A stretch of 48,249 nt of DNA from Anaerolineales bacterium (GTDB lineage Bacteria; Chloroflexota; Anaerolineae; Anaerolineales; Villigracilaceae), in NCBI GenBank assembly GCA_014860745.1, contig JACZJC010000029.1, positions 1 to 48,249 on the forward strand. Direction: 5' to 3'. The notes under the pieces are model-generated. The model worked only from the letters and a program-made list of their open reading frames with translations. It was not told the origin of the DNA and searched no databases. Shown here piece after piece: positions 1 through 48,249 of the stretch. Made by a program: the position numbers and the translations under genes. The first letter of the stretch is position 1; every line of letters begins with the position of its first letter.

Positions 1-1
1 T

Positions 2-169
2 GAAGATGAAGATGCGGCGAGTTTTGTTGTTGACGAGACCGGGTTTTCGTGGAAGAACCTACGTGTGACGAATTCGGAGATATTAAATGCGCGTATTTAC
101 ATGACCTCTTTCGGCAGCTGCAGTTTCGACGAACCGCGCGATGATTTGCGGAAAATAGGCATTCTTTAG
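2..169 (+). CDS. C-terminal end of an unrecognised protein (partial)
   Basis: An open frame enters from the left edge and runs 55 codons to a TAG at 167-169. The visible C-terminus ends in SFGSCSFDEPRDDLRKIGIL. I do not recognise the family. The stop lies 33 bases before the fumarylacetoacetase start and on the same strand, so it may be the upstream gene of that operon. Codon use resembles the neighbours. No function is assigned. Confidence 0.45.
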   Translation, partial: EDEDAASFVVDETGFSWKNLRVTNSEILNARIYMTSFGSCSFDEPRDDLRKIGIL

Positions 170-202
170 CTGGTCGTATATTATCAATTTTTTGGGACAA
201 AA

Positions 203-1444
203 ATGACACTAAAATCTTTTATAGAAGTTTCCCCTGAATCCGATTTCCCGATACAAAACCTGCCATTTGGAATTTTTTCGACGCAGGCGAATCCTGCTCC
301 AAGGGTTGGGACAAGAATCGGCGATTGGGTGGTTGACCTATCCTTCCTGGATGGTGAAAAAAAATTCGGCAGGGAGTATGGTTTTTTTGCTGATTCAACT
401 TTGAATCGCTTCATGTCCGCAGGGCGGGGGGCGTGGCGGGAGATCCGTCAGCTATTGACCGATTTCTTAACGAGCGGCAACTTTCCCGTTAAGAAAGAAG
501 CGTTCATTCCGTTCAATGAAGCGCACATGCATCTCCCCGTCGCGATTGGCGATTACACTGATTTTTATGCATCGCGCGAACATGCCACGAATGTCGGCAT
601 CATGTTTCGCGGCAAAGAAAATGCGCTCATGCCCAATTGGCTGCATTTGCCGGTCGGTTATCATGGCCGCGCAAGTTCTGTCGTCGTTTCCGGTACGGAT
701 GTGATTCGTCCGTGCGGGCAGGTGGCGCCGAACGGTCCGCCGCCCGAATTCGTCCCATCGCGTTCGCTCGATTTCGAATTGGAGATGGGATTCTTCGTCG
801 GCAAGGGGAATGAACTGGGCGAACCGATATCAATTGATAACGCGCGTGAACATATTTTTGGCATGGTACTTCTCAACGACTGGAGTGCGCGTGACATTCA
901 GGCATGGGAATATCAGCCGCTGGGACCATTCCTTGCGAAAAATTTTGCGAGCTCGGTCTCGCCCTGGGTGGTGACGATGGATGCGCTGGAACCCTTCCGC
1001 GTGCAGGGACCGAAACAAGAGCCTGCGCCTCTGCCCTACCTCAAAACTGATTCAGCAAATGGATATGACATCCGCCTTGAAGTGACTCTGCAATCTGAAA
1101 AGATGGATGCGCCGCAAACCATCAGCCGTTCGAATATGAAGTATATGTATTGGAGCATAGTCCAGCAGTTGGCTCATCATACTGTCACGGGTTGTAACAT
1201 GCGGACCGGCGACTTGTGCGGCACAGGCACGCTGAGCGGGCCAACCGAAGACAGTTACGGCTCCATGCTTGAGTTGACCTGGCGCGGCGAGAAGCCGATT
1301 CAATTGCCCAACGGTGAGACTCGCAGGTTTTTGCAGAATGGCGACACGGTTGTGATGAAGGGCTATTGCCAGGGCGACGGCTATCGGGTGGGCTTTGGCG
1401 ATGTGACTGGGAAGATATTGCCCGCAAAGGAGGAGGTTCGATGA
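203..1444 (+). CDS. fahA: fumarylacetoacetase
   Basis: Hydrolyses fumarylacetoacetate to fumarate and acetoacetate, the last step of tyrosine/homogentisate catabolism in the cytoplasm. The 413-residue length is normal for full-length FAH with its N-terminal SH3-like domain (about residues 20-115) and C-terminal FAH fold. The expected metal and catalytic residues can be read: D120 and H127 in [14 protein letters not shown]192 and E194 in LDFELEMG, and D226 in LLNDWSARD. The ATG at 203 has only a weak GGGA upstream, but it gives the normal N-terminus. The stop overlaps the start of the next gene by four bases (ATGA), so the two are translationally coupled. No other tyrosine-degradation gene is visible in the window. 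Confidence 0.95.
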
Positions 1445-2070
1445 AAATAATTATTTTTGGCGCGTCCGGTGGGCTGGGATTAAAAGTCATGGAATCGGCT
1501 CTGGACCTGGGGCATTTCATCACGGCTTTTGTGCGCAGCCCGGAAAAAGTTAAAATTCGGCATCCGAACCTGACGGTGTTTCAACGCGATGTAATGGACT
1601 CAGCCGCTGTAGCAAAAGCGATAGCGGGACAGGACGCGGTCATCAGCACACTGGGACCTTCGCGCCCGCCGGTTCCCCACATGATGGAACTCGCTGCGAA
1701 AAACATCGTGGCAGGGATGCGGGAGCATGGCGTGCAGCGGCTGATCTCGACCACAGGCGCGGGCGTGCGCCAACCCGAGGACCAGCCGAAGTTTGTCGAT
1801 AAATTTTTTGGCGTTTTGCTCAATCTTCTGGCAAAGGAGGTCGTAGCAGATTCTGCCAAGAATGTGAAGGTGCTCCAGGTTTCCGATTTGGACTGGACGG
1901 TTGTGCGTTTTCCACGTTTGACCGATGGCGAGCACATGGGAAAATATCGGGTTGGATATGTGGGCAGGGATTCAAGCACCCAGTTCTCCCGAGCCGATGC
2001 CGCGGATTTTATCCTCAAGGAATTATCGGAAAAGAAATGGGTAAAGAAATTACCTCTCGTGAGTTATTGA
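1441..2070 (+). CDS. NAD(P)-binding SDR-like oxidoreductase (NmrA/YwnB type)
   Basis: A small atypical short-chain dehydrogenase of 209 residues with an N-terminal Rossmann motif GASGGLG at residues 7-13. The family (NAD(P)H-binding, PF13460-like) includes flavin/biliverdin reductases, NmrA-like redox sensors and epimerase relatives, so the substrate cannot be stated. The start was chosen at 1441 because AAAGGAGG lies just upstream and it overlaps the fahA stop as ATGA. The open frame extends further upstream inside fahA, but that part is not expected to be translated. It is the last gene before a perfect palindromic terminator. Confidence 0.85.
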
Positions 2071-2085
2071 TTTCGGATGAAAAAT

Positions 2086-2119
2086 AAAGAGAGCCGCGCA
2101 GATCTGCGCGGCTCTCTTT
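2086..2119. terminator. perfect palindromic bidirectional terminator
   Basis: A 34-base perfect palindrome, with arms built on AAAGAGAGCCGCGCA and GATC at the centre. It lies between the convergent reductase gene and the GlsB-type gene and has A/T tracts on both sides, so it can stop transcription from both strands. Confidence 0.85.
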
Positions 2120-2138
2120 ATTTCCTTTAATTCGGATT

Positions 2139-2387
2139 TTATCGGCGGATCAAGCCTACAATGAAAAGCAATACCACTGCTCCGATGACAGCGACGAGAA
2201 AACTCCACAGGTCGAAGCCGGTGATCCCCTCGTACCCAAGGAAGTTCATGATCGCTCCGCCGAGGAAAGCCCCGATGATGCCGACCACGATGTTGGCGAT
2301 GGCTCCCATCTGCTTGTTCTTCTTCATGATGATACTGGCGATCCAGCCTGCCAGCGCGCCGAAAATGATCCATGCGAGAATATTCAT
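2139..2387 (-). CDS. GlsB/YeaQ/YmgE family stress-response membrane protein
   Basis: An 82-residue protein with three hydrophobic segments (about residues 1-20, 27-47 and 58-80) and glycine-rich helices (WIIFGALAGWIAS, IVVGIIGAFLGGAIM) typical of the transglycosylase-associated protein family (PF04226). Members are small inner-membrane proteins induced by stress; their biochemical role is unknown. The start at 2387 was preferred over an in-frame ATG four codons upstream because GGAGG sits correctly for the inner ATG. It is transcribed towards the palindromic terminator at 2086-2119 and lies downstream of purA, with only 38 bases between them. Confidence 0.85.
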   Translation of the reverse strand: MNILAWIIFGALAGWIASIIMKKNKQMGAIANIVVGIIGAFLGGAIMNFLGYEGITGFDLWSFLVAVIGAVVLLFIVGLIRR

Positions 2388-2425
2388 AACAACCTCCATA
2401 AACGGTTTAGATTTTTTTTATTTTA

Positions 2426-3805
<1,380 letters not shown>

Positions 3806-3943
3806 TCAGCCCTGAACTGAAACCTGCTCCTGTTTCGACGGATTGGACTCAGCCCAAAGCGTGGACCAGGCCTGTTTTGGAAAGAACAGCCATCGGTTAA
3901 GTGCGAGGCGCTCTATTTATCCGAAAGACTCACTGTCAAGCAT

Positions 3944-3949
3944 TATAAT
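3944..3949 (+). promoter_or_regulatory. candidate guaB -10 element
   Basis: A perfect TATAAT 35 bases upstream of the guaB start. No good -35 hexamer is visible at 16-18 bases, so this is only a candidate. Confidence 0.35.
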
Positions 3950-3983
3950 TCGGGCGGTTCGATTCTGGACGACAGGAGTCCCT

Positions 3984-5423
3984 ATGAAGATTTTACAAGA
4001 TACAGCGTTGACCTATGACGACGTGCTGCTCGTTCCGCAATACTCCGATGTGGATTCGCGGCGCGCACTTTCCACAACGAGCTGGCTGACCAAAAAGATC
4101 GCCCTGCATTCGCCGATCGTTTCCGCAAATATGGATGTGGTGACCGAAAGTGATATGGCAATTGCAATGGCGCGCGAAGGCGGGGTTGGGATCATTCATC
4201 GTTTTATGACAATCGCCGAGCAGGCGCGTCAGATCGACCGCGTGAAAAAAGCCGAATCCTTCATCGTAGACCAGCCCTTCATGTTGACAGACCAGCACAC
4301 GGTTGGTGACGTGAGACGGATCGTGGAGGAAACGGGCACGGGCGGGATTCTGATTGTGGATAAGAACGATAAATTGATCGGCATCGTCACAACCCGCGAT
4401 TTATTGTTCGAAAATGCGGATGATAGACCCGTAACCGAGATCATGACGAAGGAAGTGCACAGCGCGCCGCCGGATACCTCATTGAAGGATGCGGAACGCT
4501 TGCTGCATGAATACCGCGTGGAAAAATTGCCCCTTAAGGATAAGACCGGCAAGGTGGCGGGTTTGATCACGTTGAAAGACATTATGAAGATCACACAATT
4601 CCCGAAGGCGACAAAGGATTCAAAGGGGCGGCTGGCGGTCGGGGCGGCGGTAGGTGTGCGAGACCTGGAAATGCGCCGCGTGGAAGCGGCGTTGACGGCA
4701 GGTGCGGATTGCATTGTGGTGGATATTGCACACGGCGATTCGCATATGGAAATCGAGATGATAAAAAATATCCGCAGGCATTTTTCCGAAACCCAGATCA
4801 TCGGCGGGAACGTGGCAACTGCGGATGGGACGAAGCGATTGATCGAAGCAGGCGCGGATGCAGTAAAGGTTGGCGTGGGACCTGGCTCGATCTGTGTGAC
4901 GCGGCAGGTGGCAGGTTCGGGAGTCCCGCAGCTGACAGCAATTATCGAGTCCGCAGAAGCGGCGCGTCCCTTTGGAATTCCCATCATCGCGGATGGTGGA
5001 ATTCGTCATCCAGGCGATGTGGCAAAAGCCATCGCGGCAGGCGCCAGCACGGTGATGATCGGTTCCTTGCTGGCTGGCACGGACGCAAGCCCGGGCCTGA
5101 TGATGACGCGCCGCGGTCATCGCTATAAGGCTTCGCGCGGCATGGCTTCGCTCACTGCAAATATCGAACGGAACAAACGTGAAGGTAATGATCTTACCCG
5201 CGAAGAGATCGAAGATTATGTGGCAGAGGGCGTTGAGGCTGCTGTTCCATACCGCGGCAAGGTGCGCGAAGTGCTGACCCAGCTCATCGGCGGCCTGCAA
5301 TCAGGGATGAGTTACAGCGGTGCACATTCGATACAGGAGTTTCAAAATAATGCCATCTTCATGCGGATGACAGGCGCGGGGTTGAAGGAGTCGGGTCCGC
5401 ATGATGTGGAGGTGTTGGGATAA
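3984..5423 (+). CDS. guaB: IMP dehydrogenase
   Basis: Oxidises IMP to XMP with NAD+, the rate-limiting step of GMP synthesis. The 479 residues contain a TIM-barrel catalytic domain split by a tandem CBS (Bateman) module at about residues 95-205. The active-site loop GPGSICVTR places the catalytic cysteine at C304, and [16 protein letters not shown] and the flap region around 380-425 are present. The ATG at 3984 is preferred because CAGGAG precedes it; the frame is open further upstream but has no ribosome site there. The gene is followed by a large palindromic repeat. Confidence 0.97.
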
Positions 5424-5425
5424 TC

Positions 5426-5535
5426 TGGTGGTTGAGTAGACACGAGCGAATGCGAGTGTCGTATCGAAACCACAATTCGAAGGTATTCTTGTCACATAGT
5501 GGTTTCGATACAGGCTTCGCCCTACTCAACCACCG
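5426..5535. repeat. REP-like long palindromic element
   Basis: TGGTGGTTGAGTAG (5426-5439) and GTATCGAAACCAC (5461-5473) are mirrored by GTGGTTTCGATAC (5499-5511) and CTACTCAACCACC (5523-5535). The nested arms make a long hairpin of the widespread 'GGTTTCGATAC...CTACTCAACCA' type. It probably also acts as the guaB 3' end. Confidence 0.75.
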
Positions 5536-5562
5536 AGTATCTATATGAGTTTGGAGATAACC

Positions 5563-6897
5563 ATGACTGACATAACGCAACAATGGATCGAAAAAGACAA
5601 AAAACAATTGCATCCCGTGTATCACCCCAAATCCCATGCCAATCCGTTGGTGATCGAGCGCGGGGAGGGTGTGTGGCTTTACACCACGGACGGACGAAAA
5701 ATTCTGGATGGCATGGCGGGGTTGTGGAACGTCAACGCGGGGTATGGGCGTGAGGAACTTGCCAAAGCCGCCTATGACCAGATGAAGCAGCTGGCCTTCA
5801 CGTCCAATTTTTCGGGTATGACCAGCCTGCCTTCGATACAACTCGCCGATAAACTCGCAGGCTTCGCTTACGAAGGATTGAACACCACCTTCTTCACCTC
5901 GGGCGGATCGGAGGCGAACGATTCCGCATTCAAGACCGCGCGTTATTATTGGAAGCGCAAGGGTAAGCCAACCAAATACAAGGTCATTGCCCGCAAAGGT
6001 TCATATCACGGCATCACGCTCGCATCCACCTTTGCCACTGGGTTGGAAAAATATCACACCATGTTCGGTCCTGCGATGGATGGCTTTGTCCACATCCCCG
6101 CGCCGAATCCGTACCGGTATGAAGGTCAATTAAAGGATGGCGAAACCGTCGGGCAGGCAGCGGCTCGGGAGTTGGAATCAGCCATTCTACGGGAAGGAGC
6201 GGAGACCATCGCTGCTTTCATCGCCGAGCCTGTGATGGGCGTTGGGGGCGTCATCGTCCCACCCGGAGATTACTTCCCGCTTGTCCGTCAGATTTGTGAT
6301 AAATACGAAATTCTCTTCATCGCGGATGAAGTCATCACGGGCTTTGGGCGCACGGGCGAGTGGTTCGCGCTCAAGCATTGGAATGTAAAGCCCGACATCC
6401 TTTCGTTTGCCAAAGCCATCACCAGTGGATATGCCCAACTGGGCGGCATCCAAATCTCGGATGCGATCCGCGAGACGATGGAAACGGCCGCCGACACTGA
6501 GGCATATATGCATGGCTACACTTATTCGGGTCATGCCATGGCTTGTGCGGTTGGGTTGAAAAATCTCGAGATCATGGAAAATGAAGATTACCCGAAGCGC
6601 GCGCGCGAACTCGGTAAACGCCTGCTTGAAGGATTGAAGTCACTGGCCGAATTCCCATTTGTGGGCGACGTGCGCGGACTTGGCCTCGTATGCGGTGTGG
6701 AAATCGTTTCAGATAAATCCACCAAAACCACCGACCCTGCCATGGCGATGAAGATCTTCAAAGCCGCCGAAGCGAATGGGCTTCGTTCTCGTCCGCTGGG
6801 AAGTACTCTTGCCTTTTCCCCACCACTCTCCATAAACGAAGATGAAGTGGATGAGATCATCCGCCGACTTGGCGCGGCAATGGATGGGATAGGGTAA
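5563..6897 (+). CDS. class III PLP-dependent aminotransferase (omega-transaminase type)
   Basis: A 444-residue fold-type I aminotransferase of the class III group that uses omega-amino acids or amines with pyruvate or another keto acid. The PLP lysine is K284 in SFAKAITSGY, and the aspartate pairing with the pyridine nitrogen is D255 in IADEVITGFGRTGE. TSGGSEANDSA and GSYHG are the phosphate-binding and ring-stacking segments. The start at 5563 was taken because TTGGAG precedes it; an ATG 18 bases upstream has no ribosome site. The closest named subgroups (beta-alanine, putrescine or taurine:pyruvate aminotransferases) cannot be separated by eye, so no symbol is given. Confidence 0.9.
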   Translation: MTDITQQWIEKDKKQLHPVYHPKSHANPLVIERGEGVWLYTTDGRKILDGMAGLWNVNAGYGREELAKAAYDQMKQLAFTSNFSGMTSLPSIQLADKLAGFAYEGLNTTFFTSGGSEANDSAFKTARYYWKRKGKPTKYKVIARKGSYHGITLASTFATGLEKYHTMFGPAMDGFVHIPAPNPYRYEGQLKDGETVGQAAARELESAILREGAETIAAFIAEPVMGVGGVIVPPGDYFPLVRQICDKYEILFIADEVITGFGRTGEWFALKHWNVKPDILSFAKAITSGYAQLGGIQISDAIRETMETAADTEAYMHGYTYSGHAMACAVGLKNLEIMENEDYPKRARELGKRLLEGLKSLAEFPFVGDVRGLGLVCGVEIVSDKSTKTTDPAMAMKIFKAAEANGLRSRPLGSTLAFSPPLSINEDEVDEIIRRLGAAMDGIG

Positions 6898-6946
6898 AAA
6901 GTTGAAGGTTGAAAGTTACAAGTTTTTACCTTCAACCTTCAACTTT
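6898..6946. terminator. hairpin made from a GTTGAAGGTTGAA micro-repeat
   Basis: AAAGTTGAAGGTTGAAAG (6898-6915) pairs with CCTTCAACCTTCAACTTT (6929-6946), with one mismatch. It begins directly after the aminotransferase stop codon and ends 17 bases before moeA. No T-run follows, so termination is likely but not certain. The arm is itself a tandem heptamer-like micro-repeat. Confidence 0.6.
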
Positions 6947-6963
6947 AGACCTGTAACTTAATT

Positions 6964-8991
6964 ATGTCCGTCTACCTTCACGACATCCCCCTTTCCCAAG
7001 CCCAAGCCCGCCTGCGTGAAGCCCTGCAGGATGCGGGTCTCTGGCGCACGCTCGGCGTGGAAGAAATCCCACTCGATGAGAACGCGCTCGGTCGTGTCAC
7101 TGCCGAGCCAATTTGGGCGGAGATTTCCTCGCCGCATTATCACGCCTCCGCCATGGATGGATTTGCCGTCAAAGCAGAAGATACAAATGGTGCACAACCT
7201 TCATCACCGATTCAATTAATAGTCCTCAGAGATCAGTTGCCGGTCCAGGCGCAGTATGTCGACACTGGTGACCCTTTACCCGAATGGGCAAACGCCGTCA
7301 TACCCATTGAGAACGTAGAGTCCCTGGATGAAAATGGGAAAATATCATCAATTGTCCGCGGGCCTTCCTCGATTCGTATTCGCGCCGCGGTTGCGCCGTG
7401 GAGTCATGTCCGCCCGCTGGGAGAGGATATCGTCGCCACGCAGCTTGTCCTTCCAGCAGGCCACATCCTCAAGCCTGTGGATTTGGGTGCGATAGCCGCT
7501 TCGGGACATCAATCCATTCGCGTCGCCCGCAAACCGAAAATTGCCATTTTGCCGACGGGCACGGAACTCGTCCCGATCGGCTCCAAACTAAAAGCCGGGG
7601 ATATTCTTGAATACAATTCCCTCGTCCTGGCAGCCCAGGTCAAACAAATGGGCGGTGAACCGACTCGCTTCCCCATCATCAAAGATGATTTCGATTTGAT
7701 CTGCAAACGAGTTTTGGAAGCCGCGCAGACCCATGATCTCATTTTATTAAACGCAGGCTCCTCCGCCGGCGCGGAAGATTTCTCCGCCAAAGTTGTCGAA
7801 AAACTTGGCACACTTCTGGTGCATGGTGTGGCGGTGAGACCTGGGCATCCTGTAATTCTTGGAATGGTACATCGGGAATTGGGAATTGGTACATTGGTTG
7901 AAACCAAATCCCAATTTACCAATCTGCCAATCCCGATTATCGGCGTTCCCGGCTACCCCGTCTCTGCCGCATTGACCGTTGACATCTTCGTCGAACCCAT
8001 TCTTGCCAAATGGCTGGGGCGTCGTCCCCTCGAACTGCCGACGGAAACAGCGATTCTCACGCGCAAGCTGGTTTCTCCTGCGGGGGATGACGATTTTGTC
8101 CGCGTGGTGGTTGGCAGGGTTGAAGATAAATTGCTCGCCGCGCCTTTATCCCGCGGAGCGGGGGTCATCACATCATTGGTTCAAGCGGATGGACTCGCGT
8201 TGATCCCCAGCGGCACGCAAGGCATGGAGGCGGGTGAAAAAATTCAAGTGCGGTTATATCGAAATCGAAACGAGATCGAAAAAACGATCCTTGCCATCGG
8301 CTCGCATGACCTGACTCTCGACCTGATTGCACAATTCCTCGCAGAGCACGACCGCAGACTTGCATCTGCCAACGTTGGTTCGCAGGGCGGTCTGGTGGCG
8401 TTGCGGCGCGGTGAGGCGCACCTGGCGGGCTCGCATCTGCTCGACCCGAGCGACGGCTCGTACAATATTTCATATATCCGCCAATACATGCCGGATATTC
8501 CCGTCAAGGTTGTCGCGCTGGTTGGCCGTGACCAGGGTTTGATCGTTAAGAAGGGAAACCCAAAGGGAATTAAAAGTTTGGGAGACCTCGCAGGCACAGG
8601 TCGAGCTGGAAGCGTTAAGTTTATTAATCGCCAGCGCGGGGCAGGCACGCGCGTCCTGCTCGATTATCATTTGAATTTGATGACAATTCAAGCGGAGTCC
8701 ATTGCCGGGTATTCTCAGGAAGAGTATACTCATCTCGGTGTTGCAACGGCAGTTGCTTCGGGCCGCGCCGATTGCGGGCTTGGCATTGCCGCCGCCGCAC
8801 AGGCCCTGGATCTTGATTTTATTCCGCTGTTTCAAGAGCGATACGATCTGGTGATCCCCAAACAATTTGCAGACGACAACCTGCTCGCGCCTCTTTTCGA
8901 CCTGCTGGCTGATTTGCGTTTTCGAGAGGCAGTATCTCACCTGAAAGGGTACGACGTGTCCGTCATGGGCGCACTTATTTTGGAGGACTAA
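6964..8991 (+). CDS. moeA: molybdopterin molybdotransferase MoeA fused to a periplasmic-binding-like domain
   Basis: Residues about 1-435 are MoeA: an N-terminal domain with SPHYHASAMDGFAVKA, the MoCF domain with ILPTGTELV and LNAGSSAGAEDF, then VRPGHPVILGM and GVPGYPVSAA, and a C-terminal beta domain. MoeA inserts molybdate into molybdopterin using MPT-AMP. Residues about 440-675 are a PBP-like domain (PF12727 type: SHDLTLDLIAQFL, GSQGGLVALRRGEAHLAGSH) that probably senses a molybdenum-linked ligand; this fusion is common in several phyla. About 22 extra residues between ILGM and PIIGVPGYP are encoded by an inverted repeat (7874-7934). No Shine-Dalgarno is evident. The stop overlaps the next start as TAATG. 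Confidence 0.9.
   Translation: MSVYLHDIPLSQAQARLREALQDAGLWRTLGVEEIPLDENALGRVTAEPIWAEISSPHYHASAMDGFAVKAEDTNGAQPSSPIQLIVLRDQLPVQAQYVDTGDPLPEWANAVIPIENVESLDENGKISSIVRGPSSIRIRAAVAPWSHVRPLGEDIVATQLVLPAGHILKPVDLGAIAASGHQSIRVARKPKIAILPTGTELVPIGSKLKAGDILEYNSLVLAAQVKQMGGEPTRFPIIKDDFDLICKRVLEAAQTHDLILLNAGSSAGAEDFSAKVVEKLGTLLVHGVAVRPGHPVILGMVHRELGIGTLVETKSQFTNLPIPIIGVPGYPVSAALTVDIFVEPILAKWLGRRPLELPTETAILTRKLVSPAGDDDFVRVVVGRVEDKLLAAPLSRGAGVITSLVQADGLALIPSGTQGMEAGEKIQVRLYRNRNEIEKTILAIGSHDLTLDLIAQFLAEHDRRLASANVGSQGGLVALRRGEAHLAGSHLLDPSDGSYNISYIRQYMPDIPVKVVALVGRDQGLIVKKGNPKGIKSLGDLAGTGRAGSVKFINRQRGAGTRVLLDYHLNLMTIQAESIAGYSQEEYTHLGVATAVASGRADCGLGIAAAAQALDLDFIPLFQERYDLVIPKQFADDNLLAPLFDLLADLRFREAVSHLKGYDVSVMGALILED
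7874..7934. repeat. inverted repeat inserted in frame within moeA
   Basis: The left arm starts GGGAATTGGGAATTGG (7874) and the right arm ends CCAATCTGCCAATCCC or similar (to 7934). Each arm is an imperfect copy of the other on the opposite strand. It encodes the extra loop HRELGIGTLVETKSQFTNLP between two strongly conserved MoeA motifs without breaking the frame. Confidence 0.65.
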
Positions 8992-9359
8992 TGTCAGAAG
9001 GATTGATCATCGACGACAACCGCCAGACGGCGGACGCATTGCAGCAAATGCTGGAAGTGCTTGATATGCCCGCGAAAGTTGCCTATGGATCGAGCCCGGC
9101 CATGGCTGTACTCGGGACTCAGATTCCGCGCTTCGTATGTTTGGATATCAACATGCCCGGCGTGGATGGGACGGAAGTGCTGGCCTACATCCGCCGCGAG
9201 CCGCGGCTGATGAAAGTGCCCGTCATCGTCATTACCTCTGACGACCAGCCCGAAACCCGCCAGCACGTATTGAAAGGCGGAGCCCAGGCCATGTTGATCA
9301 AACCTGCCACGATCGATGCGCTCGAAAATGCGCTGAAAAAAGCGGGCGTAATAAAATGA
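8991..9359 (+). CDS. single-domain response regulator (receiver only)
   Basis: A 122-residue CheY-like receiver with the acidic pair D8-D9, phospho-acceptor D52 in CLDINMPG, switch residue T82 in VIVITSDD and K104 in LIKPA. There is no output domain, so it acts by protein-protein contact or in a phosphorelay. GGAGG precedes the start, and the ATG overlaps the moeA stop by one base, which implies co-translation with moeA. No histidine kinase is encoded nearby. It is followed by a strong terminator. Confidence 0.9.
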   Translation: MSEGLIIDDNRQTADALQQMLEVLDMPAKVAYGSSPAMAVLGTQIPRFVCLDINMPGVDGTEVLAYIRREPRLMKVPVIVITSDDQPETRQHVLKGGAQAMLIKPATIDALENALKKAGVIK

Positions 9360-9362
9360 TCA

Positions 9363-9389
9363 AAAACGGACGCGAACAGCGTCCGTTTT
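9363..9389 (+). terminator. intrinsic terminator after the receiver gene
   Basis: Stem AAAACGGACGC (9363-9373), loop GAACA and a perfect complementary arm (9379-9389) ending in TTTT, directly after the stop codon. Confidence 0.9.
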
Positions 9390-9429
9390 CTATTTAATAG
9401 AATGAATCGTTTTTTTCGCGGGGCGGTAT

Positions 9430-10185
9430 TTACGGCTTAGGCCAGGGAATATCCACAGGCTGGGAATATCCATGTTTTTCAACAGTGTAGAGTTTGCCGT
9501 AGGATTCAGCCGCACAGCCTGGTTCGTCCTTCACGCTGTAGCTGGTGGTGAATTGGTCCGCATAAGCGAAGGTCCACCAAAGGTAGGCGCCATCCTGGCA
9601 GACAAAGGCTTCGATGAAATAACCGCGGTCATCGTCATTGGTCATTTCCACCTGGTCCCAGGTGATCGTCACCTCGTCTTCAATGCGGGTGGCTTGCACG
9701 TTTTGCGGTGGACCGTAGCGGTTACTGCCGATGGATAAGAGGTTCGGCTCAACTTTTTTGATTGTGCTGATATCCCCGACGACACTCACCACCGAAGGCG
9801 CGACCCAGCAGAAATAATCGAGTTTATCGAACTTAATGTAAAGCCATTGGCTGTATAAAGCCCGTCCACGGACACTGCCTGTGTCACCGGCGTACAAATC
9901 CGCGGCATGCAGGTAGGCAGTGGACGGTCCGTAGCGGCAATGTGCCTGCTTGTTGACCGTTGCCGTTGGAAATGCGAAGGTTGGCGTGGCCGTGATGGTC
10001 GGAGTCAAGGTAATCGTGGAAGTGAGCGTAACTGTGAAAGTTAATGTCGCTTCAGGCGTGAGGGTGAATGCCGGTGTTTCAGTGGGAGTCGGCGGCTCGG
10101 GGGTGGGAGTTGCTCCAAAGGGAGGGGCGCTGCAAGCAAGCATGGCGAAAGTGATGGCAAGAAAGCTGAGTGGCTTTTTTTTCAT
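9430..10185 (-). CDS. lipoprotein with Thr/Pro-rich linker and SH3-like domain
   Basis: A 251-residue secreted protein. A short signal peptide ends in a lipobox with C18 (AMLACS), followed by a Thr/Pro-rich, mucin-like linker to about residue 75. A compact domain containing CRYGPSTAYLHAADLYAGD and WLYIKFDKLDYFCWV resembles a bacterial SH3 repeat, and the C-terminal half looks like a fibronectin-III-type beta domain. It is probably anchored on the outer face of the membrane. The start overlaps the stop of the deacetylase gene by four bases (ATGA), so it is co-translated with that cytoplasmic enzyme. No specific function is assigned. Confidence 0.75.
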   Translation of the reverse strand: MKKKPLSFLAITFAMLACSAPPFGATPTPEPPTPTETPAFTLTPEATLTFTVTLTSTITLTPTITATPTFAFPTATVNKQAHCRYGPSTAYLHAADLYAGDTGSVRGRALYSQWLYIKFDKLDYFCWVAPSVVSVVGDISTIKKVEPNLLSIGSNRYGPPQNVQATRIEDEVTITWDQVEMTNDDDRGYFIEAFVCQDGAYLWWTFAYADQFTTSYSVKDEPGCAAESYGKLYTVEKHGYSQPVDIPWPKP

Positions 10186-11219
10186 TTGAAATTCTCCAGT
10201 AAAGTGACGATATTTGTGCCAAGCGCTTCGTTTGCGTACCCGCCTTCCATGACAATGGCAGCGGGCAAGTTTAAACCAGCGACCCTTTTTCCTATTTCAG
10301 CAATACCTCCGCGTGTGACATGGAATTTGCCGAGCGGGTCGCCATTGAAGATGTCCATACCGGCGGAGAGGACGAGATAGTTTGGGGAAAATTTCCGCAA
10401 CATTTCCAGAGCTTCGTCCAATGCGGATAAATATCCTTCATCGCCGGTGTCTTTTGGCAGAGGAAAATTTTTGTGATATCCAAGCCCGGCGCCCTCGCCG
10501 GTCTCATCGGCAAAGCCGATGTAATGCGGATATTCGTAATCCGGGTCGCCATGGATGGATATGGTCAACACGTCGTTCCGTTCGTAGAAAATATCCTGTG
10601 TGCCGTTGCCCGCGTGATAATCAATATCGAGGATGGCAACCCTGCCTTTTGAAGAAAGCCAGTTCGCCGCGACGGATGCGTTGTTGATGAAACAGTATCC
10701 TGCGGCGTAGTCTTTTCCCGCATGGTGACCGGGCGGGCGGCAAAGCGCAAAGGATGATTTGTGAAGGGTGAAGGATGAAGATGCGGCGGTCAGGGCACAG
10801 TTGGCGGAAGCAAGCGCGGCTTTATAAGTCCCATCCACAATGCAGGCGGATAAATCCATCAAGTAGTAGCCGCCGCGGCCGAGCAGCGAACTTGTCGGGC
10901 GGGCTTTGCGCCGCAATGCAAAGGTTGCCGGCAGGAAGGCATGCTGTTCCGGCGCGGCGGCCGCTTCGGGGTCGGAGGCCAGCCACTCGGTCCAGCAGGA
11001 GGCGAGGAAATTGATGTATTCGCGGTCATGCACAGCGAGGATCGGGTCGAGTCCAAAATCGGTCGGCTCAGCCAATTCCACCCAATCAGTTTTATTTAAC
11101 GCGGATAAAACTCTGTCCATCCGATCCGGATTTTCATAATAAGGCACGCGCTTTCCGCCGTCGAAAACCTCAAAAGGCGGATCGTGTTTGCGATGTTCTT
11201 CCGAATAAAAAATTTTCAT
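10182..11219 (-). CDS. histone-deacetylase-family amidohydrolase, acetylpolyamine amidohydrolase-like
   Basis: A 345-residue zinc deacetylase. The motifs RPPGHHAG (H165/H166 general base pair), YCFINNASVAA, DIDYHAGNGTQDIFYER (zinc ligands D200 and H202), SAGMDIFNGDP (D289) and MEGGY (Y328) are all present. The overall layout, including GDPDYEYPHYIGFADETGEGAG, fits acetylpolyamine amidohydrolases better than AcuC, so deacetylation of acetylated polyamines is a reasonable inference. Residues 147-159 are encoded by a micro-repeat and replace a poorly conserved stretch just before the HH motif. The start has no ribosome site, but a TAAAAT box lies 10-15 bases upstream, which suggests a near-leaderless mRNA. 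Confidence 0.88.
   Translation of the reverse strand: MKIFYSEEHRKHDPPFEVFDGGKRVPYYENPDRMDRVLSALNKTDWVELAEPTDFGLDPILAVHDREYINFLASCWTEWLASDPEAAAAPEQHAFLPATFALRRKARPTSSLLGRGGYYLMDLSACIVDGTYKAALASANCALTAASSSFTLHKSSFALCRPPGHHAGKDYAAGYCFINNASVAANWLSSKGRVAILDIDYHAGNGTQDIFYERNDVLTISIHGDPDYEYPHYIGFADETGEGAGLGYHKNFPLPKDTGDEGYLSALDEALEMLRKFSPNYLVLSAGMDIFNGDPLGKFHVTRGGIAEIGKRVAGLNLPAAIVMEGGYANEALGTNIVTLLENFK
10743..10781. repeat. GATGAAGGATGAA-type micro-repeat inside the deacetylase gene
   Basis: On the + strand this reads AAAGGATGATTTGTGAAGGG followed by TGAAGGATGAAG, a degenerate tandem repeat. It encodes SSSFTLHKSSFAL. The segment FxxHxSSFAL recurs in the cyclase at 38224-38283, from a similar repeat in the same frame. 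Confidence 0.6.
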
Positions 11220-11264
11220 GGTAAGACAATTTTACCCGCAAGCGTCTTGGATGTTGGAGGAATG

Positions 11265-11822
11265 ATGGAACTATTTGAAGCAATACATGGCAGACAAACA
11301 ATCAGCAAAGTGAAGCAGGACTTTGTGCCCCGCGAGATGATCGAGAAAATCTTAAGCGCCGCAGTACAGGCGCCGAACCATCATAAAGTGAGACCCTGGC
11401 GATTCGTGGTGTTGACAGGGGATGGGCGAAAAAAGTTGGGCGATGTGATGGCCGCCTCGTTTCTGGACCGTAATCCTGCCACACCGCCTGAAGGTTTGGA
11501 AAAGACCCGGTCATTACCGCTCCGCGCGCCCGTGGTCATCGCCGTTGGCGTGGATAAGCCTGCGGAGGCAAAGGTGATCGAGATCGAAAATATCTCGGCA
11601 GTTTCGGCAGCTGGTATGAATATTTTGCTGGCCGTCCGCGCACTTGGGCTTGGCGCCATCTGGCGGACAGGTGAATGGGCGCGCGATGCAAAGGTAAAAG
11701 AGTTTCTGGGTTTTGCGGCCGACCAGTATATCGTCGGGTTTATTTACATTGGTTATCCCGAAGTATTTCCCGAACCGTATGTGCGGCAGGGGTTTGAAGA
11801 CCGGGTGACGTGGATGGAGTGA
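11265..11822 (+). CDS. nitroreductase family protein
   Basis: A 185-residue FMN-dependent nitroreductase-fold protein. It starts ELFEAIHGRQTISKVKQDFV, the usual first helix and FMN-phosphate loop, followed by AAVQAPNHHKVRPWRFVVL. The glycine-rich ALGLGAIWRTGEW and the C-terminal YIVGFIYIGYPE are typical of the small YdjA-like group. It probably reduces nitro or quinone-type substrates with NAD(P)H; the substrate is unknown. Two adjacent ATGs occur at 11262 and 11265; the second has the better distance from GGAGG. It is divergent from the deacetylase, with about 45 bases between the two starts. Confidence 0.88.
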   Translation: MELFEAIHGRQTISKVKQDFVPREMIEKILSAAVQAPNHHKVRPWRFVVLTGDGRKKLGDVMAASFLDRNPATPPEGLEKTRSLPLRAPVVIAVGVDKPAEAKVIEIENISAVSAAGMNILLAVRALGLGAIWRTGEWARDAKVKEFLGFAADQYIVGFIYIGYPEVFPEPYVRQGFEDRVTWME

Positions 11823-11846
11823 TCCAAAACCTTTGGAGCGGAGTGT

Positions 11847-11880
11847 AACGGGCAGTGATGCAAAATTCACTGCCCGTTTT
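11847..11880. terminator. bidirectional terminator
   Basis: AACGGGCAGTGA (11847-11858) pairs perfectly with TCACTGCCCGTT (11867-11878) and is followed by TT. It lies between the convergent nitroreductase and DUF1684 genes. Confidence 0.88.
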
Positions 11881-12696
11881 TCATTCGTGGTATTTCAATT
11901 CTCCGGCTTCGATTTTTATCGGCAGGCGGTTCTCCCGCATTGGGATGGGGCAGGTCGCAAACGGTGTGTAGGCACATGGCCAATTTTCGGTCAGGTTGAA
12001 ATCGAGGATGATCTCGTTGCCTTCTGGAACAGGGAGGTAAAATCTTCGGCCGCCGCCATAGGTGGTTTCTTTGTTCGTTCCGTCCGTAAAGTTGAAGAGC
12101 AATTTGTCGCCGCTTTTTTCCGCTTCCAATGTGCATTCAATGCCGTTCAATGTAAATTGGGCTTGCCCTAAAAACGAGCTGTCGATTTCAGTACCGATGA
12201 TTTCCATCACTTTGATGGGTTTGGGTGGGTTGTAGCGGATGTATTTTGCCGCGATGCGGTATTCGGGTTTGACGGGGTAGTAATGAAAACCTGGAAAATT
12301 CTTTACGGCTTGAGATTCGCGGTCCCAGATACGCACCAACGGAACTCCGCCGCGGATGATGATCTTCATGGTCAGGGATCCGATTTCGATCATGTCAGAT
12401 TTTGAATCCTTGTCCGTGCGGAGGGGACAGTCATCGGGTGGATTTCCGTTGACGGTGACGCCGGCGTTGTCGTCGGCATGAAGGGTAACTAGTCCGTTTT
12501 TGAAATGGAAGGATCCGCAATTCGCGCCGGGGAAGGCGGGTAAAACGATCTTGTTTTGGCTGCTACTTCCAAATGAATTTTCGCCCTCTTCCAGCCAGAA
12601 TAGACCGGCCAGGTTAAGCCAATGCAACGGGTCGGAGGATGTTTTCCTATCCCTTTCCGCGCGGAGGTTGTGGATGTTATCTTCGTAGGATGCCAT
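11881..12696 (-). CDS. DUF1684 family protein
   Basis: A 271-residue protein matching the DUF1684 family: the N-terminal WLNLAGLFWLEEGENSFGSS and the C-terminal signature LDFNLTENWPCAYTPFATCP followed by NRLP are both recognisable, as is GGGRRFYLPVPEG. The family is widespread and its biochemical role is unknown. No signal peptide is present, so it is predicted to be cytoplasmic. AGGA lies upstream of the ATG. Confidence 0.85.
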   Translation of the reverse strand: MASYEDNIHNLRAERDRKTSSDPLHWLNLAGLFWLEEGENSFGSSSQNKIVLPAFPGANCGSFHFKNGLVTLHADDNAGVTVNGNPPDDCPLRTDKDSKSDMIEIGSLTMKIIIRGGVPLVRIWDRESQAVKNFPGFHYYPVKPEYRIAAKYIRYNPPKPIKVMEIIGTEIDSSFLGQAQFTLNGIECTLEAEKSGDKLLFNFTDGTNKETTYGGGRRFYLPVPEGNEIILDFNLTENWPCAYTPFATCPIPMRENRLPIKIEAGELKYHE

Positions 12697-12751
12697 TCGT
12701 TTTATTCCTAAATCTTCCGGGTAAATTATGATGCGATTTTACCCTTAAGAT

Positions 12752-12780
12752 TTGACAGCATCTGTGTTTTCCCGTATAAG
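12752..12780 (+). promoter_or_regulatory. sigma-70-type promoter
   Basis: TTGACA (12752-12757), a 17-base spacer, then TATAAG (12775-12780). The predicted start of transcription is near 12787, with GGAGG and the ATG of the small membrane protein just downstream. Confidence 0.8.
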
Positions 12781-12804
12781 TGGTGAAAAATATCTGGAGG
12801 CGGT

Positions 12805-12999
12805 ATGCTTGCTTTGCGAATGTTGTCTGAAGGCGGGGGCGGCCCCAATACGGAGCTGTTGTGGATGTTGTATGTTGGCATGGCCTTATTCTTCCTAGTG
12901 GTCATCGTTGGGTGGTGGACCAGCTTGAGAAAACCGGACCAGCCGGAGGTCCGGCACGAGGCGAAAAAGCCGTCCAGAAAACGTTCCGAGAAGGTGTAA
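12805..12999 (+). CDS. small single-pass membrane protein
   Basis: A 64-residue protein with one transmembrane helix (about residues 17-41, LLWMLYVGMALFFLVVIVGW) and a very basic cytoplasmic tail (KKPSRKRSEK). A near-consensus promoter and a GGAGG site make it a real gene. It lies upstream of the cytochrome c gene in the same direction, but about 150 bases separate them. The family is not recognised. Confidence 0.65.
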   Translation: MLALRMLSEGGGGPNTELLWMLYVGMALFFLVVIVGWWTSLRKPDQPEVRHEAKKPSRKRSEKV

Positions 13000-13146
13000 A
13001 ATCCCAGGCTTTTTATGGTGATTGTTTTGAAACTTAAGCGAATGAACCGGGTCGGTGTATTTGTAACTTAAGTCACTATATTAAATTTCGTAAAGTATTT
13101 ATAATACCACCCGCTATTCTAGATAAATACCAACTGGAGGTATCTA

Positions 13147-13548
13147 ATGAAGAAAGTGTTGTTTGTTATGTTCGTTCTCTCTGCGATGGTTCTGGCTGCC
13201 TGTGGCGGCGGCGGATCAAATGCAGTTGCTACGCTGGCTCCTGTGCCCGCTGAGTTTGCCGGTCAAACCAATCCTCTTGGAGCGGATGCTGCCGCGGCTG
13301 GCGCTGAGATTTTCAAGACCAATTGTGAATCCTGCCACGGTCCTCAAGGCCATGGTGATGGTCCTGCCGGTGCAGCGCTTGACCCGGCTCCGAAAAACCT
13401 TGCCGAACTTCAGGCCACCGCAGGCGATGATTATTTGTTCTGGCGGATTGCCACCGGTAAGGAAGGCACCTCCATGGTCGCATGGAAGGGTGTGCTGAAC
13501 GACGAGCAGATCTGGCAGGCGGTTTCATTTATCCGTACGCTCAAGTAA
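13147..13548 (+). CDS. lipoprotein c-type cytochrome
   Basis: A 133-residue exported monohaem cytochrome c. The signal peptide ends in a lipobox with C19 (VLAACG), so it is membrane-anchored. A Gly/Ala-rich linker leads to the haem motif CESCH (C60, C63, H64), and M110 in GTSMVAWKG is the likely distal ligand. The final helix is DEQIWQAVSFIRTLK. It probably carries electrons between membrane complexes. CTGGAGGT precedes the start. The 147-base upstream gap contains a TATAAT-like box (13100-13105) but no clear -35. A perfect hairpin follows. Confidence 0.9.
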   Translation: MKKVLFVMFVLSAMVLAACGGGGSNAVATLAPVPAEFAGQTNPLGADAAAAGAEIFKTNCESCHGPQGHGDGPAGAALDPAPKNLAELQATAGDDYLFWRIATGKEGTSMVAWKGVLNDEQIWQAVSFIRTLK

Positions 13549-13566
13549 TTTAGACTCAGAATCTTT

Positions 13567-13609
13567 AAACAAAAGGACATGCCGTTATTTGCGGCATGTC
13601 CTTTTGTTT
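13567..13609. terminator. perfect 18-bp bidirectional terminator
   Basis: AAACAAAAGGACATGCCG (13567-13584) pairs exactly with the arm at 13592-13609. It is A-rich on one side and T-rich on the other, and serves both the cytochrome gene and the convergent response regulator. Confidence 0.92.
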
Positions 13610-13624
13610 AACAAGAAGAATGAT

Positions 13625-13987
13625 TTAATGAAGGACTTCTTTGATCCGTTCAGCAAGTTCGTCGGGATGGAAGGGTTTGGTAATGTAGTCGTTCGCGCCG
13701 GCACCGAAAGCCACTGCCCGGCTGTCGCTGTCGTCGAGAGCGGTGACGATGATGATGGGTGTCTTTGCGAAATCCAGCGTTTGCCGCAGCATTCTGCAAA
13801 GTTTGAATCCGTCCGGTTGAGGCATCATCAGGTCCAGCAGGAAAAGATCGGGTTTTACGGAGCCGGCGATCTCGATTGCCTTCGAACTGTCGTTCACAGC
13901 GGTCGTGTCATATCCTTCGATTGCCAGTAGCTTTTGCAGCAGAGCCGTAACAAGGCTATCATCGTCCACAATCATGATTTTGGTCAT
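13625..13987 (-). CDS. single-domain response regulator (receiver only)
   Basis: A 120-residue receiver with DDD at residues 8-10, phospho-acceptor D52 in LLDLMMPQPDG, T82 in IVTALDD and K104 in ITKPFHPDEL. There is no output domain. The sequence is closer to the receivers of adaptor proteins such as DivK/PleD than to the one at 8991. The ATG at 13987 gives the normal N-terminus; a TTG further upstream in frame is unlikely. It stands alone between two terminators. Confidence 0.88.
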   Translation of the reverse strand: MTKIMIVDDDSLVTALLQKLLAIEGYDTTAVNDSSKAIEIAGSVKPDLFLLDLMMPQPDGFKLCRMLRQTLDFAKTPIIIVTALDDSDSRAVAFGAGANDYITKPFHPDELAERIKEVLH

Positions 13988-14110
13988 TGTGTTTCCGATC
14001 ACTCTTTCCTGTGTGATTTTTTCCAATCATACAATTAAAGAGGGGGTCTGGCAAGTTATAAAAGGGCGAACACCGGCCGGGAGATCCTCTGAAGCAAGCT
14101 GCCTGAATCA

Positions 14111-14149
14111 ATAAAGCCTCCGATTCCAATCAGGGAACGGAGGCTTTAT
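14111..14149 (-). terminator. terminator of the Ig-domain lipoprotein gene
   Basis: ATAAAGCCTCCG (14111-14122) pairs perfectly with CGGAGGCTTTAT (14138-14149). On the minus strand it follows the lipoprotein stop and ends in TTTATT. Confidence 0.8.
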
Positions 14150-14164
14150 GATCGAAAATGGATT

Positions 14165-14830
14165 TTATGGCGGTGTTGGGATTGAAGTGGGAGTCACAGT
14201 GCCGGTAGGGCCTGTGCCGGCGGCTCCACCGCTGACGATGATCTGGACGTAGACCTCATCGCCAAAAAATTGACCCGCCGCGGTGGACATGCGCCAGTTT
14301 CCACGCGCCGTCCCGGACGTGCTTGGAGCACTCATGGGAACGGATATCTCCGTATCAGTATTTGCGGGCACACTTTGAGGAACGGTGTAGGTCGCGCCGT
14401 TCATGGCATTTCCGCTGGTAAACGAAAATTTAAAGCCGGCATCCCATGCGCAGGTTCCGGTGTTCTTAACTTTCCATGTTTTTGTAAACGCCTGTCCCGG
14501 AGTCATCGTCGTATTGTCCTGTATGGTAACGTCGCTGACGTACGCCATTGCATAGCATGAGCTCGTCGGGTTGGCGGCAGGGATCGTTCCAAAGGGAGTC
14601 ACATTTGCAATGGTGGGCAGGGGGAGGGACGTGTTGGTCGGTGATGGAGTCTGTGTCGACGCGGCAAGAGCCGTTTGGGTTAATCCGCTTGCGAAGGTTG
14701 CCACGGCGAAGGTCTCAATCGCCTTTGGATCCATGGTAGGGGTGGCTTCCGCTTCGCTGCCTCCACACGCGCTGGCAAACAGACTCAAAACCGTCAAGGC
14801 GGTTATCATTGCAATTGTTTTTGCTTTCAT
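14165..14830 (-). CDS. lipoprotein with NBR1-type Ig-like domain
   Basis: A 221-residue lipoprotein: signal peptide with lipobox C22 (FASACG), a Thr/Pro linker (about residues 55-90), then one domain of about 100 residues. The pattern DVTIQDNTTMTPGQAFTKTW, KNTGTCAWDAGFKF, VPMSAPSTSGTARGNWRMS and FFGDEVYVQIIV matches the NBR1 (Next to BRCA1) central Ig-like domain found in bacterial surface lipoproteins, especially Chloroflexota. It may bind other envelope proteins or polymers. AAAGGAAA precedes the chosen ATG. A paralogue lies at 16257-16880. Confidence 0.8.
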   Translation of the reverse strand: MKAKTIAMITALTVLSLFASACGGSEAEATPTMDPKAIETFAVATFASGLTQTALAASTQTPSPTNTSLPLPTIANVTPFGTIPAANPTSSCYAMAYVSDVTIQDNTTMTPGQAFTKTWKVKNTGTCAWDAGFKFSFTSGNAMNGATYTVPQSVPANTDTEISVPMSAPSTSGTARGNWRMSTAAGQFFGDEVYVQIIVSGGAAGTGPTGTVTPTSIPTPP

Positions 14831-15013
14831 TCGATTTCCTTTCTTTTCTCCAAAAAAATCCCCTTGCTTTGGCAAGGGTCAGGGTTGTTATTTTACCAGC
14901 CTTAAAATGCGCTTCCCCTACGTTACCTGTACATCTGCCCTACTTTTCACGAATTTCTTAGCCTCAATTAATATTATCCTGCTCTTGCAAGAACAAAACC
15001 AATCGAGGAAAAT

Positions 15014-15100
15014 ATGAACCCATTAATAATTTTAGGAGTTGAGCCATTTCTGACTAGGATGCCTGCACACTACGATTCGAACCTTGCGCAACAGCACTAA
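15014..15100 (+). CDS. possible 28-residue small protein
   Basis: The gap of about 325 bases between the two divergent genes (14831-15155) contains one short frame with a good ribosome site (GAGGA, five bases from ATG). It encodes MNPLIILGVEPFLTRMPAHY and eight more residues. Nothing similar is recognised, and it could be chance. Nothing else is seen in this gap except a GC-rich hairpin near 14864-14882. Confidence 0.2.
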   Translation: MNPLIILGVEPFLTRMPAHYDSNLAQQH

Positions 15101-15155
15101 CAGATTGATAAAAAATGATGAATTTTCCTGCTCTTTTTGAATAATGGAGATCCGA

Positions 15156-15413
15156 ATGGCAAAACTAATTCCAGCCGCAGAGCGCCTCATCCGCGCCCGG
15201 CAATTGATCCAAAAAGCCCGCGACCTTCCCCTCCCCGTTGAGATGGGCAGGAATGACCTGTCCTATATAGCAGGTGTGCGGGATTTGCTGCGGATGGCAC
15301 GGGATATGATCAAGTTCATTTCCATGACTCCGAGCGCCACCGCAGAAGTGAAGGCGGAAGTGAGGCAAATCATGGAAGAGATCGAACAGGCCAACCGCGA
15401 AATTTTAGGTTGA
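15156..15413 (+). CDS. hypothetical helical protein
   Basis: An 85-residue, largely alpha-helical, charged protein (AAERLIRARQLIQKARDL, then a heptad-like C-terminal helix EVKAEVRQIMEEIEQANREI). GGAG lies five bases before the chosen ATG; the ATG four codons upstream overlaps that site and is not preferred. The family is not recognised. It is the first of three small same-strand genes. Confidence 0.65.
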   Translation: MAKLIPAAERLIRARQLIQKARDLPLPVEMGRNDLSYIAGVRDLLRMARDMIKFISMTPSATAEVKAEVRQIMEEIEQANREILG

Positions 15414-15500
15414 TTCCTACTATGGAATTCAAAAAGATGTAAAATTGAGGGAGAAACGATCCATTTTGATCTCTTGAATTCTTCAAAAGGAGTGTGTGCA

Positions 15501-15764
15501 ATGAAAAATCAAAAAATCCGAGAACTCCTTGACCAGCTGCAGGAGGAGTTGGATCGAATCGACTCCCAGGATGAAAAAGGGCGCCGCCTGCTGAATAACA
15601 TTTCCGCAGATATCAACAGCCTGCTGGAAGATTCGAATTATCGCCCGGATGAGCCCATCCTGCAGCGCTTGCAGGATACGATCGACCACTTCAAGGTCGA
15701 ACATCCCACCCTGACGATGGCCCTGTCCGAAATGCTCGCGATCCTAAGCAATGCGGGCATCTAA
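15501..15764 (+). CDS. DUF4404 family protein
   Basis: An 87-residue helical protein. The N-terminal IRELLDQLQEELDRIDSQDE and the C-terminal DTIDHFKVEHPTLTMALSEM with LAILSNAGI fit the DUF4404 pattern. Function unknown. AAAAGGAG is eight bases before the ATG. It is separated from the preceding gene by 87 bases, which contain a GTAAAAT box (about 15438) that could be its -10. Confidence 0.75.
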   Translation: MKNQKIRELLDQLQEELDRIDSQDEKGRRLLNNISADINSLLEDSNYRPDEPILQRLQDTIDHFKVEHPTLTMALSEMLAILSNAGI

Positions 15765-15806
15765 TCTAAAATTGTAATTATTTCTTATGATCGAGGAGAG
15801 GTAGAT

Positions 15807-16175
15807 ATGGAGAAAAAGGTATCATACATTTGGGCGCTGGGAGTTGGGTTACTGCTGGTCGTTTTGAACCTCCTCCTGTTCCTGTTCCGCTTTGGGGATA
15901 TGAACACTGAGGCTCCGCTCACCGATTATTTGGTCATTTTTTTGGCGGGGGGTGTGATCGGGGCTGCGCTGGTTTATTTCCTCCGTCGCAGCGAGACCAA
16001 ATCCATTTTTAATGCCACGCTGACCGCTTTTGTGATCGGCTTGCCGTTCGCGATGTTCGGCACGATGTTTGGCGGAATTGTGGGCTGGATCGGCATCCTG
16101 TTATTGGGCGTATCACCCGCTGTTTTTCTGATCGGGCTTGGATATTATCTCAGCCGGGCATTTGCAAGAAAATAA
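15807..16175 (+). CDS. small four-helix membrane protein
   Basis: A 122-residue integral membrane protein with four hydrophobic segments: residues about 8-27, 41-60, 72-92 and 93-117. The second half is glycine-rich (GTMFGGIVGWIGILLLG). GAGGAGAGGT precedes the start. Family not recognised. It closes the small-gene group and is followed by a strong terminator. Confidence 0.7.
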   Translation: MEKKVSYIWALGVGLLLVVLNLLLFLFRFGDMNTEAPLTDYLVIFLAGGVIGAALVYFLRRSETKSIFNATLTAFVIGLPFAMFGTMFGGIVGWIGILLLGVSPAVFLIGLGYYLSRAFARK

Positions 16176-16189
16176 TTCTTTGGATTAAG

Positions 16190-16237
16190 AGTACCGGACG
16201 AGAATTTGTAAATTGATGCGAATTCTCGTCCGGTACT
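16190..16237. terminator. 17-bp perfect hairpin, bidirectional terminator
   Basis: AGTACCGGACGAGAATT (16190-16206) pairs exactly with the arm at 16221-16237 and is followed by TTGTTTTTTC. It lies between convergent genes. Confidence 0.92.
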
Positions 16238-16256
16238 TTGTTTTTTCTCGCGCAGG

Positions 16257-16880
16257 TTATGGGGTATTGGTCGCTGCGGGGGTGGTGATATCACCCACGA
16301 CAATGTTGACGGACAATGTGTCCCCGAAAAAAAATCCGCTTTCATCCGCCATGCGCCATGAACTTTGAATCAAACCGCTCTGCCCGGTTGGAACAACAAG
16401 CTGCACAGATATTTCCCTTTTGGACCCGGTCTGAATTGCCTCGGTGAGGGTGACGGTATTCCCGCGCATGGCATCCCCGCCGAAGTGCTGGAAAGTAAAG
16501 CCCGGCTTCCACGCGCAGCCACCGGTATTTTGTACAAACCAGGTCTTGGTAAATACCTGGCCCGGCTTCATTTGGGTTCCGTCCGGGATGGTTACGTCAT
16601 TGATATAAAGCAGGTTGTAACAGGGATTGGAAGTTGGCGGGGTGACGAGTGTTACTGTGACAAGCAGCTCGGTGGCGGTGGGTAAAATTGGCAGCGTGGG
16701 GGAGGTTGTGGGTTCGGCGACCAGGGTCCCAGTCAGGGATGAGGCGTAGGTGGCAACCGCCTCGGTGCGGATGACATCCAGATCCGCAGTGTTTCCCTGC
16801 TCGTTGGAATTTGTCCCGCACGAAAAAAGAAGAATCAGCAAAATGCCAATTATCAGGATGGATATGAATTTGGTTCTCAT
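16257..16880 (-). CDS. lipoprotein with NBR1-type Ig-like domain (paralogue)
   Basis: 207 residues. Lipobox C21 (LLFSCG), a Thr/Pro linker, and the same Ig domain as the gene at 14165: DVTIPDGTQMKPGQVFTKTW, QNTGGCAWKPGFTFQHFGGD, SSWRMADESGFFFGDTLSVN. The shared order ATxASxLTxT before the linker also marks them as paralogues. There is no ribosome site, but TATACT ends exactly six bases before the ATG, predicting a leaderless mRNA. Confidence 0.8.
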   Translation of the reverse strand: MRTKFISILIIGILLILLFSCGTNSNEQGNTADLDVIRTEAVATYASSLTGTLVAEPTTSPTLPILPTATELLVTVTLVTPPTSNPCYNLLYINDVTIPDGTQMKPGQVFTKTWFVQNTGGCAWKPGFTFQHFGGDAMRGNTVTLTEAIQTGSKREISVQLVVPTGQSGLIQSSWRMADESGFFFGDTLSVNIVVGDITTPAATNTP

Positions 16881-16886
16881 TCGTTA

Positions 16887-16892
16887 AGTATA
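16887..16892 (-). promoter_or_regulatory. -10 element placed for leaderless transcription
   Basis: TATACT on the minus strand, with exactly six bases before the ATG of the lipoprotein gene, so the A of ATG would be +1. No strong -35. Confidence 0.5.
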
Positions 16893-16965
16893 CAACTTTA
16901 ATTTCGACTCGTTCATGTGTAATTTGTCTTTTCAAACTGCTCCCATGATAAAATACGAACCAATT

Positions 16966-17610
16966 ATGGCAAAGCATCTGGTTTTGGTGGCAGGGAACAT
17001 CGGTGCAGGCAAAACAACCTTGACCGAGCGGATGGGCGCTCGCCTTGGCTGGTGGACAGGATACGAATCTGTCGCCGACAACCCGTACCTTTCCGATTTT
17101 TATGGGGATATGCACGCCTGGTCTTTTCATTTACAGATATTTTTTTTGGGGCATCGTGCCGAACAATACCTGGAGGCATCCCGCGATTCGCGTTCCGCCA
17201 TCCTTGACCGCAGCATTTATGAAGATGCCCACATCTTTGCCCGCGCCTTGCACCACATGGGAAACCTCGGCGAACGGGATTACCTTGCGTACCGTAGATT
17301 GTTCGATGTGGTCGTGAACGGGCTGCCGCGCCCAGACCTGCTGATTTATTTGAAAGCGCCGGTGCCTGTTTTGATGGACCGCATCCGCAAACGCGCCAGA
17401 AACATGGAGACTGGCATAACGCCTGAATATCTTTCGCTTTTGGATTCCTTTTATGACGAATGGCTCGGCTCCTTCGATCTTTGTCCTGTTCTGACCATCC
17501 AGACAGACGACCATGATTATGTGAATCACCCAACCCACCTCGACCTGGTTGCCCAGCGCATACAGGATAAACTCGCCGGCAAAGAAGTGATGGACCTGAG
17601 TAAAAAGTAG
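16966..17610 (+). CDS. deoxynucleoside kinase family protein
   Basis: Phosphorylates deoxynucleosides in nucleotide salvage. The 214 residues contain the P-loop GNIGAGKT (10-17), the catalytic base E34 in GYESV, DRSIYED (81-87) and the arginine-rich LID RIRKRARNME (139-148). This is the deoxyadenosine/deoxyguanosine/deoxycytidine kinase group; base preference cannot be told. The start MAKHLVLVAG matches family N-termini. There is no ribosome site, and a TAAAAT box at 16949-16954 would give a five-base leader. Only eight bases separate its stop from the next gene, implying one operon. Confidence 0.9.
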   Translation: MAKHLVLVAGNIGAGKTTLTERMGARLGWWTGYESVADNPYLSDFYGDMHAWSFHLQIFFLGHRAEQYLEASRDSRSAILDRSIYEDAHIFARALHHMGNLGERDYLAYRRLFDVVVNGLPRPDLLIYLKAPVPVLMDRIRKRARNMETGITPEYLSLLDSFYDEWLGSFDLCPVLTIQTDDHDYVNHPTHLDLVAQRIQDKLAGKEVMDLSKK

Positions 17611-17618
17611 ACTGTGAT

Positions 17619-18857
17619 ATGAATAGTAACCTGCTATCAAAAATCCCCTTGTTTGCCGGCCTGCCTGTTCAGGAATTGGATGAGATCATATCCACGCTGG
17701 ATGTACGGGATTTGGCGGATCGCGAAATTCTCTTTCGCGAAGGTGAACTGGGCAAACATTTTTATGTGGTGTTGAACGGGGTCTTGGAAGTGTTGATGGC
17801 GGAGGGCACGCCTGAGGAGCTTTTGCTCAATGTTTTGTATGAAGGCGAATACCTGGGTGAAATGAGCTTGCTCATGCCCGGCGGACATCGTACGGCAAGC
17901 GTCCGCGCGAAGGGGAAATCCACTCTGCTTTCGCTTAGCCGCGCACAATTCATGGATATTACAAAGAAACATCCCGAACTTGCCATCTCAATGGTACGGG
18001 TATTAAGCCAGCGATTGGATGCCACCAATGCAGCCACTTTCCGCGACCTGACCGAAAAGAACCGCCAGCTCCAAACCGCCTATGATGAATTGAAAGCCGC
18101 GCAGGCGCAGTTGATCGAAAAGGAACGCCTCGAAAGAGAATTGCAGGTTGCGGCCGATATTCAACTAAGCATTCTCCCGGATGTACTCCCAACAGTGGAC
18201 GAGTTTGATTTCGGTGCGCGCATTCTTCCGGCACGTCAGGTGGGCGGCGACTTCTACGATGTCTTCATTCTCAAAGACGGCCGGGTGGGCGTGTTGATCG
18301 GCGATGTGGCGGATAAGGGTGTGCCCTCCGCCTTATTCATGGCGCGTGCCCATGCGCTCATTATGGCCGAAGCCGATATTGGCTTGACGGCCGGCGATGC
18401 GCTCCGCCTGGTGAACACGCACATTACCCGTTTGCAGAAATCAACCCAATTTGTAACGGTCCTTTATGGCATTCTGGATTTAACGACCCGTGAATTTTCT
18501 TTTGCGCGGGCAGGTCATGAACCGCCCCTGCTTTTGCATGTGGATGGAAGCGTGGAGAGAATCCCTCACAGCCCGGGTATGGCGCTTGGTTTGTGGGATG
18601 CAATTACGTTGGACGAACGAGCGGTCGTGCTTGCGCTCGGAGATACCCTGCTTTTGTATACTGACGGCATGACCGATTGCCGCGACCCGAAAGGGGAGCC
18701 GTTTGGCCTAGAGCGCATTAAAAATACAATGAGCGATTTTTCGGACTCTAATGCGCAGCATATTTGCGATCATTTGCTGGAGACATTGAAAAATTATCAG
18801 AATGGCTCCAAGCAGGATGATGATGTGACCTTGGTCGCAGTCAGCGTGAAGAAATAA
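17619..18857 (+). CDS. cNMP-binding domain and SpoIIE-type PP2C phosphatase
   Basis: A 412-residue signalling phosphatase. Residues about 5-125 are a cyclic-nucleotide-binding (Crp-like) domain (DREILFREGELGKHFYVVLN, GEYLGEMSLLMPGGHRTASV). A coiled coil spans about 140-180, and a SpoIIE/RsbU-like PPM phosphatase covers about 185-412 with GGDFYD, IGDVADKGVPSALFMA, AGHEPPLL, YTDGMTDCRD and KQDDDVTLVAV, the metal aspartates intact. Such proteins dephosphorylate anti-anti-sigma (STAS) partners, so a cyclic nucleotide could gate a partner-switching cascade; no partner is encoded here. It is cotranscribed with the deoxynucleoside kinase. Confidence 0.88.
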   Translation: MNSNLLSKIPLFAGLPVQELDEIISTLDVRDLADREILFREGELGKHFYVVLNGVLEVLMAEGTPEELLLNVLYEGEYLGEMSLLMPGGHRTASVRAKGKSTLLSLSRAQFMDITKKHPELAISMVRVLSQRLDATNAATFRDLTEKNRQLQTAYDELKAAQAQLIEKERLERELQVAADIQLSILPDVLPTVDEFDFGARILPARQVGGDFYDVFILKDGRVGVLIGDVADKGVPSALFMARAHALIMAEADIGLTAGDALRLVNTHITRLQKSTQFVTVLYGILDLTTREFSFARAGHEPPLLLHVDGSVERIPHSPGMALGLWDAITLDERAVVLALGDTLLLYTDGMTDCRDPKGEPFGLERIKNTMSDFSDSNAQHICDHLLETLKNYQNGSKQDDDVTLVAVSVKK

Positions 18858-18863
18858 AAATCG

Positions 18864-18881
18864 ACCTCCCAAAAGGGAGGT
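18864..18881. terminator. short terminator between convergent genes
   Basis: ACCTCCC, loop AAAA, GGGAGGT, with A-rich sequence upstream and TTCTTGTTT downstream. Confidence 0.75.
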
Positions 18882-18887
18882 TCTTGT

Positions 18888-20024
18888 TTAATCGAGCGCC
18901 TGTTCCAAATCCGCGATCAGGTCATCCACATTTTCAATTCCCACCGAAATACGCACCAGCCCGGGGTCAACTTCAAGGGAAGAGCCTTGCGTTGAAAGAT
19001 GAGTCATTGCGGCAGGGACTTCAATGAGAGACTCCACTCCGCCCAATGATTCTGCCAGCGTAAATATTTTTGTAGATTCTGCGACTTTGACAGCCGCGTC
19101 CTTCCCGTCTTTCATCACGAACGAGATCATCCCTCCGCCATTTTTCATTTGCCGCTTCGCTATCTGGACCTGTGGATGGTTCTCGTGAAATGGGTAGACC
19201 AGCCGTTTGACATTTTTCTGCTTCTCCAAAAACGCCACGATCGCCTCCGCGTTCTGAGCGTGCCTATCCATGCGGATTGGGAGGGTTTTAATTCCGCGCA
19301 GCACGAGGAACGAATCCATTGGGCCTTGCACTCCGCCGATGGCATTTTGTAAATAAGCGAGCTGTGCTCCGAGTTCTTTATCTTTACCGATAATTGCACC
19401 CCCGACAACGTCCGAATGCCCGCCGAGATATTTCGTCATCGAGTGAACGACCAGGTCGGCGCCCAGTTCCAGCGGACGTTGAAGATAGGGCGTTGCGAAG
19501 GTATTGTCCACGACCAGCAGCGGCTTGTTCGGATGGCTCTTCACTATTTGAGCAACTGCACGTATGTCGCTGACTGCCAATAAAGGATTCGTGGGAGTCT
19601 CCAGCCACACAATTCGCGTGGACGGGGTTAATGCCTCAGCTAGATTCTCTGGGTCGGTTGTGTCGGCAAATGTAAAGTCCAGGCCGAAGCGGCGCAGCAC
19701 TTTGTCAAACAGACGGAATGTGCCGCCATAGACATCGTTACCTGCGACCACATGATCGCCTTGTCCAAGCATGCGCAGAACAGTATCAGTCGCCGCCATG
19801 CCCGAGGCGAAGGCCAGACCCCACTGTCCGCTTTCCAGTTCGGCGAGACAATCCTGCAAAGCCTTGCGCGTGGGGTTAAGCGTGCGCGAATATTCATATC
19901 CCTGCCTCGGTTTGCCGATCCCATCCTGTTTGTAGGTGGAGGTTAGATAAACGGGCGTCATCACTGCGCCGTTGTTTGGGTCGGGCTCCTGCCCTGCGTG
20001 AATGGCTAAAGTTTCAAATTTCAT
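18888..20024 (-). CDS. cystathionine gamma-synthase/lyase family PLP enzyme
   Basis: A 378-residue trans-sulfuration enzyme of the Cys/Met metabolism family. The PLP lysine is K198 in VVHSMTKYLGGHSD, the same number as in E. coli MetB; YEYSRTLNPTR, FASGMAA, GNDVYGGTFRLF and ETPTNPLL are present. It makes or breaks cystathionine; synthase, gamma-lyase and O-acetylhomoserine sulfhydrylase activities cannot be separated by eye. The SLGGVESLIEVPAAMTH segment is typical of the CGS/CGL group. AAGGAAATTAA precedes the ATG. It lies downstream of the ABC-F/GNAT pair in the same direction, 61 bases away. Confidence 0.92.
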   Translation of the reverse strand: MKFETLAIHAGQEPDPNNGAVMTPVYLTSTYKQDGIGKPRQGYEYSRTLNPTRKALQDCLAELESGQWGLAFASGMAATDTVLRMLGQGDHVVAGNDVYGGTFRLFDKVLRRFGLDFTFADTTDPENLAEALTPSTRIVWLETPTNPLLAVSDIRAVAQIVKSHPNKPLLVVDNTFATPYLQRPLELGADLVVHSMTKYLGGHSDVVGGAIIGKDKELGAQLAYLQNAIGGVQGPMDSFLVLRGIKTLPIRMDRHAQNAEAIVAFLEKQKNVKRLVYPFHENHPQVQIAKRQMKNGGGMISFVMKDGKDAAVKVAESTKIFTLAESLGGVESLIEVPAAMTHLSTQGSSLEVDPGLVRISVGIENVDDLIADLEQALD

Positions 20025-20085
20025 TTAATTTCCTTTTAGAGTTGTGACTGATGCTTTCGTATTTCTACAGAATGATTGAACAATA

Positions 20086-20529
20086 TTATTTTACCCGCTT
20101 CAACTTCAAACAGGTGCACGGATACCCATTATTATCGCCTGCAAAACGGCTGATCTCCTGAAAGCCTTCGCTCTCGTACAGGGCGATGGCTTTTTTATTT
20201 CCATCGAGCACAATCGTCCATGCGCCTTCGCCGATCTCGCGGATGCCGATGCGGAGCAGTTCGCGCCCGATGCCTTTGCCATAATGGTCTGGGTCAACGT
20301 AAAGCCATGCAAGGTAATCCTCGTCCACGCCGACAAAGCCAACCACTTTTTCTTCTTCACAAGCCACAATTTTTTTACTAAGCTTTAGGTCTTCTACTTC
20401 CTTGTCCTGTTCGATGGGAATGAATCCGCGAGGGTCACAGGAGCCGATCAACTCATCTGGCCGCGCACGGTCATGGATTTGGCAAATGGCTTGCCAATCT
20501 TTGTCTTCGTAGTTTCGGTATATGATCAT
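20086..20529 (-). CDS. GNAT family N-acetyltransferase
   Basis: 147 residues with the GNAT fold: the acetyl-CoA motif A is DPDHYGKGIGRELL, followed by EGAWTIVLDGNKKAIALYESEGF, the usual beta5-alpha4 region. Substrate unknown. It starts 12 bases after the ABC-F stop with AGGAG in between, so it shares the ABC-F leader and may belong to the same stress or antibiotic response. It could equally be a general amino-group acetylase. Confidence 0.85.
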   Translation of the reverse strand: MIIYRNYEDKDWQAICQIHDRARPDELIGSCDPRGFIPIEQDKEVEDLKLSKKIVACEEEKVVGFVGVDEDYLAWLYVDPDHYGKGIGRELLRIGIREIGEGAWTIVLDGNKKAIALYESEGFQEISRFAGDNNGYPCTCLKLKRVK

Positions 20530-20541
20530 GTTTGAAGTCTC

Positions 20542-22167
20542 CTATTTATAAATTTTTTCATCACGCGCCAGCCATACATCAGATGCAAAGCGCTCGATGA
20601 AATTTCTGTCATGCACAGCAGCGAGAAATGTCCCGTTGAAGTTTTCCAGCGCTTCCTCGAAACGCTCACGGGAGGGGATGTCGAGGTGGTTGATGGGTTC
20701 ATCCAAAATCAAGAAAGTACATCCTTGCGCAACCAGCAGAGCCAGTTGCAGGCGGGCGCGTTCGCCGTAGGAGAGCTCACCTGCAGAGCGCAGCGCAGCA
20801 TCGCCCTTGAAGAGGAAATAGTGCAGAAAGTTGCGCGTCTCGGTTTCATTGATGGGTAAGGCGTCTTGAATGGTTTGAATCGGATTCAAAGCAGGGTTGA
20901 GTAATTCCTGTTCCTGTGCCATGTAACCGAGTTTGGTTGCACCGCCCAGGCGGAATGACCCTGCCAGTGGGGGAATCTTGCCAACAATAGTTCGAATAAA
21001 GGATGTTTTGCCTGCTCCATTTGGACCTGTCAGCACGATTCGCTGTCTGGCACGGATGAACAAATTAATGTCTATTAGCAAAGGCTTGTCTTGCGCGTAG
21101 CCAATTGAGAGGGACTCGGTAACCAACACATTTTTCGATTGATGCTCAAGTTTACCGAAGTCCAATTTGAGCTTCCATGAATCGTGCGGTTTCTCGATTC
21201 TTTCATCGGTGAGGAGTTGCTCGATGCGGGCTTCGATGTGTTTTGCCCTTCCTGCCACGTTCTTGGTGGCGCGGTTGCCGAAAAAGCCCTTTGCAAATGT
21301 ATCGCCGCTATCGGCTTTGCCGCCTTTCTTCATGATGGTCAGGTTGCGGATGTGACTCGCTGCGCGGCGTAATTGAGCGATCTCGTCCTGCTGGCTTTGG
21401 TACGCCTGCGACTGATTATCGTATTCGAGCAGTTTCTGCCCGAGGTAGTCGCTGTAGTTGCCATCATAGGCGCGTAGGGTGTGAGATGCCGTGTCGAGAT
21501 CAAGAATGGTACTGACGGTGTTATCAAGAAATGTGCGGTCATGCGAGACGATTAGTACAGCGCCTTTAAAACGGATAATCCATTCTTCCAGCCATTCTAG
21601 CATTTCGATGTCGAGGTGATTGGTGGGTTCATCCAATAATAAAAGATGCGGGTCTTCGAGCAGGACTTTGGCAAGTTTCAGGCGCGTTTTCTGTCCGCCG
21701 CTGAGATGGGCGAGGGGCGTTTCTCCAGGAAAATGGGCAAGCCCTAAAGGGCCGAGGATAGAGGAATGAAGACTATTAGCGATGGACAGCTTATGCAGGG
21801 TGTTGTCGTATTTGTTTTGAAGGTCGGCATCGTTTGGATTTTGTGAAAGGGCAAGGGCGAGGGACTCAACTTCAAGAGCAGGGTCTGCCCGGGTGGATGG
21901 ATCAAGTCCGAGCGCGGAATGAAGCGTTTGTTCCGAGTCAGATTCCATGCCTTGGGAAAGATATCCTGTTCTTAAGTTTGGTCGCGTCGATACGACAGTG
22001 CCAGAATCGGGAGATTCGAGACCTGCAAGGATGCGCAAGAGCGTGGTCTTGCCGGAGCCGTTCGCGCCGATGAGGCCGATGCGTTCTCCTGCGCTGATAT
22101 TGAAATTGATGTTTTGTAAAACGGGCTGGATGCCGAAATTTTTCGAGAGGTTGTGAATACTAAGCAT
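20542..22167 (-). CDS. ABC-F family ATPase, possible ribosome protection protein
   Basis: 541 residues with two ATP-binding cassettes and no membrane domain. NBD1 has GANGSGKTT (34-42), LSGGQKTRLKLA and LDEPTNHLD. The basic linker of about 85 residues (SHIRNLTIMKKGGKADSGD and following) corresponds to the P-site tRNA interaction motif or antibiotic-resistance domain. NBD2 has GPNGAGKT, LSYGERARLQLA and a variant LDEPINHLD, with AAVHDRNF in place of VSHDR. ABC-F proteins bind the ribosomal E site and either displace antibiotics or rescue stalled ribosomes. The elaborate leader at 22173-22300 strongly suggests ribosome-controlled induction, which favours the resistance type. Drug class unknown. 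Confidence 0.9.
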   Translation of the reverse strand: MLSIHNLSKNFGIQPVLQNINFNISAGERIGLIGANGSGKTTLLRILAGLESPDSGTVVSTRPNLRTGYLSQGMESDSEQTLHSALGLDPSTRADPALEVESLALALSQNPNDADLQNKYDNTLHKLSIANSLHSSILGPLGLAHFPGETPLAHLSGGQKTRLKLAKVLLEDPHLLLLDEPTNHLDIEMLEWLEEWIIRFKGAVLIVSHDRTFLDNTVSTILDLDTASHTLRAYDGNYSDYLGQKLLEYDNQSQAYQSQQDEIAQLRRAASHIRNLTIMKKGGKADSGDTFAKGFFGNRATKNVAGRAKHIEARIEQLLTDERIEKPHDSWKLKLDFGKLEHQSKNVLVTESLSIGYAQDKPLLIDINLFIRARQRIVLTGPNGAGKTSFIRTIVGKIPPLAGSFRLGGATKLGYMAQEQELLNPALNPIQTIQDALPINETETRNFLHYFLFKGDAALRSAGELSYGERARLQLALLVAQGCTFLILDEPINHLDIPSRERFEEALENFNGTFLAAVHDRNFIERFASDVWLARDEKIYK

Positions 22168-22188
22168 ATAGACTCCTAAACTTTAAAT

Positions 22189-22213
22189 AAAAAAACCAAG
22201 GGCAAGCCCTCGG
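22189..22213 (-). terminator. premature terminator in the ABC-F leader
   Basis: Stem CCGAGGG (22207-22213), loop CTTG, arm CCCTTGG (22196-22202), then seven T residues. It lies between the leader peptide and the ABC-F start. Confidence 0.8.
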
Positions 22214-22249
22214 CTGAATCATCACAGCAGGGTTACCCGGAATGAAAGT

Positions 22250-22267
22250 TTAGAAAGTCTTCTCCAT
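22250..22267 (-). CDS. leader peptide MEKTF
   Basis: ATG GAG AAG ACT TTC TAA, preceded by a strong AAAAGGAG eight bases upstream. Its stop codon lies in the sequence that pairs with the ABC-F ribosome-binding site. It is too short to be a functional protein and is best read as a regulatory leader. Confidence 0.65.
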   Translation of the reverse strand: MEKTF

Positions 22268-22390
22268 GTCAGCGTCTCCTTTTCGACGGTCCGAATTGTA
22301 ACATAAAGGGGTAAACTTGGTGATTGTTTGCGCGTCCATATAGGGACGAAATCCCAAAGAAAAATGTTCCAATAAATTTACGAGGTGAAT

Positions 22391-23233
22391 ATGACGAAAA
22401 AAATTTTGGCGGTGCTTGCACATCCCGACGATGAATCCTTTGGCTTGGGCGGGACGCTGGCATTATACGCGCGGCGCGGATACGAGACCTATTATATTTG
22501 CGCCACACGCGGCGAGGCGGGTTCGGCAGACGAGGAATTTTTGAAAAATTATAAAGATACCGCCGAAATGCGCACCGACGAGTTGAATCGCGCTGCGCAG
22601 GTACTCGGTTTGAAAGAAGTGATCTTTCTTGGCTATCGCGATTCGGGCATGCCTGGCATGAAGGCCAATCAGCACCCCGATGCGCAGATCAACCATCCCA
22701 TCGAAGAAGTGGCGGGAAAAATTGTGAAGCACATCCGCGCCATTCAACCCGATATTGTCATCACTTTTGACCCGATCGGCGGATACAGGCATCCCGACCA
22801 CATTCACGTCCACAAGGCGACGGTACTTGCCTTTGCCAACGCGGATAACGCCTCTTTCTACCCCGAAGCGGGTGACCCTTTCAAGCCGCAGGCATTGTAC
22901 TTCCAGGTATTTCCGCGCTGGTTTTTGAAGGCCATGACTCGCATCATGCCGCTGATCGGCAAGGACCCGACCAGGTGGGGCCGCAATGGTGATATCAACC
23001 TGAAGGAACTGGCGGAGGTGGATTTTCCCGTACATGTGCGCTTGAACATCCGCTCGGTGGCGGAGATTAAACGCAAGGCCGGAGAGCAGCATGCCTCACA
23101 AGGCGGGATTCAGATGCGCCGCGGACTGATGGGCTTTGTCTCCAGGGTGTTTGGCGAAAAGGAGGATTTTATGCGGGCCTATCCTCCGCTGGAAGAACCA
23201 TATAAGACGAAATTCGACCTGTTCGAAATTTAG
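22391..23233 (+). CDS. PIG-L/LmbE family zinc deacetylase
   Basis: A 280-residue N-deacetylase of the GlcNAc-PI de-N-acetylase family. The zinc motif is HPDDE (11-15) and the second metal motif HPDH (134-137) lies in DPIGGYRHPDHIHVHKA. Family members remove acetyl groups from N-acetylglucosaminyl conjugates (MshB, Mca, BshB, lipid-linked sugars). The QHASQGG segment and overall length would fit thiol-related enzymes, but no mycothiol or bacillithiol genes are visible, so the substrate is open. The ATG at 22391 fits GAGG better than the GTG two codons upstream. Confidence 0.88.
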   Translation: MTKKILAVLAHPDDESFGLGGTLALYARRGYETYYICATRGEAGSADEEFLKNYKDTAEMRTDELNRAAQVLGLKEVIFLGYRDSGMPGMKANQHPDAQINHPIEEVAGKIVKHIRAIQPDIVITFDPIGGYRHPDHIHVHKATVLAFANADNASFYPEAGDPFKPQALYFQVFPRWFLKAMTRIMPLIGKDPTRWGRNGDINLKELAEVDFPVHVRLNIRSVAEIKRKAGEQHASQGGIQMRRGLMGFVSRVFGEKEDFMRAYPPLEEPYKTKFDLFEI

Positions 23234-23302
23234 GCAATAAACACATTACAAAAGTTACATTTCTTTTATCCTGGAGGTATGGTAGGATGGCGATAAGCAA
23301 CC

Positions 23303-23311
23303 TGCTATAAT
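23303..23311 (+). promoter_or_regulatory. extended -10 promoter of the PilZ gene
   Basis: TGCTATAAT: an extended -10 with a perfect hexamer, 20 bases before the ATG. The -35 is weak, as is usual for this promoter class. Confidence 0.6.
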
Positions 23312-23331
23312 GGATTAATAAGGAGAGTATT

Positions 23332-23673
23332 ATGCCTGAACGAAGGACAGCTCCGCGTAAGAATTTTTCCTTTTACATGCGTGTTTTGGATGATGATACG
23401 CAGGAGATCCTCGGGCATATGGTGGAGGTCAGCGCGGTCGGGCTTCGATTGGAGACCGTTGGGCCTCTTCCGCTAAACAAGGATTATTACCTGCGGCTCG
23501 AGCTGACCCCGGACCTGGGCAACCTGCCGTATATCGTTTTTATCGCCCGTTCGAAGTGGTGCAAGATTGACGAAATTCAGCCGAATTTGTACCGGGTTGG
23601 GTTTCAGATCGTTGAGATCATGCAGGAAGACCGGGAAGTCTTTCTACGGATATTGATGAAATTTGGCTCTTGA
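23332..23673 (+). CDS. PilZ domain protein
   Basis: A 113-residue single PilZ domain. It has the N-terminal basic motif ERRTAPRKNF (RxxxR) and the second motif VSAVGLRLET in place of the D/NxSxxG signature, so c-di-GMP binding is likely but the second motif is degenerate. It would act as a c-di-GMP effector or adaptor. AAGGAG precedes the ATG, and the gene is monocistronic with its own promoter and terminator. Confidence 0.8.
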   Translation: MPERRTAPRKNFSFYMRVLDDDTQEILGHMVEVSAVGLRLETVGPLPLNKDYYLRLELTPDLGNLPYIVFIARSKWCKIDEIQPNLYRVGFQIVEIMQEDREVFLRILMKFGS

Positions 23674-23685
23674 AAAAAACGAATC

Positions 23686-23711
23686 AAAACCCTGCCTTTG
23701 TGCAGGGTTTT
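23686..23711 (+). terminator. intrinsic terminator after the PilZ gene
   Basis: AAAACCCTGC, loop CTTTGT, GCAGGGTTTT, then TGTTT. Confidence 0.9.
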
Positions 23712-23892
23712 TGTTTGCCCAAGCTTGGATGAAACACTAGCGGCGAACCCAGGTAAACAGTCCAGAGAGAGGCGGGAATGGAAGGCATATTTGGCGGTGG
23801 TGCGAAATTATTATCCATATCTGGCACTTGTAATTTTAGAAAAAATGTTCTAAAATAAATCAACTTTATCCAACTACCCAAAGGAGAGTGCC

Positions 23893-24263
23893 ATGTCAAA
23901 AAGAAACATTGTCCATGTCGAGATACCCGCCGTAAATATGGAAGGTGCGGGAAAGTTTTATCACGAATTGTTCGGTTGGAAAATTCAGCCCATGCCCGAA
24001 ATGAATTACACGATGTGGGAGGTGGGTGACGGTGATGAATACGGAGGATTTCCCCTCGTTTCGGATGAAAACCCGGCCGGCCAGGTGCTGGTTTATTTTG
24101 CCAGCGATGATATCGAGGCGGACTTGAAGAAGGTTGAAAAACTCGGCGGCAAAGTTGTGCATCCGAAAGCTGAAATTCCGGCACGGGCTGGTATGGAGTT
24201 TTTCAGGACCCGACCGGGAATGTGCTGGCTCTCTATACAAGCATGAATCCTGCGGGTACATAG
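23893..24263 (+). pseudogene. VOC (glyoxalase/bleomycin-resistance) family protein, frameshifted
   Basis: The frame begins MSKRNIVHVEIPAVNMEGAG and has the usual VOC module: HELFGWKIQPMPEMNYTMWE, DIEADLKKVEKLGGKVV, KAEIP. At about 24180 the sequence reads GAAATTCCGGCACGGG where GAAATTCCGGGCACGGG would be expected. With one G restored, the frame continues as GTGWYGVFQDPTGNVLALYT and SMNPAGT to a TAG at 24261-24263, the normal family C-terminus. As given, the frame instead runs into unrelated residues and stops at 24246. Either a recent inactivating deletion or a base-calling or assembly error in a G run. AAGGAG precedes the start. Confidence 0.8.
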
Positions 24264-24270
24264 GTATGCC

Positions 24271-24567
24271 ATGACCGCTGACCAATTTGTGCTGACGATC
24301 AACCCCGACCCGACGAAACAGGGCGTACGCATCGAAAAAGCCAAGTATGAGGTTGTGCGCAAGGCGATCCTTGAGAATTTACGCGCAAGCGGACCCATGA
24401 CCTTTTCTCAGCTTGGCGCTCTGGTAGTGGAGCAGTTGCAGCCGACCTTCGATGGTTCGGTTATGTGGTATTTCACAACCGTAAAATTGGACATGGAGGC
24501 ACGCGGCGAACTTCGCCGCGTGCCGAAGTCCACTCCACAATTGATCGAACTTCGTGGCGGTTCTTGA
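24271..24567 (+). CDS. small protein, probably DUF6958 family
   Basis: 98 residues. The pattern GVRIEKAKYEVVRKAILENL, GPMTFSQLGALVVEQL and FDGSVMWYFTTVKLDMEARG with RRVP fits a small winged-helix-like family I know as DUF6958; the name is from memory and should be confirmed. Function unknown. It starts just after the repaired VOC stop and probably shares its transcript. Confidence 0.7.
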   Translation: MTADQFVLTINPDPTKQGVRIEKAKYEVVRKAILENLRASGPMTFSQLGALVVEQLQPTFDGSVMWYFTTVKLDMEARGELRRVPKSTPQLIELRGGS

Positions 24568-24569
24568 TT

Positions 24570-24869
24570 ATGTATGCAATGACTGGAAAATTAATTGCGC
24601 AAAACGGAAAACGGGATGAACTTATTTCCATTCTGATACAAGCCGCCGACCTTGTTGGGATCTCGCCTGCGTGCAGGTCGTACATTGTCTGTGAAGACAT
24701 CTCAAATGAAACTCATGTGTGGGTGTTTGAAGTCTGGGATGATAAGCAGTCGCATGATTCCTCCCTGAATGATGATCGAGTTCGTTCATTGGTTGGGCAG
24801 GCAAGGCCTTTGCTCATGGCTGCACCTGACGGCGCTGAGTTGAGAGTGGTGGGCGGTCACGGCCTGTAA
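24570..24869 (+). CDS. antibiotic biosynthesis monooxygenase (ABM) domain protein
   Basis: 99 residues with a dimeric alpha/beta-barrel (ABM/YgiN-like) pattern: GKLIAQNGKRDELISILIQA, CRSYIVCEDISNETHVWVFE, VWDDKQSHDSSLNDDRVRSL. YgiN-like proteins act on quinols; others have no known role. The start lies two bases after the preceding stop, so it is translationally coupled. An ATG three codons in is an alternative. A short T-rich hairpin follows. Confidence 0.75.
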   Translation: MYAMTGKLIAQNGKRDELISILIQAADLVGISPACRSYIVCEDISNETHVWVFEVWDDKQSHDSSLNDDRVRSLVGQARPLLMAAPDGAELRVVGGHGL

Positions 24870-24896
24870 AATCGATTCTTAATAAATAGTAAAATA

Positions 24897-24923
24897 GAAC
24901 AGTCAAATCTGCTGTTCTTTTTT
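24897..24923 (+). terminator. probable terminator
   Basis: GAACAG (24897-24902) pairs with CTGTTC (24912-24917), followed by TTTTTT. The six-base stem is weak. Confidence 0.55.
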
Positions 24924-25014
24924 GTTGTAACCCGTTATATAATTTTCGTAGGGAGGAATCTGGTTTTTCGCGTTGACGCAAAACATTTATTTAAATAGAT
25001 GTTTGGGAGGGCGT

Positions 25015-26370
25015 ATGACTGATTTATCTTTCGGTGCCGAGTCTGGGTTGTTGGGGTTGGAACGTCAGCTTGCCCAGCGTGAGGCGGAGTTGCAGATCAT
25101 CAACAGTGTCCAACAAGGGCTTGCCGCCCATCTCGAAGTTCAGGCTATTTATGATCTCGTGGGTGACAGGATCCGTGATATTTTCAATGCGCAGGTTGTC
25201 ATGATCTCAATTTACGATCCGCAGACAGAGACCATAGAACATCTGTATGCGATCGAACGCGGCGAGCGCATTTATGCACCCGGGCATCATCCCATACGTG
25301 GATTTCGCACCCAGATCGTCAAAACGCGTAAGCCTGTGCTGGTCAACACGCATGTAGCCGAACTGGCGGCACAACTTGGGCAGCCCACACTCCCAGGAAC
25401 GATCACTCCCAAATCCTGGCTTGGTGTGCCTATGATCGTTGGCGATCAAGTGACGGGAATTCTCAGTTTGCAAGATGTGGACAGGGAAAACGCATTCGGT
25501 GAATCAGAAGTGCGTTTCCTGCAAACACTTGCCGCTTCTATGAGCGTTGCGCTTGAGAACGCGCGTCTTTGGGAGCAGGAACACCTGTATCGCAAAGCGC
25601 TTGAGCGTGAATTTGAGATTGGCCGCGAAATTCAACTGGGTTTTCTGCCGCGCAGGCTGCCGCAGCCGCGAGGTTGGGAGATAGCCGCTTCGCTTAAATC
25701 CGCGCGTGAAGTTGCTGGGGATTTTTATGATGTGTTTTTACTGCCAGATAAAAAGATTGGGCTGGTCATTGCCGACGTGTGCGACAAAGGATTAGGCGCT
25801 GCGTTGTTCATGACCTTGTTTCGTAGTTTGATCCGCGCAGTATCGAACATGGATTATTACGCCCGCGTAAAATCGGGCGATGCGAATTCTTCAGAAGCGC
25901 GTCTGGTAAACGCGATCTCGCTGACCAACAACTACATTGTGAAAACCCATGGCAGAACGGGTATGTTTGCCACCGTCTTTTTTGGAATATTGGATCTGCG
26001 CACAGGCGTGTTGCGGTATATCAACGGTGGTCATCTGGCACCCATGCTAATTCGCAAGAACGGCGTCAAGAAGATCCTGACATTGACAGGTCCCGCGGTG
26101 GGCGTTGTCCTTGATGCGGACTACGCCATTCGGGAAATCAAAATGGAAAAAGGTGATTTGTTATTTGCCTATACCGATGGGCTGGTCGATACCGAAAACC
26201 CTGCAGGCGAGTTTTTCAGTGAAAAAGAATTGATCCCTGTCTTGCTCAAAGACCAGTCGTTATCCCCAATGCTCACTCAAATTCAGAAACGTGTTGCAGA
26301 GCATGCGGCAGGCGCAAAGCAATTTGACGATATTACCCTGTTGGCGTTGCGGCGGGTGAAGCACGAATAA
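25015..26370 (+). CDS. GAF domain and SpoIIE-type PP2C phosphatase
   Basis: 451 residues: an N-terminal short coiled coil (LERQLAQREAELQIINSVQQ), a GAF domain (about 45-190, with IRDIFNAQVVMISIYD and PKSWLGVPMIVGDQVTGIL), a linker helix and a SpoIIE phosphatase (about 210-450) with AREVAGDFYDVFLLPD, IADVCDKGLGAALFM, NGGHLAPMLI, AYTDGLVDTENPAG and KQFDDITLLAL. The metal aspartates are intact. It would transduce a small-ligand or redox signal to an anti-anti-sigma protein. GGGAGGG precedes the ATG, and a TATAAT (24938-24943) lies upstream. It is a second SpoIIE protein in the window with a different sensor. Confidence 0.9.
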   Translation: MTDLSFGAESGLLGLERQLAQREAELQIINSVQQGLAAHLEVQAIYDLVGDRIRDIFNAQVVMISIYDPQTETIEHLYAIERGERIYAPGHHPIRGFRTQIVKTRKPVLVNTHVAELAAQLGQPTLPGTITPKSWLGVPMIVGDQVTGILSLQDVDRENAFGESEVRFLQTLAASMSVALENARLWEQEHLYRKALEREFEIGREIQLGFLPRRLPQPRGWEIAASLKSAREVAGDFYDVFLLPDKKIGLVIADVCDKGLGAALFMTLFRSLIRAVSNMDYYARVKSGDANSSEARLVNAISLTNNYIVKTHGRTGMFATVFFGILDLRTGVLRYINGGHLAPMLIRKNGVKKILTLTGPAVGVVLDADYAIREIKMEKGDLLFAYTDGLVDTENPAGEFFSEKELIPVLLKDQSLSPMLTQIQKRVAEHAAGAKQFDDITLLALRRVKHE

Positions 26371-26381
26371 TCCACATTTGC

Positions 26382-26410
26382 TTGACGCACATTTCTCACG
26401 GTGGTATCCT
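26382..26410 (+). promoter_or_regulatory. promoter of the 26.4-kb leader RNA
   Basis: TTGACG (26382-26387), a 17-base spacer, TATCCT (26405-26410). Predicted +1 near 26417. Confidence 0.6.
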
Positions 26411-26418
26411 TGCGCGCA

Positions 26419-26532
26419 ATGTTCGGCCAATTCGTCGTTGATACCGATAATACCAATCGTAACACCTGCACTTATGCAGTGACAGGGCGTTGGTATTTAT
26501 CTGGCGAGCATGAGCAAGTCCATTCATCCTAG
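26419..26532 (+). CDS. possible 37-residue leader peptide within the RNA
   Basis: ATG at 26419 to TAG at 26530-26532, beginning MFGQFVVDTDNTNRNTCTYA. It is rich in Thr and Asn codons and stops 11 bases before the terminator stem. No ribosome site; the start would be nearly leaderless. It may be coincidental. Confidence 0.25.
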   Translation: MFGQFVVDTDNTNRNTCTYAVTGRWYLSGEHEQVHSS

Positions 26533-26543
26533 ATAGGAAAACC

Positions 26544-26568
26544 AAACGCCCCGACATTCGGGGCGTTT
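26544..26568 (+). terminator. intrinsic terminator upstream of the aminotransferase
   Basis: AAACGCCCCG (26544-26553), loop ACATT, CGGGGCGTTT (26559-26568), then TTCT. Confidence 0.88.
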
Positions 26569-26570
26569 TT

Positions 26571-26655
26571 CTAACCCCCTCCGTCCTTCCCCCTGCGGGG
26601 ACGCGGCGGACACCTCCCCAAATCCGATGAATTTCCATCGGATTTGGGGGAGGGA
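26571..26655. repeat. REP-like element with long hairpin
   Basis: A C-rich stretch (CTAACCCCCTCCGTCC) leads into CCTCCCCAAATCCGATG (26613-26629), which pairs with CATCGGATTTGGGGGAGG (26636-26653). It lies just before the aminotransferase ribosome site. Confidence 0.6.
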
Positions 26656-26674
26656 AAAACACGAAGGAGAAATC

Positions 26675-27979
26675 ATGTCTATATCAAATGCCACTCCCGT
26701 CCTTGCTGTTGACGAAAAGAATCTTGTCCCCGTCAGTGACCATCTCACGCAAATGGCGGATATCCCACCTTCGCGCATGTTCCTGATCAACAAGTCATTG
26801 AAAGTATATGTGGAGAAAAACCCCGGCGCGAAGACGTTTGATGCGTCCCAGGGCGACGGAGGAGCATCACTGCCCGGAACCCCAAAAGCGATTTTAGAAC
26901 GCGCGCTTCAACTTCAACTGGAACATGGTACGGCCTACGATATGCCCTTCGGCACTGATGCGTACCGCAAGGCGGTCATCGAGCAATATTGGAAATTAGA
27001 TTCAAACAGTGGTTGGGGACCTGCCAACGTGCTCGGCACCGCCGGCGGACGGGACGCCCTGGTTAAAGCCTATCAGACCATGCTGGCACTCGGTCATGGG
27101 CGTCAGGGCGATCTGATCATGGTTTCTCGAGTCCCGTGGATTTCGTACAACTGGGGTCCCTATGGAGTCGGCGCGAACGTCCTTTGGGCGCCCGGCGACC
27201 CTGCGCAAGGCTGGGCCTATTCCGAGGATGCGATTCGTGAGAGCGTAAAATTCGCCGAATCGAAAGGACGCAAGATTGCAGGCATTGTTATCACCAATCC
27301 TGACAATCCCACGGGTTTGACCATCCCTGTCGAGAAGCAGGCCTCCCTTGCTAAAGCCGCACTAGAGGCAGGCGTGGCCTTCGTGCTTTTCGACTGGATG
27401 TATCACTACGTCACCGACGAATCGCCGATGGATTTAAACTCATTTCTCAAATTCTTCACCGCCGGGGAACGTAAAAGATTGATGTTCCTGGATGGGATCA
27501 CAAAATCACTTGGCGGTTCAAATATCCGCAACTGCCATTTGATCGCGGACGAAACCGTCATCAAATTCATAACAGCGCGCGCCTCGCATGGGGTTATTCC
27601 ATCGTTTTATTCTTTAGCTGTTGCCATGGCCGCCTACGAAATGGGATTTGAAAAAGCCACGAAGACCATCATCGAGCCTACCAATGCCAGCCGCATGGTC
27701 TTGAAAAAATTATTAACCGAACAGGGTTTCCAACATATCATCGGTAAGGGCTATTACGCCTTCATGAATGTTTCTGAATTCATCCAAGCAAAAGGCTGGG
27801 CGGATAGCGAACCGCTCGGACAATACCTTGCCGAAAATCACGGCATCGCCATTGTCCCCGGCGCATTCTTTTCCCCTTTTGGCGCAGACTGGATTCGCTT
27901 CTCCTATGCCACTCCCGCCGAAAGAACTGAAGGCGCGTTCAAGAGATTGGTTGAAGGGTTGAATTCTATGAAAGCATAG
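26675..27979 (+). CDS. class I/II PLP-dependent aminotransferase
   Basis: 434 residues of the aspartate-aminotransferase fold. ITNPDNPTG is the carboxylate/PLP-binding signature, VLFDWMYHYV corresponds to the D-x-Y segment, and the PLP lysine is in FLDGITKSLGGSN. IRFSYATPAERTEGA at the end provides the substrate-binding arginine. The substrate is not apparent; the relatively long N-terminus before the first conserved block is unusual. GAAGGAGAAATC precedes the ATG. The start is preceded by a promoter-leader-terminator arrangement (26382-26568) and a repeat hairpin, so expression may depend on attenuation. It ends four bases from the convergent membrane-protein gene. Confidence 0.88.
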   Translation: MSISNATPVLAVDEKNLVPVSDHLTQMADIPPSRMFLINKSLKVYVEKNPGAKTFDASQGDGGASLPGTPKAILERALQLQLEHGTAYDMPFGTDAYRKAVIEQYWKLDSNSGWGPANVLGTAGGRDALVKAYQTMLALGHGRQGDLIMVSRVPWISYNWGPYGVGANVLWAPGDPAQGWAYSEDAIRESVKFAESKGRKIAGIVITNPDNPTGLTIPVEKQASLAKAALEAGVAFVLFDWMYHYVTDESPMDLNSFLKFFTAGERKRLMFLDGITKSLGGSNIRNCHLIADETVIKFITARASHGVIPSFYSLAVAMAAYEMGFEKATKTIIEPTNASRMVLKKLLTEQGFQHIIGKGYYAFMNVSEFIQAKGWADSEPLGQYLAENHGIAIVPGAFFSPFGADWIRFSYATPAERTEGAFKRLVEGLNSMKA

Positions 27980-27983
27980 ACTT

Positions 27984-28373
27984 TCAAGATTTACGGAGAC
28001 GAAAATCGGTTATGTAATAAGTAGCCACGCCGAGAATTAATGCGTAGTTGAGGATGTGAACGGGTACGTCTGTGTGTATGATCGTTCCAAAGTAAAAAGA
28101 CAAAACCGCAATAGCAATGCCCAGGATAACAAATGCATTACGCGCGGCTTGATCGTTGATTTGTTGAGTGTGCTCATCCCGCCGTAAGGCAGTGATTCCA
28201 AATTCGGGATGCACCGCATAACGCCCGCTATGTGGTGCCCAAAGAAACCATGCAAAAGCAACTGAACCAATCAGAATCGCCGTCCACAAGGAAATTCCAG
28301 AAAGATAGCATAACCCTCCGAAACCGATTGATACGACAGCGCGACTGGCGTAATAAAGCGACATTCCATGCAT
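27984..28373 (-). CDS. four-helix membrane protein cotranscribed with an XRE regulator
   Basis: 129 residues with hydrophobic segments at about 10-26, 28-46, 80-97 and 105-121 and a cytoplasmic loop rich in charged residues (RRDEHTQQINDQAARNAF). The pattern recalls the DUF2178-type membrane proteins that accompany small XRE regulators, but I am not certain of the family. AAGGAG precedes the first ATG. It starts 12 bases after the regulator's stop codon, so the two form an operon. The regulator may control it, or the membrane protein may sequester the regulator. Confidence 0.7.
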   Translation of the reverse strand: MHGMSLYYASRAVVSIGFGGLCYLSGISLWTAILIGSVAFAWFLWAPHSGRYAVHPEFGITALRRDEHTQQINDQAARNAFVILGIAIAVLSFYFGTIIHTDVPVHILNYALILGVATYYITDFRLRKS

Positions 28374-28385
28374 TGTTCTTTCTCC

Positions 28386-28586
28386 TTACTTGTCGAGCCA
28401 GAACACCGACTCAAGTGGTTTATTGAGAGCGTTCGCGAGTTCCAACGCCAACTTTACCGAAGGGACAAATTTTCCTTTCTCAATGGCGATGATTGTCTGT
28501 CTGGTCACTCCGACCATTTTTGCCAGGGTTTCTTGTGTGAATTCTTGTTTCAGACGGATTTCTTTTAGACGATTTTGAAGTGTCAT
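28386..28586 (-). CDS. small XRE-family transcriptional regulator
   Basis: A 66-residue Cro/CI-type helix-turn-helix protein with no other domain: LQNRLKEIRLKQEFTQETLA, KMVGVTRQTIIAIEKGKFVP, SVKLALELANALNKPLESVF. It resembles the YgzD/YozG-type mini-regulators that pair with a membrane protein. A consensus promoter and an inverted repeat over the start site (28600-28650) suggest autorepression. The ATG is at 28586; no strong ribosome site is visible. Confidence 0.88.
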   Translation of the reverse strand: MTLQNRLKEIRLKQEFTQETLAKMVGVTRQTIIAIEKGKFVPSVKLALELANALNKPLESVFWLDK

Positions 28587-28599
28587 GTGGCAACCATAA

Positions 28600-28650
28600 T
28601 GTAAAGTTTAGATTACATTCTAATTATAGTTATTATTTATCTAATGTCAA
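28600..28650 (-). promoter_or_regulatory. promoter and operator of the XRE operon
   Basis: On the minus strand: TTGACA (28645-28650), a 16-base spacer, TATAAT (28623-28628), with +1 near 28616. The inverted repeat TGTAA-N8-TTACA (28600-28617) sits on the transcription start, the classical position of a repressor site. Confidence 0.75.
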
Positions 28651-28728
28651 GTATGCATTACATGTAGATTTGAAAGTAAAACAGCCGATTATTGAAACGG
28701 ATTAATTTCATTGCCCCAAAGGATTATC

Positions 28729-31548
28729 ATGCCCTCACAAAAATTCGCTGACAAATACCTCTTAGCAACCGAACAAGCCGCCAGGGAAAAACCGCAAGGC
28801 GGACTCAATGGCTTCGAGCAGGAATGGAATCTGTTGGATGAAGAACTGCGCCCCTTGCTTACGGTGGGTGCGGGTCCCAGCCAGCAATCTTTTGTGGATT
28901 ATCTGCGCGCCGAATGTACCCCGCCGTGGCAATCGCAGTTCAGCCAGCTGGAGGTCTTCCACTGGATGATCGAGTGGGCGACCCGTCCGTATTACACTCC
29001 GCGCGGCACGATCTACGAGGCGCGTCTCATGGAGGCTTCGCTCATCAATGCGCTCCATCGCGCAGGCGTGAATTTTGGCGAACGCCTTCATCACTGGCAT
29101 GGAAACCTTTTATTCCTCACCGACATCAGCCACGAATCCCTGCCCGGGAATTGGAGCATCGCCAAGCGCCGCTATCTTGAAAAGTGTATCGACCTGTACG
29201 GCGATACGCTTGCCACTGCGGGTATTCACTCGAATCTTTCTCTGCCCGATCCGCTCTTTGCGTGGGACTTCATGCATCTTTCCGCCAGCGACCGCGGCAA
29301 CCAGCACCTCGATGAATTCAAGTCCGAATTTTACATCACGGCCACGCGCCTTCTGCGCGCCTTCGCATCGCTTTTTATTGCAACTGCTGCGTCCACGCCG
29401 ATGCAGGCCCAGGTCAAGGATGGACGCGCGATGGTGGTCCTCACCGAACATGATTCGGTCCGCAATCTCACCTTCCCCAATCCGCGCGAGTTGGACCTTC
29501 CCGATCTTTACCGATCATATGATGATTATTTGCAGATCTCTTATGACCTCGTGCGCCGCGGCGTGCGTTTTGGAAATAACAACTGGACTCCCGTCCGCGC
29601 CCGTTCGTTTGCGGAACCGGTGGAACGATTAATTTCGACGACAAGCGATGAGCTGACGCATCTTTATACCCGCGGCCTGTTCGCTGTGGGTCAGGCGACT
29701 CCTCCCGAGGAAATGGCCCTCCAAATCGAAAAGCAGAATCTGATGGCGCGGATCAATTTGCCGATGGGGCGCGTCGAAGTCCGCGTGGATGACGGCGGCC
29801 ACAGCCTTGACACTGACATTGCCAATTTGACCCTCAAACATCTTTTGCTTCTTCGCATTTATTCCGACCCGCAATTTGCGCGCGCTTTCCGCTATGATCG
29901 CGAGGATATTTCCCGCGCTCGAAATAATGAAAGCCATGCGGCAAAATTCAGCTTGCGCGCGGAGATCGAGAATCCTTTCACCGCCAAGCCTGTTGCCATG
30001 CGTGATTTTCTTAAATGGACTCTCAACGAGGTAAAGCCATTAGCCGAAGCGTTGAACTTGTGGAAAGACCTCGCTCCGCTCGCAGAGATGTCCGAAGGCG
30101 GCCGCAACACCGCGGAAAAGATCCGCGCCCGCTTGCAAAGTGAATTAGGCGAGGGCAGCGAAATCCCGTTGGAAGTTTTGAAAGAATTGCACTTCGAGCG
30201 TGAGGCACAGGTGAAAGGTGATGTGGAACGTATCGCTTCTGATTTTGGGTCGCTTGGCGAGGATTCTGCCAAGATCGCCGAATACCTGCAGCGAGGACGC
30301 GATGCCGCCCGCCAGACCCAAAATGCGCCCATTCAGTTCTGTCCACGTCCACAGGCAGTGATTGAGGTCTCATATCCTGATAAGACCAGCGAGATTATTG
30401 ACCTTGCCCAGCAATTGATTCGCATTCCCTCGGTTACTGCGTCGCCAAACGAAAGATTGGATGAAGTCCATCGCGTTGGATCGTTGATCGATGACTATCT
30501 GCGAAACGCAGGACTCGACGTCAAATTTTTCGATGGGAAATATCCCGCGGTCTACGCCACCTTCCCAGTCACCAATCTCCAGTCTCAACGTGAAGCGTCC
30601 AATTCTTCCATCCTCTTAACAGGTCACTTCGATGTTGTCGAACCCGAACCTGACGACTCGCAATTCATCCCGCGCATCGAAGGCGATTACCTCTTTGGCC
30701 GCGGCGCGGCGGATATGAAGACCGTCGTTGCCACGTATCTGGTTTGGATGAAAGATATTTGCAGGGGCAACTCTCGCAGTCGCCCGAACATTGCATTGTT
30801 ATTAGTCGGCAACGAGGAAAACGGCGAAGCCGAAGCTTGGGGCACGCCGCATGTTTTGAAGAAATTGGATCTCAAACCGTCCCTTTTTATTGCCGGTGAA
30901 CGGACAGGCGAAAAAGGGGATGAACTCTTCGGCGAAATCTGTGTGGAGAACCGTGGTGTGATGCGCTTCGATGTGATCGCGCGCGGGGTGAAGGGTCACT
31001 CTGGGGTTGCGGGCACAGGTGATTTGAGCGAACGACTCATCGATGCCCGCGCAACACTGAACGATATCTTCGCAAAGTATCTTACTCTCAAAGCCGCAGA
31101 TGGATGGCAGTCACAGGCCAAATTCCCCTTTATATCTGTCGGTACTCCGGGCGTGTATAACGTCACAGCGGCGGAGGGAATTTTAGGCGTTGAGATTCGT
31201 CCAATTCCACAAGACGATGTCGAAGGTCTAAGGTCGAATGTCGAAGCTTATTGTGCTGAAAATAATTTGGAAGCGAAATTTTCTGTGATGGAAAATGGCG
31301 TGGCTTGTGACCGGAATAATCCAGCATTGAAGGCGCTCATCGAAGCGGTCAAACAGGCTGGGGCGGGGAAAGAAGCGAAGATCGGCAGGAAGCTTCCCGG
31401 TACAAGCGCGCGATTCGCGCCCGGCGGGCAGGCCGTCGTTTGGGGTCAATCAGGCATCGGCCCGCATGCCCGGAACGAGGCGCACTTCATCCCGAGCATC
31501 GAGCCGTATTACCGGTCGCTGAATGAATTGGCGGTGTTGTGGAAATGA
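28729..31548 (+). CDS. fusion of a glutamate-cysteine-ligase-like domain and an M20 metallopeptidase
   Basis: A 939-residue two-domain enzyme. Residues about 1-560 resemble GCS2-type carboxylate-amine ligases: GFEQEWNLLDEEL, HHWHGNLLFLTDISHE, AGIHSNLSLPDPLFAWDF, RFGNNNWTPVRARSF and VEVRVDDGGH. Residues about 565-939 form an M20 (ArgE/DapE/CPG2) amidohydrolase with all metal and catalytic residues: TGHFDVVEPEP, GRGAADMK, NEENGEAE (the catalytic Glu pair), FIAGERTG, GHSGVAG dimerisation segment and GPHARNEAHFIPS (final His). A ligase forming an amide next to a hydrolase that cleaves one suggests conjugation followed by release, or gamma-glutamyl peptide turnover. AAAGGA precedes the ATG. The last 40 bases overlap the convergent transporter gene. 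Confidence 0.82.
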   Translation: MPSQKFADKYLLATEQAAREKPQGGLNGFEQEWNLLDEELRPLLTVGAGPSQQSFVDYLRAECTPPWQSQFSQLEVFHWMIEWATRPYYTPRGTIYEARLMEASLINALHRAGVNFGERLHHWHGNLLFLTDISHESLPGNWSIAKRRYLEKCIDLYGDTLATAGIHSNLSLPDPLFAWDFMHLSASDRGNQHLDEFKSEFYITATRLLRAFASLFIATAASTPMQAQVKDGRAMVVLTEHDSVRNLTFPNPRELDLPDLYRSYDDYLQISYDLVRRGVRFGNNNWTPVRARSFAEPVERLISTTSDELTHLYTRGLFAVGQATPPEEMALQIEKQNLMARINLPMGRVEVRVDDGGHSLDTDIANLTLKHLLLLRIYSDPQFARAFRYDREDISRARNNESHAAKFSLRAEIENPFTAKPVAMRDFLKWTLNEVKPLAEALNLWKDLAPLAEMSEGGRNTAEKIRARLQSELGEGSEIPLEVLKELHFEREAQVKGDVERIASDFGSLGEDSAKIAEYLQRGRDAARQTQNAPIQFCPRPQAVIEVSYPDKTSEIIDLAQQLIRIPSVTASPNERLDEVHRVGSLIDDYLRNAGLDVKFFDGKYPAVYATFPVTNLQSQREASNSSILLTGHFDVVEPEPDDSQFIPRIEGDYLFGRGAADMKTVVATYLVWMKDICRGNSRSRPNIALLLVGNEENGEAEAWGTPHVLKKLDLKPSLFIAGERTGEKGDELFGEICVENRGVMRFDVIARGVKGHSGVAGTGDLSERLIDARATLNDIFAKYLTLKAADGWQSQAKFPFISVGTPGVYNVTAAEGILGVEIRPIPQDDVEGLRSNVEAYCAENNLEAKFSVMENGVACDRNNPALKALIEAVKQAGAGKEAKIGRKLPGTSARFAPGGQAVVWGQSGIGPHARNEAHFIPSIEPYYRSLNELAVLWK

Positions 31549-34499
31549 CCGAGTTCATGCGTGACCTGTTTTAATCGGTCGCACAAATTTTGCATCAAAG
31601 CAAGGCTCACTTCGGGCCGTTCGCGAAGCAGGCTCTCAAAACTGAGACGGTCGAGGCAAAGTACGCGAACATCGCCATCGGCGATGACGGAAGCCATGCG
31701 GGTATCGCCGCTGATAATGGACATTTCGCCCACTACATCGCCTGCCGTGCGGCGGGCGATTTCATTTTCTTGCTTCCCGCCTTCTCCGATCATAATCCGC
31801 ACCTCGCCCGAGGTGATGACATACATTTCATCGCCCAGTTCCCCCTGTTCACACATTACCTCACCGTCCGTAAATTCATGCTCGGTGCTGATCTCCGCCA
31901 CGCGCTGCAAATCTGGGGGAGGCAGAACGGAGAGCAATGGCACTCGCCGCAGCAGTAAAACGCGCTCCATGATCGATAGGGTTACAGGGTTTTCCATCTG
32001 ATTTTCCTTTGAATAATTTTCGGCGGCAAATGCGGCGCAGGAACGCAGCCAGTCGTCCTGCCCCTTCATCAATTCATCTAAAACATCCTGCGGGCTCATT
32101 GGGCTCCGTGACTCGCGTTTCCTTTCCCAAAGCTGCAGGGCGGGACGAAGTAGTGCAGCCTCCCGCGTTGACTCGAGCGCTTCGAGCGCGTTGGAAATTT
32201 GGATGCTGTTGTTGCTTTGCAGGCTGTCGATCGCAATCGATATCGTTTCGCGGTCAGTGAGCAGTTTCAAAGCCATCAACGAGTTGATGCTGCAGCGACG
32301 CGCGCGATGCTGGAGCGAGTCGGCCAGCAATTGCATTCGGTCGTTTTCGATATTCTGGATGGAGAGCCGCAGCTCGTCGAGGCGGATGGATAAATCGATC
32401 CGGCTTTTTGCATAACTGCGGATGCGCTCCGCTTCTTTCCACGCCGGTAGCTGTTCCAGCGCGAGCAGCGCGCCATACTCAGACGCGGGGTCCGTTAGGG
32501 CATCGAGAACTTCGGGAAGGGTAACTTCCCCGATCTTTCCAAGAGCGGAAGCTGCGCTTGATTTGAACGCGAGATTTTTAGATGCCAGGGCTTTTGTCAA
32601 TTCTGGAATGGCCTGTGCTCCGCAGGATCCCAACGCAGAGGTGGCGGCGCAACGGACTGCCGTGGGTGCGTTTTCATCGTTCAGTTCATTCGTGAAAAGA
32701 AGGAAGGCATTTGGGTCACCCGCCTCTGCGAGGCCGTTGAGCGCCAGGATACGCTGGTCTTCATTCCCGGCCATCGACATATGTCGGAGTTGCCCGCGGG
32801 AGGGGTGGGATGGGTCGATGGAGAGCAGGGCGACCATCGCCCGGACTTGAACGAGGGATTCCTTGTCTTCGAGCAGGGGCGGAAGCAAAACATGCAGGCT
32901 GTGAGAATAGGGAGTCAACGCCAGGAGTGAGTCCACTGCCTGGGCGCGGACGGCAGGTTGAGGATCGGAAAGAAGCGCGGCGATCTCGAGCAAGGCGGAA
33001 GATGCCTGCAAACGAGTCAGCCCTTTCAGGGCAGTGAGCCGGACGTCCGCGTCTTCATCTTGTAACGCCTGAACGACCGCCTCTGTGGTGGAGAGGGTTG
33101 AACTTCTGCCAATAATTTCAACCGAGATACGTCGCACCACGGCGTCGGTATGTTTCATGCCTTCGAGGGCGATATTGAGCATGGCGGCATCGGGTTGACT
33201 CCCTGAATCAAACAAGTTCGGCCGGCCTTTGCGCAGCGATTCAACCAGAGCAAAGTTGTAAGCGCGGCCGGCGCGCCAGATGACGAAAGTTGTCGCAATG
33301 GCTGCGGAGAGACCGGCAATTGCAAGCTGCTGGGATGAAAAACTTTGCTCGCCGATGAAGAGAATGAGGCCTGCGATGAATGTACCCGCCTGGGAGGGCA
33401 CGCCATCGATGAAGGCGCGCACCTGGTCGCGGCGCGCAGCGGGTATGGCGTTGAACATGGCCTGGTAGGCCGAGTCGGCGATGCCTGAAAGCCAGAGCAT
33501 TTGGAAAAAGCGAAAGAGAATAACGATTATAAAAGCGTCAGTGAGAACAAGCCCGCCGAAACCGATCAAATAAATGACCGGCAGGGCGAGGAGCGCATTC
33601 ATGATGCCGATCTTCGCATAGAGGCGGTTGGCAAAAAAAGCGGAAGCGAGGAAGGCGGCGGCGGTGGAAAGGGCATTGAAGATTCCCAGAAAACCTGCCA
33701 GGTCGTTTTCGTTGGGGTATTGCGCGGCGGCGGTTTTGGAAAAGGGCAGGGCGATAGAGAAATACAGGATCGAAAACAGGATGGCGGCGATCGAAATCCA
33801 TTTCATCAAACTCGAGCCGCGCACGAATTGATAACCACGCTGCATTTCACGAAGGAGGGATGTTGGATTTTTCCTTTTGCGGGAGGGAGCCGAATCCGCC
33901 TGGTGGATGGGATGTTCCCGCATCAACACACGGATGCAGGCATAGGCCAACAAGAGCAGACCCGCCCAGAGCAGCAGCAGGTTTTGTGTCCCTATGAGGT
34001 TGACAAGGAGCCCCGTGCCTAAGCCGCCCAGTACGGCGCCGAGAATCCGCCCGGCATTGAAAAGCGGAAAGAGTCGCTTTGATTGACGTGCATCACAGAC
34101 TGCTCCTGCAATGCCCCACACTACGAGAGTGATCAATGAATTGACGACTTCCTTGCCGAGCCAGAGCACGGGGTACGCAAGAGCCAGTCCGCTGAAAAGA
34201 ATGCCCCAGCCAATGACGGTAAGAATGGCAACAACGATTGGCACAAAAATATAAATGGTTTCACGGCGGACTTTCCCAAGCAGAGCGGTAATTCCCAGTG
34301 AGGTGAGGAAGGATAGTGTGCCCAGGATCATATACATGTAAGGCAGATATTCCACCCCAAAGCGGGCAAAAAATAAGGCTTCGACCCCCGTGCTGCCAAG
34401 GGTAAACCCCGCTGAGGTGAGCAGCATCACTGCGACGACGAGCAAGGCCAGGCGGCCTTCCCCACGTTTTATAGACAGGAGAGATTCGAGATGCACCAT
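31509..34499 (-). CDS. NTT-like transporter with HEAT repeats and cNMP-binding domain
   Basis: 996 residues in three parts. Residues about 1-430 are a membrane domain with roughly 11-12 helices of the ADP/ATP-translocase (NTT/TLC) or MFS type (FTLGSTGVEALFFARFGVEY; DARQSKRLFPLFNAGRILGA). Residues about 440-820 are HEAT-like repeats (DEDADVRLTALKGLTRLQAS, SDPQPAVRAQAVDSLLAL, SALGKIG). Residues about 855-985 are a cyclic-nucleotide-binding domain (FTDGEVMCEQGELGDEMYVI, RRTAGDVVGEMSIISGDTRM). It probably moves a nucleotide or other solute under cyclic-nucleotide control; substrate unproven. It is the third of three leftward genes that include two cyclase-like proteins. Confidence 0.82.
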   Translation of the reverse strand: MVHLESLLSIKRGEGRLALLVVAVMLLTSAGFTLGSTGVEALFFARFGVEYLPYMYMILGTLSFLTSLGITALLGKVRRETIYIFVPIVVAILTVIGWGILFSGLALAYPVLWLGKEVVNSLITLVVWGIAGAVCDARQSKRLFPLFNAGRILGAVLGGLGTGLLVNLIGTQNLLLLWAGLLLLAYACIRVLMREHPIHQADSAPSRKRKNPTSLLREMQRGYQFVRGSSLMKWISIAAILFSILYFSIALPFSKTAAAQYPNENDLAGFLGIFNALSTAAAFLASAFFANRLYAKIGIMNALLALPVIYLIGFGGLVLTDAFIIVILFRFFQMLWLSGIADSAYQAMFNAIPAARRDQVRAFIDGVPSQAGTFIAGLILFIGEQSFSSQQLAIAGLSAAIATTFVIWRAGRAYNFALVESLRKGRPNLFDSGSQPDAAMLNIALEGMKHTDAVVRRISVEIIGRSSTLSTTEAVVQALQDEDADVRLTALKGLTRLQASSALLEIAALLSDPQPAVRAQAVDSLLALTPYSHSLHVLLPPLLEDKESLVQVRAMVALLSIDPSHPSRGQLRHMSMAGNEDQRILALNGLAEAGDPNAFLLFTNELNDENAPTAVRCAATSALGSCGAQAIPELTKALASKNLAFKSSAASALGKIGEVTLPEVLDALTDPASEYGALLALEQLPAWKEAERIRSYAKSRIDLSIRLDELRLSIQNIENDRMQLLADSLQHRARRCSINSLMALKLLTDRETISIAIDSLQSNNSIQISNALEALESTREAALLRPALQLWERKRESRSPMSPQDVLDELMKGQDDWLRSCAAFAAENYSKENQMENPVTLSIMERVLLLRRVPLLSVLPPPDLQRVAEISTEHEFTDGEVMCEQGELGDEMYVITSGEVRIMIGEGGKQENEIARRTAGDVVGEMSIISGDTRMASVIADGDVRVLCLDRLSFESLLRERPEVSLALMQNLCDRLKQVTHELGHFHNTANSFSDR

Positions 34500-34593
34500 T
34501 AATGATCCGCGGTGGCAGTTAAATAAACGAGCTTTTCAAATGTCCGTGGATGTAAAGCCAGGAGCTGCGTTTTCAATGAAAATGTCCTCTGGC

Positions 34594-35688
34594 TCATGAA
34601 TTCTCCAGCTTCTTCATCTCTTCGCCGGCCAGACGTGCGGCTTCGCGTAGAAAATAATCGTACTTAAAAAACCGAGTCATCAGGATTTTAACTACAGGCC
34701 GCCGGATCCATTTGGGCAATGGAATATTCACAACGATATGATCGTGGACACGCGTGCCTCCGTTAGGCAAGGCGGTCAGGCTCAGGGTCTCTTTCATCTG
34801 TAGCTTGCCGTTCTGATAAGACTCCATCGTGGCGTAATCGAACGGGCGCCAATCCAGCACAATTTCAGTGCTGACTTTTTTGCCATGCGCACAATGGTTG
34901 CTGGCGCCGCTTGAAGTCCGGCCCCTGGGGCGGTCGCCGCGGGACCAGACAACATCATGGCCCCATTGATTCCTTCGCGCGGGGTCGTGCAACCATTCCC
35001 AGGTCAGGGGCGGAGGCGTGGAAAAATCAATCTCCATGCTGAAATCTGCGTCCCCTGCAAAGATAATCTGCTGACGTTGGGCCATGATCTCATCATAACG
35101 TTCGCGCATATCCATGCTGTAAGTCATGGTTTCGCCAAGATGTTCATACGCCTCAAGCTGTGGGTGTGCATTCTCCAATTGCATCCCCATATGTTCCAGG
35201 CTTTTCTCTGTAAAGAGCGCGTAAGCCTTCCAGCCAGTGGTATCGGCCACGTGATTTTTGAGCAGTCGATGGGCAAGGTTCACGTCTGAGCCAACCATTT
35301 CCTTGATATCCCGCACATGCTGAATAATGTAATCGCCGTGGTGTACGATGAATTTCAGATCCAGTGAAGGGATATTGCGGCAGGCATTGCAGGTGCAGGT
35401 TGTGGCACGCTTGATGTTCGTTTGCCTGTCACGGAAAGCCGCGTAGGTGGATTCAACCAGCTCCAGGATTGTTTCCCCGCGTGTGATTTTTGCCTCCGGC
35501 GCGTAGGCGAAGACTGCATCCCCTTCAAGTTTGTGGATGGTCAGCAGGGACTCGATGCGTACGCATATCGTCTCGAGCAGGTCGCTGAGAATCTCATGGG
35601 CGTGCTCCAATTCCGTGCCCGCGACAAAGGATGTGTAGCCGCTGATGTCTGCAAGGACAAGATAGCCATGTTCGGTTTCAGTTGTCAT
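34594..35688 (-). CDS. DUF2652 cyclase-like protein with SRPBCC-type C-terminus
   Basis: 364 residues. Residues 8-150 are a class III cyclase-like (DUF2652) domain that keeps cyclase landmarks: D14 in LADISGYTSF, D57 in LEGDAVFAY, and N138/R141 in VNLAHRLLK. A Cys cluster (C98, C100, C103 in TCTCNACRN) is unusual and could bind a metal. The C-terminal half (about 215-350) looks like an SRPBCC/polyketide-cyclase ligand pocket (LTWEWLHDPARRNQW, NGGTRVHDHIVVNIPLPKW). It may sense a hydrophobic ligand and make a cyclic nucleotide, or be a pseudocyclase. GAGGAAAA precedes the ATG. It lies between a cyclase gene and a cNMP-binding transporter. Confidence 0.8.
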   Translation of the reverse strand: MTTETEHGYLVLADISGYTSFVAGTELEHAHEILSDLLETICVRIESLLTIHKLEGDAVFAYAPEAKITRGETILELVESTYAAFRDRQTNIKRATTCTCNACRNIPSLDLKFIVHHGDYIIQHVRDIKEMVGSDVNLAHRLLKNHVADTTGWKAYALFTEKSLEHMGMQLENAHPQLEAYEHLGETMTYSMDMRERYDEIMAQRQQIIFAGDADFSMEIDFSTPPPLTWEWLHDPARRNQWGHDVVWSRGDRPRGRTSSGASNHCAHGKKVSTEIVLDWRPFDYATMESYQNGKLQMKETLSLTALPNGGTRVHDHIVVNIPLPKWIRRPVVKILMTRFFKYDYFLREAARLAGEEMKKLENS

Positions 35689-35745
35689 TTTTCCTCACGA
35701 TTGAATAGATGAAAAACGGCACATTATCTCCATCCAATGAATTTC

Positions 35746-38529
35746 CTAACTTAACGCCAACTGAATCGCCTGCTCCATCGTCATGGACTTGCCCTCCGCC
35801 CATAACGAAGCAAACAGCTTCTCGTCCATGTTTGTTTTCAAATCGTTGACTTCACGCTCGTATTCCACGCGTTCCAGCTGCGACATATCTATATTGATGA
35901 GTTCGCGCAGCGCCTCCGCCGCGCCGAGTAATTTGAGGGCGCGTTCGGGCTGTTCGTGGGCTTTGGCGATAAAGGCGAAACATTCCAATTGATTGGCGAC
36001 GGCCGCGCGATGACCAAGCCTCTTCCACTCCAGGATGGTCTCGCGGTACATGGACTCGGCAGATTCAAACTTTCCTTCTGCGCGGTCCATATGCGCCATT
36101 TCGCTGTTGACCATGTTGGCGCGGTGATAATCGCCCATGCCGTGAAAGATTTCCAGAAGAGGCGCGAATTGCGCGCGCGCCTCCTCATACCGCCCGTTGA
36201 ACCGGGCGGCCATCCCCGTCCCAAACAGCAGCATCGAATGCCCAAAGACGTTTTTATCATCCTTCATTGTTTCGAGGCCGCGCGCCAGTAGTTCCCTGGC
36301 TTTGGGGTCGTCCTGCCCGAGCATTATCATGCGCGTGCCGACCATTCCGTACGCATTGCCCAAGGCGAAGGGATGGTTCGACTCTTCGCCAAGCCGAAGG
36401 ACCTCTTCCGTGATGGCATCGACTTCGTCGAAGTTCCCCGACATCATTTTGGATTCCGCTTCGAAGGTCAGCACGAATACCAGCAGGGGAATATCGTCCA
36501 GTTGACGCGCGACCACTGCGCATTCACGTGCTGCAGCACTTGCCGCTGGGACGTTTCCCTGGCTGAACGCCAGAAAGGAGACTGCTTTCCAGGCGTTTGC
36601 AATGATTTTCATCCGCTGGCGGGACTCGTCCCCCTCGACCTTCGGCTGGCGGGCTGCGTGTTCGAGCGCGTTATAGAGCAGTGACAAGGCCTCCGCTTCG
36701 TAGCCGCGTCGAAACCAGAAATACGGCAGTGCGCCGCACATGCGCAGGACCGAAAATACATTTGTGTCCAGACCCCATTCGAAACAAGCCCGCAGGTTGT
36801 CGTATTCGGCTTCGAGACGATACACCCAATCCAATGCGATGGTGCTGAAAAGTTCCTTTTCGGCGATTTCGGTCAGCCTGACATAATAATCCAAATGACG
36901 GTTTCGGATCTCCTCCGCCTCGCCCGATTCCAATAATTTGTCGCGGGCATACTGGCGGATCGTTTCGAGCAGACGGTAGCGCGGCTCATTGCCTTCCTCG
37001 TCCATCACCACCAGCGACTTGTTCACCAATTGCGGCATGAGTTCCAGTACGTCCATATCGCTGAACATCGATTCTGCCGCTTCGAACACCCATCCACCCG
37101 CAAAGACCGAGAGGCGCTTCAACAACTTGCATTCATCTGGACTCAGAATATCGTAACTCCAGTCGATCAACGCGCGTAACGTTTGTTGGCGCGGCAATGC
37201 TGTGCGCGAGCCGCCGGTGAGCAATTTGAATCGGTCGTCGAGCCGCTTGGCGATCTGTTCGGGAGTAAAGGCGCTCACGCGCGAAGCGGCCAATTCCAAA
37301 GCGAGGGGAATGCCGTCGAGACGGGAGCAGATTTGGGCGATGTGTGAGGCGTTCTCATCCGTCAGATGAAATTTTGGATTCGCCGCCGACGCGCGTTCCA
37401 CGAACAATTGAACAGACTCGAATCCCATCACCGCTTCACGCGTGACGTTAGCCTGATTCGGCAGCGATAAAGAAGGCACGCGATAGACATTTTCCCCGCC
37501 GACTCCCAGCGCCTCACGGCTGCTGGCAATGATCTTGATGTTCGGCGCATTGCGCAAAAATTCATCCGCAAGTGCGGCGCTGGCTTCGACGAGATGCTCG
37601 CAATTATCGAGAATGAGCAAAAGATTCTTCGCCCTTAAATAATCGTTGACGACATTCTCAAGCGGCATTCCCGCTTGCGCGCGCACGCCCAACACCGACG
37701 CGATCGTTTGCAGAATCAATGCGGGGTCGGCGAGCGGCGCCAGTTCGATGAACCACACGCCATCCGTGAAGTTGGGCAGCATCTCTATGCCGAGTTGCAG
37801 CGATAAGCGCGTCTTGCCTGTGCCCCCGGGACCGATGAGGGTAAGTAATCTCGCTGAGGTGAGTTTTTCACTTGCCTCTCTCAGTTCGCGCTCGCGCCCG
37901 ATGAAGGATGTGAGTTGTTGAGGCAGGTTGTTCGTCGCCGTTGGAATCGTATTGAGTGGAGGGAATCCTCGCTGCAGATCCGAAGCAACGACTTGATGAA
38001 TCTTTTCTGACTGTGCGATTCCTTTGAGATAGTGTTCGCCCAGGTCCATGAACGATACGTCAGCCGCGAGATGCTCTCTCGCCACCTGAGCGACAACATC
38101 GGAAACCAATATCTGCCCGCCGTGCCCCGCCGACATGATGCGCGCTGCGCGATTCAAGGTCTGACCGAAGTAATCGCCTTCGCGCAATTCGGCTTCGCCG
38201 GTGTGCAATCCCATGCGAACTTTAAGTGCAAAAGATGAAGGATGAATGATGAAGGCGCCGTCCTGAGCTTGTCGAAGGGATGAATGAAGTTGGCGTTGCG
38301 CGGTAATGGATGCGTTGACCCCATCAATGGCAGTTGTGAAAACCGCATGGACTCCATCGCCTGTGGTTTTGATGATGTGTCCATGATTGGATTCGATGGC
38401 TTCCTTCAGTATCGAATCATGTTTTACCAACGCGGCTTTCATCGCTTCGGGGTGTAGCTCCCAAAGCTTGGTCGAGCCTTCGATATCGGTAAATAAAAAT
38501 GTCACGGTGCCGGAGGGTAGATCACTCAT
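35746..38529 (-). CDS. class III nucleotidyl cyclase, STAND-type ATPase and TPR protein
   Basis: 927 residues. Residues 5-185 are a class III adenylate/guanylate cyclase with metal aspartates D15 (FTDIEGST) and D58 (TTGDGVHAVF) and N126/R130 (TLNRAARIMSAGHGGQIL), so it should be active. Residues about 205-560 are an AAA/STAND ATPase with P-loop GPGGTGKT (233-240), Walker B LLLILDNCEH and SSREALGV. The remainder is a TPR-like array (about 600-900). Residues 83-102 are a repeat-derived insertion within the cyclase domain. AAAGGAA precedes the ATG, and a TACAAT box lies upstream. There is no DNA-binding tail, unlike LuxR-ended relatives. Confidence 0.9.
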   Translation of the reverse strand: MSDLPSGTVTFLFTDIEGSTKLWELHPEAMKAALVKHDSILKEAIESNHGHIIKTTGDGVHAVFTTAIDGVNASITAQRQLHSSLRQAQDGAFIIHPSSFALKVRMGLHTGEAELREGDYFGQTLNRAARIMSAGHGGQILVSDVVAQVAREHLAADVSFMDLGEHYLKGIAQSEKIHQVVASDLQRGFPPLNTIPTATNNLPQQLTSFIGRERELREASEKLTSARLLTLIGPGGTGKTRLSLQLGIEMLPNFTDGVWFIELAPLADPALILQTIASVLGVRAQAGMPLENVVNDYLRAKNLLLILDNCEHLVEASAALADEFLRNAPNIKIIASSREALGVGGENVYRVPSLSLPNQANVTREAVMGFESVQLFVERASAANPKFHLTDENASHIAQICSRLDGIPLALELAASRVSAFTPEQIAKRLDDRFKLLTGGSRTALPRQQTLRALIDWSYDILSPDECKLLKRLSVFAGGWVFEAAESMFSDMDVLELMPQLVNKSLVVMDEEGNEPRYRLLETIRQYARDKLLESGEAEEIRNRHLDYYVRLTEIAEKELFSTIALDWVYRLEAEYDNLRACFEWGLDTNVFSVLRMCGALPYFWFRRGYEAEALSLLYNALEHAARQPKVEGDESRQRMKIIANAWKAVSFLAFSQGNVPAASAAARECAVVARQLDDIPLLVFVLTFEAESKMMSGNFDEVDAITEEVLRLGEESNHPFALGNAYGMVGTRMIMLGQDDPKARELLARGLETMKDDKNVFGHSMLLFGTGMAARFNGRYEEARAQFAPLLEIFHGMGDYHRANMVNSEMAHMDRAEGKFESAESMYRETILEWKRLGHRAAVANQLECFAFIAKAHEQPERALKLLGAAEALRELINIDMSQLERVEYEREVNDLKTNMDEKLFASLWAEGKSMTMEQAIQLALS
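38224..38283. repeat. two micro-repeats inserted in frame in the cyclase domain
   Basis: The + strand carries AAAAGATGAAGGATGAATGA, then CCGTCCTGAGCTTGTCGAAG (38259-38278), the reverse of the widespread GACAAGCTCAGGACGG repeat. Together they encode SSLRQAQDGAFIIHPSSFAL between AQRQLH and KVRMGLHTGE, where related cyclases have a shorter, variable loop. Confidence 0.75.
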
Positions 38530-38580
38530 AAAATTCCTTTACCAATAAAAATTTAGGGGATATTGTACCCCTTATCGTGA

Positions 38581-38609
38581 TTGTCAGTTTATCGCTACTG
38601 GGATAACAT
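38581..38609 (+). promoter_or_regulatory. promoter for a leaderless YkgJ transcript
   Basis: TTGTCA (38581-38586), a 17-base spacer, TAACAT (38604-38609). The predicted +1 at 38616 is one base before the ATG. Confidence 0.55.
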
Positions 38610-38616
38610 TCCCGGT

Positions 38617-39117
38617 ATGACCGATGCTGATGAAGCGGGCGAAACCCAAGGGACCATTTTGTGCACGTCTTGCGGGCTGTGCTGCACGGGTCATTTATTT
38701 ATCTGGTCTAAGCTCAGGTCAGTTGAACTGGACTCTGCCAGGGCTCTGGGGTTGAATGTAATTCGTGAACCGCGGGGGCGTGGGTTTAGCCAACCCTGCC
38801 CGCTCTGGCATGGACAGTGCACGATCTATACTTCCCCTCAATATCCGCGATTTTGCCACACCTATAAGTGTAAACTGCTCAAAGAAGTCCTTGATGAAAA
38901 TACCCCGCTGCCCAACGCGCTGATGGTTGTTCAACAGGCAATGGAATTGATTCAAGAACTCGAAGTGTTTTTACCGCCCTCCTCCGAGATTAGTTTTCGT
39001 GAGCGTCTGGTCACATCCATGCAGCAGGGGAATACAAACACGGACTTCCAATTGAAGGCGAATGCGTTATTGGCTTTTGTTGAAAAATATTTCGGGGTAC
39101 GTGACTTCTTCGATTAA
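38617..39117 (+). CDS. YkgJ family cysteine-cluster protein
   Basis: 166 residues. The N-terminal CTSCGLCCTG and later CPLWHGQCTIYTSPQYPRFC followed by HTYKCK form the eight-cysteine cluster of the YkgJ/UPF0153 family, predicted to bind zinc or an Fe-S centre. Function unknown. The ATG at 38617 has no ribosome site but sits immediately after a promoter. It is divergent from the cyclase gene. Confidence 0.85.
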   Translation: MTDADEAGETQGTILCTSCGLCCTGHLFIWSKLRSVELDSARALGLNVIREPRGRGFSQPCPLWHGQCTIYTSPQYPRFCHTYKCKLLKEVLDENTPLPNALMVVQQAMELIQELEVFLPPSSEISFRERLVTSMQQGNTNTDFQLKANALLAFVEKYFGVRDFFD

Positions 39118-39144
39118 CCGTATGTGGAATAATCCAAGGAGAAA

Positions 39145-39399
39145 TTAAAACTTGAAGTGAATAAATATCCGCCCAAAATTTTTATCGTCCTTTTCAACGC
39201 GATGATACAGCTTTTTGATATGGCCCTGATTTAGAAAACGTAGGACTTTTTTCTTCAATTGCCCGCTCCCTTTGCCGGGAATGATCTCAACCAGCGCGAT
39301 TTTCTTTTCAATGGCCTCTTCAACGATGCGGTTGAGCTCCGCGTCAATTTGATAGCCCTTGTTGTAAATCTCATGCAGGTCAAGCTTGAGTTTTGCCAT
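39145..39399 (-). CDS. stand-alone Smr domain protein
   Basis: 84 residues covering one Smr (MutS2 C-terminal) domain: LDLHEIYNKGYQIDAELNRI, VEIIPGKGSGQLKKKVLRFL and FIHFK. The LDLH and GKGSG motifs of the nuclease/RNA-binding fold are present. Stand-alone Smr proteins act as endonucleases on RNA or branched DNA, some in ribosome rescue. Convergent with YkgJ, 27 bases apart. Confidence 0.85.
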   Translation of the reverse strand: MAKLKLDLHEIYNKGYQIDAELNRIVEEAIEKKIALVEIIPGKGSGQLKKKVLRFLNQGHIKKLYHRVEKDDKNFGRIFIHFKF

Positions 39400-39540
39400 G
39401 TTTTCTTCTTTTGCTTCAACAGGAGTTCAAAAGTTGAACGACGATTCAACTTTACCATGTTTCCGTGCAAATCACTGGCATGGATCACCGCGAGCGTGGT
39501 TGGGTAGGCGCGAAAGACAATCACCATGATATTTTGCGAC

Positions 39541-39599
39541 TTAACAAAGAGCACTCTGTCGGAGGCTTGACCCCCGACAGAGTGACGAGCGTTTGTTAA
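39541..39599. repeat. long nested palindrome
   Basis: TTAACAAA (39541-39548) pairs with TTTGTTAA (39592-39599), and inside it CACTCTGTCGG (39552-39562) pairs with CCGACAGAGTG (39574-39584). It lies in the 218-base gap between Smr and the next minus-strand gene. It probably terminates the small-gene operon upstream. Nothing else is seen in the gap (39400-39617). Confidence 0.7.
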
Positions 39600-39617
39600 T
39601 ATACTTTCGACTGCAAT

Positions 39618-39791
39618 TTAGCGGCTGAGAATCCCGACCAATCCCAGAATTCCAATGAGAATCGCAATGAGTTTTGGCAGTCGATAATGGACCGTGGACC
39701 TTGATCTGTAATAGGCCTGGCTTATCATTCCTTCCTGCCGCAGGTCATTAATTTTCTCTTTACCTCTTATTTCATAAAAGGATTGGTTCAT
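39618..39791 (-). CDS. 57-residue single-pass membrane protein
   Basis: Begins MNQSFYEIRGKEKINDLRQE and ends with a hydrophobic helix (LPKLIAILIGILGLVGILS) and a final Arg. AAGGAGAA is correctly placed before the ATG. It starts 12 bases after the stop of the upstream secreted protein, so they form an operon. Not recognised. The cytoplasmic half is basic and the C-terminal tail helix may anchor it. Confidence 0.65.
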   Translation of the reverse strand: MNQSFYEIRGKEKINDLRQEGMISQAYYRSRSTVHYRLPKLIAILIGILGLVGILSR

Positions 39792-39803
39792 GGTTTATTC
39801 TCC

Positions 39804-40091
39804 TTATTGCGAGCAGTCACGATAATTTGAGAGCAGGTGAATCAGCCCGCCATCCAAGCCAGTGGGACCGTCTTTTGTGAAAAGTAACCAAACGCCCATA
39901 TCCTCTTTGTACGCAGAGTGAATGGATGTGCGGGCGGGTAAACTGGCGCACTCTGCCGCCTTTGTCGGGTCACCATGAGATTGGTCGGCTGCGATGACAA
40001 CCGATGTGGCTGAGGCTTCTCGAACAGTGAACCCGACAAGCACCACCAGTGCAATGACGATCAACAGATTGAACACACGATTTATGAACAT
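39804..40091 (-). CDS. small exported protein
   Basis: 95 residues. Begins MFINRVFNLLIVIALVVLVG, a signal peptide or anchor with a likely cleavage at ASA (about 30). The mature part contains two cysteines (CASL and RDCSQ) that could pair, and a hydrophobic stretch near VWLLFTKDG. AAAGGAG precedes the ATG at 40091; the longer frame upstream has no ribosome site. Function unknown. First gene of a two-gene operon. Confidence 0.65.
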   Translation of the reverse strand: MFINRVFNLLIVIALVVLVGFTVREASATSVVIAADQSHGDPTKAAECASLPARTSIHSAYKEDMGVWLLFTKDGPTGLDGGLIHLLSNYRDCSQ

Positions 40092-40272
40092 TTTTTCTCC
40101 TTTGGCTGGTTGAATTTGCGCTTCATTTGCGCGCCAGTCATTTGATACTCTAAATTTAGCATCCGGGAGATTACCTGACTTGCCAAATCCTGCCAAAATT
40201 CTCCAATATGAGGAAAGTATGCTATTCTGAAATCACAGAGACGGCTTTTCTCCTTAATTCAGGAAGGTATGC

Positions 40273-43200
40273 ATGTCCACTTCAATCCCTGTCAGCACAT
40301 TGGAAAAATTCACTACGTTTGGCGATCTGCTTCGCTTCCTCAGACGCCGCGCCGGCATCACTCAAATGGAATTATCCATTGCGGTTGGATATAGCGATGC
40401 CCAGATCAGCCGCCTTGAGCAAAACCTCCGCCTGCCTGATATCACCACGATAGAAGCCCGTTTCATTTCCGCTCTTGGGCTGGAGGAAGAACCCAGGGCG
40501 GTCTCCCGCCTGTTGGAGCTGGCTGCCAATATCCGTCGTGAAGATGCGCCCGGTCTAGGGTTGTGTCCGTATAAAGGGTTGAGTTATTTCGAAGAAACGG
40601 ATGCAGACCTGTTCGTTGGACGTGAAGCGTTGACCGAAAAATTAACAGCAAGCGTTCTTTCCCTGACTTTGAGTGGGTCGCTGAACAAGGGTCGTTTTCT
40701 GGCTGTGGTGGGAGCGTCTGGGAGCGGTAAGTCATCGCTTGTGCGGGCAGGTTTACTCCCTGCATTGCGCTGGAATAAAACCTCTGCTGACTGGAATATT
40801 CACGTTTTTACTCCCGCCACGCACCCGCTGGAGAGTCTGGCTGCAAGTTTGACTCGCGAAAACAATTCCGTCATGCCAACAACGACCTTGATGGATGACA
40901 TGGGGCTTGACCCACGAAGCTTGCAAATCTTTGCAAAACGTAAATTGGGATTGGAGACCAACGCCCGCCTGCTCTTGGTCATCGACCAGTTCGAGGAATT
41001 GTTTGCGTTATGCCGTTCGGAGGATGAAAGGACCGCATTTGTTGGTAATCTGCTCACGGCTGCATTCGAAGTTAACGGGCCGGTGATTGTTGTCATCACA
41101 TTGCGTGCAGACTTCTATGCCCATTGCGCCAACTACCCCCCATTGCGTGAGGCTTTGGCACAAAATCAGGAATATATTGGTGCCATGAGCGGTGAGGAAC
41201 TTCAGCGTGCCGTTGAGGAGCCAGCGCGCCGTGGCCGCTGGGAGTTTGAGCCGGGACTGGTTGATTTGCTGTTGCATGAGGTGGGTCATGAGCCGGGCGC
41301 TTTGCCCTTGCTTTCCCACGCGCTTATGGAAACATGGCAGAGGCGGCGTGGGCGCATGATGACTCTGAGCGGCTACACTTCATCGGGAGGTGTGCGCGGC
41401 GCGATTGCGGAGACGGCCGAGGCGGTATTTGCAGATCAGTTCACACATGAGCAAAGGGAGATTGCCCGTCGAATTTTCCTGCGCCTGACGGAGTTGGGTG
41501 ATGAAACTTCCAGTGGTGATACACGCCGCCGCGCCTCTTTTAACGAGTTAGTCCTGAAGCCGGAAGATGAAAACACCACGCGATCTGTATTGAAAATATT
41601 GGCCGATTCAAGGTTGATCACCGCCGGCGAAGATACGGTTGAAGTGGCGCACGAGGCTTTGATCCGCGAATGGCCCACATTGCGAGGCTGGCTCGAAGAC
41701 AACCGCGAAGACTTGCGCCTGCACCGGCATTTAACCGAGACCGCCCACGAATGGTTCGTGTTGAACCGTGAATCTGATTTGTTGTATCGCGGTGCGCGTC
41801 TGACACTGTCACACGAATGGGCAATCGCACACGAGCATGAGATCAACGTGCTGGAACGCGAGTTTCTGGCGGCATCCATTGAGTACCGTGAACGTGAAAC
41901 TGCTGAACGTGAGGCACAACGACAACGCGAACTCGAGACGGCACAAAAACTGGCCGAATCTGAAAAACAGCGCGCAGAGGAACAAACCCATTTTGCAGGA
42001 CAATTAAGCAGGCGCGCAAGGTATCTGACCGGCGCATTTGCTATTGCACTGGTCATGGGTTTTATTGCTTTGTTCTTCGGTTCACAGGCGCGCCAGATAG
42101 CGGTCACAGCTCAGAATGAACGACGGATTGCCACCGCACGCGAATTGGCCTCTGCCTCGCTTAACAACCTGTCAGTGGATCCCGAGCGGAGTATCCTGCT
42201 TGCATTGCAGGCCATCTCAACGACAGGATCCATAGATGGGACAGTGCTTCCCGAAGCAGAGGAAGCGTTGCATCGCTCAATAGTGGCATCACCAATACGG
42301 CTGACTCTCAGAGGTCACGAGACCAAGGTGTTATCAGCGGCTTTCAGCTTGGATGGAAAACGCCTCGCTACAATTGGGGGCGATGGAACGGTCATCGTTT
42401 GGGATTCCACAACTGGCGCGGAACTGCTCCGCTTGCCGGGCACCACCAAACCAAGTGATCTGGTGACAGAGCAGCGCATTGCGTACAGCCCGGATGGAAG
42501 ACAACTTGCCGCCTGTGACAGTGATCAGCTAAAAGTTTACGATCCAGTTACGGGCGAGCTCCTGATGGCATTATCCGGTCATCAAGGGGACGTTTTGTCT
42601 GTTACTTTTAGCCTTGATGGAAAATACCTTGCCACTGGCAGTGGGGATACCACAGTGCGTATTTGGAATGCCAGCACAGGTGACTTACTCCACGTTCTGA
42701 AAGGTCACACCGCCGAAGTTGGTGGTCTGGCCTTTAGCCCGGACGGGGAGTTTCTGATAACCTCCAGCGAGGATGCCATGTTGAAAATCTGGGATGTGGC
42801 TACGGGGGATCTGTTGCGCGACCTGCCTGAGTTCACAGTTTATAAGGTCAGTTTCAATGTTGACGGGACACAACTCGCAGCCGCCACCGCCAATGGGATA
42901 CAAGTGTGGAATATCGCACCAGAGTCGGATGATGTTGTTACTTTCGACGAGAACCATGCCGCACTTACCATCCCGGAAGGTGGTCCAATGATTTTCAGCC
43001 CGAATGGAACGCAACTGGCAGCCGTCAGCTTGAGCACCGCCAGCGGGAACGCAATCAAATTGTGGGATGCCACGAGCGGTCGGGAGTTGCTTACCCTTGC
43101 TGGTCATACTGGTTGGGTGATGGGGATCGCCCTCAGCCCGGATGGTCAACAGCTGGCAAGTACAAGTCTGGATAGGACGATAAAAATATGGAGCCTCACA

Positions 43201-44199
43201 CCCGGCCAGGAAACAATCGCAGTCGTGAGTGCGGTAACAGGCTATGGGACTAGAGTTGCATATAATCCGAATGGGCAGGAATTTGCAACGAATGGAGGGG
43301 ATGGCACGGCAACATTATGGAATGCCAAAACAGGCGAGCCGCGATTGATATTTCGTGGGCACGATATTGAAGTTTTGAACGTCGCTTTCAGCCCAGATGG
43401 AACACGTTTTGCCACGGGCAGCCTGGATGGGACGGTGGTCATTTGGGATACTGCAAGTGGTCAGAAATTGCTCACTCTCATTGGGCATGAAGTTGGGGTC
43501 CGTGATATTGCCTTCAGCCCGAATGGTAGCCTGATCGCTACAGGCGGTTTCGATGGTACGGCAAAAGTCTGGGATGCAAAAACAGGGACTGTCATTTATG
43601 AGATTACCGGTCATGACGGCATTGTGTTGGGTGTCGCCTTCAGTCCTGATGGGACACGTCTTGCCACATCGAGCACAGACGCGACTGCGAAAATTTGGGA
43701 TGTAAAGACAGGCGAGTTGTTACTTACGCTTAGCGGACACAACGCCGGTCTGCCGGATATTGCCTATAGCCCCGATGGCTCGATGATTGCAAGTGGAAGC
43801 GGAGATGGGACTGCCATTCTCTGGGACGCGGCAACTGGCGCCAAATTGCAGACATTGATTGGTCACAGTTCCCAAATCCAATCGGTGGCATTCAGCCCGG
43901 ACGGCAAATTGCTTGCCACAGGCAGTGAAGATAATACGGCAAAGGTATGGGATGTTGCCAGCGGTGAAGAAATACTCACTTTACCTGGAAATCTCGGCGG
44001 CGTGAGAGGTGTCGCGTTTAGCCCTGTGACGGACAGCACCCGCCTTGTTGTTGCCAGCTCAGACGGGGTCACGCGCATATTCGTTCTTCCTATAAATGAA
44101 CTGCTCGCCCTTGCCCAATCCCGCGTAACGCGCTTGATGACAACGGAAGAATGTCAAAAGTATTTACATGTGGAGCAATGCCCAGTTACGAAACCGTAG
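40273..44199 (+). CDS. XRE-HTH, nSTAND1 NTPase, transmembrane and WD40 receptor protein
   Basis: 1308 residues. Residues about 13-70 form a Cro/CI-type HTH (LLRFLRRRAGITQMELSIAV). Residues about 98-560 are an nSTAND1 NTPase (CPYKGLSYFEETDADLFVGR; P-loop GASGSGKSS 147-155; Walker B LLLVIDQFEELF; EVGHEPGALPLLSHAL). A coiled coil (about 540-575) and one transmembrane helix (about 583-603) follow. Residues about 675-1285 hold 14 WD40 repeats, enough for two seven-bladed propellers. The WD part would recognise a ligand and switch the ATPase; the effector is not obvious, as no nuclease or protease domain is present. GGAAGG precedes the ATG. Confidence 0.9.
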   Translation: MSTSIPVSTLEKFTTFGDLLRFLRRRAGITQMELSIAVGYSDAQISRLEQNLRLPDITTIEARFISALGLEEEPRAVSRLLELAANIRREDAPGLGLCPYKGLSYFEETDADLFVGREALTEKLTASVLSLTLSGSLNKGRFLAVVGASGSGKSSLVRAGLLPALRWNKTSADWNIHVFTPATHPLESLAASLTRENNSVMPTTTLMDDMGLDPRSLQIFAKRKLGLETNARLLLVIDQFEELFALCRSEDERTAFVGNLLTAAFEVNGPVIVVITLRADFYAHCANYPPLREALAQNQEYIGAMSGEELQRAVEEPARRGRWEFEPGLVDLLLHEVGHEPGALPLLSHALMETWQRRRGRMMTLSGYTSSGGVRGAIAETAEAVFADQFTHEQREIARRIFLRLTELGDETSSGDTRRRASFNELVLKPEDENTTRSVLKILADSRLITAGEDTVEVAHEALIREWPTLRGWLEDNREDLRLHRHLTETAHEWFVLNRESDLLYRGARLTLSHEWAIAHEHEINVLEREFLAASIEYRERETAEREAQRQRELETAQKLAESEKQRAEEQTHFAGQLSRRARYLTGAFAIALVMGFIALFFGSQARQIAVTAQNERRIATARELASASLNNLSVDPERSILLALQAISTTGSIDGTVLPEAEEALHRSIVASPIRLTLRGHETKVLSAAFSLDGKRLATIGGDGTVIVWDSTTGAELLRLPGTTKPSDLVTEQRIAYSPDGRQLAACDSDQLKVYDPVTGELLMALSGHQGDVLSVTFSLDGKYLATGSGDTTVRIWNASTGDLLHVLKGHTAEVGGLAFSPDGEFLITSSEDAMLKIWDVATGDLLRDLPEFTVYKVSFNVDGTQLAAATANGIQVWNIAPESDDVVTFDENHAALTIPEGGPMIFSPNGTQLAAVSLSTASGNAIKLWDATSGRELLTLAGHTGWVMGIALSPDGQQLASTSLDRTIKIWSLTPGQETIAVVSAVTGYGTRVAYNPNGQEFATNGGDGTATLWNAKTGEPRLIFRGHDIEVLNVAFSPDGTRFATGSLDGTVVIWDTASGQKLLTLIGHEVGVRDIAFSPNGSLIATGGFDGTAKVWDAKTGTVIYEITGHDGIVLGVAFSPDGTRLATSSTDATAKIWDVKTGELLLTLSGHNAGLPDIAYSPDGSMIASGSGDGTAILWDAATGAKLQTLIGHSSQIQSVAFSPDGKLLATGSEDNTAKVWDVASGEEILTLPGNLGGVRGVAFSPVTDSTRLVVASSDGVTRIFVLPINELLALAQSRVTRLMTTEECQKYLHVEQCPVTKP

Positions 44200-44213
44200 A
44201 AACCTGGTGTTTT

Positions 44214-44849
44214 TTATTGCCGTTTTTTATCCCTCGGCAGAAAATCGAAAGGCGGCCGCTGGTTCAGCTTGGCTAAATGAGCTCCCGATTCATTGGCGTG
44301 CAGCATGGTCAGCGAACCCGTGTCGCAGCCCAGCCGTTGAAAGTGATCGAGCGGCAAGCCTAGTAAATGCGATACCGCCAGTTTAATGGGATCTGCATGG
44401 AAGACGACCACAATAATATCCTGCGGTTTATTATGTTTTTTTATCATCCGTTCCAGCGCGTTTGCGATCCGCGCCTGCATTTCTGGAAACGACTCGCCCT
44501 CCGGAAAGCGAAAACGGGAGGGGGCATTCAGCACGATCTTCCATGCCTTTAATAACCGCAGGACCTTCCACGATTTTCCCTGCCATTTTCCCACGTCCGT
44601 CTCCATCACCCCAGGTTCCTGGATGATCTGCAATTTGCGCGCGGATGCGATTGGCGCGGCAGTCTCCATCGCCCTCTCGAGCGGACTCGAATAAATCGCT
44701 GTGACCGGCACATCTTTGAGCGCCTCTCCCAGCGCCTGTGCCTGCTTCTGTCCCCGTTCATTGAGATGAACCCCGGGCAGGCGGCCTGCCATCTTCCCTG
44801 TTTTAACAAAGTCGTTTTCGCCGTGACGGATCAGCAGTAATAAAGGCAT
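44214..44849 (-). CDS. histidine phosphatase family protein (MSMEG_4193-like)
   Basis: 211 residues. The phospho-histidine motif is LIRHGEND, followed by LNERGQKQAQALGEAL and SSPLERAMETA. The second His is in VVFHADPIKLAVSHLLGLPL. The C-terminal DHFQRLGCDTGSLTML resembles the MSMEG_4193 probable phosphomutase subgroup. It dephosphorylates or transfers phosphate on a small substrate not identifiable here. The ATG overlaps the rarA stop by one base (TAATG), so it is co-translated with rarA. Confidence 0.85.
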   Translation of the reverse strand: MPLLLLIRHGENDFVKTGKMAGRLPGVHLNERGQKQAQALGEALKDVPVTAIYSSPLERAMETAAPIASARKLQIIQEPGVMETDVGKWQGKSWKVLRLLKAWKIVLNAPSRFRFPEGESFPEMQARIANALERMIKKHNKPQDIIVVVFHADPIKLAVSHLLGLPLDHFQRLGCDTGSLTMLHANESGAHLAKLNQRPPFDFLPRDKKRQ

Positions 44850-46258
44850 TATTTGATCTTCCTCTTCATTTCCAGGATTTGTTCTTCGCTCAAATCGGGA
44901 ATATTTTCCACTTTCGAAATCCCCAAAGCTTTTCGTTGGGCTTCTCTCCACATCTCAAGCCTTGTTTTAACTTGTGACTCATAACCCTCTTCCGATGGTG
45001 AGTAGAAATACGTGCCGAGCAGCCGTTTGGGTAAATATTGCTGCGGCGTGAAATGACCCTCAAATTCGTGCGGATAAACGTAGTCCTTCCCATGTCCCAT
45101 CGTATCGGCGTCGCGGTTGCCGTCCGCAAGATGGCGTGGAACGGATATCTGACCTTCATCCTCTATTTTCTTCATCGCCTTGAAATATGCCCCCGCCGTG
45201 TTGGATTTCGGCGCTGTGGCAAGATACAGCGTGGCCTCCACAATTGGGTAAATTCCCTCGGGCAGACCAATGAAATCAAAGGCCTGGGCAGCGGAGGATG
45301 CGACGACGATACCCATTGGGTCAGCGAGGCCGATATCTTCACCGGCGAGAATGATCAAACGGCGGATGATGAATTTTGGGTCTTCACCCGCGTAGATCAT
45401 TTTTGCCAGCCAGTATAACGCTGCGTCAGGGTCCGAGCCGCGGACGGATTTGATGAAGGCGGAGATCGTATCGTAGTGCGCGTCTCCGTCCTTGTCGTAA
45501 AGCACCGCGCGGCGTTGAATTGATTCCTGCGCCACATCCAATGTGATATGGATGACGCCATCTTTATTTGGCGCAGTGGATTCCACTGCCAGCTCGAGGG
45601 CGTTGAGTGCGTTCCGTGCGTCGCCGGAGGAAACTTCAATTAAGTGGGAGCGGGCCGCAAGGTCAAGGAGGATGCGTTTGTTTCCGTAGCCGCGATCCCT
45701 GTCGGTGAGCGCACGGTCGAGCAGAATGCCCGTCTCGGTTTGATTCAAATTACGCAGTTGAAAAACACGCGAGCGCGAGATCAATGCTTTGATGACTTCA
45801 AAATATGGGTTTTCGGTCGTCGCTCCGATCAAGGTAAATGTCCCGTTTTCCACGTGGGGGAGCAGCGCGTCCTGTTGGGCTTTATTCCAACGGTGAACTT
45901 CATCCACAAAAAGGATGGTGCGTTCGTTGTGCAGACGCCGCCGTTCAAGCGCTTCGTCAATGATCACCCGCAGGTCCGCCTTTCCTGCGAGGATGGCGGA
46001 AATTGTAACGAAATGACTTTTGGTCGTGTTCGCGATAACTTGTGCAAGAGTGGTTTTGCCGGTGCCCGGCGGTCCCCATAAAATGATGGACGAGAACAAC
46101 CGATCCGCTTCGATGGCGCGGCGCAGGAGTTTTCCTTCGCCCACGATATGTTCCTGTCCGATATATTCCTCCAGCGTGCGCGGACGCATACGCGCGGCAA
46201 GCGGCGCTTCGCTTTTCATACGTTCCTGCATGGCGTGATCGAACAGGTCCTGGGACAT
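44849..46258 (-). CDS. rarA: replication-associated recombination protein A
   Basis: A 469-residue AAA+ ATPase of the RarA/MgsA/WRNIP1 family that acts at stalled replication forks. It shows [20 protein letters not shown], Walker [10 protein letters not shown] (62-70), Walker [12 protein letters not shown], sensor 1 [11 protein letters not shown] and [12 protein letters not shown], then the C-terminal tetramerisation domain ([37 protein letters not shown]). The start has no ribosome site; TGCTATAAT ends seven bases before the ATG, predicting a near-leaderless mRNA. It forms an operon with the histidine phosphatase. Confidence 0.95.
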
Positions 46259-46265
46259 TGGGATG

Positions 46266-46274
46266 ATTATAGCA
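46266..46274 (-). promoter_or_regulatory. extended -10 promoter of rarA
   Basis: TGCTATAAT on the minus strand. Six bases later is the predicted +1 at 46259, one base before the rarA ATG. Confidence 0.65.
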
Positions 46275-46323
46275 AACTATGTTCCGGGGAAGGCTCTTGG
46301 ATTATCTTGTACCAGCCGTGTAG

Positions 46324-46329
46324 TATAAT
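46324..46329 (+). promoter_or_regulatory. -10 element of the DtxR-family gene
   Basis: A perfect TATAAT 58 bases upstream of the start. The A/T-rich stretch after it (46330-46370) could carry an autoregulatory operator; no clear metal-box palindrome is seen. Confidence 0.5.
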
Positions 46330-46387
46330 TTTGATAAACTAGATTTTCTTTATAAATATTATCCTTATTGGAGATTGAAGTCGTATC

Positions 46388-47086
46388 ATGTCCGTCAGTG
46401 CCGCAATGCAACGTTATGCCGCAGAGATCTACCGCCTGCAACAGGATCATGAACAGGTTCCACTTTCGCTATTAAGTTCGCAGGTTGAGTCATCCGCGCA
46501 GGCTATTTCAACGATGGTGAAGCGGTTGAGCAAAGGCGGCTACCTGGTGCATGAACCGTATCGCGGAGTACGGCTTACATCGGCGGGTGAAAAAATTGCC
46601 ATGCCATCGCTGCGCCGTCACCGCCTTACAGAGGTTTTTCTCGTGAAGGTGATGGGTTACGACTGGGCCGCCGCGCATGAATTATCCGATGTGTTTGAAA
46701 AGGGAATCAATGCCGAGTTGGAGGATCGCGTCTTTGAACTGGCCGGCAAGCCGACACGCTGCCCGCATGGCGAACCGATCCCTTCGAAGGACGGCGTCAT
46801 GCCGATTGTGAAGGATGAGCCGCTCGTCAATGTCCCTTCGGGTTCGGATTGTCTTGTCAGCCGTGTGCGCACGCACAACCCCGATAAACTGCGCTACATT
46901 GCGGAACTTGGTTTGGTACCGGGTGTATCCTTCCACTTATTAAGTTGCGCCCCGTTTCAAGGACCTTTGCGCCTGAACATGAAACCGCACGACCACATCA
47001 TCGGATATGAACTTTCGCAATCGCTTTGGGTGGAAGTGACCCAAAAAGGCGAAGGCAACAAACTCCCGCCTCTTAAACGACCGTAG
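46388..47086 (+). CDS. DtxR/MntR/IdeR-family metal-dependent regulator
   Basis: 232 residues. An N-terminal winged helix (MQRYAAEIYRLQQDHEQVPL, SSQVESSAQAISTMVKRLSK, GGYLVHEPYRGVRLTSAGEK) is followed by the dimerisation domain with metal-site residues (HRLTEVFLVKVMGYDWAAAH, EDRVFELAGKPTRCPHGEPI), and a C-terminal SH3-like FeoA domain (VPSGSDCLVSRVRTHNPDKL, HIIGYELSQSLWVEV). The cysteine in RCPHGEPIP is the position used by iron-type members, so it may be an iron or manganese regulator. Start with GGAG about 12 bases away is slightly distant. No transporter neighbour is visible. Confidence 0.92.
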   Translation: MSVSAAMQRYAAEIYRLQQDHEQVPLSLLSSQVESSAQAISTMVKRLSKGGYLVHEPYRGVRLTSAGEKIAMPSLRRHRLTEVFLVKVMGYDWAAAHELSDVFEKGINAELEDRVFELAGKPTRCPHGEPIPSKDGVMPIVKDEPLVNVPSGSDCLVSRVRTHNPDKLRYIAELGLVPGVSFHLLSCAPFQGPLRLNMKPHDHIIGYELSQSLWVEVTQKGEGNKLPPLKRP

Positions 47087-47105
47087 GGCTGTTGGCACAC
47101 AATTG

Positions 47106-47134
47106 GCAGAATCCACGCTAAGCGTGGGTTCTGC
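47106..47134 (+). terminator. intrinsic terminator after the DtxR-family gene
   Basis: GCAGAATCCACGCT (47106-47119) pairs, with one G-U, with AGCGTGGGTTCTGC (47121-47134), followed by TTTTAT. Confidence 0.85.
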
Positions 47135-47307
47135 TTTTATTAACTCCCCTTACGCACAAACAAATTCATCTAAACATAGAATTTCCTGAACTCTGCCAGT
47201 GACATCCCTATATCATATTTTTTGCAACCTGCGGCTTTTTTGCCAATTTTCTGAATCTTTCAACCACATCCGAACCGCAATTGCCCGCCGCCCCAAAAGG
47301 GACAAAA

Positions 47308-47346
47308 ACAAACTGGGCATAGTGTCTCATGCTATGCCCAGTTTGT
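47308..47346 (-). terminator. terminator of the repeat-protein gene
   Basis: ACAAACTGGGCATAG (47308-47322) pairs perfectly with the arm at 47332-47346; on the minus strand a T-run follows. The rest of the gap from 47135 to 47366 shows no gene. Confidence 0.88.
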
Positions 47347-47366
47347 AAATCTTTGCGATATATGAT

Positions 47367-48249
47367 CTACGGAACGGCAATGTACAACGAGGCATCCAGG
47401 TAATTGCCCCACATCCCAAAATAGATCGGGATCAAATAACTGTCAGACAATTGGGACAACGGCAGGCCCATCATCTCCGATTGACCATTGTACTCGCCGA
47501 CGCCTTCCGCCCTTTTCAGCTCGTACAGCGAGGCGACGATTTTCGACCCCACATCGCTGCTCACCACGATCGGACCTCCCAGTACATTGTATACTTCAAA
47601 GCGGCTGCCGGAGGGTCCCAGGAGATAGGATCCCACCACGGCTCCACCGATCTTCACCGTGATCGTTCTGGGCACACTATCGACATTGGCCATCAGGACC
47701 GCGTTGTATAAGGCCGGATCGGTGCCGTTATAGCGCGGTATCACATAGCTGTTCGAGATCTTTTCAAGCGGCAGCGCCATGGATTGCGCCACCCCCGTCC
47801 AGCCGCCTATGGGCGCCGGCCGGCGCCATTGGTTCAACGAGGCCACGATCTTCGCCCCATTATTGCTGCTGATCTCCACCGGACCGCCATCCAGGGTGTA
47901 CCTCACGACCATGCTTGTGCTTGGCTGCATGACGTATGTTCCCTGGGTTACTCCGGCGATCTTCACTGTTACCGTGGTGGCTATCGTATCCACATTCGCG
48001 AAGGCCAGCGAGGCATCCAGGTAAAGCGGCCAGTTTCCAAAATAGATCGGGATCAAATAGCTGTCGGATAATTGGGACGACGGCAGGCCCATCATCTCCG
48101 ATTGACCAATTGTACTCACCGACACCTTCCGCCCTTTTCAGCTCGTACAGCGAGGCGACGATTTTCGCCCCCACATCGCTGCTCACAACCAGCGGACCTC
48201 CCGTAACATAATAGACTTCAAAGCGGCTGTCGGAGGGTCCCAGGAGATA
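47367..48249 (-). CDS. C-terminal part of a repeat-rich protein (partial, frameshifted)
   Basis: The gene enters from the right edge and reads leftwards. From 48249 the frame gives SRFEVYYVTGGPLVVSSDVG and KIVASLYELKRAEGVGEYN, then shifts at about 48108 where AATTGG replaces AATGG of the other copy. After the shift it continues GQSEMMGLPSSQLSDSYLIP to the stop at 47367. Domains of about 104 residues alternate in two types (A: SEMMGLP...SDSYLIPIYFG; B: SMALPLEKISNSYVIPRYNG), and the last A domain ends early (LDASLYIAVP). Beta-rich, probably extracellular; function not recognised. The insertion may be a sequencing error or a real lesion. Confidence 0.7.
47390..47635. repeat. direct repeat, copy 1 (domain A)
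   Basis: A copy of about 245 bases of the segment at 48010-48249, about 90 percent identical by eye, with the identical stretches CAGCTCGTACAGCGAGGCGA and CGGCAGGCCCATCATCTCCG. Confidence 0.8.
48010..48249. repeat. direct repeat, copy 2 (domain A), truncated by the window end
   Basis: Second copy, 620 bases from the first. It carries the extra base that breaks the frame of the repeat protein. Confidence 0.8.

Follow-up and report, generated by a model that had tools for sequence, protein, structure and literature searches.

The window examined here is the whole 48,249-nucleotide stretch of contig JACZJC010000029.1, from a member of the Anaerolineales (Chloroflexota, Villigracilaceae). On its minus strand lie a gene for an ABC-F protein of 541 aa (20542..22167) and, 12 bases after it, a gene for a GNAT acetyltransferase of 147 aa (20086..20529); the two probably form one operon. 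A divergent PIG-L gene is found on the far side of the leader region that precedes them. This region, also read on the minus strand, contains from 5′ to 3′ an extended -10 promoter element TGTTACAAT (22295..22303), recognized in the window sequence and by -10 scoring upstream of leaders, a ribosome site AAAGGAG (22282-22276) and a leader ORF of five codons, MEKTF-stop (ATGGAGAAGACTTTCTAA, 22250..22267), whose ATG occupies 22267-22265 and is followed by GAG AAG ACT TTC TAA ending at 22250. The end of this ORF is overlapped by AGACTT plus CTAAACTTT (22245..22260), the anti-SD strand of a pairing that we call helix 1. Then come element 2a, GGGTAA (22233..22238), and element 2b, CCCTGCTG (22225..22232), which are the outer and inner antiterminator strands; element 3, CAGCCGAGGG (22207..22216), the 5′ arm of an intrinsic terminator and also the antiterminator partner of 2b; the loop with element 4, CTTGCCCTTGG (22196..22206), the 3′ arm and also the antiterminator partner of 2a; the U tract of seven T (22189..22195); and AAAGTTTAGGAGTCT (22170..22184), the partner strand of helix 1, which holds the ABC-F ribosome site AGGAG (22177-22173). 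The terminator itself reads CCGAGGG (22213-22207), CTTG, CCCTTGG (22202-22196) and T7 (22195-22189). In helix 1, CTAAACTTT (22253-22245) is the exact complement of AAAGTTTAG (22184-22176), and the pairing is lengthened by GACTT with GAGTC.

An earlier note, made from the sequence alone, had pointed out the MEKTF leader with its ribosome site, the intrinsic terminator and the nine-base complement between leader stop and ABC-F ribosome site, and all of these are present as described. It had also proposed an antiterminator pairing of CCCTGCTG with CAGC-CG-AGGG: this inner half is correct, and the outer half, GGGTAA (22238-22233) with TTGCCC (22205-22200), had been overlooked. The window contains no Rfam match at gathering score. 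Folded alone, the leader of the window reaches -40.6 kcal/mol (z -1.97), with 5 of 200 shuffles equally good; this is modest evidence by itself, and the case rests on the relatives.

Orthologues, their leaders and the genes behind them

Protein searches gave one clear orthologous group, with an orthologue in 56 of the 152 genomes of the family (E 1e-120). The close named kin are MAGs of Anaerolineales or Chloroflexi, one of them Ca. Villigracilaceae, and cultured Ornatilinea, Bellilinea, Anaerolinea, Leptolinea and Longilinea have an orthologue at ~50-53% identity. Among 62 regions upstream of ABC-F orthologues, 57 carry a leader ORF of 5-6 codons with an SD; these near leaders were picked by SD and position, pairing not being used. 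The five exceptions are L036, where the leader is ATGTAA, L064, where the contig end cuts the region, L065_2274, which is a second tandem copy, and L058 and L073, in which no 5-6-codon leader ORF with SD was seen. In L065 (G141, 573-3851) the tandem ABC-F copies have a leader before the first only, and in L036 (G165) the start-stop leader goes with an anti-SD pairing that is kept and an attenuator hairpin that is replaced, as judged by eye.

A wider set of 87 loci includes 30 distant leaders, selected partly for pairing. Upstream of 74 of these 87 leaders the best -10 score, counted as matches to the hexamer with one point added for TG, is 6 or 7, a value reached by 7% of shuffled stretches, and the element usually lies 33-38 nt ahead of the leader ATG. 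With an RNA model and a limit of E 1, the leader is detected once in each of 64 of the 152 family genomes; the two lowest-ranking matches are weak (E 0.17 and 0.53). The same search across the class gave 12 of 396 genomes, every one in the family of the window, and diverged leaders were recovered solely via the protein. By eye, repeat-like inserts separate terminator and ABC-F SD in L008, L013, L014, L033, L046, L054, L055 and L059, most of which retain an ACAGG-like sequence beside the gene.

Over the 87 loci, codon 2 of the leader has 0.12 bits at its third position vs 1.13 bits at the first, a degeneracy that resembles that of translated sequence, so that the leader ORF is predicted to be translated. 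The peptide MEKTF is found in 2 of 87 leaders, those of the window and of L070. Since 46 of 87 leaders begin by Start-T-D, the peptide may matter; Thr near the end of the nascent chain suits stalling by phenicols and oxazolidinones, which we take as a lead only. Among the distant orthologues, L185, L188 and L190 have a related leader of 20 codons, MTD.AI(N/D).(Q/K)G..WR.H(V/I)R(A/V)R, with R-x-R before the stop and then an apparent terminator. Its end resembles the macrolide-arrest motif +X+, and it may be a macrolide-type leader in the same ABC-F group. Other leaders have three codons (MTD, MTN, MID, MIQ in L158, L166, L171, L176, L186, L191 and L194), and their stop region pairs with the ABC-F SD region.

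The ABC-F protein of the window passes the NF000355 model, ribosomal protection-like (415 bits vs a cut-off of 380), and stays below every cut-off of the named resistance subfamilies (310 vs 800 for TlrC/CarA/OleB/SrmB). Its structural model (pLDDT 81) has linker helices at 238-277 and 291-319 with a low-confidence tip, and its best fold matches are PoxtA and VmlR2, with EttA close behind; in a profile search of the PDB, YheS comes out on top. Neither sequence nor fold of the ABC-F draws a clear line here between resistance and housekeeping proteins. Behind the ABC-F gene, at least 11 of 57 loci have a GNAT gene like that of the window, as judged by its start sequence, and at least 14 of 57 have an AadA-like nucleotidyltransferase, as judged by N-terminal sequence. 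All four of these nucleotidyltransferases that were scanned match Pfam AadA_C and fall below the NCBIfam cut-offs for named enzymes; two of the four follow leaders without ABC-F behind. In some of the loci, the genes behind the leader thus resemble resistance genes, and the ABC-F gene is likely to be a ribosome-protection gene.

In some loci the ABC-F gene has decayed. By eye, L104 and L105 keep ABC-F remnants behind the leader, which in L105 has no ATG, and L107 has a recognizable leader and no ABC-F; in L069 the ABC-F is decayed or lost and the leader is still recognizable. In L106, L109 and L111, the last a weak match, the leader stands before an AadA-like gene, which in L111 is broken (by eye). 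Helix 1 is retained in L111 (AACCTGTAG with CTACAGGTT) and is not evident in L106 and L109. Downstream of the leader, L106 has at 2238-3782 a single ORF of 515 aa made of two AadA-like units in tandem.

Pairing at the ABC-F ribosome site

In the 57 near loci, the two strands of helix 1 from the same locus pair with a mean of -13.46 kcal/mol vs -9.85 (sd 0.33) for permuted strands, and 0 of 20,000 permutations did as well. Distant orthologues gave -13.44 vs -9.10 (z -8.0, 0 of 20,000), with a null that had the choice of leader built in and a candidate in 29 of 40 loci, 11 being without one. Between the window and relatives at ~80-82% protein identity, 7 of 9 helix-1 positions differ on both strands and the pairing is intact; this comparison covers few evolutionary events, because most of those relatives have one common helix. 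Against this evidence counts that seven or more contiguous helix-1 pairs form in 49 of 57 loci with their own strands and also in 48% of swapped pairs: helix 1 is partly exchangeable between loci because letters are shared.

The position of the anti-SD strand was measured in the 79 of 87 loci with at least six contiguous pairs, the other eight, including two with three-codon leaders, being omitted. Counted from the A of the leader ATG, the centre of helix 1 lies at 15.5 nt for leaders of three codons (n=5), 16.1 for five (n=46) and 17.2 for six (n=26), while relative to the stop it moves from +5.5 to +0.1 and -1.8, respectively. As the centre is near-constant from the AUG and shifts from the stop, the start codon seems to be the anchor of this strand. 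The two leaders of four codons have their centre at 21.8, and over all 79 loci the spread is 3.8 nt from the AUG vs 4.3 from the stop, not a large difference.

The earlier note held that a ribosome stalled on the leader would both open the ABC-F ribosome site and affect the terminator, and called for folding the RNA with and without an occupied leader. In such modelling the first effect appears in the window, where predicted accessibility of the ABC-F SD rises from 0.01 to 0.39 when a ribosome masks the leader start. The mean over 87 loci is 0.21 unmasked and 0.29, 0.32 and 0.34 with the mask at start, codon 3 and stop, a control mask giving 0.21; with the start mask, 37 of 87 loci gain more than 0.1 in accessibility and, counting against the effect, 16 lose. 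The second effect fared less well, as seen below.

Terminator and antiterminator

The two halves of the antiterminator were tested by the same permutation of strands between loci. Inner pairing 2b:3 has -9.84 vs -8.52 kcal/mol permuted (z -6.1) and outer pairing of 2a with loop+4 has -9.74 vs -9.09 (z -7.4), both with 0 of 20,000 permutations as good. These tests carry no tree model; judging from control pairs on the same loci (2a:3, z -1.7; 2b:4, z -0.4; 2a:2b, z 0.1; spacer:tail, z 1.0), relatedness by itself seems to contribute little. When 990 pairs of 10-nt windows were scanned without any assumed structure, the highest ranks (z -6.8 to -8.2) went to helix 1, 2b:3, 2a:4 and the terminator. 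Next, and belonging to none of these, comes a weaker signal that joins the leader SD with early ABC-F codons (z -4.6, 57 loci).

A hairpin followed by a U tract is present in all 57 near loci. In a MAFFT alignment of 37 of them, both antiterminator and terminator exceed every one of 500 shuffles in three measures: cells paired, cells with a change on each side, and the covariation score. Other counts from this alignment are less telling: shuffles were as high in 134 of 500 cases for pairs changed on both sides and 288 of 500 for pair types of the antiterminator, and in 443 of 500 for each of the two in the terminator. The fourth 2a:4 pair is broken in 8 of 37 sequences and the first 2b:3 pair in 13 of 37, partly because clades use shifted pairings. 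We dropped a triple change at columns 63, 108 and 121 as proof of a base common to terminator and antiterminator, since six sequences change at all three columns and five of these allow 2a pairing shifted by one base. Altogether, the covariation that the earlier note had asked for in orthologues is found: leader, masked SD, terminator and antiterminator are kept by compensatory change.

Terminator and antiterminator are also of comparable stability, their difference ranging from -5.3 to +7.2 kcal/mol with a median of 0.3 over the 57 loci. In the 48 loci without long inserts the two energies correlate at 0.85; after swapping of the 5′ halves the mean is 0.46, and 0 of 2,000 swaps come as high, as expected of a switch kept near balance. 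Sequence comparison thus establishes the leader, helix 1, the terminator, the antiterminator and the balance of the last two.

How a ribosome could act on this pair of structures is less apparent. In 49 of 57 loci the antiterminator starts 33-35 nt from the A of the leader ATG, and in the window 29 nt from it; both distances are beyond reach of a ribosome at the leader start codon. The scan gave no strong pairing between leader and terminator, the strongest having z -3.6 and -3.4, with 5% of all pairs below -3.0. Two candidates for an anti-antiterminator were rejected, a small 2a:2b helix and a helix between the AACC spacer and the tail of the terminator, GGTT, neither of which covaries (z 0.1 and 1.0); element tests and scan together gave no covarying candidate, invariant pairs being such as would escape them. 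Masking of the nascent leader by a ribosome was likewise set aside as driver of the terminator, as equilibrium folding gave no consistent shift; the U tract was part of these folds and was free to pair with stretches rich in A. Every leader of 5-6 codons, whether near (57) or distant (20), comes with a terminator-like hairpin, and among the seven leaders of three codons, four are without one and three have only long AT-rich or loose ones. Hairpin presence follows leader length in this way, so the two may be linked, through ancestry or function.

Proposed mechanism and comparison with known systems

Since relatives keep the pairings with different letters, the RNA ahead of the ABC-F gene is very probably a real switch. 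We consider that the leader is probably a drug-inducible attenuator of a resistance operon, in which a ribosome held at the leader start or first codons frees the masked SD. Without drug, the ribosome would read the leader and leave quickly, the leader stop region would pair with the ABC-F SD region, and ABC-F translation would be blocked by helix 1; a fraction of transcripts would moreover end at the terminator, in competition with an antiterminator (2a:4 enclosing 2b:3) of nearly equal stability. A drug holding the ribosome at the leader start or first codons would bring its leading edge over the helix-1 strand (centre ~+16), so that the ABC-F SD would be freed. Drugs stopping ribosomes at or just after initiation would then be the inducers, the tunable terminator making a second layer. 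We infer that drugs induce the operon and that it serves resistance, and likewise the class of drug and any effect that the ribosome may have at the terminator.

The role of the ribosome at the terminator divides the explanations. The ribosome stalled on the leader might, as the earlier note proposed and as in vmlR, also shift the RNA from terminator to antiterminator. The covariation and balanced energies of these structures, the precedents of vmlR and cplR (PMC9226507, PMC10201436) and the association of the hairpin with leaders of 5-6 codons speak for such double control, and in the window a stop-codon ribosome would reach about the base of 2a, so that a ribosome passing normally could promote the terminator, and one stalled at the start codon the antiterminator. 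On the other hand, no anti-antiterminator covaries, the scan gave no strong leader-terminator pairing, the terminator shift in masked folds is inconsistent and the association with leader length may be shared ancestry; we hold double control to be conceivable, a little short of an even chance. We give the same weight to the opposite proposal, that the ribosome regulates by translational attenuation alone and that the terminator merely cuts transcription to a fixed fraction. It accounts for L186 and L191, which have helix 1 without a terminator-like hairpin, and for L036, where by eye the anti-SD pairing outlived the hairpin beside a start-stop leader; yet it would make useless an antiterminator that covaries and is tuned in energy.

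Two further explanations depart from the preferred drug-inducible attenuator altogether. The ABC-F could be a housekeeping translation factor, its leader sensing ribosome supply or the general state of translation rather than drugs, as the first rank of YheS in the profile search would fit, and ribosome assembly defects are reported to induce vmlR as well (PMC9226507). This we find improbable, given that the gene is patchy within the family, that decayed copies occur (by eye), that AadA-type genes follow ABC-F in the loci counted above and that the window protein passes the NF000355 cut-off. That the whole arrangement is chance complementarity next to an ordinary terminator, as the single-sequence fold, only mildly better than shuffles, would allow, is hardly credible in the face of the swap tests and the compensatory changes.

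Returning to the drug-inducible attenuator, we would tentatively go further, in a proposal that we rate below an even chance. The leader may be a sensor of initiation arrest without peptide dependence, in which the leading edge of an AUG-held ribosome is the switch and the anti-SD stays at ~+16 while leader length and peptide drift; terminator and antiterminator, tuned near-equal, would set transcription apart from the ribosome, and the device would control operons for multiple resistance in Anaerolineales, in which ABC-F is joined by AadA-type or GNAT genes, and could pass to the next gene after ABC-F loss. If true, drug-induced uORF control of ABC-F genes would reach the Chloroflexota, bacteria common in sludge, sediment and groundwater, and would suggest that they encounter ribosome drugs in their natural habitats. 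The almost constant spacing from the AUG would also offer a testable rule for drug sensing by leaders of 3-6 codons without fixed peptide.

These properties recall several known attenuators. In ermC and catA, a ribosome on the leader ORF frees a masked SD, and this requires specific arrest peptides encoded within longer leaders. The likeness lies in the leader ribosome that would free the SD, whereas the leaders described here mostly have 3-6 codons and a variable sequence. As in msrD, an ABC-F gene would stand under control of a drug-stalled leader and a terminator; msrD is reported to rely on macrolide-specific elongation arrest (PMC10314930, PMC9226507), and in our set a likeness to this is seen only in the 20-codon leaders, those of L185, L188 and L190, through their +X+ ending.

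The closest relatives in design are vmlR and cplR. In Bacillus subtilis, vmlR has a three-codon uORF, MIN, with a start-codon toeprint at +16, combines transcriptional and translational levels, and has a uORF whose sequence differs among species (MIN, MDN, MDK, MRK; PMC9226507). Our leaders share with it the very short uORF of varying sequence, the competition of terminator and antiterminator, a structure sequestering the SD, the downstream ABC-F gene and a helix-1 centre, ~+16, at the toeprint position. In vmlR (PMC9226507), an anti-antiterminator stem holds the uORF and a separate hairpin covers the SD, whereas here the leader stop region is the anti-SD, one long antiterminator hairpin is nested inside helix 1, covariation tests and scan found no anti-antiterminator, and the phylum differs. 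The uORF of cplR in Clostridioides is MRI, and transcriptional and translational attenuation act together there (PMC10201436); the same study shows for cplR and the Listeria lmo0919/vgaL leaders a short uORF with an anti-SD element, as we find, and predicts that the terminator hairpin of cplR itself sequesters the SD, whereas in our leaders the SD is not part of the terminator and has the leader stop region as its partner.

As vmlR and cplR combine both levels, this kind of switch is already known from Bacillota (Bacillus, Clostridioides), and the earlier note was not right to regard so short a leader as unusual merely for combining the two levels: vmlR does so with three codons, and cplR likewise has a very short leader (PMC9226507, PMC10201436). 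Among the matches listed in the literature, covered in part, none concerns such a leader in Chloroflexota or Anaerolineae. What sets these leaders apart from the known systems is the phylum, an anti-SD that lies in the leader stop region and whose helix encloses a single long antiterminator, the balance in energy between terminator and antiterminator, and a spacing that is anchored at the AUG over different leader lengths.
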